Assembly (NCBI RefSeq): GCF_021117295.1
Contig: NZ_CP088247.1
Span: 2,743,001-2,807,000, forward strand
Length of the DNA: 64,000 bases
From: Methylorubrum sp. B1-46
Lineage (GTDB): Bacteria; Pseudomonadota; Alphaproteobacteria; Rhizobiales; Beijerinckiaceae
Reading direction: 5' to 3'
Part shown: one piece after another, positions 1 through 64,000 of the stretch
Layout of the letters: the number at the start of each line of letters is the position of its first letter
Position numbering within the stretch: position 1 is the first letter of the stretch
The notes under the pieces: generated by a model
Told to the model about the DNA's origin: nothing
The model's input: the letters and a program-made list of their open reading frames with translations, nothing else
Database searches by the model: none
Position numbers and translations under genes: made by a program

Positions 1-1076
1 CGCTCGGCGACCGCGACGTCGCCGATATAGGGACCGATGCGAGGGGCATCGGCGAAATCCTCCTCCATGACGAGGCGATCGAAGCCGAGCGTGCGAAACA
101 CCTGCGCACGGTCGAAGAAATCCCGGTGGAAGGGATGCACGAACACCGTCGCGAACCCGGCGGCGCGGGCAAGCCGGGCCAGGCTCGTCGGCTCCTCGCC
201 CTTGCGGGCAAGGTAGGGGTCGTAGCGACCGAAGCCGAGATCGTCGGGATCGAGGCCGGTGAGCACGGCGTGCTCGGAGCGCATGGTGTAGGCGCCGTGC
301 GCGGGTACCGCGAGGCGACCATACTGCGTCGCCTGCGCCCGGATTCGCGCCATCACCGGAAGATCCGGTCCTCCGAGGCGGGTCGGGTCGAGGAAGGATT
401 CGAGCTGGACGACGACGACGACCTCATCGTCGGGCTCGCCGCCGTTGCCCGCCATGAGGCGGACATCCGTCTCGCCCAGACGACGCAGCCCGTAGCCCAT
501 CATCGTGGCGACGAGCCCGTAGCGGGCGACGTCGCGGGCGAGGTTGGGCCGCGGGAAGAGCCGGCGCAAAGCCGCCTGGCCGGCCGCGCTTAGGCCGAAG
601 AGCGCGAGTGCCGCCAGCCCGGCCGGCAGGCCGAGGATCGCCAGTGCGGACGCGCCCGCTCCCTCCGGCAGGGCCGCCGGCTCCAGCAGGTACCACGCGA
701 TGACAGCGGCAAGACCAAGCAGCAGGGGCCCGGCGATCCGGAGATCGGTGAGCGGCAGGGTGTAGTAGAGCTGCGGATGACGCGGCACCTGGGCGAGCAG
801 GGCGAGGTCGCTGAACACGACGGGCTCGCCGATCACCCGTCGCTTCAGCCGATCCACCACCGCGAGGATGGCCAGCGTCAGAAGGCAGGACGAGGCGGCG
901 AGCCAGGGGCGCCACGAGAACTGGAACCAGAACAGCGTGATCAGGGCATAGCCGAGGAACCGGACCGCCAGATCGGCCGGGCGGAGGCTCGGGCGTTGCG
1001 GCGAGGCCGTCGCCTCGATGGCGAAGGCGCCGACGATCGCGACCGCCAGCGGCACGAGAAGGGTCGCGAGGCTCAT
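1..1076 (-). CDS. LTA synthase-like sulfatase-family membrane protein (3' end cut by window edge)
   Basis: The reading frame is open from an ATG at 1076 down to base 1, so the C-terminus is missing. The N-terminal ~190 residues are hydrophobic with several membrane segments. An extracytoplasmic alkaline-phosphatase/sulfatase fold then begins: a run of valines followed by QLESF places the metal-binding Glu at about residue 226, and AYTMRSE places the likely catalytic Thr at about residue 264, as in LtaS/OpgB-type phosphoglycerol transferases. It starts 6 bp after the stop of the KpsC-like gene, so the two are probably co-transcribed. I infer decoration of a surface glycan with a phospho-substituent. 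The substrate cannot be read from the sequence. Confidence 0.8.
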   Translation of the reverse strand, partial: MSLATLLVPLAVAIVGAFAIEATASPQRPSLRPADLAVRFLGYALITLFWFQFSWRPWLAASSCLLTLAILAVVDRLKRRVIGEPVVFSDLALLAQVPRHPQLYYTLPLTDLRIAGPLLLGLAAVIAWYLLEPAALPEGAGASALAILGLPAGLAALALFGLSAAGQAALRRLFPRPNLARDVARYGLVATMMGYGLRRLGETDVRLMAGNGGEPDDEVVVVVQLESFLDPTRLGGPDLPVMARIRAQATQYGRLAVPAHGAYTMRSEHAVLTGLDPDDLGFGRYDPYLARKGEEPTSLARLARAAGFATVFVHPFHRDFFDRAQVFRTLGFDRLVMEEDFADAPRIGPYIGDVAVAE

Positions 1077-1082
1077 GCCGTC

Positions 1083-3035
1083 TCAGCGGCCCGATTCGCT
1101 GCGCACGCCGCGGCGGGCACGCAGACGGCGCAGGATCGGGTTGATCAGGGCGTAGCGCAGCCGCATCGTCGCGTGGCGGGCCACACCCAACGCGAGCCGC
1201 GAGGGTGGCTTGGCGGCCCTGGCCTCGCTGAGCCGGTCGAGCAGGTGCTCAGGCGTGCAGGGCTTCATGGCCACCGGATCGAGATAGAGCGGGTAGAGGA
1301 TCAGCGCGCCCGCCACCAATTCGTCGAGGGACAGCGTGCGGCCGCGCGCGGCACCGGGCGCCAGATCCTCCGTGAGGCCCCAGCCGGCGTAGAAGGGACG
1401 GCCGTGGACGGCCACCGTCAGGCCGCGGATCAGCGCCTCGAAGCCCGCCAGCGACGTCATGGTCTCGACATGGTGGCAGCGGTCGAGCAGGTCGACGATG
1501 GAGAACCCGCCGACAACGCGGTCGGCGAGCCGGCGCACGTCGTCCTCTGGGATCGCGCCGGGCCGGAACCCGGCCTCGACGTCGGGATGCGGCTTGTAGA
1601 GCAGGAAGGCGTCCGGGTTGCGGGCGCGGGCCGCCCGCAGGAGGGCGAGGTTGCCGCGCACCTGCGGCGAACCGGTCAGCACCGAGGCGTCGTCCTCGAC
1701 CTGCCCCGGCACCAGAACGATCCGCCGGTCGGTGGGCCAGTCCGCGCCGGGGGCCTCCAGGCCGACATTGTACTTGCTCAGGCGTCGCGCCACGATCGAT
1801 TCGCGCAGGGCGCCGGCGCGAGCGGTCAGACCGGGCGGGAAGTCCGCCTGCTTCAGGATGCGAGCCAGCCGGCTCTCGACCCGCGGATCGTAGTAGATGC
1901 CGAGGTCGTCCACGACGATGGAGGCGCCCGGCTCCAGGCTGGCACCGAGCCCGACCGAGCGCAGGAATCCGTCCTCGATCCGCGCGAAGGGAATCTCGGC
2001 CTCGGCGCAGAGGCGCGGAAGCTGCTCCGGGCAGCGGGTCGCCCAGGCCTGAACTCGGCCGCCATGGCTGCGGGCGAGCGTCACCGCCTCCTCCGCCGTC
2101 ATCGTGTGGAGCGGTGCGCCCGCCGGCCCGGTGGCGAAGACATCGAGCGCAGCCCGCTTCCAGCCGGAAACGCCGACGAGAACGACACGGCGGTCGTTGC
2201 CGAGAAAGCGGTCGCGCAGCCACGCTACCCGCTCCGCGGCGTCCGCCACCGGTATCAGGCGCCGCGTCCACGGATCGAAACCGTGCACGCCCGCGCCGTA
2301 GCGCAACGCTAAGAAGCCCGCGGCGTCGGCCGGCCGCGGACCCGCCGCGGGATCGGGACAAACCGTCTCGAAGCCGGCCAGCGCGGCCTCGCAGGCCGCG
2401 TCCCAGCGGGCCACGTGAATGCGCGCCGCGATCGGAAACAGTGACCACGGGTCGGTAGGAGGCGCGATCGCCGTGAGACGCGGATCGGCGGGCACTCCCT
2501 CCGTCGGGCAACCCTCGGGACCGGCGGCGACGAAGCGCGCCCCTGGATTGTCCGCGAGGAGCCGCGTCAGGAAGGCGCGCAAAACCCGTGGTGAGGCGGC
2601 GGTCTCCGGATCGATCAGGGCGAGCTCGGGCGCCGCCTCACCGGCGAATTCGCGCGTCACGGCCTCCGGAAGCGAGCGGGCGAAGCGATTGGAGCCCGCC
2701 AGCCCGCGGGCGCGTAGGAGATTGCCGAGATCCGGGGATGCTGCCTCTCCGCCGACGGAAAGGCCGCCGTAATGCAGCCGCAGGCTCGAAAGGCCGGTCT
2801 CGGGAGAATCGTAGGGGCTGAGGAGTGGCCCCGGTGCCACCCGCAGGATCGCCTTGCCGCTCCCCTCGCCGGTTGCGGACCACAGGGCCGGCGGGCCCGG
2901 TGAGCGGAAGGTCAGCGAGGCCCCCGTCGCCGCCTCGACCTGCGCGCGCAGATGCCAAACCGTCCGCCCGAGCGGCAGGAAGGAGCGGGGCAGCCCGGTA
3001 TCCCCGTGCGGCTCGATGTGGCGCAGGTCGATCAT
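1083..3035 (-). CDS. kpsC: KpsC/LipA-like capsule beta-Kdo transferase
   Basis: A 650-residue protein of the KpsC family, which builds the poly-Kdo linker on phosphatidylglycerol for group 2-type capsules at the inner membrane. The C-terminal module is complete: EDGFLRS (~353), PGQVEDD (~441), YKPHPDV (~481), TSLAGFEAL and PFYAGWGLT (~548). The N-terminal module (1 to ~300) is poorly conserved and lacks a matching EDGFLRS block; only a remnant resembling the second half (around AACEAALAGFE) is visible. The frame stays open to 3188, but the ATG at 3035 (MIDLRHIEP) was chosen because family similarity begins there. It is divergent from the KpsS-like gene. Confidence 0.85.
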   Translation of the reverse strand: MIDLRHIEPHGDTGLPRSFLPLGRTVWHLRAQVEAATGASLTFRSPGPPALWSATGEGSGKAILRVAPGPLLSPYDSPETGLSSLRLHYGGLSVGGEAASPDLGNLLRARGLAGSNRFARSLPEAVTREFAGEAAPELALIDPETAASPRVLRAFLTRLLADNPGARFVAAGPEGCPTEGVPADPRLTAIAPPTDPWSLFPIAARIHVARWDAACEAALAGFETVCPDPAAGPRPADAAGFLALRYGAGVHGFDPWTRRLIPVADAAERVAWLRDRFLGNDRRVVLVGVSGWKRAALDVFATGPAGAPLHTMTAEEAVTLARSHGGRVQAWATRCPEQLPRLCAEAEIPFARIEDGFLRSVGLGASLEPGASIVVDDLGIYYDPRVESRLARILKQADFPPGLTARAGALRESIVARRLSKYNVGLEAPGADWPTDRRIVLVPGQVEDDASVLTGSPQVRGNLALLRAARARNPDAFLLYKPHPDVEAGFRPGAIPEDDVRRLADRVVGGFSIVDLLDRCHHVETMTSLAGFEALIRGLTVAVHGRPFYAGWGLTEDLAPGAARGRTLSLDELVAGALILYPLYLDPVAMKPCTPEHLLDRLSEARAAKPPSRLALGVARHATMRLRYALINPILRRLRARRGVRSESGR

Positions 3036-3380
3036 GGTGGGGCGATCATGGCGAGGCCCGCTCCATAGCCCAAGCCTCGGCTGCGGCACAGGCCAAAGGG
3101 GACATGGCCGACATCGCTTTCTCCGCGAGCCGAGCGGCGACGGCTTTTGCGATGCACTTTTCAGAGGATGATTTTGGACTGGACACACAGGAGCCGCAAT
3201 CTGGCGCGAGACGATGGCCGTCCGATCGCCGCATGTTCTGCGTGATGGATCGGCAACGGAGACCGCAAATTCTCCCGACTGCCCCGAGCGGTGATTGTCG
3301 TACGCGCGGCTGTCGTGAGAGGTGCTCAGCCGGCCAATGCAATACCGATCGCTTCACGACTAGGAATTGAGCGCCTGGGA
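3036..3380. other. Divergent intergenic region, kpsC/kpsS
   Basis: 345 bp between the two divergent capsule transferase genes. Frames here are short extensions of the flanking genes with no recognisable product. It must hold the promoters for both directions, but I could not assign -35/-10 boxes with confidence. Confidence 0.5.
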
Positions 3381-4688
3381 ATGTCGCAGCCTCGTGCCAA
3401 TACCATAGGCCACCACGGCGCCACGTTCCTGTTCCTGCAGGGGATCGCTTCTCCGTTCTTCTCGGTGCTTGGCACGGCCCTGCGCGAGCGCGGCCACGGG
3501 GTCCGGCGCATCAACTTCTCAGCTGGCGACTGGTTGTTCTGGCCCCATCCGGCGGATCACTATCGCGGCAAGCGTGAGGGCTGGGAGGCTTATCTCGAAG
3601 CCTATCTTCGCACGCACGCCATCACCGACATCGTGCTGTTCGGCGATTGCCGTCCCTATCATCAGGCCGCGGTCCAGGTCGCCAAACCCATGGGCGTGCG
3701 CATCCACGTGTTCGAGGAGGGCTACGTCCGGCCTTACTGGATCACCTGCGAGGCCGGCGGCGTGAACGGCAACTCGACCTTGCCCAAGCGGGCGGAGGAG
3801 ATCCGGGAGCTCGCCCGCAGGCTGCCGCAGCCCGGCCGGGCCATGCCGCTCACCGGGGACATGGCCCGCCGCAGCCTGTGGGATATCGGCTTCAACATCG
3901 CCAATATCGGCTTTCCCTACCTCTATCCGGGGTTCCGCACCCACCGGCCGAATCACATCGCGGCCGAGTATGCCGGCTGGATCCGGAAGTTCGTGCGCCG
4001 CCGCCGCACCCGCCGCGAGGCGGCGCGGGTCAACGAGATCTACCACGCGATCAACGCCGACTATTTCCTGCTGCCGCTCCAGCTCGACAGCGATTACCAG
4101 ATCCGCGTCCACTCGCCGTTCCTCGGCGTCGAGGGCTTCATGGATCGGGTGATCGCCTCCTTCGCCAAGCATTCGCAGGCGCCGACACGGCTCTTGGTGA
4201 AGCTGCACCCGCTCGACAGTGGCATCATGAACTGGCGCAAGCGTGCCCGCCAATCGGCGAAGCGCCACGGCTGCAACGACCGGCTCGACTTCATCGACGG
4301 CGGCGATCTGCCGAAGCTCATCGACGGCAGCCGCGGCGTGGTGCTGGTGAACTCGACCGTCGGGATGCTCGCCCTCGAGCGTGGACGGCCGACGCTGGCC
4401 TTCGGCTCGGCCGTCTACAACTTGCCGGGCCTGACCCATCAGGGCGACATCGACACCTTCTGGCGCAATCCGCAGGCGCCCGAGGCGGACCTGATGCAGG
4501 ATTTCCTCCGCGTCGTCATGCACCGGACTCAGATCAACGGCGGCTACTTCTCCCGCTCGGCGATCGCGCGGGCGGTGGCCGGTGTCGTTCCCCGTCTCGA
4601 GGCGGCGCTGCCGCCCGCCTCGCTGGCGGCCGCCCGCGATTCGTTGGAGCAGGCCGACCGCGAGGAAATCCTCTCGCCCGCCTATTGA
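3381..4688 (+). CDS. kpsS: KpsS/LipB-like capsule polysaccharide transferase
   Basis: A 435-residue protein matching the capsule Kdo transferase family that adds the first Kdo to the lipid acceptor. Signature motifs are FLFLQG near the N-terminus, FGDCRPYH, FEEGYVRPYW (~110) followed by GVNGNS, LVKLHPLD in the C-terminal half, and VNSTVGMLAL near the nucleotide-sugar site. A GTG at 3291 would add 30 unconserved residues, so the ATG at 3381 (MSQPRAN) is preferred. It pairs with the divergent KpsC-like gene; no kpsE/D/M/T export genes lie in the window, so they must be elsewhere. Confidence 0.85.
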   Translation: MSQPRANTIGHHGATFLFLQGIASPFFSVLGTALRERGHGVRRINFSAGDWLFWPHPADHYRGKREGWEAYLEAYLRTHAITDIVLFGDCRPYHQAAVQVAKPMGVRIHVFEEGYVRPYWITCEAGGVNGNSTLPKRAEEIRELARRLPQPGRAMPLTGDMARRSLWDIGFNIANIGFPYLYPGFRTHRPNHIAAEYAGWIRKFVRRRRTRREAARVNEIYHAINADYFLLPLQLDSDYQIRVHSPFLGVEGFMDRVIASFAKHSQAPTRLLVKLHPLDSGIMNWRKRARQSAKRHGCNDRLDFIDGGDLPKLIDGSRGVVLVNSTVGMLALERGRPTLAFGSAVYNLPGLTHQGDIDTFWRNPQAPEADLMQDFLRVVMHRTQINGGYFSRSAIARAVAGVVPRLEAALPPASLAAARDSLEQADREEILSPAY

Positions 4689-4759
4689 CCGCCAGCCACT
4701 GACGCGGGTCCGGAATCCTTCGACTGCGACCCGGCCCCTTGCGGAAAGAACACGCCGCC

Positions 4760-5527
4760 TTGTCCGTCATCCTCATCACCGGCGCCTCCAGCGGCATCGG
4801 CGCGGCCCTGGCGCGCTTCTACGCCGCGAGGGGAGCGGGCCTCGTGCTCACGGGGCGCGACCGGGAGCGGCTGGAAGCCGTGGCACAGGGTTGTCGGGCG
4901 CTGGGAGCCGAGACCCGGATCCGGCTGATCGACGTGCGCGAGCGCGAGGCCATCGGCGCCTGGATCCGCGAGACCGACGCGCAGACGCCGCTCGATCTCG
5001 TCATCGTCAACGCCGCGGTGAACGGAGGGCACCCGTCCGGTGGCCTGGAGACCGATGCGACGGCCTTCGAGACCGCCGATATCAACTTCACCGGCGCGCT
5101 CAACGTCATGCTGCCCTGCGTGACCCTGATGAGCGAGCGTGGCCGGGGGCAGATCGCGCTGATCTCCTCACTCGCGGCCTATGCGCCGTTGCCCGACGCG
5201 CCGGCCTATAGCGGCGCCAAGGCGGCGCTCCTGGCCCACGGCCTTGCCCTGCGCCAGAAGCTGAAGCCGCTCGGCGTGCGCCTCAGCGTGGTGACGCCGG
5301 GCTACGTGAAGACGCCGATGGGCGGCGTCATCAAGGGATGGCGCCCGCTCGAAATCACTGCGGACGAGGCGGCCGCCCGCATCGCCGGCGGCTTGGAGCG
5401 GGACCGGGACGTGATCGCCTTCCCCGCGATCCTGGCCGCGCTCGCCCGCGGCGCGCTGCTGGTGCCGGAATGGGTCCGCAGCGCCGGTCTGCACGGTTTC
5501 CGCTTCCGCAACCGGCATCGGCGCTGA
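4760..5527 (+). CDS. Short-chain dehydrogenase/reductase (SDR)
   Basis: A 255-residue classical SDR: TGASSGIG cofactor loop at the very N-terminus, NAAV in place of NNAG, a catalytic Ser in ISSLAAY, and YSGAK carrying the catalytic Tyr-Lys. Start taken as TTG at 4760, preceded by GGAAAGAA; an in-frame TTG at 4739 lacks a ribosome site. Its stop overlaps the start of the formyltransferase (TGATG), so they form one operon 71 bp after kpsS. A role in nucleotide-sugar or lipid modification for the surface polymer is plausible from position only. The substrate is unknown. Confidence 0.85.
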   Translation: MSVILITGASSGIGAALARFYAARGAGLVLTGRDRERLEAVAQGCRALGAETRIRLIDVREREAIGAWIRETDAQTPLDLVIVNAAVNGGHPSGGLETDATAFETADINFTGALNVMLPCVTLMSERGRGQIALISSLAAYAPLPDAPAYSGAKAALLAHGLALRQKLKPLGVRLSVVTPGYVKTPMGGVIKGWRPLEITADEAAARIAGGLERDRDVIAFPAILAALARGALLVPEWVRSAGLHGFRFRNRHRR

Positions 5528-6384
5528 TGGGTGCGCCCCGGATCGCCCTGTTCGCGCTGGAGGCGCTGCCGAACGCCCGCGCCGTGCGCCGCTTCGTGGC
5601 GGATCACGCGGAAACGATCGCCTTCGTCGGGCTCTCGAATGCCGAGCGACCGGCCACCGGCGGGCTCATCGGCCAGGTCCAGCGCCATCTCGCCCGATCC
5701 GGCCCCGGTTTCCTCCCCTATCTCGGCGTCAATTTCGGGCTGCCCGACCTGCTGCGCCCGCTCGCGCCACTCACTCAGCGCCTTGCCGGCACGGCCGGGA
5801 CCCCCGAGGCTACGCCGCTCGCCGCCCTCTGCCGCCGGCTCGCGATTCCGGTGCTGCGAATCGACGACGTGAACGGCGAAGAAGTCGCCCGAGCCTTCGC
5901 GACGCATGCGCCCGATCTGATCGTCGCCTTCCATTTCGATCAGATTTTCTCGGCAGGGACGCTGAAGCGGGCGCGGCTCGGCGGAATCAACCTCCATCCG
6001 AGCCTGCTGCCGCTTCACCGCGGCCCGGTGCCCACGATTCACGCTCTGGCCGACGGGAAGGGGGCGTTCGGCGTCACCGTCCACCGCCTCGCCTCCGCGA
6101 TCGATGCCGGGGCGATCCTCGCGCAGGAGGCAGTCGCGCTGCCGGACGACACGACGGCCACCCGCGCCTCGGTGCGTCTGCACGAGCACGGCCGCATCCT
6201 GGTGGATCGTGTGCTCGGCGAAATCGCCGCCGAAGGGGCGATTCCGGCGGGCCGCAGCGTTCCGGTGCTGCCCTATTGCGGCTTTCCCGACCGGGCGCTG
6301 CTCGCGCGGATGCGCCGGGAGGGGCGGCTCCTCACCGACGTGCGGGATCTGCGGGACGCGCTGACGCTGTCCCGCAGGGCGTGA
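5527..6384 (+). CDS. Formyltransferase-family protein
   Basis: A 285-residue protein with the formyl-THF-dependent formyltransferase N-terminal fold. The diagnostic stretch is GINLHPSLLP followed by HRGP, giving the conserved Asn and His of the active site, and AIDAGAIL places the acidic residue downstream. It is shorter and more divergent than methionyl-tRNA formyltransferase (Fmt) and lacks a clear Fmt C-terminal domain. It overlaps the SDR by one base. With capsule genes upstream, N-formylation of an amino-sugar is one hypothesis; a generic one-carbon enzyme is the alternative. It converges tail-to-tail on metY with a 3 bp gap. Confidence 0.75.
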   Translation: MGAPRIALFALEALPNARAVRRFVADHAETIAFVGLSNAERPATGGLIGQVQRHLARSGPGFLPYLGVNFGLPDLLRPLAPLTQRLAGTAGTPEATPLAALCRRLAIPVLRIDDVNGEEVARAFATHAPDLIVAFHFDQIFSAGTLKRARLGGINLHPSLLPLHRGPVPTIHALADGKGAFGVTVHRLASAIDAGAILAQEAVALPDDTTATRASVRLHEHGRILVDRVLGEIAAEGAIPAGRSVPVLPYCGFPDRALLARMRREGRLLTDVRDLRDALTLSRRA

Positions 6385-6387
6385 GCC

Positions 6388-7668
6388 TCACGCCCGCAGG
6401 GCGGCGTCGAGGTCGTCGATGAGATCCTGCGGATCCTCGATCCCGATCGAGAGGCGCACGACTTCGGGGCCGGCCCCCGCCGCCCGCTTCTGCTCGTCGG
6501 TGAGCTGGCGGTGCGTGGTCGAGGCGGGGTGGATCACCAGCGAGCGGGTGTCGCCGATATTGGCGAGGTGGCTGAAGAGCTGGAGATTCGACACCAGCTT
6601 CACGCCGGCCTCGTAACCGCCCTTGAGGCCGAAGGTGAACACGGCGCCCGCGCCCTTGGGCGTGTAGCGCTGGGCTAACGCATGGTAGCGGTCGCTCTCA
6701 AGACCCGGATAGCTCACCCACTCGACCAGTTCATGCCCGGCGAGGAAGCTCGCCACCTTCAGGGCATTGTCGGAGTGGCGCTGCATCCGCAGCGGCAGGG
6801 TCTCGATGCCGTTGAGGATCAGGAAGGCGTTGAACGGCGAGAGCGCCGGCCCGAGGTCACGCAAGCTGAGGACACGGACAGCGATCGCAAAGCCGAAATT
6901 CCCGAAGGTCTCGGCCAGCACCATGCCGGCATATTCCGGCCGCGGCTGCGATAGCATCGGGTAGCGCTCGTCGCCCTGCCATTGAAACGTGCCGCCGTCG
7001 ACGATCAGCCCGCCGATCGAATTGCCGTGGCCGCCCAAAAACTTGGTGGCCGAGTGCACGACGATGTCGGCGCCGTGCTCGAACGGCTTGATCAGGTACG
7101 GCGTCGCCATCGTGTTGTCGACGATGAGCGGGATGTTGTGGCGCTTGGCGATGACGCTGAGGGCGGCAATATCCGTGATGACCCCGCCGGGATTGGCGAT
7201 GCTCTCGCAAAAAATCGCCTTGGTGCGCGGGGTGATGGCGCGTTCGAACGAGTCCGGGTCGTCGGTGTCGGCCCAGACCACCTGCCAGCCGAAGTTCTTG
7301 TAGGAGTGATTGAACTGGTTGATCGAGCCGCCGTAGAGCTTGTTCGCCGCAATGAACTCGTCGCCCGGCTGCATCAGCGCGTGGAGCGTCAGGAATTCGG
7401 CGGCATGGCCCGAGGCGACGGCCAGCGCCGCGGTGCCGCCTTCCAGCGCCGCGATGCGCTCCTCCAGCACCGCGTTCGTCGGGTTGGTGATGCGGGTGTA
7501 GATATTGCCGAAGGCCTGGAGCCCGAACAGCGAGGCGGCGTGGTCCACGTCGTCGAAGACGAAGCTCGTCGTCTGGTAGATCGGCGTCGCCCGCGCGCCC
7601 GTGGCCGGGTCGGGGGTCGCGCCGGCATGGATCGCGAGGGTGTTGAAGCCGGGCTGGCGGTCGGTCAT
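6388..7668 (-). CDS. metY: O-acetylhomoserine aminocarboxypropyltransferase (sulfhydrylase)
   Basis: A 426-residue Cys/Met-metabolism PLP enzyme that makes homocysteine from O-acetylhomoserine and sulfide. The N-terminus (FNTLAIHAG, then YQTTSFVF) and the PLP-lysine motif SATKFLGG (Lys209) are typical of the MetY branch, as is the length, longer than MetB/MetC. Start set at ATG 7668 because AGGAG lies eight bases upstream; an in-frame ATG at 7683 has no ribosome site. The 444 bp upstream is non-coding and is where a sulfur or SAM control element would be expected. Confidence 0.92.
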
Positions 7669-8112
7669 CGAAAAACTCCTCAAGACGCGTCGTTTACGCT
7701 CCTGCTCTTCGGCGGTGCAAGCGCGGCGGTGGCATGCGTGGCCACGCGACCGCCTGCAGCGGGACTTCGCGCCTCGGGTTCCACAAGCATGAGCGGCCGG
7801 CCGACGTGGCGGCCCATCCGCACCATGCGTTCCGGAGATGATGCTCTGCGGTAACGATCACCGGGGATCGTTGTGGTGCCACACGCCGCATCAAGCGCGG
7901 CAGTCTGGACAGGTTCGCATCTGGCATGTCAGAGAGCCGCGCAGGAAATAAAACGGTAATCCGGTGACCCACGGTCGCATTGATTGCCGCGGCGCGATGG
8001 TGTCACCCCTTGCGCCAGGTTTCGAATTCGAAAGCCTCCAAGGCGCGCGCAGCCGGGAAAGCCCGGGGCGCCACGAGAGGCTCGGCGCGACGGCTGACGG
8101 GAGGGCTGCACC
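7669..8112. other. Divergent intergenic region, metY/petA
   Basis: 444 bp with no convincing gene. It holds the metY leader and the promoter region of the bc1 operon. A perfect 12-bp palindrome (GCGTGGCCACGC) lies at 7736-7747, about 70 bp before the metY start. I compared the metY leader by eye with the SAM-II riboswitch core and found no match. Confidence 0.5.
7736..7747. promoter_or_regulatory. 12-bp palindrome upstream of metY (possible operator)
   Basis: GCGTGGCCACGC is self-complementary and sits in the metY 5' region, 68-79 bp before the start codon. Size and position suit a dimeric repressor site, but GC-rich palindromes arise by chance in such DNA and I recognise no regulator consensus. 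Confidence 0.25.
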
Positions 8113-8661
8113 TTGGCGGACGAAGGGCCTCAGGGCACCAAGCGAGATTTCCTCTTCCTCGCCACGGGCGCGGGATTGGCCGTCGGGGCCGGCGCGGTGG
8201 CGTGGCCCTTCGTGGCCTCGATGGCACCCGATGCCGCCACCGTCGCTGCCGGTGCGCCGCTCGACGTGGATCTCAGCCCGATCCAGGAAGGCCAGATCGT
8301 CAACGTGTTCTGGCGCGGCAAGCTGATCTTCGTGCGCAAGCTCACGGAGAAGGAAGTCACGGACATGAAGGCCGTGCCGCTCTCCGAGATGATCGATCCG
8401 GCCGCGTTCGACACCCGAGTGAAGTCAGGGCATGACCGTTGGCTCGTGGCCTACGGCAACTGCACTCATCTCGGCTGCGTGCCGATCGGCCATTCCGGCA
8501 ATTACGAGGGCTGGTCCTGCCCGTGCCACGGCTCGCAGTTCGACGCCGTCGGCCGCGTGCGCCGCGGCCCGGCGCCGACCAACCTCCCGATTCCGCCCTA
8601 CGCCTTCGAGACCGATACCAAGATCAAGATCGGCGAAGAAGGCGGCAAGGCGGTCGCCTGA
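8113..8661 (+). CDS. petA: Cytochrome bc1 Rieske iron-sulfur subunit
   Basis: A 182-residue Rieske protein of the ubiquinol:cytochrome c reductase. A Tat-type signal-anchor lies near the N-terminus ([13 protein letters not shown]), followed by a hinge and the cluster domain. The [2Fe-2S] ligands are in CTHLGC (Cys117, His119) and CPCHGS (Cys136, His139), with Cys122/Cys138 forming the stabilising disulfide. The start is TTG at 8113 (MADEGPQG). It is the first gene of petABC, 34 bp upstream of cytochrome b. Confidence 0.95.
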
Positions 8662-8695
8662 CAACAGGACACGAGAAGCCGGAGCGGGCAAACCG

Positions 8696-9988
8696 ATGAG
8701 CAGCGCACACGCGACCTCGACCTACGTACCCAAGAGCCGCCTCGCGAAGTGGTTCGAGTCACGGCTGCCGCTGGTCGGGCTGGTGCACTCGTCCTTCGTC
8801 GCCTTCCCGGTTCCGCGCAACCTCAACTACTTCTGGACCTTCGGCGCGATCCTGATCGCGTTCCTCGGCATTCAGATCATCACCGGCGTCTGGCTGGCGA
8901 TGCACTACGATCCGAACGCCAGCAACGCGTTCGAGAGCGTCGAGCACATCATGCGCGACGTGAATTACGGCTGGCTCCTGCGCTACGCGCACGCCAACGG
9001 CGCGTCGATGTTCTTCGTGGCGGTCTACGTCCACATCTTCCGCAACCTCTATTACGGGTCCTACAAGGCTCCGCGCGAGGTGCTCTACCTGCTCGGCGTC
9101 ATCATCTACCTCTTGATGATGGCCACCGCCTTCCTCGGCTACACCCTGCCGTGGGGCCAGATGAGCTTCTGGGGCGCTACCGTCATCACCAACATCCTGG
9201 CGGCGATTCCGGTCGTCGGCGACACGATCCAGAGCCTGCTCTGGGGCGGCTACTCGGTCGGCAACCCGACCATCAACCGCTTCTTCTCGCTGCACTTCCT
9301 GCTGCCGTGGATGATCGCCGGCGTCGTCGTCCTCCACGTCTGGGCGCTGCACGTCACGGGCCAGAACAATCCGGCCGGCATTCCGATCAAGTCGAGCAAG
9401 GACGCCGTGCCCTTCACCCCCTACGCCACCGTCAAGGACGTGTTCGCGGTGGTGGTGTTCATGATCCTGTTCGCGTGGTTCATCTTCTACCAGCCGAACT
9501 ATCTCGGCCACGCTGACAACTACGTCCCGGCCAACCCCTCGGTGACCCCCGCGCACATCGTGCCGGAATGGTACTTCCTGCCCTTCTACGCGATCCTGCG
9601 CGCGGTCCCGGACAAGCTCGGCGGCGTCATCCTGATGTTCGGTGCGGTGCTGATCCTGGCCTTCGCCCCCTGGCTCGACACCTCGCGGGTCCGCTCCTGC
9701 AACTACCGTCCGGTCTACCGGGTGTTCTTCTGGGTGTTCCTGATCAACGCCATCCTGCTCGGCTGGCTCGGCGCGAAGCCCCCGGAGGGCGGCTACGTCC
9801 TCGCCTCGCGGATCTGCACCATCTACTACTTCGCCCACTTCCTCCTCGTCATGCCGCTGGTCGGCCTGTTCGAGACGCCTGACCGCCTGCCGGGTTCGAT
9901 CCTCGAGACCGTGACCGGTCCAGGCAAGCAGGTGAGCGGGTCCGGCATGCCCGCAGGCGCGGCGGCCGAACCGGCCAAGCGCGCCTAG
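8696..9988 (+). CDS. petB: Cytochrome b of the bc1 complex
   Basis: A 430-residue full-length bacterial cytochrome b carrying both haems and the Qo/Qi quinone sites. Haem-ligating histidines are visible at about 99/113 (helix B) and 200/214 (helix D), and the Qo motif PEWYFLP is present. The hydrophobic profile fits eight membrane helices. The start is ATG 8696 after GGAGCGGG; the frame is open further upstream through petA but has no conserved sequence there. It is the second gene of petABC, 21 bp before cytochrome c1. Confidence 0.96.
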
Positions 9989-10009
9989 CGCCAGAGGGAG
10001 AGAACACCG

Positions 10010-10903
10010 ATGCGCATCGCACGCCTCGCCGCCGCGGCCCTGCTCGCGGCCTCCCTCGGTGCCGGCTCGGCCCTGGCCGACGACGGACACGGCATCAATC
10101 CGCCGCGGGAGAAGTGGTCCTTCGCCGGCATGTTCGGCCGGTTCGACCAAGCGCAGCTCCAGCGCGGCTTCCAAGTCTACAAGGAGGTCTGCGCCAACTG
10201 CCACTCGATGCGGCTCGTCGCCTTCCGCAACCTCGCGGAGCCGGGCGGTCCCGGCTTCACCGAGGGGCAGGTCAAGGCGCTCGCTGCGACCTACAGCGTC
10301 AAGGAACTCGACGATTCCGGCGCCGAGAAGGAGCGTCCGGCCCGACCCGCCGACCGCTTCCCGTCGCCCTTCCCCAACGACAAGGCGGCGGCCGCGGCCA
10401 ATGGCGGCAAGGCGCCGCCGGACTTCTCGGTGCTCGCCAAGGCCCGCACCTACGAGCGCGGCTTCCCGCTCTTCGTGTTCGATGCGCTGCCCTTCACCGG
10501 CTATTCCGAGCAGGGCGTCGACTACATCCACGCGCTGCTGACAGGCTACGAGGAGGCCCCGAAGGGCTTCACGATGCCGGACAGCGGCTACTACAACAAA
10601 TACTATCCCGGCCACGTGATCGCGATGCCGAACCCGCTGAGCGACGGGCAGATCACCTATCCGAAGAACGACAAGGGCGAGCCGGTCGTGCCCGAGACGG
10701 TCGAGCAATACTCGCACGACGTGTCGGCCTTCATGGCCTGGGCGGCCGAGCCGCACATGATGGCCCGCAAGGCGCTGGGTCTTCGCGTGATCCTGTTCCT
10801 CATCGTACTGGCCGGCCTGCTCTATTACGTGAAGAAGCAGATCTGGAAGAAGGTCGGCGGCGAGGTCCACGGCCTCCAGCCCGAGCTGCACAAGACCTAC
10901 TGA
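10010..10903 (+). CDS. petC: Cytochrome c1 of the bc1 complex
   Basis: A 297-residue cytochrome c1. A cleavable signal peptide ends near ALADDG. The haem c motif is CANCH (Cys61, Cys64, His65), the sixth-ligand Met lies in the VIAMPNPLSDG block, and a C-terminal membrane anchor (RVILFLIVLAGLL) is followed by lysines. GAGGGAG upstream serves as ribosome site. It ends the petABC operon and is followed by a clear intrinsic terminator. Confidence 0.96.
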   Translation: MRIARLAAAALLAASLGAGSALADDGHGINPPREKWSFAGMFGRFDQAQLQRGFQVYKEVCANCHSMRLVAFRNLAEPGGPGFTEGQVKALAATYSVKELDDSGAEKERPARPADRFPSPFPNDKAAAAANGGKAPPDFSVLAKARTYERGFPLFVFDALPFTGYSEQGVDYIHALLTGYEEAPKGFTMPDSGYYNKYYPGHVIAMPNPLSDGQITYPKNDKGEPVVPETVEQYSHDVSAFMAWAAEPHMMARKALGLRVILFLIVLAGLLYYVKKQIWKKVGGEVHGLQPELHKTY

Positions 10904-10926
10904 CCGGTTCAGTCATCGGACGGACG

Positions 10927-10950
10927 AACGGGCCCCTCGTGGGCCCGTTT
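10927..10950 (+). terminator. Intrinsic terminator of petABC
   Basis: Perfect 9-bp stem AACGGGCCC / GGGCCCGTT with loop CTCGT, followed by T residues, 24 bp after the petC stop. Confidence 0.85.
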
Positions 10951-11106
10951 GCGTGTCGGGGGACGCCTGCGCTAAGGGGGTTCCATTGCCGGACGAGCCG
11001 ATCCGCGCGCATTCAAAACGTCATCGCCGACATTTAAGCCGGTCCCGCGCGACAACGCGTGGCGCCGACCGCGAAGATATCGGCCACACCACACAAGGAT
11101 TCTTGC

Positions 11107-11982
<876 letters not shown>

Positions 11983-12032
11983 ACGGTCATCGCGCAATGG
12001 CAGCCGGAGCGATCCGGTCCGCGAGGGTTCAG

Positions 12033-12055
12033 GGCGGGCGTCTCACTCGCCCGCC
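12033..12055. terminator. Weak hairpin between convergent mtnP and YARHG gene
   Basis: GGCGGGCG / CGCCCGCC, 8-bp stem with a 7-nt loop. There is no T run on either side, so factor-independent termination is doubtful. It lies in the 117 bp between two convergent genes. Confidence 0.35.
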
Positions 12056-12099
12056 TGGACGACGTTGCTCTCTGTGACGGAGCGAAGTCAGAGTCGGAT

Positions 12100-12378
12100 T
12101 TACCGCGCGCAGCCAGCGGCGCGCTCCTGGCGCTGGATGTCGGCGATGTCGGCGCGCTGGCGGGCGGAGAGGGGCACGTCGGCCAGCTCGTCGTACTTGC
12201 AGCCGGCATTGCCGAAGGCGCGGATCGCCCGCTCGGTGCGGAAGCAGTAGCCCGCATCCTTGTAGATCGCGTTGCGCTCGCCCCACAGCTCGTCACAGGG
12301 GAAGGCCGCCAGCGCGGGCGAGACCGACATCGACAGAAGACAGGCGGCTGTGACGCCAGGCAAGGAGAGGACACGCAT
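12100..12378 (-). CDS. Small secreted YARHG-domain protein
   Basis: A 92-residue protein with a signal peptide (cleavage near PALAAF) and one short domain: CDELWGERNAIYKDAGYCF followed by TERAIRAFGNAGC. This is the YARHG-type pattern common in alphaproteobacterial periplasmic proteins. Four cysteines suggest disulfides. Start ATG 12378 has GGAG at a good distance; an ATG at 12405 would add nine residues before the signal peptide. The molecular function of the domain is not known. Confidence 0.75.
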   Translation of the reverse strand: MRVLSLPGVTAACLLSMSVSPALAAFPCDELWGERNAIYKDAGYCFRTERAIRAFGNAGCKYDELADVPLSARQRADIADIQRQERAAGCAR

Positions 12379-12413
12379 GAAAGTGGCTCCGATCCGCCGG
12401 AGCACGGGCGTCC

Positions 12414-13319
12414 TCAGGCGGGCTTGAGGGTTAGGGAACGACTCGGCTCACGACCGAAGCCCTGAATCTCCAGCCGGTTGCCCGCAATCTCGACGATGGC
12501 AAAGGCCGAGCTGGCGGGCGTGTCTACCATGCCGTGGAAGGTGACGTAGTGGATTCCGTCGCGCTCGGCGTAGTTGCCCGCATGATTATGGCCGTTGAAA
12601 TAGGCGATGACGTGCGGCTGCCGGGCGAGAAGGGCAGTGATCCGGCCCGCATCCCAGAGATTGTGCGGGTTGTCGGGCGCGATCGGGTAGTGGCTCAGCA
12701 CGACGACCCGCTCGCCGGCCGCCCGCGCCGTCTGAAGACTCCTCTCAAGCCATGCGAACTGCGCATCGCCGAGTGAGCCGTTCCAGGGCTTGGCGTTGAC
12801 GAGGCCTTCCGCCTTGGCCCGCTCCAGACGCTCGGCCGCCAAGGTCCGGCGCGGGTCGTCCGGTGGTGGGGCGAACAGCGAGACGTCGTTGCCGTCGAGC
12901 ACGATGAAACGGGTACCGGCGACCGCGAAATCGTAATACGAGCCCTCCATCCCGAGCAGGCGCGGCACCCGTCCGCGATGTTCGGGCGCCACGTCGAAAT
13001 CATGGTTGCCGAGCACGAACCGCGTCTCGTGGCGAAGCGTCCGGTAGATCGGCAGGATCCGCTCATAGCTGGCCACGTCCCGATCGATGACGTCGCCCAG
13101 CGTCACCACGAAACGCAGGTCTTCGCCGTTCAAGGCGGCGACGGCGGCGCGCATCTTGTCGAGGCTGTTGGCGTAGTAGCGGCCAAGGGTCGGATGCGGC
13201 GGTGCCTCGGCATATTGCGGGTCGGCGATGACGCCGAAGCGCAGCCGGTTCTCGGCGGCACCTACCTTGCCGGCCATGAGCGCAGCACTGGCGGCGAGAA
13301 CGGAACGTCGGGACAGCAT
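12414..13319 (-). CDS. Tat-exported metallophosphoesterase, ADPRibase-Mn-like
   Basis: A 301-residue calcineurin-like phosphoesterase with a twin-arginine signal (LSRRSVLAASAAL). Metal ligands follow in order: GVIADPQ (Asp33, with Gln in place of the usual His), GDVIDRD (Asp76), GNHD (about 105), LSHYP and GHNH. The DxQ start and the following RYYANSL stretch resemble the ADP-ribose/CDP-alcohol diphosphatase branch. Start ATG 13319 has GAGGAG upstream. A periplasmic nucleotide-diphosphate hydrolase is the best guess; the substrate is unproven. Confidence 0.82.
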   Translation of the reverse strand: MLSRRSVLAASAALMAGKVGAAENRLRFGVIADPQYAEAPPHPTLGRYYANSLDKMRAAVAALNGEDLRFVVTLGDVIDRDVASYERILPIYRTLRHETRFVLGNHDFDVAPEHRGRVPRLLGMEGSYYDFAVAGTRFIVLDGNDVSLFAPPPDDPRRTLAAERLERAKAEGLVNAKPWNGSLGDAQFAWLERSLQTARAAGERVVVLSHYPIAPDNPHNLWDAGRITALLARQPHVIAYFNGHNHAGNYAERDGIHYVTFHGMVDTPASSAFAIVEIAGNRLEIQGFGREPSRSLTLKPA

Positions 13320-13512
13320 GGCGGCTCCTCTCGGCCGGTCGAAGCAGGCCAAGCTGTCCTCGCCGCATGACCCGCGGATGACGTCATGCTGCGGTTCATG
13401 ATGGGGCCCGGCGCCAAAACCCTTCCCCCGGCGGGTGTTTCCACACTACAAGGCAGGCCCGGCCGGCCTCCGAAGCCCGCCGATCGTTCCAGGATCAGAC
13501 ATCCAGCACGCG

Positions 13513-14100
13513 ATGCGTACAGCCAGCATCAGCCGCCGCACGGCGGAGACCGACGTTTCCGTCTCGATTGATCTCGACGGCACCGGCAAGGCCGAGATCT
13601 CGACCGGCGTCGGCTTCCTCGATCACATGCTGGAGCTGTTCGCCCGGCACGGCCTGTTCGATGTGACGATCAAGGTCGAGGGTGACCTGCACGTCGATCA
13701 GCACCACACCACCGAGGATACCGGCATCGCGCTCGGACAAGCGGTCGCGAAGGCGCTCGGCGACAAGCGCGGCATCGCCCGCTACGCCGACATCCACCTG
13801 CCGATGGACGAGACCCTGAGCCGTATCGCCATCGATATCTCCGGCCGTCCGTTCCTGGTCTTCCGCACGAGCTTCCGCGTCGAGAAGATCGGCCAGTTCG
13901 ATACCGAGTTGGTGCGGGAGTTCTTCCAGGCCTTCGCGATGAATGCCGGCATCACGCTGCATGTCGAGACACTCTACGGCGAGAACGCGCACCACATCGC
14001 CGAGAGCGTCTTCAAGGGGCTGGCCCGGACCTTGCGCAAGGCCGTCGCCATCGACCCGCGCGAGGAGGGCCGCGTTCCCTCTACCAAGGGATCGCTCTGA
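13513..14100 (+). CDS. hisB: Imidazoleglycerol-phosphate dehydratase
   Basis: A 195-residue monofunctional HisB, catalysing step 6 of histidine synthesis. Duplicated Mn-binding motifs are [14 protein letters not shown] with DQHHTTED, and the second half [10 protein letters not shown]. The C-terminus PSTKGSL is diagnostic. Start ATG 13513; the frame is open to 13435 without conservation. First gene of the his cluster, 23 bp before the DUF2628 gene. Confidence 0.96.
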
Positions 14101-14123
14101 CGGTGATCGGGGGAGGAGCGAAG

Positions 14124-14624
14124 ATGCGGACCTATACGCTGCACGTTCCCGAGGGTTCGGTTCGCGGTGATCCCCGCGCTCTGGAGCAGGCGCATCTCGT
14201 GCGCGACGGCTTCGCGTGGGGCGCTTTCGCCTTCACGGTCCTGTGGTTCGTGCGTCATCGCCTCTGGCTCGCGGCGCTCCTTGTACTGGCGGGGCTCGTC
14301 GCCCTCGCCTTCGCGGGCCGGGCGCTCGCCCTCTCACCCTTCGCGGCGCTGGTCATCACGGTGCTGGCGAGCCTGCTGATCGGCCTCGAGGCGTCGAGCC
14401 TGCGCCGCTGGACCTATGGCCGCCGGGGCAAGCCCGCTCGGGATGCGGTGATCGCGGGCTCGCATGAGGAAGCCGAGTTGAAGGCCGCCGCCCGCTGGCT
14501 CGACGCCGAGTCGACCCCGGGTATCGCCACGGTGGGAGCCGCTGCGCCCGCCGCGACCCGTCTCCCCCAGCGCCGCGACGACGCGGTGATCGGCCTTTTC
14601 CCCGCGAGCGAGGGTGGACGGTGA
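14124..14624 (+). CDS. DUF2628 membrane protein inside the his cluster
   Basis: A 166-residue protein. It starts [11 protein letters not shown], contains three to four hydrophobic segments between about residues 30 and 95, and ends in a polar tail rich in Ala/Arg. It matches the DUF2628 pattern that sits between hisB and hisH in many Rhizobiales. Start ATG 14124 has a strong GGGGGAGGAG. Its stop overlaps the GTG of hisH by four bases, so translation is probably coupled. Function unknown; the position does not by itself make it a histidine enzyme. Confidence 0.8.
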
Positions 14625-15283
14625 GCGAGCAGACCGTCGCGATCATCGATTACGGTTCGGGCAACCTCCATTCGGCGGCCAAAGCGTTTGAGCGTGCGGC
14701 CCGCGAGGCCGGGCTTGACGGCACCCGCATCGTCGTCACCGACGTGCCGGAGGCCGTGGCCGGCGCCGACCGCGTGGTGCTGCCCGGCGTCGGCGCCTAC
14801 GCCGATTGCCGCCGCGGCCTCGATGCGGTTCCCGGCATGGTCGAAGCCATGCGGGAGGCCGTCAAGAACCAGGGGAAGCCGTTCCTCGGCATCTGTGTTG
14901 GGATGCAGCTCATGGCGAGCCGCGGCCTCGAATACGAGGAGACCGCGGGTCTCGGCTGGATTCCCGGTGACGTTGCCCCGATCGAGCCGGCCGATCCGGC
15001 CCTCAAGATCCCCCATATGGGCTGGAACACCCTGCATCTCGACCGCGAGCACGCGCTGCTGCGCGACATCGCGATCGGGGAGGGGGGGCTCCACGCCTAT
15101 TTCGTCCACAGCTTCGCGCTGAAAGCCGCCGAGCCGGCGGACGTGGTCGCCCACGCCGAGTATGGCGGTCCGGTTACGGCGATGGTCGCGCGCGACAACA
15201 TCGCCGGCACCCAGTTCCACCCCGAGAAGAGCCAGCGCCTCGGCCTCGCGCTCCTCGGCAACTTCCTGCGCTGGCGCCCCTGA
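14621..15283 (+). CDS. hisH: Imidazole glycerol phosphate synthase, glutaminase subunit
   Basis: A 220-residue class I glutamine amidotransferase. Motifs are [18 protein letters not shown], the nucleophile elbow GICVGMQLM with the catalytic Cys, and TQFHPEKS with the His-Glu pair. It supplies ammonia to HisF for the step giving IGP and AICAR. GTG start overlaps the preceding stop. AICAR formed here feeds PurH, encoded later in this window. Confidence 0.96.
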
Positions 15284-15324
15284 GGACGCCCGCTTTCCGA
15301 CACACCGACCCGGCGAGTCTACGC

Positions 15325-16080
15325 GTGATCCTGTATCCGGCCATCGACCTCAAGGAAGGGCGCTGCGTCCGCCTCGTTCAGGGCGACATGGCCCAGGCCA
15401 AGGTCTTCAACGACGATCCCGCGGCCCAGGCCGAAGCCTTCGAGATGCAGGGCTTCTCCTGGCTCCACGTGGTCGATCTCGACGGCGCCTTCGCGGGCGC
15501 GCCGCGCAACGCGGCCGCCGTCGACGCGATCCTGGCCCGCGTGAAACTGCCGGTCCAGCTCGGCGGCGGCGTGCGCGAGATGCGCACCCTCGAAGGCTGG
15601 CTGGAGAAGGGCGTGCGCCGCGTCATCATCGGCACCGCGGCCGTGCGCGACCCCGCCTTCGTGCACGAGGCCGCCCGCCGCCATCCGGGACGCATCGCCG
15701 TCGGCATCGATGCCAAGGACGGGCGCGTCGCGGTCGAGGGCTGGGCGCAGACCTCCAGCATGACGGCGGAGGAACTCGGGCGCCGCTTCGAGGATGCGGG
15801 CGTGGCCGCCATCATCTACACCGACATTGCCCGCGACGGCATCCTGAAGGGCCTCAACATCGAGATGACGCTGGCGCTCGCCTCCGCCGTGAGCATCCCC
15901 GTCATCGCCTCGGGCGGCCTCGCCTCGATGGCCGATGTCGAGCGGCTGCTGGAGCCCGATTGCGCCGTGCTCGCCGGCGCCATCACCGGCCGCGCCCTCT
16001 ATGACGGGCGCATCGATCCGAAGGAGGCGCTGGCTGCCATCGCCCGCGCCGCGGCCAGCGGCAAGGGAAGCGCCGCGTGA
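15325..16080 (+). CDS. hisA: Phosphoribosyl-formimino-AICAR-phosphate isomerase
   Basis: A 251-residue (beta/alpha)8 barrel starting at GTG 15325. Catalytic Asp is in [14 protein letters not shown] and the second catalytic Asp in YTDIARDG. Phosphate-binding glycines are in LGGGVR and ASGGLAS. It opens the ProFAR ring before HisHF acts. It lies 41 bp after hisH and 47 bp before hisF on the same strand. Confidence 0.96.
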
Positions 16081-16127
16081 TCGCCGCACTTCGACCGCCG
16101 GCCCCGTCAGCCTGAAGGCTTCTGAGC

Positions 16128-16904
16128 GTGCTCAAGACCCGCATCATCCCCTGCCTCGACGTGAAGGACGGGCGCGTCGTGAAGGGCGTGCAGTTCCTCG
16201 AACTGCGCGATGCCGGCGATCCCGTCGAGTCGGCCAAGGCCTACGACGCGGCCGGGGCCGACGAGCTCTGCTTTCTCGACATCACTGCGAGCCACGAGGA
16301 CCGCGGCACGCTGCTCGACGTGGTGAGCCGCACGGCGGAAGCCTGCTTCATGCCGCTCACCGTCGGGGGCGGGGTGCGAACGGTATCCGACGTCCGCACG
16401 CTCCTGCTCGCAGGCGCCGACAAGGTCGGCATCAACACGGCCGCGGTGAAGAATCCCGACTTCGTCGCCGAGGCGGCGGAGAAGTTCGGCGACCAGTGCA
16501 TCGTCGTGGCGATCGACGCCAAGCGCGTCTCCGCGCCCGGTGAGGCGGCGCGCTGGGAGATCTTCACCCATGGCGGGCGCAACCCGACCGGCATCGACGC
16601 CGTGGATTTTGCCCGAAGGGTGTCCGAGCGGGGGGCGGGCGAACTCCTCGTCACCTCCATGGACAAGGACGGCACCCGCTCCGGCTATGACCTCGCGCTC
16701 ACCCGCGCCATCGCCGACGCGGTGAAAGTGCCGGTGATCGCCTCCGGCGGCGTTGGCGGACTCGATGACCTCGTGGCCGGTGTGCGCGACGGCGGCGCCA
16801 GCGCCGTGCTCGCCGCCTCGATCTTCCATTTCGGGGAAGCCACTGTCGGCCAGGCCAAGCGCCACATGGCCGCCGCGGGCCTTGCGATGCGTCTCGATCC
16901 GTAA
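16128..16904 (+). CDS. hisF: Imidazole glycerol phosphate synthase, cyclase subunit
   Basis: A 258-residue barrel paralogous to HisA. Catalytic Asp residues are in [14 protein letters not shown] and in TSMDKDGT; phosphate-site motifs are VGGGVRT and ASGGVGG. GTG start at 16128. It forms the IGP synthase with HisH. A 120-bp gap follows before hisE. Confidence 0.96.
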
Positions 16905-17024
16905 CGGGTATCCGCCGCGGCGATGCGCGCGCCCCTTGACCGGGGCGCCAGCCCTGCGCAGGGTCCGCAGAGCCGGTATCCGATCATGCGATGCCGCATG
17001 GTACGGGTTCCCCTTGCGCGTATT

Positions 17025-17348
17025 ATGACGAAGTTCAGTCTCGAAGACCTCGCCGCCCTCGTGGATAGCCGGGCCGGCGCGCCTCCCGAAAGCTCCTACA
17101 CGGCCAAGCTTCTCTCGGAGGGGCCGGCCAAGGCCGCCAAGAAGCTCGGCGAGGAGGCGGTCGAGGCCGCCATCGCCGCCGTGCAGGGCGAGCACAAGGC
17201 GATCGTCGCGGAGGCGGCGGACGTGCTCTACCACCTCGTCGTGACGCTGAAGGCGACCGGCGTGCCGCTCGACGAGGTCATGACGGAGCTCGGACGGCGC
17301 ACGGCCCAGAGCGGACTCGCCGAGAAGGCGGCGCGGAGGCATACATGA
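17025..17348 (+). CDS. hisE: Phosphoribosyl-ATP pyrophosphohydrolase
   Basis: A 107-residue all-alpha MazG-like NTP pyrophosphatase, step 2 of histidine synthesis, not fused to HisI. Motifs are [10 protein letters not shown], the metal-binding KLGEEAVE and [10 protein letters not shown]. The frame is open to 16923, but ATG 17025 ([10 protein letters not shown]) begins the conserved protein. Its stop overlaps the coaA start (ATGA). Confidence 0.94.
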
Positions 17349-18358
17349 TCGGCGCCCCGATCCCGTCGGCCGGGATCGAACCGGAAGAGCGCCAGAACCC
17401 GGTGACCGGCCAGGGGCCGGGCCGCCTCTCGCCTTACCGGATCTTCTCGCGCGAGGAATGGGCTCAGCTTCGTGCGGACACGCCTCTGACGCTGACGGCC
17501 GAGGATATCGGTCGGCTGCAATCCCTCAACGACCCGATCTCGATCGAGGAGGTCGTGGCGATCTACCTGCCGCTCTCGCGCCTGCTCTCGCTCTACGTTG
17601 CGGCAACGCAGGGTCTGTTCAAGGCGACGCAGCGCTTCCTGCTCGCCGAGCACGACGCCAAGGTGCCCTACATTATCGGGCTCGCCGGCTCGGTGGCGGT
17701 CGGAAAATCGACCACGGCACGGGTGCTGAAGGCCCTGCTCGCCCGCTGGCCCAATACGCCCAAGGTGGATCTCATCACCACCGACGGCTTCCTCCACCCC
17801 AACGCCGAATTGCAGCGCATGGGCGCGATGGAGCGAAAAGGGTTTCCCGAGAGCTACGACAGCGCCGCCCTGCTGCGCTTCCTCGCCGATATCAAGGCCG
17901 GCCACAGGCGGGTCTCTGCGCCGGTCTATTCGCACCTCGTCTACGACGTGGTGCCCGGCGAGGAGCAGGTGATCGAATCGCCCGACATCCTGATCGTCGA
18001 GGGCCTGAACGTCCTTCAGCCGGCCCGTCTGCCGCGGGACGGCACGGCCATCCCCTTCGTCTCCGACTTCTTCGACTTCTCGATCTATCTCGACGGGCAC
18101 GAGGACGACCTGCACCGCTGGTACGTCAACCGCTTCCTTCGTCTGCGCCAGACCGCTTTCCGCGACCCGCTCTCCTATTTCCGCAAATACGCCGAAGTCG
18201 CCGAGAACGAGGCCTTGGAGATTGCCGACCGGCTCTGGACGACGATCAACCTGCCGAACCTGCGTGACAACATCCTGCCCACACGTCAGCGGGCGAGCCT
18301 GATCCTGGCCAAGGGGCCGAGCCACCGCATCGAGAGCGTGGCGCTGCGGCGGTTGTGA
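17345..18358 (+). CDS. coaA: Pantothenate kinase, type I
   Basis: A 337-residue P-loop kinase that phosphorylates pantothenate, the entry step of CoA synthesis. Walker A is GSVAVGKST, followed by [11 protein letters not shown], and the substrate-lid sequence YSHLVYDVV matches bacterial CoaA. Overlap of four bases with hisE suggests coupled expression, an arrangement common in Rhizobiales. A repeat element follows 39 bp downstream. Confidence 0.95.
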
Positions 18359-18397
18359 TGGCCGACACGCGAGCGCGGCGTGGCACGCGGACCGGCT

Positions 18398-18478
18398 GAG
18401 TCTCCCTCACAAATTTCCCATCGCTCCGTTGTTGCCAGAGCGGGACCGGCCAGTGACCGGAAGTTGTGTGAGGCACTC
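18398..18478. repeat. Dispersed repeat family 2, copy 1
   Basis: 81-bp element with imperfect terminal inverted repeats (GAGTCTCCCTCACAA and TTGTGTGAGGCACTC). Its reverse complement aligns along its length with 34954-35032, including GAGTGCCTCACACAAC, a central CGCTCTGGC and TTTGTGAG. It starts at the last base of the isochorismatase stop codon. Confidence 0.75.
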
Positions 18479-19128
18479 TAACGGCCAATGAGCCGCTCGC
18501 TGGCGATGATCCATCCGAACCGATCCGCCACGGCAGCGAGGGCATTCCGCTTCACCTCGTCGGCGCCGAGGGTCTCGCCTCCGGGCATCGTCAGATCGCG
18601 CGTCGCCGTCGCGTCGGCGACGACGAAGCTCGTATAGGCGTGATCCAGCGCGGTGCGTGCCGTGGCCTCCACGCACATATGGGTCATGAAACCCGTCAGG
18701 ATCAGTGACGTGCGCCCCTCCCGCCGCAGGACGGCATCGAGGTCGGTCCCGGCAAAACTGTTGGGAAGCCGCTTCACGATCACGGTCTCACCCGGCGCAG
18801 GCGCCAGTTCCGGGACGAAGTCGGCGCCGGGCGATCCGGCGGCGAAAGCAGCCGAACCGGTCTTGGTCACGTGCTGCACGTGGATGACGGGAACGCGGTG
18901 GGCCCGTGCCCATCCCCGCAGCTTGACGATGTGCGCCACCGCCGGCTCGAACGCCGTGAGCGGGAGCACGCCGGACCGGTATTCCTGCTGCGCGTCGATA
19001 ATGACGAGCGCGGCCCGTTCCGGAACGAGCGGGGGAGGCTCGACGCCTGCGATCTCAAGCAGGGTGCGCGGAGTGGCGAGCGAGGTGGACGCGGCGAGGA
19101 TGGCGGCGGCGAGGAGCAGTTTCGGCAT
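18478..19128 (-). CDS. Exported isochorismatase-family cysteine hydrolase
   Basis: A 216-residue protein with an N-terminal hydrophobic signal-like segment, then the isochorismatase fold. The catalytic triad is Asp45 (LVIIDAQQEY), Lys119 (VKRLPNSF) and Cys152 (THMCVEAT), all intact, so it is a hydrolase or amidohydrolase and not a degenerate member. Start ATG 19128. A LysR-type gene is divergent 89 bp away and is the likely regulator. The substrate is unknown; nicotinamidase-like activity is one option. A family-2 repeat abuts its stop codon. Confidence 0.82.
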   Translation of the reverse strand: MPKLLLAAAILAASTSLATPRTLLEIAGVEPPPLVPERAALVIIDAQQEYRSGVLPLTAFEPAVAHIVKLRGWARAHRVPVIHVQHVTKTGSAAFAAGSPGADFVPELAPAPGETVIVKRLPNSFAGTDLDAVLRREGRTSLILTGFMTHMCVEATARTALDHAYTSFVVADATATRDLTMPGGETLGADEVKRNALAAVADRFGWIIASERLIGR

Positions 19129-19217
19129 CGGATTCTCCCTGTGCCGACAGCCTTACCGGCTGGTGTCCACCCCAAAAATGCGCAACTTCAAACATGTGCT
19201 GTGCAGATTTGAGCATC

Positions 19218-20087
19218 ATGTCCGAATCCGCGATCGATTGGGATGACCTTCGTATCCTTCACGTCACCGCCACCGAAAGCTCGATGCTGGCAGCGGCGCG
19301 CCGGCTCGGGATCAGCCACGCGACGGTAAGCCGTCGCCTGGCTCGGCTCGAACAGGGCTTGGGTTTGCGGTTACTCAACCGGATGGCGACCGGAATCGTC
19401 CTCACCCCGGACGGGCAGGAGCTGGGTCGCCTGACCGCGCGCATGGCCGAGGATGCGCTCGCGCTGCTGCGACAGGCGAAGGGGCGGTCGCAGCAGCTGT
19501 CCGGCGACGTCGTCATCGCCGTCACACCGGGGCTCGCCGGCGAGATCGTCACGGCACTTGCCCCGATCAGCCTGGAGCATCCAGGCATCGTCCTGTCCGT
19601 CGTGAGCGCGATCTCACTCGCCTCCCTTGACCGTCTCGAGGCCGACCTCGCGATCCGGCTGACGCGCCCCGAGGAAACCTCTCACACGCGCCGGCGCCTC
19701 GGAACCATGCGCTTCGCCTTGTATGCCGCAAGGGGGTACGATCTCAGCGCCAAAGCCGGCCGGTTCATCGGCTACTCACAACGCTTCGACGGATTGGCAC
19801 AGCAACGTTGGCTGATCGAACAGGCCGGCAGCGAGGGGCTGGCCCTTCGCATCGACGACATCGAGGTGCAACGGAAAGCAGCGCTTGCCGGCCTCGGAAT
19901 CGCACTGCTCCCCGAATTCATGGTCACGGATGATGGGCTCGCGCGTGTCCCGTTCGACGGCCCGCTCCCGACCCGCGAGATCTGGCTCGCGCAGCACCGC
20001 GACACGCGCAAAGCTCCCGCTGTCAGGCTCGTTGCGGAGCGCCTGACCGAAGCCTTCGAACGCGACGCCCGGTTCTCTCAGGCGTGA
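19218..20087 (+). CDS. LysR-family transcriptional regulator
   Basis: A 289-residue regulator. The winged helix-turn-helix is at about residues 8-60 (SMLAAARRLGISHATVSRRLARLE), followed by a LysR-substrate-type domain. ATG 19194 is also in frame; 19218 (MSESAIDWDD) fits the family better, though neither has a strong ribosome site. Divergent to the isochorismatase-like gene, the usual arrangement for a LysR protein and its target. The effector is not predictable. Confidence 0.88.
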   Translation: MSESAIDWDDLRILHVTATESSMLAAARRLGISHATVSRRLARLEQGLGLRLLNRMATGIVLTPDGQELGRLTARMAEDALALLRQAKGRSQQLSGDVVIAVTPGLAGEIVTALAPISLEHPGIVLSVVSAISLASLDRLEADLAIRLTRPEETSHTRRRLGTMRFALYAARGYDLSAKAGRFIGYSQRFDGLAQQRWLIEQAGSEGLALRIDDIEVQRKAALAGLGIALLPEFMVTDDGLARVPFDGPLPTREIWLAQHRDTRKAPAVRLVAERLTEAFERDARFSQA

Positions 20088-20344
20088 TGTCGCTCGGACC
20101 GTCCGATGCAGCGGGGCTGAACCGAAGCGACCAAACGAAACCGGTATGACCGAGGTTAACGACCCGGAGCGCGGTCCCCCGTGGAAAACACCGGGGATAA
20201 CTCGTCAAACGGCTCAGCTTGCCCGCAAATTGCCCCGGCTTGCCCTGGGGATGCCACAACCTCGGCCGTGTTTGCGCCACATCCGGCGGCGAACTGTTGC
20301 CCATACGCCGCTGGCGCCATCACGAAGAGTGAGCGACGACAACG

Positions 20345-21478
20345 ATGCAGGGCCGTACGATCGGATCGCCGCGTACTACCTCGATGCCTCGCAAGAGCGG
20401 GCGCTCCATCCCGTCCTCCGACGTCATCACCCTCAATGCCCGGACGGGACGCGATCACGGCAGCCGCACGGCGCTGGTCCGCTCCATCCTCTCGATGACC
20501 CTGCTCGCCGGTGGCCTGAGCGCGGTTCTGCTCAATGCCGGCACCGATCTCGGCCGGGCCGAGGCGTCGACCAAGGTCTCCGATCTGTCGATGCCGAAGC
20601 CGCGCCTGCAGATGGTGGTGCCGGAAAGCCCGGTCCCGTCCGTGCTGGCTGCCTCGGCGAGCTTCCACCCCGTGGGCGACCTCGACACCGAACTCGGCGC
20701 CAACACGGTCGACCGCGTCTCCTACGACTTCCTTCTCTCCCAGACCTCGACCGGCGACCCGAACGACATTCTCGAATTCGGCCCGATGAAGATCCGTCGC
20801 CACCTCGTGCAGACCATCGTCAAGGCGGCGCAGGCGGTCCAGACCGATCCGGTTCTGCTCATGGCGGTGGCCGACAAGGAATCGAGCTTCATCACCGCGG
20901 TCCAGGCCAAGACCTCCTCGGCCACCGGCCTCTTCCAGTTCATCGAGCGTACCTGGCTCGGCGTCATGCGCGATTTCGGACCCAAATACGGGTACGAAAA
21001 GGACGCCGCCCTGATCGTGCCGGACGCCAACGACAGGCCGTCGGTCCAGGATCAGTCCGAGCGCAGCCGCATCCTCGATCTGCGCCGCGATCCCTATCTC
21101 TCGGCCGTGATGGCCGGCGAGATGCTCAAGCGCGACGCCGCCCGCATCGCCCTGAAGATCGGCCGCGAACTCTCCCTCGGCGAAGTTTACCTCGCTCACT
21201 TCCTCGGCCCCGACGACGCGGAGAACTTCCTGTCCCAGGTCGTCGATAAGCCGACCGCCGCCGCCGCGACCCTGTTGCCGGGCCCGGCCCGCGCCAACCG
21301 CTCGATCTTCTTTGCCGGCACCACCGGACGCGGCCGCCACCGCAAGCCCGCGAGCCTCTCGGTTGCCCAGGTTCACCAGAAGTTCGAGGCCATGATGAGC
21401 ACCCGCGGCGATCGCTATCGCGACGTGCGCAGCGTGGCCGGCCTCGTCACCCTCGCCGATGCCGAGACGACTCAGTAG
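20345..21478 (+). CDS. Lytic transglycosylase, SLT domain
   Basis: A 377-residue protein with a non-cleaved-looking N-terminal membrane segment (about 45-68) and an SLT/Slt70-type domain from about 155. The catalytic Glu is Glu179 in ADKESSF, followed by ATGLFQFIERTWL, and the C-terminal part contains YLAHFLGPDDAENF as in Rhizobiales transglycosylases. It probably cleaves peptidoglycan glycan strands in the periplasm. ATG 20345 is used; ATG 20387 is an alternative. Confidence 0.85.
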   Translation: MQGRTIGSPRTTSMPRKSGRSIPSSDVITLNARTGRDHGSRTALVRSILSMTLLAGGLSAVLLNAGTDLGRAEASTKVSDLSMPKPRLQMVVPESPVPSVLAASASFHPVGDLDTELGANTVDRVSYDFLLSQTSTGDPNDILEFGPMKIRRHLVQTIVKAAQAVQTDPVLLMAVADKESSFITAVQAKTSSATGLFQFIERTWLGVMRDFGPKYGYEKDAALIVPDANDRPSVQDQSERSRILDLRRDPYLSAVMAGEMLKRDAARIALKIGRELSLGEVYLAHFLGPDDAENFLSQVVDKPTAAAATLLPGPARANRSIFFAGTTGRGRHRKPASLSVAQVHQKFEAMMSTRGDRYRDVRSVAGLVTLADAETTQ

Positions 21479-21648
21479 AGACGGAGCCGCGGCCGCCCGC
21501 CGCGCGGCGGGCCTGCGTCGGTGAAAATCTCCCTTCGACGCAACTGAGCGGCACCTGCCCGCTTTGTTGTGCTGTGCGGCGCCTCGGGCTCTCGCGTTCC
21601 GTGAGAGCTCCTTTGCCGCCCGGACGCGCGAGAGAGGATCGTTTCGCC

Positions 21649-22233
21649 TTGAACGACTCGTTTCGAGACCGATCGCATCGAGGCTTCTCGGATGATCCTC
21701 TTCTGCCGGGGATGAAACTCGATCAGATCGGCCAAGCCCTCGCCTCCTGCTACGACAACCTCGTGGCCGAGGGCCTCCCCGATCATCTCGCCGCACTGGT
21801 CCGGCGCGTCGATCTTGCCGAGCGGTCCCGGTCTGCCAAGGCCGAGCGTCCGGACGCTCCCATCGCTGTCGTGGTCGAGGACGAGCGCGATACCCGCGAA
21901 CTGGCCGAGAGCGTGCTCGAAGAGACCGAGATGCGGGTGATCGGCTGCGACAGCGCCGAGCAGGCCTTGGGGATCCTGCGCGAGCGGGGGGGCGAGGTCG
22001 CCCTGGTCTTCGCCGATATCCGCCTCGCCGGCGCCATGGACGGGCTTCAACTCGCCCGCGCCATCGCGACCCTCTGGCCGCGCACCCGGCTGGTCGTGAC
22101 GTCCGGTGTCGAGCCGGAGCCCGGCGTCTCGCTGCCGGAGGGGGCCGTCTTCATTCCCAAGCCGTGGCGCGCGCTCGACGTGCTGGTCGAGGCCGAGCGG
22201 GCCGCGCGCGACCCCTGGCCTCCGGTGAGCTGA
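21649..22233 (+). CDS. NepR-like segment fused to a response-regulator receiver
   Basis: A 194-residue protein. Residues ~26-55 (IGQALASCYDNLVAEG then LPDHLAALVRRVD) follow the NepR anti-sigma pattern IGxxLRxxYDxVVxEPxPDRFxxLLxxLD. Residues 72-187 are a receiver with acidic Glu77/Asp78, phospho-acceptor Asp123 (FADIRLAG), Thr151/Ser152 and Lys171 (IPKPW). There is no DNA-binding domain. Start taken as TTG 21649, which has AGAGAGGA ten bases upstream; ATG 21712 would keep both modules. I infer a phosphorylation-controlled partner in the EcfG/PhyR general stress response. See findings. Confidence 0.75.
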   Translation: MNDSFRDRSHRGFSDDPLLPGMKLDQIGQALASCYDNLVAEGLPDHLAALVRRVDLAERSRSAKAERPDAPIAVVVEDERDTRELAESVLEETEMRVIGCDSAEQALGILRERGGEVALVFADIRLAGAMDGLQLARAIATLWPRTRLVVTSGVEPEPGVSLPEGAVFIPKPWRALDVLVEAERAARDPWPPVS

Positions 22234-22317
22234 TCGTCCCAGGTCACGCGTGCCGGATGGATCATGCGTAGGGCCGCCGGGTCGAACCGGACGGAAGTGC
22301 CCCGTGCCGGATCAATC

Positions 22318-22824
22318 TCAGGCCGCGACCGCCTCATGCCGGCGGCGCCGGGGTAGGAAGAACAGGGCTGCACCGACCAGGCCCAGGGCGCCCGCACCCA
22401 GACCGACATAGACGAGTTCCCGGTCGGTCTGCTCCTGATACGCCGTGTCTTCCAAGACGACGACGTTCTCACTCTCCTTCGGCGATCCGGCTTCACCCGG
22501 CATGTACTTGATCGGAAGCGTATCAGCCGCCAAGCGATTGTCGACGATGAGCTTGTCGGCAAGGGCGTGAGAGATCGAAACCTCCTCGACCTTTCGCTTC
22601 AGACCGGCGGCGTCGGTCCAACTGAGGTCGAGCTTATAGCTCGTTCCGCCGCGACGGCGCTTGACCCGTGTCGCACTCTCGATCGTTGCCTCGGTCTGAA
22701 CCCCCATCGCCATCACGTCCCGTCGGCGGTTGCCGTCCTGCCAGCAGGCGAGGGCCACGATCGGCCCGCCGACAGCGCAGAGAATCGTGAGCCATTTCAG
22801 TTTACCGAGGATCCAACCGACCAT
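22318..22824 (-). CDS. DUF3592-like membrane protein
   Basis: A 168-residue protein with one membrane helix near each end (about 8-27 and 140-160) and a beta-rich middle: ATIESATRVKRRRGG, YKLDLSWTDAAG, LPIKYMPG. This is the pattern of DUF3592 proteins. It ends in an RRRRHE basic tail. Function unknown. Isolated on the minus strand between the receiver gene and an intergenic region. Confidence 0.7.
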   Translation of the reverse strand: MVGWILGKLKWLTILCAVGGPIVALACWQDGNRRRDVMAMGVQTEATIESATRVKRRRGGTSYKLDLSWTDAAGLKRKVEEVSISHALADKLIVDNRLAADTLPIKYMPGEAGSPKESENVVVLEDTAYQEQTDRELVYVGLGAGALGLVGAALFFLPRRRRHEAVAA

Positions 22825-23299
22825 GCCTTCGACCTGTTCTCAGTTTCGAGATCATCAGGCTAGGACAAAAGGCCGATTTGATCAAACTCGATAAGGAACG
22901 ATTTGTTCCGCCGCAATTTTATCGAGATCCGTCAGGTTTCTAAGCTGTGCCGTTGCCGGCGATAGTCCGGCTGATCTCGGTAGGTCGGACCGGCTCGGCG
23001 GCTGATCTCGGTTGCCGCGTTCGAAGCCCGATTCGCCTCGCTCGGCATGCAGCGAGTCAGGACGATGCTCGAAGGATTATGGAGCCGACACCCGCGAGGC
23101 CGCCTTTCCCATGAAAGGATCCGCATCGACGCGGTCTGGCTCCCAAGCACGGTCGCCTCGGGAGTAACCGCGGCCGAACGGCCAAGCTCATGTGAGCCTC
23201 CGCACGGCCGAGTCGTGGAAAATCCGTAAACAGCAGGGAACCGGACAAGCACAGTCACGCTTGTAACTGCAAAGATTACTGCACAGGTAGGCCCCAGCG
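22825..23299. other. 475-bp intergenic region upstream of the L,D-transpeptidase
   Basis: No convincing gene. It contains a perfect interrupted palindrome GGAAC-N5-GTTCC at 22895-22909, a locally AT-richer stretch around 22860-22925, and an ECF-type promoter candidate at 23237-23262. Open frames here are short and lack ribosome sites. Confidence 0.5.
23237..23262 (+). promoter_or_regulatory. Candidate ECF (EcfG-like) promoter of the L,D-transpeptidase
   Basis: GGAAC at 23237-23241, then 16 bases, then CGCTT. The EcfG consensus is GGAAC-N16/17-cGTT, so the -35 matches fully and the -10 imperfectly. It ends about 37 bp before the start codon. Confidence 0.35.
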
Positions 23300-23974
23300 A
23301 TGAAGACCTTGGCATCTGTTCTCGCCGGCGTTGTCGGCGTCTGTGTACTCGCGACGAACGTCGCCAGCGCTGCCCCGTACGATCCGTTCGGATCCGACGG
23401 TGACGACTATTATCAGGAGCAGTCGTCGCCCGGCGGCTGGCCGGTTTATGATCCCTACGCCACGCGTCGCGGTTCCAGCGCCCAGGGCTACGGTCAGAGC
23501 TATGGCGAGGACGAGGCCGCTCAGGCGCAGGTCGCCCGCATCCCCCGCGAGATCGTGGCCTACAGCACCCGCTATGCTCCGGGCACGATCGTGGTCTCGA
23601 CGGCCGAGCGGCGGCTCTACTACGTGCTTCCGGGTGGGCAGGCGGTCCGCTACGGCGTCGGTGTTGGCCGCCCTGGCTTCACGTGGAGCGGGGTGAACAA
23701 GATCACGGCCAAGCGTGAATGGCCGAGCTGGACCCCGCCGGCTGCCATGCTGGCGCGCCGCCCCGACCTGCCGCGCTACATGGCCGGCGGCATCGAGAAC
23801 CCACTCGGCGCCCGTGCGATGTATATCGGCCGCTCCGAGTACCGCATCCACGGCTCGAACGAGCCGGATACGATCGGTCAAGCGGTGTCCTCGGGTTGCA
23901 TCCGCATGACCAACGAGGACGTGACCGATCTCTATTCCCGCGTGAAGGTCGGCGCGACGGTTGTGGTCAACTAA
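23300..23974 (+). CDS. L,D-transpeptidase (YkuD family), exported
   Basis: A 224-residue protein: signal peptide (cleavage near VASAAP), a Tyr/Gly/Ser-rich linker to about residue 75, then a YkuD domain. The catalytic block is intact: HGSNEPDTIG (His184) and SSGCIRM (Cys200). It probably makes 3-3 crosslinks in peptidoglycan or anchors proteins to it. It ends with VVVN and is followed by a strong terminator. A possible ECF-type promoter lies just upstream, which would fit an envelope-stress role. Confidence 0.93.
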   Translation: MKTLASVLAGVVGVCVLATNVASAAPYDPFGSDGDDYYQEQSSPGGWPVYDPYATRRGSSAQGYGQSYGEDEAAQAQVARIPREIVAYSTRYAPGTIVVSTAERRLYYVLPGGQAVRYGVGVGRPGFTWSGVNKITAKREWPSWTPPAAMLARRPDLPRYMAGGIENPLGARAMYIGRSEYRIHGSNEPDTIGQAVSSGCIRMTNEDVTDLYSRVKVGATVVVN

Positions 23975-23999
23975 CGTCTTCATCGACCGAGACAGGTGA

Positions 24000-24037
24000 G
24001 AAGGGCTGCGGCGGAGACATCCGCCGCAGCCCTTCTT
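24000..24037 (+). terminator. Strong intrinsic terminator after the L,D-transpeptidase
   Basis: A 16-bp perfect stem (GAAGGGCTGCGGCGGA with its complement) and a GACA tetraloop, followed by TTG. It lies 26 bp after the stop codon. Confidence 0.85.
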
Positions 24038-24070
24038 GCGTCTCGGCACCCTGCCGCCGATCCGTCTCGA

Positions 24071-24169
24071 ACATCGTCCCGAAAGGTGGTCGCCGGCTTT
24101 CGGAACAAGACGATGTGAAAACGAGATGATAGAGCATCGTGCCGGATCCGATATTCCAGCACGATGCTC
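24071..24169. repeat. Dispersed repeat family 1, copy A
   Basis: About 99 bp. The right end is a perfect 11-bp inverted repeat GAGCATCGTGC / GCACGATGCTC (24132-24142 and 24159-24169) around CGGATCCGATATTCCA. The left part contains CGATGTGAAAACGAGATGAT. It aligns along its whole length with 30275-30375 and partly with 35371-35460. Confidence 0.8.
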
Positions 24170-24192
24170 GGGCGGAGGGCCGCCGTTGGTGC

Positions 24193-24513
24193 CTACGGTG
24201 CGACCCGGCCGACCGCCGTCTGCGGGCCGTTCAGGAACGAGACCGGCATGTCGCAGAAGCAGCGCGCACCGAGCGGGCGCGGTCCCGGAAGGGGGCAGGA
24301 GAAGGGCTGAAGGCCGCTGATGCCGGATTGGACGGCATCGCAATTCAGGCCCATGGCCCGGCGCGGCGGCGGGCCGCCCCAGTCCCGATGCGCGCGGGCA
24401 CGCGGGGGCGGCGCATCGTAGCCGTCGTCGTAGTACTGCGCGTGTGCGGGCGCGAGGCTTCCGGCCGCGAGGGCGATCAAGGCCGCAAGGCCGAGTGTGC
24501 GAACGGAACGCAT
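24193..24513 (-). CDS. Small exported cysteine-containing protein, unknown function
   Basis: A 106-residue protein with a clear signal peptide (MRSVRTLGLAALIALAAGS, cleavage near AHAQYY), a proline/arginine-rich linker, and a conserved-looking C-terminus containing LNCDAVQ, PFSCPLP, LGARCFCDMP and FNGP-like LNGPQTAVGR. Four to five cysteines suggest disulfides in the periplasm. AGGAGG is 11 bases before ATG 24513 and only two before ATG 24522, so the later start is chosen. I know no function. Confidence 0.65.
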   Translation of the reverse strand: MRSVRTLGLAALIALAAGSLAPAHAQYYDDGYDAPPPRARAHRDWGGPPPRRAMGLNCDAVQSGISGLQPFSCPLPGPRPLGARCFCDMPVSFLNGPQTAVGRVAP

Positions 24514-24706
24514 CGTGTCCATAACCTCCTGTGGGCCGCCCACGCGGAGCCGGCAAGAGGTGGAGCCTTGCTTTGCCCGGGCGGCGGAAAAGAGGCGAAA
24601 CCGGTGGGGCCGCGGGGAAAATCGGGTTCGAGACAGGAGCGGCCCACTCCATCGGGAGCGGGCCGTCGATCGTAAGGCAGGGCCGGATTGAATCCCGGCA
24701 GATGTG

Positions 24707-25183
24707 TTACGACGTGGCCTTCTGCGCGTCGTTGGCGTTCTCGCGGACGGTCTCGACGCCCTGCTCGTAGGCCTGACGGGCCTCGGCAGCGCCCTGCTGC
24801 ATGGCGCTCTTGGCATTCTCGGCGCTCTGCTGAAACGCGCTTTGAGCGAGGCCGCCGAACTCCTTGGCCTGCGCCTGGATCGCGGCGAACTGCGCGCGGA
24901 CGAACTCGGCCTGATGCTGCATCGCCTCTTGGACGTCCCGAGCCCGAACGAGCTTCTGGGCGAGGTCGAACGCAGCGTTGACGTTCTGCTCGGCGTATTC
25001 GAAGCCGCGGGTCGAGATGTTGGTGGCGTTGCTGCGGGCGAGGTCGGTCGAGCCCTGGACCGTGTCGGCGGTCCGGCGCGCCGCGCCGATGAACGAGTCG
25101 AACGCCTTGCGGGCCTGCTCGACGCTCTTCTCAGCGAAGTCGCGCATCTCGTTGGGGATCTCGTAATTCGGTGTGTTGCTCAT
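24707..25183 (-). CDS. phaP: Phasin, polyhydroxybutyrate granule-associated protein
   Basis: A 158-residue, largely alpha-helical amphipathic protein. Typical phasin features are EIPNEMRDFAEKSVEQARKA, a middle AFDLAQKLVRARDVQEA, and QAEFVRAQFAAIQAQAKE. There are no membrane or signal segments; it coats PHB granules in the cytoplasm. Start ATG 25183 has GAGGAGACAGG upstream. Two PhaR-type operator matches lie just upstream, near the probable -10 region, which fits repression when no granules are present. Confidence 0.9.
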   Translation of the reverse strand: MSNTPNYEIPNEMRDFAEKSVEQARKAFDSFIGAARRTADTVQGSTDLARSNATNISTRGFEYAEQNVNAAFDLAQKLVRARDVQEAMQHQAEFVRAQFAAIQAQAKEFGGLAQSAFQQSAENAKSAMQQGAAEARQAYEQGVETVRENANDAQKATS

Positions 25184-25215
25184 GCCTGTCTCCTCTGTGT
25201 GGCATTGCACGCTCG

Positions 25216-25244
25216 TTGTGCGGCGCACAATGTGCAATGCACAA
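25216..25244 (-). promoter_or_regulatory. Tandem PhaR-type operators upstream of the phasin gene
   Basis: Two 12-mers, TGCGGCGCACAA (25219-25230) and TGCAATGCACAA (25233-25244), both fit TGCRNYGCASMA, the PhaR motif as I recall it from Rhodobacter. Their starts are 14 bp apart. The first is part of the 15-bp palindrome TTGTGCGGCGCACAA (25216-25230). They lie 33-61 bp upstream of the phasin start and overlap a TATTGT -10 candidate. Confidence 0.6.
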
Positions 25245-25370
25245 TAGCGCGGGGGTGACACTTTTTCCACCCCTGTGGGGGTGATTAAGGTTACCAGTTG
25301 ATAAACGTGTGTCGGCAGGTTTCAGTGTCCACGTCCGGCGGCAGTTAAGTTACACGGGAGTTGTGTGTTC

Positions 25371-27980
25371 ATGCCCCGATCGACCGTCGGCAGGGCTGTG
25401 AAGGGGCTTATGACCAGGGTTCGAATGTCGGACCACGCGGCGCAGGATCTGTCTCCCGAGGGCGATTCGGGTGTGCGCGCCGCTCTGGCGCGTTGGCGCG
25501 GTGACGCGTCGATGGCGCATCTTGTCCGCGAGGGCGGCCCGCTGCTGATTCTCGATGCGGCGGCGGAGCGGATTCTCCACGCCGACGGTGCGGCGCTCCC
25601 GTTGCGGGTCGGCATCGCCGATGCGAGCGGGGCCATTCTTCCGGCCCTGCGCTTGGCGGCGCAGATCGACCGCGCCGGCACCCTCGATACACGGCCCCGG
25701 ATGGTCCGCCTGCGATTCGATCCGCGGGGCGTGGCGGTTCCCGTTGTCGTTCTCGCTGCAAGGGCTGAGATCGAGCCGGGACATTCGGTTCTGCTCCTGG
25801 CTCCGATCGGGGCCCTTCCGACACTGCGGCCGTTCGAGGCTGCGCTGGCGAAGGTCGATCCGCAGTCCCAGATCCCGAGTGCCTCCGCGACGTCGCTTGA
25901 AGTCCCGATCCTCAAGCCGGGGGCAGAGCCGATTGCGCCAGTGGCCGAGGCGGCGGATCGTCCGGCCCGACTCGTCTGGCGTAGCGATGCCGAGGGCGTT
26001 TTGAACCATGTCTCGAGCGCCCATTCCGACTTGTCCGAAGTCCTGATCGGCCGATCCTGGACGACACTCGCCGCCGAGGGCGTGATCGCCGGCGAACGCG
26101 ACGGCGCGGCACTGATCGACGCTCTCTCGACACGCCGGACGTTCCGCGCCCTGCCGCTCGTCCTGCGTGGGCGCGCCTTCGAGCATGTCTTGGAGATCTC
26201 GGGCGCGCCCGCAGGTCGAGCGACAGGCGATTTCTCCGGTTTTTCCGGCTTCGCGATTCCCGGCGAGCGGCGTCCGCGCCCGGTCAAGGGTGGGGAGGTC
26301 GCGGGTGGGGAGCCGCTGCTCGACGATCACCAGGAGCCGGACGTCGTTGGCGAGCCGGAGGCGGATGCCAGCCTATCCGTCAACGAGCATGCTGCCTTCC
26401 GCGAGGTCGCGCGCATCCTCGGTCTGCGGTTCGCCCCCGACGAACTGGCCTCGGATGAAACGCCGGCCTCCGCGCGCGCCGAGGGCGCGGCGGTAAGCTC
26501 GGTGATGCCGTTCCCGACGCCGCCAGCGCGTCTGGCGGAGAACGAGGTTCGGGCCCGCGCGGCACTCGCGGAACTGCTCGAAAGCCTGCCCCTGGGGGTT
26601 TTGATCTATCGCGGCAGCGAGATGCTGTTCGCCAGCCGCGCGTTTCTCGATCTTGCCGGCTATCCGGACTTACCGGCCCTGCGTCAGGTCGGGCTCGCGC
26701 ACCTGTTCCGCGGCCTGCCGCCGAGGGAGCGCGAGATCGTCGGGCCGGTGCCCTTCGCCCGACCCGAGGGGGGTACGGTCGCGCTCCTCATCGATCGGGC
26801 CAGCCTCATCTGGGAGGGCGCGCCGGCCGAGATCTGCCTTGCCCGCGCGATGCCGGACGCGTTTGCGGCCCCGTCGCCCGCTGTTCCGCCCAACGCCGCC
26901 CGTTTGCGTGCGGAGAAGGTGTTGGACAGCCTTGAAGAGGGCGTCGTCACCCTCGATGCCGAGGGGCGGGTCGTCGGCCTGAATCCGAGTGCGGCCGAAC
27001 TCGTCCACGCCCATCCGAAGGAGGTCGTGGGCGGGCGCTTCGCCGACCTGTTCGCGCCCGAGAGCCTGCCGGCCCTCGAGACGGCGGTCACGGTGTCCCG
27101 CCGCGCGGGCGCGAGCGAGATCTACGGGGTCACGCCGCGGACGGGGGCGGCGGCCCTGCGGCTGCGCATCGCCCGGTTGCTGGGCGAGGACGCGCCGGGC
27201 TACTGCGCCAGCCTGCGCGAGATTCGAGACGAGGAGCCGACGCCTCCGGTCGCGACCGAGCCCGCGCACCGGGACGAGCCGGAGGTGGAAGCGGCCTGGA
27301 AGGCCAATGCGCTCGCGCGGGTCAGCCGCGAGATCCGCCCCTCGCTCAACGCGATCCTCAGCCTCACCGACATGATGCTCTCAGACCGCTTCGATCGTGC
27401 GGATGCCGAGCGTCTGGAGGCTTACCTGCGCGAGGTGCGTCTCTCCGGTGGTCGTATCGCCGGCTTGATCGACGACCTGCGCGACCTCGCCGAGATCCAG
27501 GCCGGCCGCGGCAAACTCACCTTCACCGATCTCGCTCTCAACGATCTCGTGTCCTCCTGCATCGCCGCGCAGCAGGCGAGGGCGGCGCGGGACCGTATCG
27601 TCCTGCGGACCAGCCTCGCTCCCGATCTGCCGGCCATGAGGGCGGACGAACGCTCGATCCGGCAGGCGGCGTTGACCGTGCTTGAGAACGCCATCCGCGT
27701 CTCCGAGGCCGGCGGTCAGGTGATCATCTCGACCACGCTCGCCGAGCGGGGAGAAATCGCCTTGCGCGTGCGCGACACCGGCACCGGTATGACCGAGGAA
27801 GAACTGACGAATGCCCTCGAACCGTTCCGGGCCGATGTCGGTTCCGATGGTGAGGGTGAGGAGAAGGGGTTCGGATTGACGCTGACCAAGGCGTTGGTGG
27901 AGGTCAATCGCGGTCGCTTCCGCATCACCAGCCGCAAGGACGAGGGCACCCTCGTCGAGATGCTGTTTCCCGCCGCCTGA
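25371..27980 (+). CDS. PAS-domain sensor histidine-kinase-like protein lacking the phospho-acceptor His
   Basis: An 869-residue soluble protein with no membrane segment. The N-terminal ~390 residues are of unknown fold. Two PAS domains follow (about 395-500, starting AELLESLPLGVLIY, and about 511-620, LDSLEEGVVTLD), then a HisKA-like dimerisation helix and a HATPase_c domain. The H-box reads VSREIRPSLNAI: Arg653 (CGC, 27327-27329) replaces the phospho-acceptor His and RPS replaces RTP. The ATP domain keeps Asn773 (VLENAI), DTGTGM (Asp802) and KGFGLTL. ATG 25371 has GGGAG ten bases upstream. Divergent from the phasin gene. It may signal without autophosphorylation. See findings. Confidence 0.82.
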   Translation: MPRSTVGRAVKGLMTRVRMSDHAAQDLSPEGDSGVRAALARWRGDASMAHLVREGGPLLILDAAAERILHADGAALPLRVGIADASGAILPALRLAAQIDRAGTLDTRPRMVRLRFDPRGVAVPVVVLAARAEIEPGHSVLLLAPIGALPTLRPFEAALAKVDPQSQIPSASATSLEVPILKPGAEPIAPVAEAADRPARLVWRSDAEGVLNHVSSAHSDLSEVLIGRSWTTLAAEGVIAGERDGAALIDALSTRRTFRALPLVLRGRAFEHVLEISGAPAGRATGDFSGFSGFAIPGERRPRPVKGGEVAGGEPLLDDHQEPDVVGEPEADASLSVNEHAAFREVARILGLRFAPDELASDETPASARAEGAAVSSVMPFPTPPARLAENEVRARAALAELLESLPLGVLIYRGSEMLFASRAFLDLAGYPDLPALRQVGLAHLFRGLPPREREIVGPVPFARPEGGTVALLIDRASLIWEGAPAEICLARAMPDAFAAPSPAVPPNAARLRAEKVLDSLEEGVVTLDAEGRVVGLNPSAAELVHAHPKEVVGGRFADLFAPESLPALETAVTVSRRAGASEIYGVTPRTGAAALRLRIARLLGEDAPGYCASLREIRDEEPTPPVATEPAHRDEPEVEAAWKANALARVSREIRPSLNAILSLTDMMLSDRFDRADAERLEAYLREVRLSGGRIAGLIDDLRDLAEIQAGRGKLTFTDLALNDLVSSCIAAQQARAARDRIVLRTSLAPDLPAMRADERSIRQAALTVLENAIRVSEAGGQVIISTTLAERGEIALRVRDTGTGMTEEELTNALEPFRADVGSDGEGEEKGFGLTLTKALVEVNRGRFRITSRKDEGTLVEMLFPAA

Positions 27981-28251
27981 CGATCAAGCGCGCGGTCGAT
28001 CGTCCCTCTCCCGTTCGGCTGGACTCGACGAATTCTTGTTGAGCGACAAGCCTTTCCCGGTCTTGCCGAGGTAGCCGGGCTGCCTCTGCATCATCTACAA
28101 TGAAATATTGCACAACTCGATTGCGCAAAATCGCCGAACTCGACTTTTTGGTGCTTGCCGGCTGTATTCAACTGCGCTTAAGAGTTTTGAGGAAGCCCCG
28201 GCTGCGCGGACCTTCGCGATACGATCGGGCACCGGCAGGGAAGAAATTACA

Positions 28252-30201
28252 ATGAGCGAGAAGGTCATCGACGTTCAGGATGCCTGGCGGGAGCGGGCTC
28301 TGATCGACGACGCCAAGTATCAGGAAATGTACGCGGCCTCCGTCGCTGATCCTGAGTCGTTCTGGGCCGAGCACGGCAAGCGAATCGATTGGTCGACACC
28401 GTTCAGCAAGGTCAAGAACACGAGCTTTGCGCCGGACAACGTTTCGATCAAGTGGTTCGAGGACGGAAAGACCAACGTCGCGCTCAACTGCATCGACCGT
28501 CATCTGGAGACCCGTGGCGACCAGACCGCGATCATCTGGGAGGGCGACGATCCCAACGAGTCGAAGCACATCACCTATCGGCAGTTGCACGCGGAAGTGT
28601 GCCGGATGGCCAACGTCCTGCGCAACCGCGGCGTCGGCAAGGGTGACCGCGTCACGCTCTATTTGCCGATGATCCCCGAGGCCGCCTACGCGATGCTGGC
28701 CTGCGCGCGTCTCGGCGCCATCCACGCCATCGTCTTCGGCGGCTTCTCGCCGGATTCGCTCGCGAGCCGGATCAAGGGCTGCGGCTCGAAGCTCGTCATC
28801 ACCGCCGATGAGGGCCTGCGCGGCGGGCGCAAGGTGCCGCTCAAGGCCAATGTCGACGAGGCGATCAAGCGCCTCGATCAGGATCTCGTGGACCACGTCA
28901 TCGTGGTGAAGCGCACCGGCGGCAACGTGGCGATGGAGCCCGGCCGCGACGTCTACTACCACGAGGCCGCCGAGCAGGTGACCGATGAGTGCCCAGCCGA
29001 GGCCGTGGAGGCCGAGCACCCGCTCTTCATCCTCTACACCTCGGGCTCGACCGGCCAGCCGAAGGGCGTGGTGCACACCACCGGCGGCTATCTTGTCTAC
29101 GCCGCGATGACCCACCAGTACGTCTTCGACTACCACGACGGCGACATCTACTGGTGCACCGCTGACGTGGGATGGGTCACCGGCCACAGCTACATCGTCT
29201 ACGGCCCGCTCGCGAACGGCGCGACCACGCTGATGTTCGAGGGCATCCCGACCTACCCGTCGAACTCCCGCTTCTGGGAGGTCATCGACAAGCACAAGGT
29301 CAACATCTTCTACACTGCGCCGACCGCGATCCGCTCCCTGATGGGCGGCGGCGAGGGGCCGGTGAAGAAGACCTCGCGTGCCTCGCTGCGGGTGCTGGGC
29401 TCGGTCGGCGAGCCGATCAACCCGGAGGCCTGGGACTGGTATTACCGCGTCGTCGGCGATTCCCGCTGCTCCATCGTCGATACGTGGTGGCAGACCGAGA
29501 CTGGCGGCATCCTCATCACCCCGCTGCCCGGTGCCACCAAGCTGAAGCCCGGCTCGGCGACCCGTCCGTTCTTCGGCGTGCAGCCGGTGATGGTCGATGC
29601 CGAGGGCAAGGAACTCGACGGTCCGTGCGAGGGCAACCTCTGCATTAAGGATAGCTGGCCGGGCCAGATGCGCACCGTCTACGGCGATCACGAGCGCTTC
29701 GAGCAGACCTACTTCTCGACCTACAAGAACCTCTACTTCACCGGCGACGGCGCACGCCGTGATGCGGACGGCTATTACTGGATCACCGGCCGGGTCGACG
29801 ACGTCATCAACGTCTCCGGCCACCGCATGGGCACGGCCGAGGTCGAATCCTCGCTCGTCGCGCATCCGAAGGTCTCGGAGGCCGCGGTCGTCGGTTATCC
29901 GCATAACGTCAAGGGCCAGGGCATCTACGCCTACGTCACCCTCAATGAGGGCGAGGAGGGTACGGACGAGTTGCGCAAGGAGCTCGTCACCTGGGTCCGC
30001 AAGGATATCGGCCCGATCGCCTCGCCCGACCTGATCCAGTTCGCGCCGGGCCTGCCCAAGACCCGCTCGGGCAAGATCATGCGCCGCATCCTGCGCAAGA
30101 TCGCCGAGGACGATTTCGGCTCGCTCGGCGACACCTCGACGCTGGCCGAGCCGGCGGTGGTCGACGATCTGATCGAAAACCGGCAGAACCGCTCGGCCTG
30201 A
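28252..30201 (+). CDS. acs: Acetyl-CoA synthetase (AMP-forming)
   Basis: A 649-residue acetate:CoA ligase. Motifs in order: the P-loop [21 protein letters not shown] at the acetate/AMP site, [10 protein letters not shown], the hinge [14 protein letters not shown], and [12 protein letters not shown] with the acetylation-controlled catalytic Lys608. ATG 28252 begins the conserved protein. It converts acetate taken up by ActP, encoded 0.7 kb downstream, to acetyl-CoA. The separate promoter region and intervening repeat suggest it is its own transcription unit. Confidence 0.96.
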
Positions 30202-30216
30202 GCGGAGGACGACCGT

Positions 30217-30239
30217 TCCGGCCGCCGCGCGCGGCCGGA
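30217..30239 (+). terminator. Probable terminator of acs
   Basis: TCCGGCCGC / GCGGCCGGA, 9-bp stem with loop CGCGC, 15 bp after the acs stop, then GCCGTTT. The T run is short. Confidence 0.5.
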
Positions 30240-30274
30240 GCCGTTTCGGGCCTGACCCGCGATCGGGGCCGAGT

Positions 30275-30375
30275 GAGCATCGTTCCGAATGGTGGCCACC
30301 GATTTTCGAAAAAAGCGATGTGAAGACAAGAGGATAGAGCATCATACTGGATCCGGTATGCGACACGATGCTCTA
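30275..30375. repeat. Dispersed repeat family 1, copy B
   Basis: About 101 bp. It shares with copy A the left block (CATCGTTCCGAATGGTGG), CGATGTGAAGACAAGAGGAT and AGAGCATC, and ends with the mirrored GATGCTCTA. The inner palindrome CATACTGGATCCGGTATG differs in sequence from copy A while keeping the fold. Together with the acs terminator it accounts for much of the 331-bp gap before the DUF485 gene; nothing else is evident there. Confidence 0.8.
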
Positions 30376-30532
30376 GGCCCCGCCCTGCCGAGCCGGACGC
30401 ACGCTTCGGACGCTGCGGTCCCGGTCTGCACGGGGGGGCGAACGCCGACGCTCTCGTTGCCACGGTGACAGAATAAACAGTCGATCCCCGGCCCGCCGCG
30501 GCGCCGGTTCAGGATCGTGCGGGAGGAGATTC

Positions 30533-30919
30533 ATGAGCACCATCAAGACCGTGGCGCCATCCACGACATCGGACGCGCGCACGCTTCACGGGGCGGAAGC
30601 CCCCCACATGCCCGAGCCCGATCATCGGCTCGATCGCATCGCCGAACATCCGATCTTCAAGACGCTGGTTCACGAGCGCACGCGCTTCGGCTGGATTCTG
30701 ACCGGCCTGATGCTGGTGGTCTATTTCGGTTTCATCGGCCTCATCGCCTTCGACAAGGCGCTGCTCGCCACCAAGGTCGGCGGCACCGCCTCGCTCGGCT
30801 TCTACATGGGCATGTTCGTCATCGTCTTCGCCTTCGTGCTGACCGGCATCTACGTCGCCCGCGCCAACACCCGCTACGACCGGCTCTCGGCCGACCTCAT
30901 CCGGAGCCTCGCCAAGTGA
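30533..30919 (+). CDS. DUF485 inner-membrane protein, ActP partner
   Basis: A 128-residue protein. A polar N-terminal ~60 residues contains [16 protein letters not shown], the start of DUF485, followed by two membrane helices (about 62-82 and 95-118) separated by a short loop. GGGAGGAGAT precedes ATG 30533. Its stop overlaps the actP start by four bases (GTGA). DUF485 proteins (YjcH-like) are encoded next to actP in many proteobacteria; the exact role is not established. Confidence 0.88.
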
Positions 30920-32613
30920 GCCATCGCGTGATCCGTCTCGTCCTTCTCGGCGCGAGCCTCGCGCTCGGCACGGTTTCGGCGCTCGCGGCCGGACCCGATA
31001 TGGGGGCCGTGCAGAAGCAGGCCACCAACTGGCCCGCCATCTTCATGTTCCTGTTCTTCGTGCTGTTTACCCTCGGCATCACCTACCGGGCGGCGAAGGG
31101 CTCGAAGTCGGCCTCCGACTTCTACGCCGCCGGTGGCGGCATCTCGGCGCGCACGAACTCCCTGGCGATTGCCGGCGACTACATGTCGGCGGCCTCCTTC
31201 CTCGGCATCTCGGGGCTCGTCTATTCCTCAGGCTTCGACGGCTTGATCTACTCGACGGGCTTCCTCGTCGGCTGGCCGATCGTGCTGTTCCTGATCGCCG
31301 AGCGGCTGCGCAACCTCGGCAAGTTCACCTTCGCCGACGTCGCGAGCTTCCGCCTCGATCAGACCTCGATCCGCATCATCTCCGCGACCGGCACCCTCGT
31401 CGTGGTGGCCTTCTACCTGATTGCGCAGATGGTCGGCGCGGGGAAGCTGATCCAGCTCCTGTTCGGCCTCGACTACCTCTACGCCGTCGTGATCGTCGGG
31501 GCGCTGATGATCATCTACGTCGCCTTCGGCGGCATGAAGGCGACGACTTGGGTGCAGGTCATCAAGGCCTGTCTGCTGCTCGGCGGCGCGACCTTCATGG
31601 CCGGGGCCGTCCTCTACCTCTACGATTTTAGCCCAGAGAAACTGTTCGCGACCGCGGTGCAGACGCATCCCAAGGGCGATGCCATCATGGCGCCTGGCGG
31701 GCTCGTCTCGAACCCGATCGACTCGATCTCGCTCGGCGTCGGCCTGATGTTCGGCACCGCCGGCTTGCCGCACATCCTGATGCGCTTCTTCACGGTGTCG
31801 GACGCCCAGGCCGCCCGCAAGTCGGTCTTCTACGCCACCGGCCTGATCGGCTACTTCTATATCCTCACCTTCATCATCGGCTTCGGCGGCATCGCCCTGC
31901 TGATGTCCGATCCGAGCTACTTCAAGCTCGGCGCGGACGGCACGACCTACGACAAGCTCAAGGACATGGTCGGCGGCACCAACATGGTCGCCGTGAACCT
32001 CGCCAACGCCGTCGGCGGGCCGTACTTCCTCGGGTTCATCTCGGCGGTGGCCTTCGCGACCATCCTCGCGGTGGTGGCAGGCCTGACGCTCGCCGGCGCC
32101 TCGGCGATCAGCCACGATCTCTACGCGCAGGTCTTTGCCCGCGGTCGCACCACCGAGAAGGCGGAGGTGAACCTCTCCAAGCTCTCCGCCGTCGGCATCG
32201 GCATCGTGGCGATCTATCTCGGCTACGTCTTCGAGAACCAGAACGTCGCCTTCATGGTCGGGCTCGCCTTCTCGGTGGCGGCGAGCTGCAACTTCCCGGT
32301 CCTGACCATGTCGATCCTCTGGCGCGGCACCACGACCTGGGGTGCGTTGGCCGGCGGCCTCGTCGGCCTCGTGGCGGCCGTCGTCATGGTGGTGCTGTCC
32401 GACGCGGTCTGGGTGAAGACCTTCGGACATCCCGCGGCGCTGTTCCCGTACGCGAACCCGGCCCTGTTCTCGATGCCGCTGGCGTTCCTGACGATCTGGG
32501 GCGTCTCGAAGATCGACCGGACCCGCCGGGCCGACCGCGAGCGCGCCGCCTTCGATGCTCAGTTCGTCCGCTCGGAGACCGGCATCGGAGCCTCGGGCGC
32601 CCACGCGCACTGA
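30916..32613 (+). CDS. actP: Acetate permease, sodium:solute symporter family
   Basis: A 565-residue SSS-family transporter. A signal-like N-terminus ending near SALAAGPD is followed by about 13 membrane helices. The conserved core includes [29 protein letters not shown] and [14 protein letters not shown], as in ActP. GTG 30916 overlaps the DUF485 stop; GTG 30928 is an alternative start. With acs upstream this gives acetate scavenging; ActP also carries short monocarboxylates, so the true substrate could be wider. Confidence 0.92.
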
Positions 32614-32638
32614 GCCTTGGACACACTCGAACCCTGAA

Positions 32639-32668
32639 GGGCGCGGCCGGTGAGGCCGCGCCCATTTT
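32639..32668 (+). terminator. Intrinsic terminator of DUF485-actP
   Basis: GGGCGCGGCC / GGCCGCGCCC, 10-bp stem, loop GGTGA, followed by ATTTT; 26 bp after the actP stop. Confidence 0.85.
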
Positions 32669-32858
32669 GCGTGCATCACGCTTTCATCCGTTACAGCGAC
32701 GCGAATTCTGTCAACGACGCATCTTTCACGTCGATTTACCTATTGGGCAGCTCCGAGGCATGCGGTAATACAGGCGCGTGCATGCGCCGAGCGCATGAGG
32801 TGGGTCGAAGCCGGTGAACCGGACGCCCGCACACATGTGACCTGGAGGAACGACAAAG

Positions 32859-34595
32859 ATGGCTGGGGCAACCGCAGTAGCGCGGTCCGCGGACGCAGTC
32901 AGGCCGATGACTGCGGGCGAGAAGAAGGTCATCATGGCCTCCTCGCTCGGGACCGTTTTCGAGTGGTACGATTTCTATCTCTACGGCTCGCTCGCCGCGA
33001 TCATCGGCGCGCAATTCTTCTCCGCCTATCCAGAGGCGACGCGCAACATCTTCGCGTTGCTGGCCTTCGCCGCGGGCTTCCTCGTGCGGCCGTTCGGCGC
33101 CCTGGTGTTCGGCCGGCTCGGTGACATGGTCGGCCGCAAGTACACCTTCCTCGTCACGATCCTGATCATGGGCATCTCGACCTTCGCGGTCGGCCTACTG
33201 CCCTCCTACTCGACGCTCGCGGCCTACAATGTCGGCTGGATCGCGCCGGTGACGCTGCTGGCTTTGCGCATGCTCCAGGGCCTCGCCCTCGGTGGCGAGT
33301 ACGGCGGCGCCGCCGTCTACGTGGCCGAGCACGCTCCGATGGGACGGCGCGGATTCTACACCGCCTTCATCCAGACGACGGCAACACTCGGCCTGCTGCT
33401 CTCGCTGATCATCATCCTGTCGACACAGGGCTACGTGAACAGCGCCTATCCGGCCACCACCGTAACCAACGCGGACGGCACCACGACTACGCTCACCGCC
33501 TTCCAGGTCTGGGGCTGGCGCATTCCGTTCCTCGTCTCGGTCGTGCTGCTCGGCATCTCGGTCTGGATCCGCCTGCAGATGCAGGAAAGCCCGGCCTTCA
33601 AGAAGATGAAGGAAGAGGGCACCCACTCCAAGGCGCCGCTGTCGGAAGCCTTCGGCCAATGGAAAAACGCGAAGTGGGCGCTGCTGGCGCTGCTCGGCCT
33701 CACCGCCGGCCAGGCCGTGGTCTGGTACACCGGCCAGTTCTACGCGCTGTTCTTCCTGCAGAGCATTCTGAAGGTCGATCAGTTCACGGCCAACATCATG
33801 ATCGCGTGGTCGCTGATCCTGGCCACTGGCGGCTTTCTGTTCTTCGGCGGCCTCTCGGACCGGATCGGCCGCAAGCCGATCATCCTCGGCGGCTGCCTCA
33901 TCGCGGCACTCACCTACTTCCCGCTGTTCAACATGCTGACCGCCCAGGCCAATCCGGCCCTGCACGCGGCCCAGGCGAACGTGCCGGTGGTGGTGAAGAC
34001 GAACAAGGACGACTGCTCGTTCCAGTTCAATCCGGTCGGCACCGCCAAGTTCACCAAGGAGTGCGACGTCGCCAAGGCGCTGCTCGCCCGCTCCGCCGTG
34101 AACTACACCACCGAGAACCAGCCGGCCGGCACGCCGACCGTGGTCAGCATCAACGGCAAGGACTTCCCCGTCGCGGATCCGAACTTCGCCAAGGCAGTGC
34201 CGGCGGCGCTGACGGAGGCCGGCTACCCGTCCGCGGCGTCCAATCCAACGGTGATCAAGGCCTCGAACCCGATCGACATCTTCACGGGCCAGAAGCTCGC
34301 GGTCGTCGGCATCCTGACGATCCTCGTGCTCTATGTGACGATGGTCTACGGCCCGATTGCCGCCGCGCTGGTGGAGCTGTTCCCGACCCGGATCCGCTAC
34401 ACATCGATGTCGCTGCCCTACCACATCGGCAATGGCTGGTTCGGCGGTCTCCTGCCCGCCACCGCCTTCGCCATGGTGGCCCAGACCGGCGACATCTATT
34501 TCGGCCTCTGGTACCCGATCGTGATCGCGCTCTTCACCTTCGTGATCGGCCTGATCTTCATCCCCGAGACCAAGGATCGCGACATCCTGGCCTGA
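32859..34595 (+). CDS. MFS transporter, metabolite:H+ symporter (MHS) family
   Basis: A 578-residue transporter. MHS signatures are SSLGTVFEWYDFYLYG in helix 1, RPFGALVFGRLGDMVGRK between helices 2 and 3, GEYGGAAVYVAEH, and the repeat GGLSDRIGRKP. It is longer than usual because an about 108-residue hydrophilic insertion (about 365-472) interrupts the second half, with two cysteines about 17 residues apart (DDCSFQ and KECDVA). TGGAGGAA lies before ATG 32859. The substrate is unknown; its position after acs/actP suggests an organic acid. Confidence 0.85.
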   Translation: MAGATAVARSADAVRPMTAGEKKVIMASSLGTVFEWYDFYLYGSLAAIIGAQFFSAYPEATRNIFALLAFAAGFLVRPFGALVFGRLGDMVGRKYTFLVTILIMGISTFAVGLLPSYSTLAAYNVGWIAPVTLLALRMLQGLALGGEYGGAAVYVAEHAPMGRRGFYTAFIQTTATLGLLLSLIIILSTQGYVNSAYPATTVTNADGTTTTLTAFQVWGWRIPFLVSVVLLGISVWIRLQMQESPAFKKMKEEGTHSKAPLSEAFGQWKNAKWALLALLGLTAGQAVVWYTGQFYALFFLQSILKVDQFTANIMIAWSLILATGGFLFFGGLSDRIGRKPIILGGCLIAALTYFPLFNMLTAQANPALHAAQANVPVVVKTNKDDCSFQFNPVGTAKFTKECDVAKALLARSAVNYTTENQPAGTPTVVSINGKDFPVADPNFAKAVPAALTEAGYPSAASNPTVIKASNPIDIFTGQKLAVVGILTILVLYVTMVYGPIAAALVELFPTRIRYTSMSLPYHIGNGWFGGLLPATAFAMVAQTGDIYFGLWYPIVIALFTFVIGLIFIPETKDRDILA

Positions 34596-34622
34596 TCGGG
34601 TCCGGCTTGCGGACGTCAAAGG

Positions 34623-34652
34623 AAAGCCCCGCCGCTAGGCGGGGCTTTTTTT
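34623..34652 (+). terminator. Intrinsic terminator of the MFS gene
   Basis: AAAGCCCCGCC / GGCGGGGCTTT, 11-bp stem, loop GCTA, followed by a T run; 27 bp after the stop codon. Confidence 0.9.
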
Positions 34653-34953
34653 CATGGGCGGAGGCTTTTGGGTGGCGCCGGCCGGTGCGCTGGGCAGCCA
34701 AGCGCGATCAGTGCTTTGAGCCGTTCTCGCTCGTATCCGTCGGCGGCCTCGCAGACGACACAGCGAGTGGGACCATTGCAGGTGGGATCGAGGCTGGCGG
34801 TCGAAGACGGTGAGCGGCTTGGCCTGATCGGGCAAGCTGCTCGAAGAGATCCGAGGGCGTATCGCTTGGGCTCCGGCTCACGATGATGGAGCGAGGCAAA
34901 ACCCGACGCAACTAAACGGAAATCGTATCCGAGGAACGGGAGGGACAGCTTTG
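34653..34953. other. Intergenic region between the MFS terminator and repeat 2
   Basis: About 300 bp with no gene I can support. The overlapping short frames on both strands lack ribosome sites and resemble no family. It could be decayed coding DNA. Confidence 0.45.
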
Positions 34954-35032
34954 GAGTGCCTCACACAACGCCCACTTACCGATGGCTCTCGCTCTGGCGA
35001 GGACAGCGCAGCGGAAGTTTTGTGAGAGACAC
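34954..35032. repeat. Dispersed repeat family 2, copy 2
   Basis: 79 bp with imperfect terminal inverted repeats (GAGTGCCTCACACAAC at the left, TTTTGTGAGAGACAC at the right). It aligns with the reverse complement of 18398-18478. Its right end directly abuts the stop codon (35033-35035) of the minus-strand Flp pilin gene. Confidence 0.75.
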
Positions 35033-35266
35033 TTATTCCCACTTGGGAAACTGGACCGTCTTGGGAAGCGCCTCCATGAGAACGCTCCCGAACGTCTGCA
35101 TTCCTGTAACGATCGCAAGACCGACGAAGACGCAGATCATACCATATTCGATCGCCGTCGCTCCGCGCTCATCCTGTGAGAAGCGCCGAAAGAGGGCGAA
35201 CGGCTGAGCGGCAGAGCCCAAGATATGCCGGACTGACGAAAATAGAGACACGGCAGATCGTTCCAA
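35033..35266 (-). CDS. Flp/type IVb pilin
   Basis: A 77-residue prepilin. A basic leader of about 37 residues ends in FSQDERG, then ATAIEYGMICVFVGLAIVTG, the Flp signature with processing between Gly and Ala and the EY pair after it. Start TTG 35266 is supported by GGAGGA nine bases upstream. No tad/cpa assembly genes are in the window, so this is an orphan pilin that must use machinery encoded elsewhere. The leader is longer than in most Flp proteins, so a later start is possible. Confidence 0.8.
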   Translation of the reverse strand: MERSAVSLFSSVRHILGSAAQPFALFRRFSQDERGATAIEYGMICVFVGLAIVTGMQTFGSVLMEALPKTVQFPKWE

Positions 35267-35639
35267 AATAAGGGATCCTCCGGCAAACTACCGCTTGAAA
35301 CTTGCAGCGGGCTTAAAACGATCTCAGAAAATCTGCCCTAAAGCCGCTTGGCCTGATGGTTGGAGTCGCGCAGCTTCCCGAAGGTCGGGCTCAGATATTC
35401 CAAAAAAGTCGATGTAAAACAGGAATCTAGAGCATCGCCCCGGATTTGATATCCGGCAGCTCGCGCTCGCATCGCCGGGACGTTCTGCGAGCCAGGACAA
35501 GGCATTTGAGACAATGTGCCAGTTTTTGGTCGAGATGCGACCCGAGCCTCACCGAGGCGGCTACAAGCAGCCCGGCCGACCAGGATCACGTCCTCGCCGG
35601 CCGGTGTAGGGATTGTGCTCTTCGAGACCTCGCGATCAA
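35267..35639. other. Intergenic region upstream of the Flp gene
   Basis: 373 bp. It holds the Flp promoter region and a degenerate copy of repeat family 1. No other gene is supported. Confidence 0.5.
35371..35460. repeat. Dispersed repeat family 1, copy C (degenerate)
   Basis: It shares CAGCTTCCCGAAGGT, a run of A followed by TCGATGTAAAACAGGAAT, and AGAGCATCGCCCCGGAT with copies A and B. The right arm of the terminal palindrome is lost, suggesting an eroded copy. Confidence 0.6.
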
Positions 35640-35891
35640 TCAATCCTTGCCGGTCTCCTTGCGCAAGGCGTCGATGCGCTTGGAGGCCTCCGCTTTATCG
35701 AGATCGACCTCGAAGGCCTCCGGCGTCTTGGCCTGCTCGGACAGAGTCTTGAGATAGGAGGCCTGCGCGCCCGTCATCGGCTCGGACCCGGTGGTCCACT
35801 CGTCCGGGTCCTTGATCCGGTTCGACTCGTCGGTCGGGTCGGATTTCGGGTTCTCGGCCGCAGCTTGGTCCTTGGTCGTCTTGCCCGTCAT
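35640..35891 (-). CDS. DUF3072 small protein
   Basis: An 83-residue hydrophilic protein. A charged N-terminal half (KSDPTDESNRIKDPDEW) is followed by the DUF3072 motif GSEPMTGAQASYLKTLSEQA and a helical C-terminus. ATG 35891 has GGAG nine bases upstream; ATG 35912 lacks one. Small acidic DUF3072 proteins are widespread in Rhizobiales; the function is not known. It is followed on the same strand by nothing closer than the flp region. Confidence 0.75.
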   Translation of the reverse strand: MTGKTTKDQAAAENPKSDPTDESNRIKDPDEWTTGSEPMTGAQASYLKTLSEQAKTPEAFEVDLDKAEASKRIDALRKETGKD

Positions 35892-35989
35892 CGACGCATT
35901 CTCCGCGTTCATGAATTGTTCTCATGAACGCAGGGCTCGCCGCGAAGTTCCGTGCTTCGCGGTGGGCTCTGAACCTCGCGGCAAGACCG

Positions 35990-36877
35990 TCAGGCGGCAA
36001 CCGCCCGCGGCTGCACCTCGGCGAGATAGTCGTCCATCAGCGCCTTGGTCAGCGCACCCGGCGTGAAGCGGTAGGGTCCGATCTCGGAGACCGGCGTCAC
36101 CTCAGCGGCGGAGCCGGTGATGAAGCACTCGGAGAAGCCCGTCATCTCCTCGGGGCGGATGCGCCGCTCGACGACTTCGATCCCGCGGCGCTTGGCCAGT
36201 TCGATCACGGTCTGGCGAGTGATGCCGTTGAGGAAGCGGTCGGCCAGGGGCGTGTGGATCACGCCGTCGACGATGAAAAAGACGTTGGCGCCGGTGCATT
36301 CGGCGATGTTGTCTTCCCAATCGAGCATCAAGGCGTCGGCATAGCCCTTGTTCTCGGCGCGGTGCTTCGAGATCGTGCAGATCATGTAGAGGCCCGCCGC
36401 CTTCGAGGTGGAGGGCGCCGTGCGCGGATCGGGCCGGCGGTAATCGGCGATATCGAGGCGGATGCCCTTCATCTTGGTCGCCGGATCGAAGTAGCTCGGC
36501 CATTCCCAGGCGGCGATGGCGAGATGGATGGTGTTCTTCTGCGCCGCGACGCCCATCATCTCCGAGCCGCGCCACGCCACGGGGCGCAGGTAGGCGTCCT
36601 GAAGGCCGCTGGTCGCCAGCACCTGGGCCTTGGCCGCCTCGATCTGATCGACGGTGTACGGGATCTCGAAATCGAGGAGCTGGGCCGACCGGCGCAGGCG
36701 CTCGGAATGCTCGCGGCTCTTGAAGATGCGGCCGCCATAGGCCCGCTCGCCCTCGAACACCGACGATCCGTAGTGGAGACCGTGGCTGAGCACGTGGATC
36801 TTCGCCTCGCGCCACGGCACCATGACGCCGTCGTACCAGATCGTACCTTCGCGCTCATCGAAGGGAATCACGGACAT
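35990..36877 (-). CDS. ilvE: Branched-chain amino acid aminotransferase
   Basis: A 295-residue fold-type IV PLP aminotransferase, last step of Val/Leu/Ile synthesis. Motifs are HGLHYGSSVFEG, RPVAWRGSE, the PLP lysine in STSKAAGLY (Lys159), and ECTGANVFFI followed by GITRQTVIELA. The frame is open to 36958, but ATG 36877 (MSVIPFDE), with GAGGAAC upstream, begins the conserved protein. It is divergent from the marR-ompR-envZ-like operon 233 bp away. Confidence 0.93.
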   Translation of the reverse strand: MSVIPFDEREGTIWYDGVMVPWREAKIHVLSHGLHYGSSVFEGERAYGGRIFKSREHSERLRRSAQLLDFEIPYTVDQIEAAKAQVLATSGLQDAYLRPVAWRGSEMMGVAAQKNTIHLAIAAWEWPSYFDPATKMKGIRLDIADYRRPDPRTAPSTSKAAGLYMICTISKHRAENKGYADALMLDWEDNIAECTGANVFFIVDGVIHTPLADRFLNGITRQTVIELAKRRGIEVVERRIRPEEMTGFSECFITGSAAEVTPVSEIGPYRFTPGALTKALMDDYLAEVQPRAVAA

Positions 36878-37110
36878 GTCTCGAAGTTCCTCTGCGCGGC
36901 CTCGGCGAAGCACGGGGTCGCAGGGTGGGGCAGGAGCCGGTGCGGGGACGCAGGACAAGGCCGCGGGCCGCTCTGCCGGCAGGGTTGACGGGTAGCAACG
37001 GGGCTGAGATATGTCAACAACACTGACTTATCTTCCCGAGCCTTCCGAGGCCGTCCGAAGCTTTGCGATCGACCGAAGCCCGACGAGGTTTTCACGACGT
37101 GGACCGTGCG

Positions 37111-37668
37111 ATGACGTCAGACGCCGACACAGCGGTAAAGGTATCCTGTGAGACGCCTCGCCCGGCTTGCCATGCGACGGGCGGCGACAGCGACGACCTG
37201 ATCGAGCTTCTGTTCTTCGCCTATCGCGATTTCGTCGGCGACCCCGACCGGATCCTGGCGCAGTACGGTTTCGGCCGCGCCCATCACCGGGTGCTGCACT
37301 TCGTCGATCGCTATCCCGGCCTCACCATCGCCGAACTCCTCGATATCCTGCGGATCACGAAGCAGAGCCTCAACCGGGTGCTGAAGGACTTGATCGATCA
37401 AGGCTATGTCGAGCAGCAGACCGGCACGAGCGACCGGCGTCAGCGGCTCCTGTTCTGCACCCCGTCCGGCCGCGCGCTGACAGCCGACCTGACTCAGGTC
37501 CAGGTGCGCCGGATCGTGCGGGCGCTCGATGCGCCGGCTGAGGAGGACGACGGCGGGCGCGGAACCCGTGCCGCCTCCGCCCAGGATTTTCTGCTGGCGA
37601 TGATCGAACCGACGGAGCGTGCCGCGATCCGACGGCTGATGGCACGCCGCGCGACGGGGCGCGCCTGA
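37111..37668 (+). CDS. MarR-family transcriptional regulator
   Basis: A 185-residue winged-helix protein. The core starts around [17 protein letters not shown], then [28 protein letters not shown] is the recognition helix region, and [15 protein letters not shown] is the wing. Start ATG 37111; a GTG four codons upstream is possible. Its stop overlaps the response-regulator start (TGATG), so all three regulators form one operon. Confidence 0.88.
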
Positions 37669-38393
37669 TGTCGGTCGAGACCGCCGTGAAGGCGCGCCCC
37701 GAGCTTCCGGACCATGCCCCCCACATCCTGCTCGTCGACGACGACCGGCGGGTGCGCGAACTCCTGTCCCGCTTCCTCTCCGAGCAGGGGTTCCGCGTCA
37801 CGGCCGCCGCGAATGCGGCCGAGGCCCGCTCACGCGGCCAGTGCTTCGTGTTCGACGCCCTCGTGCTCGACGTGATGATGCCCGGAGAGAGCGGGTTCGA
37901 CTATGCCCGTTCGGTGCGCGAGACCTCGCGGGTGCCGATCCTGATGCTGACCGCCCGCTCCAACCCGAACGACCGGGTGACGGGCCTGGAGATCGGCGCC
38001 GACGACTACCTGCCCAAGCCCTTCGAGCCGCGCGAGCTGATCCTGCGGCTCAACAACATCATCCGGCGCCACGCCGCCCCCGAGACGCGGGCCTCCGGCG
38101 ACGCCGCGGTCAGCTTCGGACCCTTCAGTTTCCGCGCGGACCGCGGCGAGTTGCGCCGCGAGAACGAACCGGTGAAGATCACCGAGCGCGAGCGCGAGAT
38201 CCTGACGATGCTGTCCCAGGCACGCGGCGGCAATGTCGAACGTGAGACGCTCGCGGGCAATGGCGGCTTGGCGGCCGAGCGCACCATCGACGTGCAGATC
38301 AACCGCCTGCGTCGTAAGATCGAGCCGGATCCGGCCAATCCGAGCTTCCTGCACACCGTTCGCGGCGTCGGCTACCGCCTCGCCATCGATTGA
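37668..38393 (+). CDS. OmpR-family response regulator
   Basis: A 241-residue regulator. The receiver has Asp24/Asp25, phospho-acceptor Asp68 ([10 protein letters not shown]) and Lys117 (LPKPFEP). The C-terminal winged helix contains [12 protein letters not shown] and [14 protein letters not shown] followed by RGVGYRL. The cognate kinase follows 8 bp downstream. The linked MarR gene suggests combined control. The target genes cannot be read here. Confidence 0.93.
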
Positions 38394-38400
38394 GGATTCC

Positions 38401-39819
38401 ATGGCGGCCCCCGCCGGCCTCTCATCGGGCGAATCCAGGACCGACCCCCGCCGGACCGGCGCGCTCGGCGGAGTCTTCGGCCGGATCAGGAAGCTTTGGC
38501 GGCGCATCAGCCGGGCCATCGGCGATGCCTTGCCGAAGGGGCTCTACGCCCGCTCACTGATCATCATCATCGCGCCGATGGTGCTGCTCCAATCGGTGAT
38601 CGCCTACACCTTCATGGAGCGGCACTGGCAACTGGTGACTCGCCGGCTCTCGGCGGCTGTGACCGCCGACATCGCCGCGCTGATGGACATCTACGAGTCC
38701 TATCCGCAGGACAAGAACGCTGAGACGCTCTCGCGCATCGCCGGCGAGCGGCTGAATCTCGACATCGACATCCTGAAGGGCGCCAAGCTGCCGAGTCCGG
38801 GGCCGCGGCCGTTCTTCTCGATCCTTGACGAGGTTTTGTCGGAAGAGATCCGCCGCCAGATCCGCCGCCCGTTCTGGATCGACACGGTGGGGCGCTCAAA
38901 CCTCATCGAGATCCGCGTGGCGATCCCCGAGGGGGTGATGCGGGTCACGGCCCGGCGCAATCAGGCCTACGCCTCGAACTCGCACATCTTCCTGCTCTGG
39001 ATGACCGGCTCCTCGCTGGTGCTGCTCGGCGTGGCGATCCTCTTCCTGCGCAACCAGATCAAGCCGATCCTGCGGCTCTCGGCGGTGGCGGAAGGGTTCG
39101 GCAAGGGCCGCGAGATCGAGTTCAAGCCCCGCGGGGCCCGCGAGGTCCGGCAGGCGGGCCATGCCTTCATCGAGATGAAGCGGCGCATCGAGCGCGCCAT
39201 GGAGCAGCGCACGGCGATGCTCAACGGCGTGAGCCACGACCTGCGCACCATCATCACCCGCTTCAAACTCTCCCTCGCCCTGGTCGAGCAAACGCCTGAG
39301 GTCGAGGATCTCCAGCGTGACGTCGACGAGATGAGCCGGATGCTGGAGGGCTATCTCGCCTTCGCTCGCGGCGATTCGGCCGAGACCGCCGCCGAGACCG
39401 ACATGAGGATTCTGCTGGAGGACCTGCGCAGCGACGTGGAGCGGCTCGGCGCCCATGTCGAGGCCGTCGAGATCGAGGGCAGCCCCCTCGTCACCGTGCG
39501 GCCGGACGCCATGCGCCGCTGCCTGTTCAACCTCGCCGCCAACGCCGCGCACTACGCCGACACGGTGGCGATCTCGGGCAAACGCGAGCACCGCGCCTTC
39601 CTCGTCGCGATCGACGACGACGGGCCCGGCATCCCGGTCGAGAGCCGTGAGGAGGTGTTCAAACCGTTCGTGCGGCTCGACGACGCGCGCCAGGATGCCG
39701 GCGGCTCGGGGCTCGGGCTCGCCATCGCCCGCGACATCGCCCGCGCCCATGGAGGCGACGTGGCGCTGCACGATAGCCCGCTCGGCGGCCTGCGGGCCAC
39801 GGTGCGCATCCCAGCTTGA
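38401..39819 (+). CDS. EnvZ-like sensor histidine kinase
   Basis: A 472-residue membrane kinase: membrane helices at about 50-72 and 197-218 flank a periplasmic sensor domain, followed by HAMP, HisKA with GVSHDLRT (His279) and TRFKL, and HATPase_c with NLAANAAHYA, DDDGPGIP and GGSGLGLAIA. All catalytic boxes are intact, unlike the kinase at 25371. It pairs with the OmpR-type regulator immediately upstream. The stimulus is unknown; osmolarity is suggested only by similarity to EnvZ. Confidence 0.93.
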   Translation: MAAPAGLSSGESRTDPRRTGALGGVFGRIRKLWRRISRAIGDALPKGLYARSLIIIIAPMVLLQSVIAYTFMERHWQLVTRRLSAAVTADIAALMDIYESYPQDKNAETLSRIAGERLNLDIDILKGAKLPSPGPRPFFSILDEVLSEEIRRQIRRPFWIDTVGRSNLIEIRVAIPEGVMRVTARRNQAYASNSHIFLLWMTGSSLVLLGVAILFLRNQIKPILRLSAVAEGFGKGREIEFKPRGAREVRQAGHAFIEMKRRIERAMEQRTAMLNGVSHDLRTIITRFKLSLALVEQTPEVEDLQRDVDEMSRMLEGYLAFARGDSAETAAETDMRILLEDLRSDVERLGAHVEAVEIEGSPLVTVRPDAMRRCLFNLAANAAHYADTVAISGKREHRAFLVAIDDDGPGIPVESREEVFKPFVRLDDARQDAGGSGLGLAIARDIARAHGGDVALHDSPLGGLRATVRIPA

Positions 39820-39965
39820 TCGACGTTCGTTGGGTCAAGCGCCGTTGAGTCGCTGATAGATTCTGAAGCGTGGGAGTTTCCTCCGGCGGAACGGCGATGC
39901 TAAGACCGCTCCGCATTATTGTTCGGGCCGCGCCGCGGTCCCTCAACGAACGCGAGTGACGTCGA

Positions 39966-40157
39966 ATGAACCCGCTGGTGCCGCTCTCCATCGTGCTGCT
40001 CATCCCGATCGCGGCCGTCTGCGCCGTGCTCTTCACGGATACGGGGATCGAGCCGGCCCTGTTCTACGCGGCGGTCAAGACGTTCGCGATCCTGTTCGTC
40101 GTCGGCGGCGCGATCTCGTTCGCCGCGAGCCGTCTGGCCGAGCGCACCAACGGCTGA
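39966..40157 (+). CDS. Small two-helix membrane protein
   Basis: A 63-residue protein made almost entirely of two membrane helices (about 4-24 and 33-55) with a short acidic loop containing DTGIEP. It ends LAERTNG. It lies between the sensor kinase and an aminotransferase gene and starts at ATG 39966 with only a weak ribosome site. I do not recognise a family. Confidence 0.55.
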   Translation: MNPLVPLSIVLLIPIAAVCAVLFTDTGIEPALFYAAVKTFAILFVVGGAISFAASRLAERTNG

Positions 40158-40196
40158 CATCCGGCGCCCGCCGGCGCCTGAGGGAAGGTCGAGACC

Positions 40197-41378
40197 ATGC
40201 TGCGGATCGTGCCTTCCTTTAGCCGGATCGGCGAGGAGAACGCCTTCGCGGTGCTCGCCCGTGCGGGCGCGCTCGCGGCGCAGGGCCGCGACATCGTCAA
40301 TCTCGGCATCGGCCAGCCGGATTTTCCGACGCCGGCCCATATCGTCGAGGCCGGCATCAAGGCGTTGCGCGACGGCCATCACGGCTACACGCCGGCCGTC
40401 GGCATCCCGCCGCTCCGCGAAGCGGTGGTGCGGGACTTCTATCGCCGCCACGGCGTCGAGGTCTCGCCCGATGCGGTGATGATCGTGCCGGGCGGCAAGG
40501 TCACCATGTTCGTGGCGATCCTGATGTTCGGCGAACCCGGCGCTGAGATCCTCTATCCAGACCCTGGCTTTCCGATCTACCGCTCGATGATCGAGTTCAC
40601 CGGCGCGACCCCGGTGCCGGTACCGATCCGCGAGGCCAACGGCTTCGCCTTCTCGGCGCAGGAAACGCTCTCGCTGATCACGGAGCGCACGCGCCTCCTG
40701 ATCGTCAACTCGCCGGCCAACCCGACCGGCGGCGTCACGCCGAAGATCGAGGTCGATGCGCTCGTCGAAGGTCTCGCGGCCCATCCCGGCATCGCCGTTC
40801 TCTCGGACGAGATCTACGGCACCATGACCTATGACGGGCAGAGGCATGTCTCTCTGCTCGCCTATCCCGAGATCCGCGACCGGCTGATCCATCTCGACGG
40901 CGCCTCGAAAACCTACGCAATGACGGGCTGGCGGCTTGGCTGGTCGGTCTGGCCGAAACCCCTCTACGACGCCGCCCGCAAGCTCGCGGTGAACTCCTTC
41001 TCCTGCGTCAACGCCGCCACGCAATGGGCCGGTGTCGCCGCCCTCGACGGCCCTCAGGACTGCGTCGCGGCGATGGTCGCTGAATTCGACCGGCGCAGAC
41101 GACTTATCGTGGACGGTCTGAACCGACTGCCGAACGTCTCCTGCGTCACACCGAAGGGCGCGTTCTACGCCTTCCCGAACATCGCTCGGACGGGATGGAA
41201 GGCGAAGGCACTGGCCACCGCGCTCCTTGACGAGGCAGGCGTCGCGGTGATCGGCGGACCGGATTTCGGTGTCCACGGCGAGGGGTATTTGCGCCTCTCC
41301 TACGCCAACTCCGCCGAGAACATCGCTCTTGCCCTGGAGCGGATAGGACAGTTCCTGTCCGAGTGCCCGCCCGCCTGA
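40197..41378 (+). CDS. Class I/II PLP-dependent aminotransferase
   Basis: A 393-residue fold-type I aminotransferase of the aspartate/aromatic branch. Motifs are NLGIGQPDFPTP, GYTPAVGIPPLREAV, NSPANPTGG, LSDEIYGTM, and the PLP lysine in DGASKTYAMTGWRLGW, with the distal carboxylate-binding Arg in YLRLSYA. GAGGGAAGG precedes ATG 40197. Substrate specificity (aspartate, glutamate/alanine or aromatic) cannot be decided by eye. Confidence 0.88.
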   Translation: MLRIVPSFSRIGEENAFAVLARAGALAAQGRDIVNLGIGQPDFPTPAHIVEAGIKALRDGHHGYTPAVGIPPLREAVVRDFYRRHGVEVSPDAVMIVPGGKVTMFVAILMFGEPGAEILYPDPGFPIYRSMIEFTGATPVPVPIREANGFAFSAQETLSLITERTRLLIVNSPANPTGGVTPKIEVDALVEGLAAHPGIAVLSDEIYGTMTYDGQRHVSLLAYPEIRDRLIHLDGASKTYAMTGWRLGWSVWPKPLYDAARKLAVNSFSCVNAATQWAGVAALDGPQDCVAAMVAEFDRRRRLIVDGLNRLPNVSCVTPKGAFYAFPNIARTGWKAKALATALLDEAGVAVIGGPDFGVHGEGYLRLSYANSAENIALALERIGQFLSECPPA

Positions 41379-41564
41379 CACGGCGGAAGCATCCGTGTCG
41401 TCGTGCGAGAGCTTCCGAGAAGCTCGGCCTCCGATTCAGGCAGATGCCGGCAAACTCGGCCTTTCTCGATTTTCCATGCATCCGAATTCGAGGCTCGGGC
41501 GTTACTGGCCCATGCTTCGCTGCGCTCAGGTTGCGGCGGACGTCAGAACGACGGAGTGACCCGA

Positions 41565-41978
41565 ATGAAGATCAAGACCCTTCTCGCCGCCTCGGCCATT
41601 GCCCTTGCTCTGCCCATGGCGGCTCAGGCTCAAGGCACCCTGCGCGGTGCCGAGCGCGGTGCTGAGGAAGGCGCGGCGGCGGCTGGCCCAATCGGCGGGA
41701 TCGTCGGCGGTGCAGTCGGCGCGGCCACCGGGACGATCGGCGGTATTCTCGGTGTCGAGGATCGCCCGCGCTTCCGTTCGTATGTTCGCGAGCGCAACGT
41801 TCGCTCCTACGACTATGACGGCCGCGTCGTCGTCGGCTCCACCCTGCCGTCCTCGGGCGTGACCTACTACGATGTCCCGAACGAGTACAACGTGACCCGC
41901 GGCACCCGCTACACGGTCGTCAACGACCGTCCGGTGCTGGTTGATGGCCGTCACCGCATCATCGAAGTGCTCGACTAA
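41565..41978 (+). CDS. DUF1236 secreted protein with glycine-zipper segment
   Basis: A 137-residue protein with a signal peptide (cleavage near AQAQGT), a glycine-rich segment of GxxxG character at about 33-57 (PIGGIVGGAVGAATG), and a C-terminal DUF1236 domain. The domain holds GVTYYDVPNEY and YTVVNDRPVLVD, and the protein ends VLD. ACGGAG lies before ATG 41565; upstream in-frame starts are not conserved. Followed by a strong terminator. Function unknown, probably envelope-associated. Confidence 0.82.
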   Translation: MKIKTLLAASAIALALPMAAQAQGTLRGAERGAEEGAAAAGPIGGIVGGAVGAATGTIGGILGVEDRPRFRSYVRERNVRSYDYDGRVVVGSTLPSSGVTYYDVPNEYNVTRGTRYTVVNDRPVLVDGRHRIIEVLD

Positions 41979-42017
41979 GCACTGAGCCGATAGTCGCCCG
42001 CACTGGGCAGCACGATC

Positions 42018-42050
42018 CGGCCCCGGCACTCCGTGCCGGGGCCGTTTTTA
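42018..42050 (+). terminator. Intrinsic terminator after DUF1236
   Basis: CGGCCCCGGCAC / GTGCCGGGGCCG, 12-bp perfect stem, loop TCC, followed by TTTTTA; 39 bp after the stop codon. Confidence 0.92.
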
Positions 42051-42177
42051 TGCCTCGTCTGCCGAGATAACACAGCATCACACCCTTGCCGACAGGACGC
42101 GAGGTGTCGGACGCAACGGTCCATGTCTTTGATCGTTTATTGATGCGAGACAACACTCGGATAGATCAGGACTGAAG

Positions 42178-42471
42178 ATGAGCGGCCCCGAAACCACACC
42201 CGAAAAGCTTCCCGATAGCTCGCCGCTGCCGGAATCCGTTCGCGATCACCTCGGCCACGAGCTACGTGGTGTGCTGACCGAGACGACTCCCGGACCGCGA
42301 TTTCTTGGCGACGAACCGTCGGTGCCGGAGAAGTTCGAGCCGCAGATCCGCCGCCTCGAGACGCGGCTGAAGACGCACGAGGAGGGCACGGACGCCGTCG
42401 AGCAGGCGCTCGACCGAATTCTCGATGCCTTCGGCGTCGCTCCTGACGAGGATGCGGGCAGAGGGAAGTAG
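42178..42471 (+). CDS. Small hydrophilic protein, unknown function
   Basis: A 97-residue charged protein with a proline-rich N-terminus and a likely coiled-coil or helical C-terminal half (PQIRRLETRLKTHEEGTDAV then EQALDRILDAFG). AGGA precedes ATG 42178. It converges on mscL with a 5-bp gap. I do not recognise a family. Confidence 0.6.
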   Translation: MSGPETTPEKLPDSSPLPESVRDHLGHELRGVLTETTPGPRFLGDEPSVPEKFEPQIRRLETRLKTHEEGTDAVEQALDRILDAFGVAPDEDAGRGK

Positions 42472-42476
42472 GACGC

Positions 42477-42902
42477 TCACGTCCGTCGCGTTGCCAGCAG
42501 GTCTCGGATCTCGGCGAGCAGTTTCACCTCAGTCGGCACTTCGGCCTCGGGCTTCGGCTTGGCCTCTTCACGGGATTTCAGCGCGTTCATGGCGCGGATC
42601 ACCAGGAACAGCACGAAGGCGATGATGGTGAAGTTGACCGCCAGCGTCAGGAACTGGCCGTACCCGATCACCGCGCCGACCTTCTTCGCCTCGGCATAGG
42701 GCATGCCCGCCTGCACCTTGGACGAGAGCGGGATGTAGTAGTTCGAGAAATCGAGGCCGCCGGTGATCGCTCCAATGATCGGCATGATCACGTCCTGAAC
42801 CAGCGAGTTGACGATCGCGCCGAACGCCGCGCCGATGATCACGCCCACGGCGAGATCGACCACGTTGCCGCGCAACGCGAACTTCTTGAACTCTTCCAGC
42901 AT
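42477..42902 (-). CDS. mscL: Large-conductance mechanosensitive channel
   Basis: A 141-residue MscL. The N-terminal helix [22 protein letters not shown] forms the pore-lining TM1, a periplasmic loop follows, TM2 is [20 protein letters not shown], and the C-terminal cytoplasmic bundle is [10 protein letters not shown]. It opens under membrane tension to release solutes on osmotic downshock. GGGAGG lies before ATG 42902. Confidence 0.96.
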
Positions 42903-43276
42903 CCGGGCCTCCCGCGACGGCGTCTCGAACGGAGTGCGCCGCCTGCGAAGCTATGCCGGAGGCGGCGGATGCCAAGGGGATGCTGTCCGTGTTCTCCGCA
43001 TCCATTCGGCTTTAACGACCCTCCCTGGATGGCTCCTTACCGCCCGTCGCGGGCCACGCATCGTGCCGATGCCGGCAGGCCGGTGCGGCTGAGCTGAAAG
43101 TAGATCCAGAAGAGGCTCAAGCTTCGGCTTCGAATTTTGCCGAACCCAGCAATTTTCTAGAAAAGATCAGAAACAAACCCGCTCGTTTTGCATGCAATCG
43201 AGCTGGCGGCAGCGCACGGATAGGCGCCGTTGTGGCGCCGTTTAGGATTAGTTCATTTTTAAATTGCTACCGAGCA
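42903..43276. other. Divergent intergenic region, mscL / sigma factor
   Basis: 374 bp with no gene. The right half is AT-richer. GGCGCCGTT occurs twice, at 43223-43231 and 43234-43242, 35-54 bp before the sigma-factor ATG. No GGAAC-type EcfG promoter was found in front of the sigma gene. Confidence 0.5.
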
Positions 43277-44026
43277 ATGGCTACTCCCAATGTTCCCGCC
43301 TTTGCCGAGGTACCGCTCTGGATGCCTGACGAACCGCTTCACCACACATTGCCGAAAGGTCCCGGCTCAATCCAGGGTGAAACGGCAAACGCTGTCGCGG
43401 GGCACCTGACCTTTGCCCTGCGCGACTACTTCGATCTTGCGAGTCAGGCGCCCCTTCCGGGGCGGCTCGCCGAGCTTCTGCAGCAGTTCGAGACTGCGCT
43501 CACGGCGCATGGCGGAGAGGTGGAGGCCGTCTTCCGGGACGATCTCGTGAAGGCGCTGCCGATGCTGCGCACCTTTGCGATCTCGCTCACCGCTAACCCA
43601 ACTCGGGCCGACGACCTCGTGCAGGAGACCATGGTCAAGGCCTGGGCGAATCGGGAGCGGTTCACGCCGGGCACGAACTTCACGGCGTGGTTGTTCACCA
43701 TCTTGCGCAACCAGTTCTACACCGAGATCCGCAAAGGGCGCCGCGAGGTGGAAGATGCCGATGGCGTCCATGCCGGCACGCTCACCGCGCATCCCGATCA
43801 GGAGCACGCGGCGGGGCTGCGGATGGTGATGAACCTGATCGGCACGCTGCCGCTGCCGCAGCGGCAGGCACTCCTGCTCGTCGGCGCCGAGGGCTTCACC
43901 TACGAGGAGGCGGCCGAACGGCTCGGCTGTCAGGTCGGCACGGTGAAGAGCCGTGTCAGCCGCGCCCGTGCCTTCCTGATCGATTCCTTCGACGGGCTGC
44001 CGGACGGGTTGGCGGCGCGGGCCTGA
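43277..44026 (+). CDS. EcfG-type (ECF15) sigma factor with NepR-like N-terminal extension
   Basis: A 249-residue sigma factor. Sigma-2 (about 86-150) holds RADDLVQETMVKAW and NFTAWLFTILRNQFY; sigma-4 (about 180-236) holds LPLPQRQALLLVGAEGF, YEEAAERLGC and GTVKSRVSRAR. These fit the general-stress EcfG group. The extra ~80 residues at the N-terminus contain LRDYFDLASQAPLPGRLAELL (residues 48-68), which follows the NepR pattern (L-R-x-x-Y ... P-x-P-x-R-x-x-x-L-L). ATG 43277 is used; a GTG at 43232 is possible, and neither has a clear ribosome site. See findings. Confidence 0.85.
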   Translation: MATPNVPAFAEVPLWMPDEPLHHTLPKGPGSIQGETANAVAGHLTFALRDYFDLASQAPLPGRLAELLQQFETALTAHGGEVEAVFRDDLVKALPMLRTFAISLTANPTRADDLVQETMVKAWANRERFTPGTNFTAWLFTILRNQFYTEIRKGRREVEDADGVHAGTLTAHPDQEHAAGLRMVMNLIGTLPLPQRQALLLVGAEGFTYEEAAERLGCQVGTVKSRVSRARAFLIDSFDGLPDGLAARA

Positions 44027-44149
44027 CCCGCGCCATCGCGACGATCAGGGCACCGCTCGGAATATCCGATTCAGGGAGGCGCCCTATCTCGCTGTTTTAG
44101 CGCCGTCTTTTCCGAGAATACGGTCGACCGCTTCTCGGGCCATTCGTTT

Positions 44150-46660
<2,511 letters not shown>

Positions 46661-46836
46661 CTATGTCCGTGCCCACCTCATATAGGCGTTCCCCTCTGAT
46701 TTTGCATCGGTTTTCGCGTTGGGAAAGCGCCTCGGAGGACTGATTTCTGACGCGGTTCCGTTAAACTCCCGTTAGGCTCGACGACCGATCTGCCGCGTTG
46801 GCCTCGAATCCCTTTGGCGGGCGTGCGCCCGAGCGC

Positions 46837-47481
46837 TCACCCTTGCAGGAACGGGTTCGTCGTTCGCTCCTGGCCCAGCGTCCCCGTCGGTCCGTGACCG
46901 GGAATGAAGGCGACGTCGTCGCCGAGCGGCAGGACCTTCTCCTTGATCATCCGGATCAGTTGCTCGTGGCTGCCGCCCGGCAGGTCGGTGCGACCGATCG
47001 AGCCCTGGAACACCACGTCGCCGACGAGGGCGAAGCGGGCGTCGCGGCTCATGAAGACGACGCTGCCGGGGGAGTGGCCGGGGGCGTGCCAGATGTCGAA
47101 GGTGAGGCCGCCGATCGTGACGCTGTCGCCCTCGGCGAGCCAGCGGTCCGGCGTGATCGCGCGGGCGCCGTCGAGGCCGTAACTGGCGCCCGCTTCGGAC
47201 AGGGAGTCGAGCAGGAACTTGTCGGCCTCGTGCGGCCCCTCGACAGGCACGCCGAGCCGCTCCTTCAGCTCGGCGGCGCCGCCGGCATGGTCGATATGGC
47301 CGTGGGTGAGCAGGATTTTCTCGACCGTGACGCCCTGCGAGCGGATCGCCGCCTCGATCCGGTCGAGGTCGCCGCCGGGATCGACGACAGCGCCGACCTT
47401 GGTGGCATCGTCCCAGATCAGGGTGCAATTCTGCTGGAACGGGGTGACCGGGATGATCGCGGCGCGGGGCGTGGCGGGCAT
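46837..47481 (-). CDS. Metallo-beta-lactamase-fold hydrolase (glyoxalase II-like)
   Basis: A 214-residue MBL-fold enzyme. Metal motifs are THGHIDHAGG, APGHSPGSV, GDVVFQGSIGRTDLPGG and GHGPTGTLGQE. This is the short YcbL-type group, which lacks the C-terminal domain of true glyoxalase II. The substrate is probably a thioester. ATG 47481. Transcribed toward gyrB's upstream region, separated by 239 bp. Confidence 0.88.
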   Translation of the reverse strand: MPATPRAAIIPVTPFQQNCTLIWDDATKVGAVVDPGGDLDRIEAAIRSQGVTVEKILLTHGHIDHAGGAAELKERLGVPVEGPHEADKFLLDSLSEAGASYGLDGARAITPDRWLAEGDSVTIGGLTFDIWHAPGHSPGSVVFMSRDARFALVGDVVFQGSIGRTDLPGGSHEQLIRMIKEKVLPLGDDVAFIPGHGPTGTLGQERTTNPFLQG

Positions 47482-47554
47482 GCGGACTCGGGAGCTTGGG
47501 GACGTCGTGTGCGGTTCTAGACCGTTGCGCCGAGAAGCGCCAATGCGTGGCGCC

Positions 47555-47959
47555 TCAGCTCCCGCTCGGGATCGGACGCGGACGGCCCGCCTCGTCGATG
47601 GCGACGAAGGTGAAGGTTGCCTCGGTCACCTTCTCGCGGAGCTGCGTCTGGAAGCGCCGGGCCCAGGCTTCGAGATGGATCTTCATCGAGGTGCGCCCGA
47701 CATGCCCGATCCGGGTGTAGACGCATAGCACGTCGCCGACCCGCACGGGCCGGATGAAGGTCATCGCATCGACGGCCACGGTCACGACCCGGCCCTGCGC
47801 CCGCTCGACCCCGGCGATGCCGCCGGCCTGATCCATCTGCGACAGCACCCAGCCGCCGAAGATATCGCCGTTGGCGTTGGTGTCGGCCGGCATGGCGATG
47901 GTGCGCACCGTGAGGTCGCCGATAGGATGCGCATCGCCCACATCGATCGCCTGTGTCAT
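47555..47959 (-). CDS. Acyl-CoA thioesterase, YciA family
   Basis: A 134-residue hotdog-fold thioesterase. Motifs are ADTNANGDIFGGWVLSQMDQAGG with the catalytic Asp, and VAVDAMTFIRPVRVGDVL. Start ATG 47959 (MTQAIDVG) with GGGGGAG upstream; the frame is open to 48010. It hydrolyses acyl-CoAs in the cytosol; chain-length preference is unknown. It runs 73 bp ahead of the MBL hydrolase on the same strand. Confidence 0.9.
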   Translation of the reverse strand: MTQAIDVGDAHPIGDLTVRTIAMPADTNANGDIFGGWVLSQMDQAGGIAGVERAQGRVVTVAVDAMTFIRPVRVGDVLCVYTRIGHVGRTSMKIHLEAWARRFQTQLREKVTEATFTFVAIDEAGRPRPIPSGS

Positions 47960-48055
47960 CGCTCCCCCCTTACCGCCGATTCGACGATGCGTTGAGCGCC
48001 AGCCAAGCACGGCCGCCGGCCCCGCGCCAGAGGCGGCGAAACGCGAGAGGCGCCG

Positions 48056-48199
48056 TCAGGGCATCAGGCCGAAAAGCTCCAGCCCGGCGGCGAGAAAGAT
48101 CGCCGCGGCACAGACGAACAGCTCCAGGGGGATATCCTGCCAGGACAGGGTGCGCGCGGGCGCAATCGCGCGCCGCTGCCGCGTCACGAGATCGATCAT
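48056..48199 (-). CDS. Very small single-span membrane protein
   Basis: 47 residues: a basic N-terminus (IDLVTRQRRAIAPAR) and one membrane helix (LELFVCAAAIFLAAGLELFG). A strong GGAGGA lies before ATG 48199, which favours it over the longer frame to 48241. It resembles no named family. It is probably real, given the ribosome site and composition, but small. Confidence 0.55.
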   Translation of the reverse strand: MIDLVTRQRRAIAPARTLSWQDIPLELFVCAAAIFLAAGLELFGLMP

Positions 48200-48318
48200 G
48201 GGCGTCCTCCGGAGCGGCCCGTCTCTCGCGGACCCGCTCACCTGAGCACGATCCTATATCCGACCGGCCACTTCGGAAAGCACCGGACGGAATCCGGCCC
48301 GCCGAGACGCGAACACGA

Positions 48319-48350
48319 AAAAGCCCGAAGCAATCGCGCTTCGGGCTTTT
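48319..48350 (-). terminator. Intrinsic terminator (bidirectional)
   Basis: AAAAGCCCGAAGC / GCTTCGGGCTTTT, 13-bp perfect stem with a 6-nt loop. T runs occur on both strands. It lies 57 bp downstream of the minus-strand Tyr/Arg-rich gene. Confidence 0.88.
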
Positions 48351-48406
48351 CGACGAACGGTCGATGGCGGGGGAGCGAGACAGCGCCCCCGCGCGGATCG
48401 ATGAGC

Positions 48407-48691
48407 TTAGTAGTAGAACCGACGCGGGCCGTAGAAGCGACGCGGGCCGTAATACGGACGGCGGTAGTACGGGCGACGGTAGAACGGGCGCGGGCCGTAG
48501 AAGCGGCGACCGTAATAGGGGCGCGGGCCCCAGCCGCGGCGGTAATAGTACTGCGCCTTTTCAGCGGTCGCGGGCGCAGCGTCGGTCACCAGCGCGGCCG
48601 AGGGGCCGACCGGAGCGGCCGAGGCACCCTGCGGAGCGACCGCGGCGAGGCCCAGGACCATCAGCGCGGCAATGAGGAATTTCTTGAGCAA
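48407..48691 (-). CDS. Exported Tyr/Arg/Pro-rich repetitive protein
   Basis: 94 residues. A signal peptide (LKKFLIAALMVLGLAAVAPQ, cleavage near GASAAP) is followed by an Ala-rich linker and a C-terminal half built of repeats of the form RRPYYGPRRFYGPRRF. Start TTG 48691 has AGAGGG nine bases upstream; the frame is open to an ATG at 48727 with no ribosome site. Proteins of this type occur in many Methylobacterium; the function is unknown, and binding to anionic envelope polymers is a guess from the charge. Confidence 0.65.
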   Translation of the reverse strand: MLKKFLIAALMVLGLAAVAPQGASAAPVGPSAALVTDAAPATAEKAQYYYRRGWGPRPYYGRRFYGPRPFYRRPYYRRPYYGPRRFYGPRRFYY

Positions 48692-48816
48692 GTGTGCATT
48701 CCCTCTGCGGCAAACGCGAGCGGCCACGCCGAAGCCGGCGTGCCGCGGGAGCGAGAACGCGCGAAAGGTCGAAACGGTTGCGCGGGAATTTCAGGTCGTG
48801 CGGTCGGACGTGCGGA

Positions 48817-49002
48817 TCAGGCGATCTTCGTCGTCATGTCGACGATGGAGGCCTCGCCGCTGCTCTTCACCAGGGCGATGCCGCGCTCGCAATCTTCGCG
48901 GCGCATATAGCCCTCGCCGGAATCGGCAATCACGTTGCCGTTCTGGACGCGCAGGCGCCAGCGCCACTGCCCGCCCGCATCACGATAGAGTTCGTAGCGC
49001 AT
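48817..49002 (-). CDS. DUF1508 (YegP-like) protein
   Basis: A 61-residue single-domain protein: MRYELYRDAGGQWRWRLRVQNGN, then SGEGYMRREDCERGIALVKSS. This is one YegP/DUF1508 unit (YegP itself has two). AGGAG is nine bases before ATG 49002. Function unknown. Confidence 0.8.
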   Translation of the reverse strand: MRYELYRDAGGQWRWRLRVQNGNVIADSGEGYMRREDCERGIALVKSSGEASIVDMTTKIA

Positions 49003-49096
49003 CCCGCCTGTCTCCTGCCGGGCCGCGCTTCGAACGAGCACGGCGCGGGATAGAACGCATCCCGCGCCGAAAGGATCGCTTCAGATCACCGAGTGA

Positions 49097-50629
49097 TCAG
49101 GAACGCGGCGCACGGTCGAGCCAGCCGATGGCGCGACCGCCCTCGCTGCCGGAGCGCGCGGGGCGACCATCGTTCGGACGGCCGCCCTGGGGACGTGCGC
49201 CTTGCGGGCGAGCGCCCTGCGGACGACCCTCGCCGGCCCGCTCGGGGCGGCGCTGATCCTGCCGCTGGCCGTCGGGACGCGGAGCACCGGAGCGCTGGTC
49301 CTGACGGTGGCCCGGCTGACCGCCGGGACGACCGCCGCGCGCTTCGTGGGCGCGCGGTTCACCGCGGCCCTCGCCGCCCTGGCCGCGACCGCCGCCCGGA
49401 CGACCCTGGCGATGGCCGGGGCGACCCTGCGGCTGGCGCGGCGGACGGCGCGCCTCCTCGGCGGCAGTGTCCTGTGCCTCCTGGCGGCTCGGCGGCACGA
49501 AGCCCTCGGGGAAGCCGGCGACCGGCACCTTCTGCCGCGTGGTCCGCTCGATGTCGCGGAGATACGCGCGCTCCTCGTCGTTGCAGAACGAGATCGCCTG
49601 ACCTTCCGCCCCGGCGCGGGCCGTGCGGCCGATGCGGTGAACGTAGGATTCCGGGACGTTCGGCAGGTCGTAGTTCACGACGTGGGTGACACCCTCGACG
49701 TCGATGCCGCGGGCGGCGATATCGGTGGCCACCAGCACGCGGCAGGAGCCATCGCGGAAGGCCGCCAGCGCCCGCTCGCGCTGCGGCTGGCTCTTGTTGC
49801 CGTGGATCGCCGCGCCGACGATGCCAGCCTTGTCGAGGCCGCGCACGACCCGGTCCGCGCCATGCTTCGTGCGGGTGAAGACGAGCACGCGCTCGATCTT
49901 CGGGTCGCGCAGGACATGGTTGAGCAGGGCCTGCTTGGCGCCGGTGTGGCAGAAGATGACCTGCTGATCGACTCGCTCGGCGGTGGTCGCCACGGGCGTG
50001 ACCGCCACCTGCACCGGGTTGCTGAGATACTGGTCGGCGAGACCGGCGATGTTCTTCGGCATGGTGGCCGAGAAGAACAGGCTCTGGCGGCGCGCCGGCA
50101 GCATCTTCACGATCCGCTTGAGTGCATGGATGAAGCCGAGGTCGAGCATCTGGTCAGCCTCGTCGAGGACGAGGATCTCGACGCCCTCCAGCGTCAGCGC
50201 CCGGCGATCGACGAGGTCGATGAGCCGGCCCGGCGTGGCGACGAGGATATCGACGCCCGGCGCGATCGCCCGCTCCTGGCGGCTGATGTTCACGCCGCCG
50301 AACACGACGGTGTTGGTGTAGGGCAGGTGCCGGCCGTAATCGGAGAAGCTCTCGGCGATCTGGCTCGCCAGCTCGCGGGTCGGCGAGAGCACGAGCACGC
50401 GGCAGCCGCGGCGCGGCGCGCGGCGGTTCTCAAGGGAGAGGCGGTGCAGGATCGGAAGGGCGAAGGCGGCGGTCTTGCCGGTGCCGGTCTGGGCGATGCC
50501 GCAGAGGTCGCGGCCCTCCATCGCCGGCGGAACCGCCTGCGACTGGATCGGGGTCGGCGTGACGTAGCCGGCCTCTTCCAGCGCGCGGAGCACGGGCTGA
50601 GCGAGGCCGAAATCAGTGAATTGGGTCAA
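49097..50629 (-). CDS. rhlE: DEAD-box RNA helicase, RhlE type
   Basis: A 510-residue ATP-dependent RNA helicase. Motifs in order: Q motif (FTDFGLAQPV ... TPTPIQ), AQTGTGKT, PTRELA, TPGR, DEAD, SATMPKN, ARGIDVEGV, and HRIGRTARAG. The last ~115 residues form a basic Gly/Arg/Pro/Gln tail with tandem PQGARPQG units, a typical RNA-binding extension. Start is set to TTG 50629 because the Q motif begins there; a longer frame to 50740 lacks conservation. Likely roles are ribosome assembly, cold adaptation and RNA decay. Confidence 0.9.
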   Translation of the reverse strand: MTQFTDFGLAQPVLRALEEAGYVTPTPIQSQAVPPAMEGRDLCGIAQTGTGKTAAFALPILHRLSLENRRAPRRGCRVLVLSPTRELASQIAESFSDYGRHLPYTNTVVFGGVNISRQERAIAPGVDILVATPGRLIDLVDRRALTLEGVEILVLDEADQMLDLGFIHALKRIVKMLPARRQSLFFSATMPKNIAGLADQYLSNPVQVAVTPVATTAERVDQQVIFCHTGAKQALLNHVLRDPKIERVLVFTRTKHGADRVVRGLDKAGIVGAAIHGNKSQPQRERALAAFRDGSCRVLVATDIAARGIDVEGVTHVVNYDLPNVPESYVHRIGRTARAGAEGQAISFCNDEERAYLRDIERTTRQKVPVAGFPEGFVPPSRQEAQDTAAEEARRPPRQPQGRPGHRQGRPGGGRGQGGEGRGEPRAHEARGGRPGGQPGHRQDQRSGAPRPDGQRQDQRRPERAGEGRPQGARPQGARPQGGRPNDGRPARSGSEGGRAIGWLDRAPRS

Positions 50630-50940
50630 GTCGGTACTTTCAGGCAGCGGAACCTGCGATCCGGCGCAGCGCGCTCGGAGAAACGAGGAGGTCCGTCGGT
50701 GCGGAAGGCTGCCCGCGTGATGGGGCGGCCTGGGGTGCATGCACGTTGAAGAGAGGGGCCGGGGCGCGACCTCGGGAGGCGCGAACCGTCACGCAGCCCC
50801 CTCAAGCGACCCCGTGTGGCCGCTGACGCTGCAGGTGCGATATGCGACGTTGCACCTGCGAAGTCAATGCGAAGGACGCAGCGAAGGTCGGGCCGACGCA
50901 AGACGATCGAGGTTCGACGCGCATGCCGTCGCAGATGGCA
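50630..50940. other. Intergenic region between rhlE and the insertion sequence
   Basis: About 310 bp with no supported gene; it contains the helicase promoter region. Short frames on both strands are extensions of neighbours. The repeat-like TGCACC/GGTGCA around 50830-50870 is too short to call. Confidence 0.4.
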
Positions 50941-50953
50941 CTAGGGCCTGTTG

Positions 50954-51720
50954 TCACTTGATCCAATCGCAGGCTGCGGCGAGGCAGAGGACGCCTGTGA
51001 AGCTGGCGGCGGTCTTCTCGTAGCGGGTGGCCACCGCTCGCCATTCCTTCAGCCGCGCCCAGAGGCGCTCGACGCGGTTGCGGTTGGTGTAGATCCAGTC
51101 TGGGCAGTGGGTGGGTGCTTCGTTGCGCTTGGTGGGGACAGCCGGCTTGGCGCCCCCGTCGCGGATGTGCTGACGGAAGCCGTGACTGGAGTAGCCGCGG
51201 TCGGCCACGACCCACAGCGGCACGCCGGGCAACTGGTCGAGCAACGGCACGGCGTGGGGCAGTTCGTGCGCCTGTCCCGGCGCGAGGCGGAAGGCGACGG
51301 CGCGGCCTGCGCCGTCGGCGATCACGCAGGCCTTGGTGCCATACCCGCCACGAGACCGGCCAAGCGCTTCACGACCGTCTCGCTCGGTCGCAGATCCCCC
51401 CTTTTGGCCGCACCTGCCGCCTTCTGGTGCGCCCGCATGTTGGTGCCGTCGAGGAACACCATGCCGAGCTGCACGCCGCGCTCCTGCACCAGGGCGAGCA
51501 GGCGCTCCCACACCCCGGCGCGTGCCCAGCGGATGAAGATCTGCGCCGCCCGCCACCACGGCCCGAACTCGTCTGGAATGGCCCGCCACTTGGCCCCGTT
51601 CTGGTGCCGCCACAGGATGGCCGAGAGCGTGCGTTGCAGGTCCTGCGGCGGGGTCTTCGCCTTCGGCCGGCAAGCATGCACCAGCGGCTCTAGAGCCGCC
51701 CACTGCGCGTCGTTCAGCAT
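50954..51720 (-). CDS. IS5-family transposase, two frames joined by -1 frameshift
   Basis: The first frame (51720 down to 51322, 132 residues, starting MLNDAQWAALEP) holds the DUF4096-like N-terminal domain and the first catalytic Asp (GMVFLDGTNM). The second frame, offset by -1 and read down to 50954, holds the second Asp (WVVADRGYSSHGF) and the catalytic Glu (NRVERLWARLKEW) with TRYEKTAASF, completing a DDE triad. The frames overlap around AAAAGGGGGG (51396-51405), a likely slippage site. The stop lies inside the left terminal repeat. Confidence 0.88.
51396..51405 (-). other. Frameshift slippery site in the transposase
   Basis: AAAAGGGGGG on the coding strand, in the overlap of the two transposase frames. 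In the first frame it reads GCC-AAA-AGG-GGG; slipping back one base joins the second frame (CAA-AAG-GGG-GGA). It is the kind of site used by IS427-group elements. Confidence 0.7.
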
Positions 51721-52023
51721 CAGCCCGCTCCATCCAGAGGACGGAAAACGCTCACACCCCCAAGACGTTCAGGCGACGACAGACCCTAGCAGCGCATGAT
51801 GCGAGCGTCGATCCGGATGTCGTCCCCGATGCCGTCCTCCGATTCACAAGTAGCCAATATTCAACAAAGATTAAGAATACAACCTTGGCCGTAATCGCTA
51901 GTATATATCAAAGAGCAATAACGCTCTTGTGATGGAGAAAAGGCTGTCACGCCAGGGAACATCATCAATCCTGCGTCAGATGTTCGATCGGTGGCTTGAA
52001 ACCGCTTGAGCAGGAGACGGGCA

Positions 52024-53109
52024 ATGGCGACGATTACGGGAACGAACGTAGACAATGTTCTGACCGGCACGCCGGATGACGACATCATTCTCGGTCTTCT
52101 CGGGAACGACGTCATCACCGATCCGGGCGGCTTCAACCGGATCGATGGCCAGGACGGAAACGACACCATTACCGGTGGCAGCGACCTCGATTACATCGCC
52201 GGCGGGCCCGGCATCGACACGATCTTCGGCGGGGCCGGCTTCGATCAGATCATCGGCGAGGCCGGCAACGACACGATCTACGGCCAGGATGGCGACGACT
52301 ACGCGGCCGGCAATCCTGGTGACGACGCTCTCTACGGCGGCCTCGGAAACGACTTCCTGGTCGGCGAGGCGGGCGTCGATCTCGTCTTCGGCGACGAGGG
52401 CAACGACTTCGTCGCCGGCGGCGACGACAACGATACCGTCAGGGGCGGCGACGGCGACGACCTCGTGGACGGCGACCTCGGCAACGATGCCCTGTTCGGC
52501 GACGCAGGCAACGACGTTGTCTTCGGCGATTACGGCGACGACCGGATGTCGGGCGGTTCGGGCACCAACACCCTCGACGGCGCGCTCGGCACCGACACGG
52601 CCGTCTTCGCCTTCAGCTTCGCCGCCGCCAATGTCACGTCGGCCGGCACCCTGTCCGTGATCGGCGCCCAGTACTCCACGGACACGGTCAAGAACACCGA
52701 AGTGTTCGAGTTCGCCGACCGCTCCATCCTGCAGGCCGACGGCTTTGCCCTCGTCGACGACCTGTTCTACCTGAGCCAGTACAAGGACGTCTTCAACAAC
52801 GGCAACGACGCCGAGCAGCATTTTCGCAATTACGGCTGGCGGGAGGGCCGCGACCCGAATGCCTTCTTCGACACGAAGGGTTACCTCGCCGCCTATACCG
52901 ACGTGGCGGCGGCCGGCATCGATCCGCTCGAGCACTACCTGGTCTACGGCTGGAAGGAGGGCCGCGATCCTTCCGCTCAGTTCAGCACCAATCAGTATCT
53001 CGCGGCCTACGGAGACGTGGCGGCGGCCGGCATCAATCCGTTGCAGCACTACCTCGAATACGGCGCGGTCGAAGGGCGTTCAACCTTCGGTGACGGCACC
53101 TTCGCCTAA
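52024..53109 (+). CDS. RTX calcium-binding protein with C-terminal 35-residue repeats
   Basis: A 361-residue acidic protein without a signal peptide, as expected for type I secretion. Residues ~5-190 are haemolysin-type GGxGxDxUx nonapeptides (e.g. GEAGNDTIYGQDGDD), forming a calcium beta-roll. The C-terminus has three tandem units of the form YLAAYxDVAAAGxxPLxHYLxYGxxEGRDP (from about 247). AGGAG lies before ATG 52024. The upstream 230 bp is AT-rich, beside the insertion sequence. No transporter genes are adjacent. It is probably a surface or secreted protein. Confidence 0.85.
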   Translation: MATITGTNVDNVLTGTPDDDIILGLLGNDVITDPGGFNRIDGQDGNDTITGGSDLDYIAGGPGIDTIFGGAGFDQIIGEAGNDTIYGQDGDDYAAGNPGDDALYGGLGNDFLVGEAGVDLVFGDEGNDFVAGGDDNDTVRGGDGDDLVDGDLGNDALFGDAGNDVVFGDYGDDRMSGGSGTNTLDGALGTDTAVFAFSFAAANVTSAGTLSVIGAQYSTDTVKNTEVFEFADRSILQADGFALVDDLFYLSQYKDVFNNGNDAEQHFRNYGWREGRDPNAFFDTKGYLAAYTDVAAAGIDPLEHYLVYGWKEGRDPSAQFSTNQYLAAYGDVAAAGINPLQHYLEYGAVEGRSTFGDGTFA

Positions 53110-53171
53110 CGATACTGTCACGGCGGAAGCCGAGCGATCCGGCATAGCTCCGCCGGATCGTGACCGACAGC

Positions 53172-53203
53172 GAAACCCCGGCACGCACCGCGCCGGGGTT
53201 TTC
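53172..53203 (+). terminator. Intrinsic terminator of the RTX gene
   Basis: AAACCCCGGC / GCCGGGGTTT, 10-bp stem, 9-nt loop, then TC. It lies 64 bp after the stop codon, before the convergent small gene. Confidence 0.7.
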
Positions 53204-53214
53204 GCGCGCGGTCT

Positions 53215-53451
53215 TCATCCCTCGTCGAAACGACTCATGCGGAACACCTCAATCCCCGCTCCGTCGATCACCCGCACCGCTTCCGCGGAAGCGCCGGAGC
53301 GCTGCGGAACCCGGGCGCGTGCGAACAGGCGCCGCGCTCGCTCCTCCGCCCCCTCCTGGCTCGACGTCCGCACGGAGATACGTTGCTGAACGCCGCCGGG
53401 CGCGTCGGCCTCCTCGGGGCCGAGCACCTCGATGTGATAGGTCTCTCGCAC
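53215..53451 (-). CDS. Small protein of unknown function
   Basis: A 78-residue hydrophilic protein starting at GTG 53451 (RETYHIEVLGPEEADAPGG). The middle is EERARRLFARARVPQ and the end VIDGAGIEVFRMSRFDEG. Its beta-alpha-beta look suggests a small ligand-binding or ferredoxin-like fold, but I recognise no family. The frame is short but uses codons like its neighbours. Confidence 0.5.
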   Translation of the reverse strand: MRETYHIEVLGPEEADAPGGVQQRISVRTSSQEGAEERARRLFARARVPQRSGASAEAVRVIDGAGIEVFRMSRFDEG

Positions 53452-53639
53452 GTCGTGTCGTATCCTCGGCTCTCGGGACAGGGCTTACCTGAAGATCGGG
53501 CCGCCCGCAGGCCGGCGAAAGGCCTCGAACAAGCGCGACCCGGTGACATGGGGGTTTCCGCGTCCCGGCCTTGCCGAATTCCCCTCAATGCCGGATGTGG
53601 TGTCTTCATTTGCGGGTACGCGCATAGGCGAGGACATTC

Positions 53640-54488
53640 ATGACCGCATCGCCCTTCGTCACGGTGGAGTGGCTGCACCAGCGCCTCAGCGCGCCGGATG
53701 TCGTCGTCCTCGACGCGTCTTGGTACCTGCCGGCGCAGGGGCGCGATGCCGAAGCCGAGTATCAGGCGGCCCATATCCCCGGTGCGATCCGCTTCGATCT
53801 CGACGCGATGAGCGATACCGATTCTTCCCTTCCCCACATGCTGCCGCGGCCCGAGGTGTTCTCCTCGAAGATGCGCGCGCTCGGCGTCGGCGACGGGGCG
53901 CAGGTCGTCGTCTACGACGGGATGGGCCTGTTCTCGGCGCCGCGGGTGCGCTGGATGCTTCAGACCTTCGGCATGCGTGACGTCAAGATCCTGGAAGGCG
54001 GGATGCCGGCCTGGGTCGCGGCGGGCTATCCGACCGAGGACGGCGAGGGCCGCCCCCGCGACCGGCGCCACTTCACCGCGCGGCTCGACAACGGCGCCGT
54101 GGCGGATGCGGGCGACATCGCCCGCGCGCTCAGCAATGGCTCGGCCCAGGTGGTCGATGCCCGCTCCGGCCCGCGCTTCCGCGGTGAGGAAGCGGAGCCG
54201 CGCTCCGGCGTGCGCCCCGGCCATATGCCCGGTGCCCGGAACCTGCACTACGCTGCGCTCCAGGCAAATGGTCGCCTGCGGGACGAGGCCTCGCTGCGCG
54301 CGGCGATCGCCGAGGCCGGAGTCGATCTCGACCGCCCCGTCATCACCACCTGCGGCTCGGGCGTTACCGCGGCGATCGTCGCCCTGGCCCTGGAGACCTT
54401 GGGCAAGGAGCCGCGGGCGCTCTACGACGGCTCGTGGTCGGAATGGGGTGCCGACCCCGCGCGGCCCGTCGCGACCGGTCCCGCCTGA
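53640..54488 (+). CDS. sseA: 3-mercaptopyruvate sulfurtransferase (two-domain rhodanese)
   Basis: A 282-residue tandem rhodanese. The N-terminal domain (SASWYLP-like LDASWYLPAQ, HIPGAIRFDLD) is inactive; the C-terminal domain carries the active-site loop CGSGVTA with Cys238, the form typical of mercaptopyruvate rather than thiosulfate enzymes. It transfers sulfane sulfur in the cytoplasm. ATG 53640. It is followed 187 bp later by the heparinase-like gene. Confidence 0.92.
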   Translation: MTASPFVTVEWLHQRLSAPDVVVLDASWYLPAQGRDAEAEYQAAHIPGAIRFDLDAMSDTDSSLPHMLPRPEVFSSKMRALGVGDGAQVVVYDGMGLFSAPRVRWMLQTFGMRDVKILEGGMPAWVAAGYPTEDGEGRPRDRRHFTARLDNGAVADAGDIARALSNGSAQVVDARSGPRFRGEEAEPRSGVRPGHMPGARNLHYAALQANGRLRDEASLRAAIAEAGVDLDRPVITTCGSGVTAAIVALALETLGKEPRALYDGSWSEWGADPARPVATGPA

Positions 54489-54674
54489 GGGATCGGACCG
54501 CTCCCTCTTTCGCGCCGTGCATTGCGGGGATGCCGGCCGGCGAGAGGACGACACAGCGTTAAAGGGCGGTTAAGAGGACGGGCATAAGCGTGGCCCAAGC
54601 CTGTTGCCGGAGACCCGAACAGGGGTCCGGGCGGCAAACCGTGCGGCCCGTCTCGAAGGCTCGGAGGATACGGC

Positions 54675-56381
54675 TTGGGCAGGGGCCCCGAACGCTGGCA
54701 GCTCACCCGCCTGCTCGGTCACGAGATCGTCCGTGCGGTTCGCGAGCGGACGGCCCGGTTCACGGCGCGGCCCGAGATCCTCACCCGCGCGCGGGTGACC
54801 GCTCTCGTGATCGCCCCGCACGATCTGCGCACGAGCGACGCCTCGCTCGCGGACGATATTTATTCCGGCCTGTTCGTCTTCGCCGGCCGCTCGCTGATCG
54901 TGAGCGGGCGCTCCCCCTTCGACTACGATCCGCCCTCTCCGGAATGGGCGGACGCGCTCTACGGCTTCGGCTGGCTGCGTCACCTGCGCGCCGCCGATAC
55001 GGCGCTGGCGCGCGCCAATGCCCGCGCCTTCGTCTCGGATTTCATGAACGGCCGGGGCGAGGCCGCTCGCGCCAGCCCGGTGCCGGTGGCGTCCCGGCGG
55101 CTGATCTCGTTCCTGTGCCAGTCGCCGCTGGTGCTGGAGGGCGCCGACCACGCCTTCTACCAAGCCTTCCTCAAGGCGGTGGGTAAGGGTGCGCGGGAGC
55201 TGGAACGCGCGCTGCGCCGCTCGGCGCCGCCGCAATCGCGCCTGCTCGCCGCCGTGGCGCTGACCTATGCCGGGCTCTGCTGCGAGGGCATCGAGCCGAT
55301 CCTGCGGCGCGCAACCCGCACCCTCGTGCGCGAACTCGACACGCAGATCCTGCCCGATGGCGGCCACCGCTCCCGCGATCCGCGCTTCGCCATGGAGCTG
55401 CTGCTCGATCTGCTGCCGCTGCGCCAGAGCTTTCTGAGCCGGAGTGTCGATCCCCCGGAGGCGCTGCTGCGCGCCGTCGACCGGATGCTGCCGGCCCTGC
55501 GCCTTCTGCGCCACGGCGACGCCTCGCTCAGCCACTTCAACGGCATGGGTGTGACGGCGGCCGACCATCTCGCCACGCTGCTGGTCTATGACGGGTCCGG
55601 CACCGAGCCGCTGATGTACGCCTCCCATTCCGGCTATGCCCGGATGGAAACGGGGCGCGTCGTCATGGTCTGCGACGTCGGCGCGCCGCCGCCGATGGAC
55701 CAGTCGCGCGAGGCCGCCGCCGGGTGCCTCTCCTTCGAGCTGACGAGCGGGGCGCAGCGCATCGTCGTCAATTGCGGTGCGCCCGCCAGCGGCGGCGAGC
55801 TGCGCCGGGCGGCGCGCAGCACCGCCGCGCACTCGACCGCGACGGTCGCCGACACCTCCTCCTGCCGCTTCCTCGACGAGCCGGAGGATTGGTGGATCGG
55901 CCGGCTCGCCGCCCGCTGGCTGCTGGCGCGCCGGGGGCCTGTGGTGATGCGCGGCCCCGGCCCCGTCGCGGTCGAGCGCCGCACCGAGAACGGCGCGTCC
56001 GTCCTCGCCGCCCGCCATGACGGCTACGTCGCCGAGTTCGGCATCCTGCACGAGCGCCGCTGGCGCCTCTCGAGCGGCCCGGTGCGACTGGAAGGCGAGG
56101 ATGCCTTCCGGCGCGAGGGCAAGCGCGCGCGGCCCCAGCCGGTCGCGGTGCGCTTCCATCTCCACACCGCCGTCGCCGCCCAGCCCCAGGAGGACGGCAG
56201 CGTCACCTTGGGTCTGTCGACCGGCGAGCGGTGGCGCTTCTCCGCGGAGGGCGCGACGCCGACGATCGAGGAAAGCATCTACTTCGCCGGCGTGGTCGGG
56301 GCACGGCGGACCGCGCAGATCGTCCTGCACCTGTCGGTGGACGAGGACGCCCTGGTGCGCTGGCGGATCGAGCAAGTCTGA
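54675..56381 (+). CDS. Heparinase II/III-family protein
   Basis: A 568-residue protein with an N-terminal (alpha/alpha) toroid, roughly 60-330, containing YDPPSPEWADALYGFGWL and HFNGMGVTAADHLATLL. A C-terminal beta-sandwich follows with GYARMETGRVVMVCDVG, the HSTATVADTSSCRF block and ERRTENGA. This type precedes purH in many Rhizobiales and may act on a surface or peptidoglycan-related polysaccharide. Start TTG 54675 has GGAGGA nearby. No signal peptide is evident. The substrate is unknown. Confidence 0.85.
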   Translation: MGRGPERWQLTRLLGHEIVRAVRERTARFTARPEILTRARVTALVIAPHDLRTSDASLADDIYSGLFVFAGRSLIVSGRSPFDYDPPSPEWADALYGFGWLRHLRAADTALARANARAFVSDFMNGRGEAARASPVPVASRRLISFLCQSPLVLEGADHAFYQAFLKAVGKGARELERALRRSAPPQSRLLAAVALTYAGLCCEGIEPILRRATRTLVRELDTQILPDGGHRSRDPRFAMELLLDLLPLRQSFLSRSVDPPEALLRAVDRMLPALRLLRHGDASLSHFNGMGVTAADHLATLLVYDGSGTEPLMYASHSGYARMETGRVVMVCDVGAPPPMDQSREAAAGCLSFELTSGAQRIVVNCGAPASGGELRRAARSTAAHSTATVADTSSCRFLDEPEDWWIGRLAARWLLARRGPVVMRGPGPVAVERRTENGASVLAARHDGYVAEFGILHERRWRLSSGPVRLEGEDAFRREGKRARPQPVAVRFHLHTAVAAQPQEDGSVTLGLSTGERWRFSAEGATPTIEESIYFAGVVGARRTAQIVLHLSVDEDALVRWRIEQV

Positions 56382-56509
56382 AGACCGTGTGAGAGGCCGT
56401 TGAAACAGCCGGTTCCGTCATCCGACGGCGGCGTCTTCAACTGGCCGCCCCCAACGGTTCCGTGCTACCGCGCGGGCAAATTCCTCGTTTGACGACATAG
56501 GCCGTTCTC

Positions 56510-58108
56510 ATGCCGCGCGACCAAATCCGGGTCTCCCGCGCCCTCCTCTCCGTCTCGGACAAGACCGGGCTCACGGACTTCGCCGCGGCGCTGAGCCGGC
56601 GGGGCGTCGAGTTGGTTTCGACCGGCGGCACCCACCGTGCGCTGACCGAGGCAGGACTAGCCGTGAAAGAGGTGTCCGAGCTGACCCGCTTTCCCGAAAT
56701 GATGGACGGACGGGTGAAGACGCTGCATCCGGCGGTTCATGGCGGCCTGCTCGCGGTGCGCGACAACCCCGAGCATCAGGCGGCGCTCGCCGCTCACGGG
56801 ATCGGCGCCATCGACCTGCTCGTGGTCAACCTCTACCCGTTCGAGGAGACGCTGAAGGCCGGCAAAGCCTATGACGACTGCGTCGAGAACATCGATGTCG
56901 GCGGCCCGGCCATGATCCGCGCTGCGGCCAAGAACCATGCCGACGTCGCCGTGGTGGTCGATGTCACGGACTACGACGCCATCCTCGCCGAACTCGCCGC
57001 GCAGGACGACCAGCTCACCGCGGCCACCCGCCGCCGGCTGGCGCAGAAAGCGTTCTCGCGCACCGCTTCCTACGACGCGGCCATCGCCAATTGGCTCGCC
57101 GAGGTCGAGGGAAGCGACGAGGCCCCGACCTTCAAGGCGCTCGGCGGCACGCTCGCGCAGAGCTTGCGCTACGGCGAGAACCCGCACCAGTCGGCCGCCT
57201 TCTACCGCCTGCCCGGCACGCTGCGCCCTGGCATCGCCACCGCCCGGCAGGTGCAGGGCAAGGAACTATCCTACAACAACCTCAACGACACCGACGCCGC
57301 CTACGAATGCGTCGCCGAATTCGATCCCGCCCGCACGGCGGCGGTGGCGATCATCAAGCACGCCAACCCTTGCGGCGTCGCGGAAGGGGCGAGCTTGCTC
57401 GAGGCCTACGAGCGAGCGCTCGCCTGCGATCCCACCTCGGCCTTCGGCGGCATCGTCGCCCTCAACCGCTCTCTCGATGCCGAGGCCGCACGGAAGATCG
57501 TCGAGATCTTCACCGAGGTCATCATCGCGCCGGACGCCTCCGAGGAGGCGCTCGCCGTCGTCGGCGCCAAGAAGAACCTGCGGCTGCTGCTTGCCGGTGG
57601 GCTCGCCGATCCGCGGGCGAAGGGCGAGACCGTCCGCACCGTGGCGGGCGGCTTCCTCGTCCAGGGCCGGGATGCGCTCAGCGTGGATGACATGGAGCTG
57701 AAGGTCGTCACCAAGCGTGCGCCGAGCGAGCATGAACTCGCCGACATGCGCTTCGCCTACCGCGTTGCCAAGCACGTGAAGTCGAACGCCATCGTCTACG
57801 CCAAGGATGGTGCCACGGTCGGCATCGGCGCCGGGCAGATGTCGCGGGTCGATTCATCGATCACCGCCGCGCGCAAGGCCGCGGAAGCGGCCGCGCGGCT
57901 CGGGCTGCCGGAGACCCTCGCCAAGGGCTCGGCGGTGGCCTCCGACGCCTTCTTCCCCTTCGCCGACGGACTGCTCGCCGCGGCCGAGGCCGGCGCCACC
58001 GCCGTGATCCAGCCCGGTGGCTCGATGCGCGACGATGAGGTGATCCGCGCCGCCGACGAGGCGGGCCTCGCCATGGTGTTCACCGGCGTTCGCCACTTCC
58101 GGCACTGA
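56510..58108 (+). CDS. purH: Bifunctional AICAR formyltransferase/IMP cyclohydrolase
   Basis: A 532-residue PurH, the last two steps of purine synthesis. The cyclohydrolase domain is N-terminal ([34 protein letters not shown]); the transformylase domain follows with [12 protein letters not shown] and [11 protein letters not shown], then [10 protein letters not shown] and [11 protein letters not shown] near the C-terminus. It takes AICAR produced by HisH/HisF (encoded at 14.6-16.9 kb) and by purine synthesis itself. Confidence 0.97.
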
Positions 58109-58306
58109 GACGGACGGTTCCAGCTCCCGGCGGTGTCCCTTGGATTTCGACCGTGAACCGTCATTTCGAGGCGGAGCCGACGCGATCCGGAGCGCTGCTG
58201 TCTCCGGATAGGCCGCGCGTCACCGGATTGCCTGCGTTTCGCCTCGCGATGACTAAAACCGATCGCCCGGACTCGGTTTGACCCCTGATCGGTCGATCCG
58301 AAGCGC

Positions 58307-59098
58307 TCAGCTCTTGGCGACCGGCTTGCGCTTCGGCGGGCTTCCGTCTCCGGCGCGAGAGGGAGGTACCGGTGGTGACGAGGAGGCCGCTTCCGGTCTG
58401 GTCGGTTCGGGCTCCGGCTTGGGCTGGCTCCAGAAGGCGTCGAACGCCTCCTTCATGGCCTTGACGTTCTGCTCCTGAACCTCCGCGCCGGTCTGGAGCA
58501 TCTGCTGGATCACGTCCATCGAGGCCTTCGTCGCGTCCGGCAGGGGCGCGGCCTCCGCTTTCCGGCCGGACGAACGCATCTCGGGCCGCGGCGCCGACGG
58601 CTTTGCCGAGGGGGCAACCTGAGCGGTGGCAGCGGTGAGCCCGTTGAGCCAATCCGTCCAGAGCGTGCCGACCGGATAGGGGGAGGGCGGAGGCTCCGCG
58701 GCCCGAGTCGGGGCAGGCGGGTTGAGAAGCAGGTGGACGATGCCGGCCACGATCATGCCGGCCATGATCGGCAGCATCTGCCGAAGGGCCTGGGCGCCGA
58801 CGCCGCTCGCCGTCGAGGCCTGCTGGATCACCGCCTGCGCGATCATGGGCGAGCCGAACAGCCCCGCCAGCATGTCGGCGCCGGCCTGCGGCTGCGCCAT
58901 TCCCGGCTGGGCGAGCCCGAACAGGCGCCCGAACCCCATGGGATCGGTTCCAGCGTTGCGCTGGATTCCCATGGTCAAGGCCGGCAGCAAAGCCTCCATG
59001 GCGCGGCGGGTCTGCTCCGGCGTGAGGCCGAATTGCTGCCCGAAGGCCTGCACGCTCGCGTCGCCCTGGCTCTGAAGGATGTCGAACATCGTGTACAT
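58307..59098 (-). CDS. DUF937 protein
   Basis: A 263-residue protein. The N-terminal half ([35 protein letters not shown]) is the DUF937 helical region. A hydrophobic segment follows ([21 protein letters not shown], about residues 120-140), then a Pro/Ser-rich linker, a helix ([20 protein letters not shown]) and a Pro/Lys-rich C-terminus. ATG 59098; the frame is open to 59236. Function unknown. The amphipathic helix near the end resembles granule-associated proteins, but this is weak. Confidence 0.7.
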
Positions 59099-59363
59099 GG
59101 CCGGGCGCCTCGCGGGAGCAGCAACGGTCCGGATGCCGAACGCCTTTGGGTCCTGCCGGAAACGCGCCGTGACAACGAGCGCGTGACGCGAAGCCCATCT
59201 TCGTTCCGGCCGCGCGCCGACGATGGCCATCGACACTCACGCCCGGAGGCACGCCGGAACGGCCTCGGCCGAGAGTGTGTCGCAACCGGGCGGGGCTGGC
59301 CAGCGCAAAGCCCGATTTCGCGTCGATTTCCCTAGGGATAGCGGCAATCCGGCGCCGGCATCG

Positions 59364-60803
59364 TCACAGGGACATCCCACTGGAGGGGGCGGCCTGCACC
59401 GCCTCGTCCGCTGTGGGCGCATCGAGGGCAGGGGCCGCCTCGATGCGCGCGCCGCGCTCGAGCCGGCCCACGGTGCGAAAGGCAAGGGCGAGACCCGCCA
59501 CCCCGAAGGCGATCGAGCCGATGCCGGTCCCGGCGATCACGCCCTCCGGTCCGTACCACGCCGCTCCCACGAGGGCGGGTGGGACCGTGCCCAGGGTCGC
59601 ACGACCCCAGTTCAATAGGGTCGAGAGGAAGGGAAAGCCGAGATTGTTGAACGATGCGTTGGCCAGGAACAGCAGCCCGTTGAAGAACCAGACCGGTCCG
59701 CTCACGAGGCAGAAGAAGCCGAACAGCTCGGCCGCCACGCCGGTGAGTTCGAAGGCGCCGGCCAGCGGGGCTCGCGCCAGCGCCAGAAGCAGCCAGACGA
59801 GGACGACGTAGAGCGCCGTCACACCCGCACCGACCTGGAGGACGCCCCGCATCCGGTCGAAGCGGCCGGCGCCCCAGTTCTGGCCCAGGATCGGACCGAT
59901 CGATCCCGACATCGCGAACAATCCGCAGAAGGCGACGGGCGCGAGGCGCTCGATCACCACGTTGCCGGCAATCGCCGGCGGTCCGAAGCCGGAGAGAGCG
60001 TGCGTGACGAAGGCGCTGGCGACGGAGGGAGCAAGGTTCGTGAGCACCGCCGGAAGGGCGATGCGGGTCACCAGCGGCAGATCCCCGAGGATCGCATCGG
60101 GACGTGGGGCTTCGAGCAGTCGGTAGCGCCGGACACCGGCCCAGCCGATGGCGATGAAGACGAGACGGGCTACGCAGACGGCGAGCGCGGCGCCGTCCAC
60201 CCCGAGACCGAAGCCGAAGATCAGGAGTGGATCGACGAAGACAGTGACGATCGCCCCGCCCAGCGTCACGAACATCGCCTCCCGCGCTGCGCCGACCGCG
60301 CGCAGGAGTCCGGTGAACAGCATGCCCGGCCCGAGCAAGAGGTTCGACGGCAGGCTGATCCAGAGATAGCGCCGGGCGACGTCGTGGGTGTGGCCCTCCG
60401 CTCCGATGGCCGAGAGCAGCGGGTCGAGCACCGCGAGCAGGAAGGCGGCGAGCACGCCCGACGCGATCACGCCGTGGACCGTGACCGAGGTCGCGATGCG
60501 CCGCGCGCCGGCCGGGTCATGCGCGCCGATCGCCCGCGAGACCAGCGCGCCGGCAGCGATCATCACGCCGATATTGATGGCGATGGCGAAGAACTGGACG
60601 ATCGAGGCGAATCCGACCGCGGCCGTCAGCGCCGGATCGCCGAGCTTCGAGACGTAGAAAAGCGACAGGAGGTCGACGGCGAAGATCGCCATCAGGCCGA
60701 CCGAGCCGGTCGCGCTCATCACCACGACATGGCGCAGGATCGAGCCCGAGACGAAGCGCGCCCCGCCCTCGTCCCGTCCCGGCCCTTCGCCCCTGTCAGG
60801 CAT
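59364..60803 (-). CDS. MATE-family multidrug/cation efflux transporter
   Basis: A 479-residue membrane protein with 12 helices and two-fold MATE symmetry. Recognisable stretches are LGGAIVTVFVDPLLIFGFGLGVDGAALA, and GSIGPILGQNWGAGRFDRM in the second half. Start ATG 60803 has GAGG 11 bases upstream and overlaps the Kef gene's end by 8 bp; ATG 60815 is also in frame. Transcribed after the Kef antiporter and probably in the same operon. The substrate is unknown. Confidence 0.88.
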   Translation of the reverse strand: MPDRGEGPGRDEGGARFVSGSILRHVVVMSATGSVGLMAIFAVDLLSLFYVSKLGDPALTAAVGFASIVQFFAIAINIGVMIAAGALVSRAIGAHDPAGARRIATSVTVHGVIASGVLAAFLLAVLDPLLSAIGAEGHTHDVARRYLWISLPSNLLLGPGMLFTGLLRAVGAAREAMFVTLGGAIVTVFVDPLLIFGFGLGVDGAALAVCVARLVFIAIGWAGVRRYRLLEAPRPDAILGDLPLVTRIALPAVLTNLAPSVASAFVTHALSGFGPPAIAGNVVIERLAPVAFCGLFAMSGSIGPILGQNWGAGRFDRMRGVLQVGAGVTALYVVLVWLLLALARAPLAGAFELTGVAAELFGFFCLVSGPVWFFNGLLFLANASFNNLGFPFLSTLLNWGRATLGTVPPALVGAAWYGPEGVIAGTGIGSIAFGVAGLALAFRTVGRLERGARIEAAPALDAPTADEAVQAAPSSGMSL

Positions 60804-62694
60804 TCGGCTCGGCATCCTCGGGTTCGAGCGCGCGGGCGGCGGATTCGTGAGGCTGGGGCTCGATCAGGCCGCGGGTCTCGGCGCTGAGCGCCCGCGAGGG
60901 GCTCTTCGGCGCGGTGAGCGGCTCGGGCCGCAATTCCGGCGTTCCGCGCAGCCAGCCCGACCCGTCCGGCATCGCGCCGGCCTGTTGCAGCACGAGACGG
61001 GCGACGTCGCGCTTGCGCACGTCCTCGACGCGGCGCGCGGCGGCGTCGGCCGGCAGCCCCAGGCTCTCAAGGGTGGCGCGGCCGAAGCCGAGGGCGGATT
61101 CGACGGTCTCACGAAGCTGGAAATCGACGTCGCGGTTCATCAGCTCGATGGCGTGCGTCCGGTCGTAGGCGCGCACGTAGGTGCGCACGTTCGGAAATTC
61201 CTCGTGGACCATGTCGACGATCTTCAGCGCCGCCGGCGCGTCGTCGATGCAGACGCAGATCAGCTCCGCCTTGGCGAGACCGGAGGCGCGCAGCACGTCG
61301 AGCCGGGTCCCGTCGCCGTAATAGATGCGGAAGCCGAAGCTCGTCGCGTTGCGGATCTGCTCGACGTCCTTGTCGATGACGGTGATGTTGATGCCCTCCG
61401 CCAGCAGCACCTGAGCCAGGATCTGCCCGAAGCGGCCGAAGCCCACCACCAGCACGCGGGTATCGCCGGATTCCTGGGCCTCGCCGACATCGGAGGGCGG
61501 TTCGGCCTCCTTGGGGCGGCGGGCGATCAGCGCGTCGAGCCCCTTGGCGGCGATGGGACCGACCAGCATGGTGAGGGCGGCGAGCGCGACGCAGAAGCGG
61601 GTCACGTCCGAGGCGAGGATGTGCAGGTCGCCCGCCGCGGGCAGGATCACGAAGGCGAACTCGCCGGCCGGCGCCAGCACCGCCGCGCCGCGCAGGGCGT
61701 CGAGCCAAGGCGAACCGAACAGGCGGAACAGCGCGGCGACAAGGGCGATCTTCACGGCAATCGCCGCCATGGTCGCGGCGAGCAGCGCCAGCCAGTGGTT
61801 CGTGAGCAGGCCGCCGTCAATCGACATGCCGACGCTCATGAAGAACAGGCCGAGCAGCATGCCGCGGAACGGCTCGATGTCGGCCTCCAGCTGATGGCGG
61901 AAGTTCGATTCGGCGAGCATGACGCCCGCGAGGAAGGCGCCCATCGCCATGGAGAGGCCGGCCTTCTCCATCACCAACGCCGTGCCGAGCACGACGAGGA
62001 GGGCGGCCGCCGTCATCACCTCGCGTCCGCCCGCGGCGGCGAGAAGACGGAAGAAGGGATTGAGGCCGTAGCGCCCGACGAGCACCACGCCCGCGACCGC
62101 GACCGCCGCCCGGCCGGTGGAGCGCAGGCCCTCGTCGACCCAGCCGTCCTTCGGCGTGGCGCCGGCCGAGGCGAGCAGCGGCAGCAGAGCCAGGATCGCC
62201 ACCACCGAGATATCTTGGAACAGGAGCACCGCGAAGGAGCGCCCGCCATAGGGCGAGCCGAGATCGCCGCGCTCTTCGAGGAGTTGGAGCGCCACCGCCG
62301 TCGCCGAGAGCGCGATGGCGATGCCGACGACGCCTGCCGCCGCCGGCGTCAGGCCGTAGGCGAGGGCCGCGCCCGCGATGACCAGTGAGCACAGCGCCAA
62401 CTGGGCGGCCCCGAGCCCGAAGATGTCGCGCCGCATCGAGACGAGCCGCGAGATTTCGAGTTCGAGCCCGACGATGAACAGCAGCAGCACGACGCCGATC
62501 TCGGCGACGCTCGCCGCTGTCTCGGGCTCGGCGATCAGCGAGAAGCCCGCCGGTCCAATCACCACGCCCGCGACGAGGTAGCCGATCACCGCGCTCTGGC
62601 CGAGCAGGCGCACGAGCGGAACGCCGATCACCGCCGCCGACAGGAAGGTCAGCACCGGCGGCAGGAAGCTGGCATGGTCCGTGGCGCTCGCCAT
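60796..62694 (-). CDS. Kef-type K+/H+ antiporter with TrkA-N domain
   Basis: A 632-residue CPA2 antiporter. The N-terminal ~390 residues are the membrane exchanger (LLLFIVGLELEISRL, then ALSATAVALQLLEERGD, FFMSVGMSIDGG). A cytoplasmic NAD-binding TrkA-N domain starts near 412 (VLVVGFGRFGQILAQ) with IYYGDGTRLDVL. A charged tail follows. It resembles KefB/KefC, which protect against electrophiles by acidifying the cytoplasm, but no KefF/KefG partner gene is adjacent. The downstream MATE gene overlaps it. Confidence 0.92.
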   Translation of the reverse strand: MASATDHASFLPPVLTFLSAAVIGVPLVRLLGQSAVIGYLVAGVVIGPAGFSLIAEPETAASVAEIGVVLLLFIVGLELEISRLVSMRRDIFGLGAAQLALCSLVIAGAALAYGLTPAAAGVVGIAIALSATAVALQLLEERGDLGSPYGGRSFAVLLFQDISVVAILALLPLLASAGATPKDGWVDEGLRSTGRAAVAVAGVVLVGRYGLNPFFRLLAAAGGREVMTAAALLVVLGTALVMEKAGLSMAMGAFLAGVMLAESNFRHQLEADIEPFRGMLLGLFFMSVGMSIDGGLLTNHWLALLAATMAAIAVKIALVAALFRLFGSPWLDALRGAAVLAPAGEFAFVILPAAGDLHILASDVTRFCVALAALTMLVGPIAAKGLDALIARRPKEAEPPSDVGEAQESGDTRVLVVGFGRFGQILAQVLLAEGINITVIDKDVEQIRNATSFGFRIYYGDGTRLDVLRASGLAKAELICVCIDDAPAALKIVDMVHEEFPNVRTYVRAYDRTHAIELMNRDVDFQLRETVESALGFGRATLESLGLPADAAARRVEDVRKRDVARLVLQQAGAMPDGSGWLRGTPELRPEPLTAPKSPSRALSAETRGLIEPQPHESAARALEPEDAEPNA

Positions 62695-63024
62695 GAAAGC
62701 CCGTTGCCTCGCTCGATCCGGAAGGGGAAGGGCTTCCCCTTAGCCCGCTCGCCCCGCCATCGCGAGGGTGATTTGCGTGTCGTTCGTCACATGCCCTGCC
62801 CGCGCGAACGGCCTGCGAACGAGCCGAAAGCGATCCGCGTGCCGGCGGTGTCCGCGGGCATGGTTGCCACAGGAGCGCGGATGCAGGCCCCTGAATGGCC
62901 GGTGGGGGTCACGGATCGCGCCACCTGTGCTATGTAAAGGCGACGGACAGGCACCAACCTGTCGCGGCTTTCGGGCTGGCCGCTGTTGACAGACCCGGCC
63001 ACCCCTCTCCACATCCGCCGGATC
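62695..63024. other. Divergent intergenic region, Kef antiporter / ispH
   Basis: 330 bp with no supported gene. The short frames on the plus strand lack ribosome sites and families. It carries the promoters for both directions, which I could not assign. Confidence 0.45.
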
Positions 63025-64000
63025 ATGAGCGCTGACACCATCAACCTCACCGCCGACCCGAACCGGGTCCCGCAGCCGGCCGTGACAGGCGACAAGCCGC
63101 CTCTCGAGATCCTGCTGTGCGCCCCCCGCGGCTTCTGTGCCGGCGTGGTGCGCGCCATCGACGTGGTCGAGCGGGCGCTGGCGATCTACGGAGCGCCGGT
63201 CTACGTCCGCCACGAGATCGTCCACAACAAATACGTGGTCGAGACCCTGAAGCGGAAGGGCGCCGTCTTCGTGCGCGAGCTGGACGAGGTGCCCGATAGC
63301 GGCGCCCCCGTCATCTTCTCCGCCCACGGCGTCGCCAAGACCGTGCCGCAGAACGCCGATGCGCGCGGCCTCACCACCATCGACGCCACCTGTCCGCTGG
63401 TGACCAAGGTTCACCGCGAGGCCGAGATTCACCACAAGCGCGGGCGCCACGTCCTGCTCGTCGGCCATTCCGGCCACCCGGAGGTCGTCGGCACCATGGG
63501 CCAATTGCCCAAGGGCTCGATCACCCTGGTCGAGGACATCGACCAGATCGATGCCCTCAATCCTCCGCCGGATCAGGCTCTGGCCTGGGTGACGCAGACG
63601 ACCCTGTCGATCGACGACACCAAGCACATCGTCGAGGCGCTCAAGGCCAAGTTCGAAGGCATCCACGGTCCGCACAAGGACGACATCTGCTACGCCACCA
63701 CCAACCGCCAGGAGGCGGTCAAGGAGGTAGCGCCGCGGGTTGATGCGCTGATCGTGGTCGGCTCCTCCAACTCCTCGAATTCGCAGCGTCTGCGCGAGGT
63801 TGCCGAGCGGGCCGGCTGCCCGATCACCCGGCTCGTTCTGCGCGCCGAGGAGATCGACTGGGACGCCTTCAAGGACATCCGCCGCCTCGGTCTCACCGCC
63901 GGCGCCTCGGCACCGGAGGTTCTGGTGGAGGAGATCATCGACGCCTTCGCCGCGCGTTTCGATGTGACGGTGGATCAAGTCTCGGTGACCGTCGAGGACA
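63025..64000 (+). CDS. ispH: 4-hydroxy-3-methylbut-2-enyl diphosphate reductase (3' end cut)
   Basis: 325 residues are visible; the C-terminus lies outside the window. It is the last enzyme of the MEP isoprenoid pathway. The three [4Fe-4S] cysteines are visible in [13 protein letters not shown] (Cys38), [11 protein letters not shown] and [10 protein letters not shown]. Other conserved blocks are [25 protein letters not shown] and [15 protein letters not shown]. Start ATG 63025 (MSADTINL) with a poor ribosome site; about 20 unconserved residues precede the family domain. Confidence 0.95.

Follow-up and report, generated by a model that had tools for sequence, protein, structure and literature searches.

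Does a protein that joins a NepR-like segment to a receiver domain take part in the PhyR/NepR/EcfG switch of the general stress response, and which of the partners in this switch does it address? The question is raised by a gene in the window, by which we mean the whole 64,000-nucleotide stretch of Methylorubrum sp. B1-46 DNA that was analysed. The earlier note on this DNA had described the gene product as a NepR-like segment followed by a complete receiver with Asp123 and Lys171 and with no output domain. This architecture was confirmed, the coordinates and the positions of both residues being correct and no output domain being found with Pfam. The features referred to in the text are:

20345..21478, + strand: gene for an SLT-domain (lytic transglycosylase-like) protein, the upstream neighbour and a syntenic marker of the locus
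21630..21638, + strand: Shine-Dalgarno-like gagagagga, 10 nt 5' of the TTG, a putative assignment from sequence and conservation
21649..22233, + strand: coding sequence for the fusion protein of 194 aa, from the TTG start through the stop codon
21718..21810, + strand: NepR-like segment, residues 24-54 (LDQIGQALASCYDNLVAEGLPDHLAALVRRV), as indicated by Pfam PF18557, relatives, profile-profile comparison and a reciprocal genome search
21718..21771, + strand: predicted helix 1, residues 24-41 (AlphaFold2, block pLDDT about 63-71)
21781..21840, + strand: predicted helix 2, residues 45-64 (AlphaFold2, block pLDDT about 55-63), beginning right after the invariant Pro44
21811..21858, + strand: fast-evolving linker, residues 55-70 (cross-lineage consensus identity 1/16; dN/dS 0.32 against 0.02 in the NepR-like segment)
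21859..22209, + strand: receiver domain, residues 71-187
22015..22017, + strand: phospho-acceptor Asp123, invariant in the catalytic sets and Gly in 14/14 sequences of the dead-receiver lineage described below
22159..22161, + strand: conserved Lys171, invariant in the same catalytic sets and deleted in 14/14 sequences of the dead-receiver lineage

The open reading frame from the TTG at 21649 to 22233 on the + strand is present in the sequence and its product has 194 aa. Both the GA-rich Shine-Dalgarno-like stretch and the TTG are conserved in the closest Methylorubrum relatives. Translation could alternatively start at a GTG further upstream (21574) or at an ATG inside the frame (21712), the latter giving a protein of 173 aa that matches several database entries.

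Response_reg was matched at residues 74-156 of the window protein with 45.1 bits, above the Pfam cut-off of 30.2, so that the receiver assignment of the earlier note held in the profile search. Besides Response_reg and NepR no family was listed by Pfam at E≤10, and the sigma-like domain of PhyR (PF22029/PF22233) is thus not among the matches. PhyR also unites a partner-switch module and a receiver in one protein, but its receiver is joined to the sigma mimic, which is the ligand of NepR, whereas the window receiver is joined to the NepR side. The features of single-domain response regulators, namely, the acidic pair, the phospho-accepting Asp, the Thr/Ser, the Lys and the lack of an output domain, are all found in the window receiver. 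D123 and K171 are invariant in 118/118 aligned proteins, the window protein included (3 of 121 were omitted before aligning), in 48/48 coding sequences (47 named loci and the window) and in 30/30 loci of genus genomes; T151-S152-G153 is likewise invariant in the 118 aligned proteins. The best NCBIfam match of the window protein is to receivers of hybrid kinases and not to FATGUY-like receivers (MrrA, SdrG). MrrA, SdrG, Mext_0407, LovR and CstR resemble the window receiver in having no output domain, and several of them act in stress responses, but the portions of their descriptions that are accessible contain no NepR-like segment. MrrA and SdrG also differ in carrying the PFxFATG motif (accessible part of PMC5964349); this motif, in full PFxFATG(G/Y), is absent from the window receiver, which has LVVTSG instead. 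CstR (Mext_1965) was considered as a possible identity of the window gene and was rejected by comparison of lengths, since the accessible part of PMC13344952 gives a 381-nt open reading frame and a 54-codon extension as against 173 or 194 aa. In the predicted receiver (AlphaFold2) strands 4 and 5 are connected only by a loop (residues 153-166), and the alpha4 helix is missing. A fold comparison with residues 69-194 only yielded no NepR structure among the best 50 matches listed.

Comparisons of several kinds indicate that the N-terminal segment is very probably related to NepR. The NepR family (PF18557) was matched at residues 25-55 with 20.0 bits (E 5e-4), and the whole-protein cut-off of 25.7 bits is not reached by the window protein. 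The match is nevertheless above background, as the reading of the earlier note required. Taken alone this match is sub-threshold and suggestive, and it becomes convincing because of the matches of the relatives: 66 of 68 aligned members (67 of the 120 relatives listed from databases, plus the window protein) match Pfam NepR at E≤0.01, the best at 2.7e-6, and a precomputed PF18557 assignment exists for 18 of these 120. When residues 16-60 of the 68 sequences were compared by hhalign with 26 canonical NepRs of the genus (30 loci were tried and 4 were dropped for a regular-expression mismatch), the probability was 92.9 and the score 32.4, a score reached by 0/200 column-shuffled controls (best 24.0). 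A profile made of 29 segments, 23 of the catalytic form and 6 of the dead form, when searched against the bacterium's own genome finds the segment itself and then nepR beside phyR (E 0.015). The Pfam NepR model gave seven matches at E≤10 in the whole of that genome, among which the window segment ranks fourth (E 5.4e-4). The three above it are nepR, one of the EcfG paralogues and a small NepR-like protein; below it come the EcfG of the window, a further small NepR-like protein and one weak last match.

The predicted structure and the conserved positions point the same way. AlphaFold2 places helices at residues 24-41 and 45-64 with moderate confidence (about 55-71), parted by Pro44, which is invariant in 118/118 aligned proteins. 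We take these helices to be the counterparts of alpha1 and alpha2 of NepR, respectively. The segment shares with NepR the two-helix core IG..L...YD.(V/L)....P(D/E).(F/L)..L(I/V/L)..(L/V), with its conserved hydrophobic residues, Gly, Tyr-Asp and Pro, and the core positions I/L27, G28, L31, Y35, D36, L38, P44, L47 and L50 are kept in 48/48 and 13/13 coding sequences. On the other hand, it differs from the canonical NepRs of the genus at three typical residues, in that the Arg after LR is replaced by Ala, the first Pro of P-x-P by Gly and the Phe of PDRF by Leu, and its partner may therefore differ. That the helices are unrelated to NepR, resemble it by convergence and serve dimerisation or autoinhibition of the receiver would be in keeping with the sub-threshold Pfam score of the window protein, with a PDB search by the segment profile in which two NepR chains (E 0.32 and 0.57) come below ATP-citrate synthase rows, all with E>0.03, and with the absence of the NCBIfam NepR model among the best 25 of the 36 families listed for the window protein. 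We consider convergence very improbable, however, because NepR is matched better by relatives from the dead-receiver lineage (best E 4.3e-7) and by P0124 of Microvirga ossetica (26.3 bits, above the cut-off), and because the reciprocal genome search returns nepR and no shuffled control reaches the profile score.

Nearly the whole genus retains the architecture, in most cases at a single syntenic locus. A close orthologue, defined as one aligned from residue 17 or earlier with at least 184 bits, is present in 90 of 111 genus genomes. The motif LDxIG..LA..YD occurs in 47/47 named Methylobacterium and Methylorubrum loci; the N-terminal motif accompanies the receiver in these orthologues, which is what the earlier note's reading demanded. 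The SLT-domain gene is immediately upstream in all 47 of these loci, and the conserved neighbours of the fusion gene are the SLT, LDT and phasin genes. Thirteen of the 21 genomes without a close orthologue have a divergent one directly after the same SLT gene, and a fourteenth divergent orthologue, found by profile search, is about 8 kb from the SLT gene on the same contig. Neither form was found in 7 of the 111 genomes, one of which is only 70% complete, and 4 of these 7 have a more distant paralogue instead. Since the 94 genomes matched by the profile have one match each, the catalytic and the dead form were not found together. Among the matches listed for 397 genomes of the order, all those from outside the genus start no earlier than position 43 of the profile, leaving the NepR-like segment largely or wholly uncovered.

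Among closely related proteins of the catalytic form, the NepR-like segment is under stronger purifying selection than the receiver. For the window gene and eight close named relatives dN/dS is 0.022 in the segment, 0.095 in the receiver and 0.324 in the linker, and for all 48 coding sequences it is 0.155, 0.275 and 0.915, respectively; these ratios are rough because synonymous change is extensive, with proportions of 0.40 to 0.58 for the close set and for the 48 coding sequences.

We think it likely that the protein acts in the PhyR/NepR/EcfG switch. As to its partner, the main text of PMC4814048 reports that M. extorquens has six EcfG paralogues, two of which, EcfG1 and EcfG5, bound NepR in two-hybrid experiments, and that of three NepR homologues of strain AM1, META1p1275, META2p0735 and META1p2700, two co-precipitated PhyR and none bound any EcfG in the two-hybrid. 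One of these paralogues raised methylglyoxal sensitivity on overexpression, and the two that bound PhyR were proposed to be negative regulators or decoys. All three are akin to the window protein as NepR homologues and differ from it in that no receiver is mentioned for them in that main text. META2p0735 was not found in the plasmid collection. Since the published paralogues bound PhyR but no sigma factor, a decoy or competitor for PhyR is likelier than an anti-sigma factor. By analogy, we tentatively favour the reading that the window protein is a receiver-tethered NepR mimic that acts as a PhyR decoy; the chances that PhyR is its main partner seem to us a little short of even. The two-helix module would have come from NepR, or from a once separate adjacent NepR-like gene, and would have been fused before a single-domain receiver. 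The segment would bind the sigma-like domain of PhyR in competition with NepR, and NepR, with PhyR so occupied, would be free to hold sigma-EcfG. The protein would then be a brake with an anti-anti-anti-sigma role.

A true anti-sigma factor, directed at an EcfG paralogue outside NepR control and gated in cis by the receiver for sigma binding, would suit the EcfG paralogues beyond the two bound by NepR; for these remaining proteins, notably EcfG2, control by PhyR is expected and the mechanism is still to be identified (main text of PMC4814048). An EcfG-type sigma gene also lies in the same window (43232-44026). We nevertheless regard this as rather unlikely. Not only did none of the three NepR homologues bind an EcfG, but the EcfG proteins of Methylobacteriaceae already bear a NepR-like N-terminal extension of their own, and only a truncated sigma factor bound NepR in the M. 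extorquens two-hybrid (main text of PMC4814048). Moreover, the window's EcfG is 21 kb distant and was found at none of the 47 named loci, for which up to 10 kb was covered on each side. The extension of sigma-EcfG is similar to the window segment in being a NepR-like graft on the N terminus of another protein in the same family, but it is joined to a sigma factor and the window segment to a receiver.

An EcfG-type promoter was found at both phyR and nepR, and none was found 5' of the window gene. The pattern, strict or loose, is present in 2 of 35 sequences examined, a survey that omitted 13 of the 47 named loci because they were missed by the motif search; it is present at 1/30 genus loci (with a spacing of 18, and identical in sequence to one of the two) and in 0/13 of the dead lineage. 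An EcfG-type promoter for the fusion gene was therefore rejected and the few matches were put down to chance. With none at the window gene and few in its relatives, there is no clear sign that the gene belongs to the autoregulated stress regulon, and the level of the fusion protein is probably not set by the stress response itself. Canonical nepR is small, stands alone near phyR or ecfG and has an EcfG promoter; the window segment, unlike NepR, is fused to a receiver and is not beside phyR or ecfG. META2p0735, which is EcfG-induced according to the main text of PMC4814048, differs from the window gene with respect to the promoter as well.

The promoter is also relevant to whether the window gene could be MexAM1_META1p2700, which bound neither PhyR nor a sigma factor, in which case its NepR-like part would no longer be in the switch. 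For META1p2700 of AM1 neither PhyR co-precipitation, nor EcfG interaction, nor an overexpression phenotype is reported in the main text of PMC4814048, and if the two genes are the same, these negative results for PhyR and sigma binding speak against the decoy model. The chromosome position of the window gene, 2.76 of 5.39 Mb, would roughly fit gene number 2700, going by position only. The identity is improbable, though, since META1p2700 has a putative EcfG-type promoter, as against none found at the window gene and few in its relatives, and since the words 'receiver' and 'fused' are absent from the main text of PMC4814048. With META1p2700 as a possible exception, the remark in the earlier note that no such protein was known to have been described agrees with the open-access literature, in whose accessible text, including that of the reviews PMC8999054 and PMC8103513, no NepR-receiver fusion was found; subscription papers were mostly outside the scope of this survey.

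Fourteen of the 111 genus genomes have a second form of the protein, in which the NepR-like segment is kept and the receiver is without D123, K171 and T151. In all 14 sequences D123 and E77 are replaced by Gly, T151 by Ala or Val, and K171 is deleted, and P172 and W173 are also deleted in the 13 sequences aligned first. Response_reg is not listed by Pfam at E≤10 for any of 13 dead-form proteins, and 13/13 of them match NepR at E≤0.01, the best at 4.3e-7. The SLT gene is directly before the dead-form gene in 13/14 genomes, and in six of the 14 stretches the LDT gene comes after it in 5 and the phasin and kinase genes in 3. Because of this synteny and a similarity of 34-41% to the catalytic form over the full length, the two forms are regarded as orthologues. 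Consensus identity between them is 18/31 in the segment, 55/117 in the receiver and 1/16 in the linker. The segment of the dead lineage is hardly more constrained than its receiver (dN/dS 0.253 and 0.272 in 13 sequences, with 0.619 in the linker), and since both values are close together and below that of the linker, the dead receiver is still constrained, perhaps for structural reasons.

These genomes bear on the view that the NepR-like segment is a docking handle that takes the receiver to PhyR, where the receiver would serve as a sink or a source of phosphate. In vitro, NepR is a strong enhancer of the phosphorylation of PhyR, and two single-domain receivers, MrrA and SdrG, join the phosphate flow of the general stress response (accessible part of PMC5964349); such a role would also agree with the catalytic residues being intact in 48/48 coding sequences. 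It is quite unlikely, however, because the protein persists in 14/111 genomes although its receiver there has no phospho-acceptor, and because the window receiver reads LVVTSG and does not have the PFxFATG motif of MrrA and SdrG. If the protein is a PhyR decoy, as we prefer, phosphorylation of Asp123 would in the catalytic lineage alter the accessibility of the helices, and in the dead-receiver lineage the decoy would be constitutive. Whether Asp123 gates the protein in the catalytic lineage appears to us evenly balanced. Since a phosphorylation-dead lineage keeps the segment, gating is not universal and is dispensable in that lineage, which thus provides a natural control for whether phosphorylation matters, a question that can be tested by simple genetics.

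Outside the genus, the most similar receivers in the plasmid collection belong to a single strain of Microvirga ossetica, where they lie on two plasmids; identity over the receiver is 54% and 52%. On NZ_CP016619 there is a 20-nt overlap between the receiver gene and a 65-aa gene whose product contains LEQPVPEALAAILRKTE and scores 14.0 bits with NepR and 16.4 bits with DUF6825, both under the cut-off. On NZ_CP016620 a 63-aa gene is 138 nt upstream of an N-terminally short related receiver, and its product (P0124) passes the NepR cut-off with 26.3 bits. Judged from sequence, this arrangement, found in one strain on two plasmids, fits a state that precedes a fusion or that follows a fission. A receiver of the split pair was found at E≤1e-20 in only 2 of 67 genomes of a sister genus in the family, presumed to be Microvirga. 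The receiver tree supports the A+B lineage with 0.82, and Microvirga with NRR2 also with 0.82, but a clade of all of them has no support (0.0). NRR2 is a second family of paralogues, found in part of the Methylobacterium genomes (34 proteins of about 190 aa; L142-L147 and A4) whose receiver retains the phospho-acceptor Asp and whose N-terminal stretch, G(V/I)A.GL...LP(D/E)RL.ELV.LL, is weakly NepR-like; 4 of the 34 match the NepR model at E≤1, the best at 0.012, and the family is present in four genomes without the main form.

Still more tentatively, Methylobacterium may possess an inverted second kind of PhyR, a receiver that exposes a NepR mimic and would occupy PhyR or EcfG paralogues as a phosphorylation-controlled counter-switch. 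Its evolutionary series might have run from separate neighbouring genes, as in Microvirga, through the fusion with an active receiver in most Methylobacterium to the fusion with a dead receiver as a constitutive decoy. The NepR-receiver fusion in Methylobacterium may thus represent a point of control in the general stress response of bacteria that has so far gone unrecognised, and, being near-universal and strongly conserved, it is a direct candidate for the missing link.

Other genes of the window and of the genome were examined for kinship with the switch. A PAS-containing histidine kinase (25365-27980, + strand) has the H-box VSREIRPSLN, with Arg at the position of the phospho-accepting His; among 36 aligned places in relatives, Arg occurs 19 times, His 15 times, and Gln and Asp once each. 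With Arg in 19/36 it was rejected as the cognate kinase and is no convincing partner, and its sequence suggests that it has turned into a pseudokinase in Methylorubrum. The EcfG-type sigma factor of the window (43232-44026, + strand) has a weak NepR-like N-terminal stretch at residues 63-87 (12.6 bits, E 0.11), which is probably the extension described for Methylobacteriaceae in the main text of PMC4814048. Near it, a small open reading frame (42178-42471) that looked NepR-like by eye was discarded, having no Pfam NepR match at E≤10. Two small NepR-like proteins are encoded elsewhere in the genome, one of 122 aa with 24.9 bits (L003, 1258-1626, + strand) and one of 100 aa with 12.2 bits (L006, 1474-1776, - strand). 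No strict EcfG-type promoter was found before either gene in the stretch examined, and the two proteins are perhaps related to the published NepR paralogues of M. extorquens.
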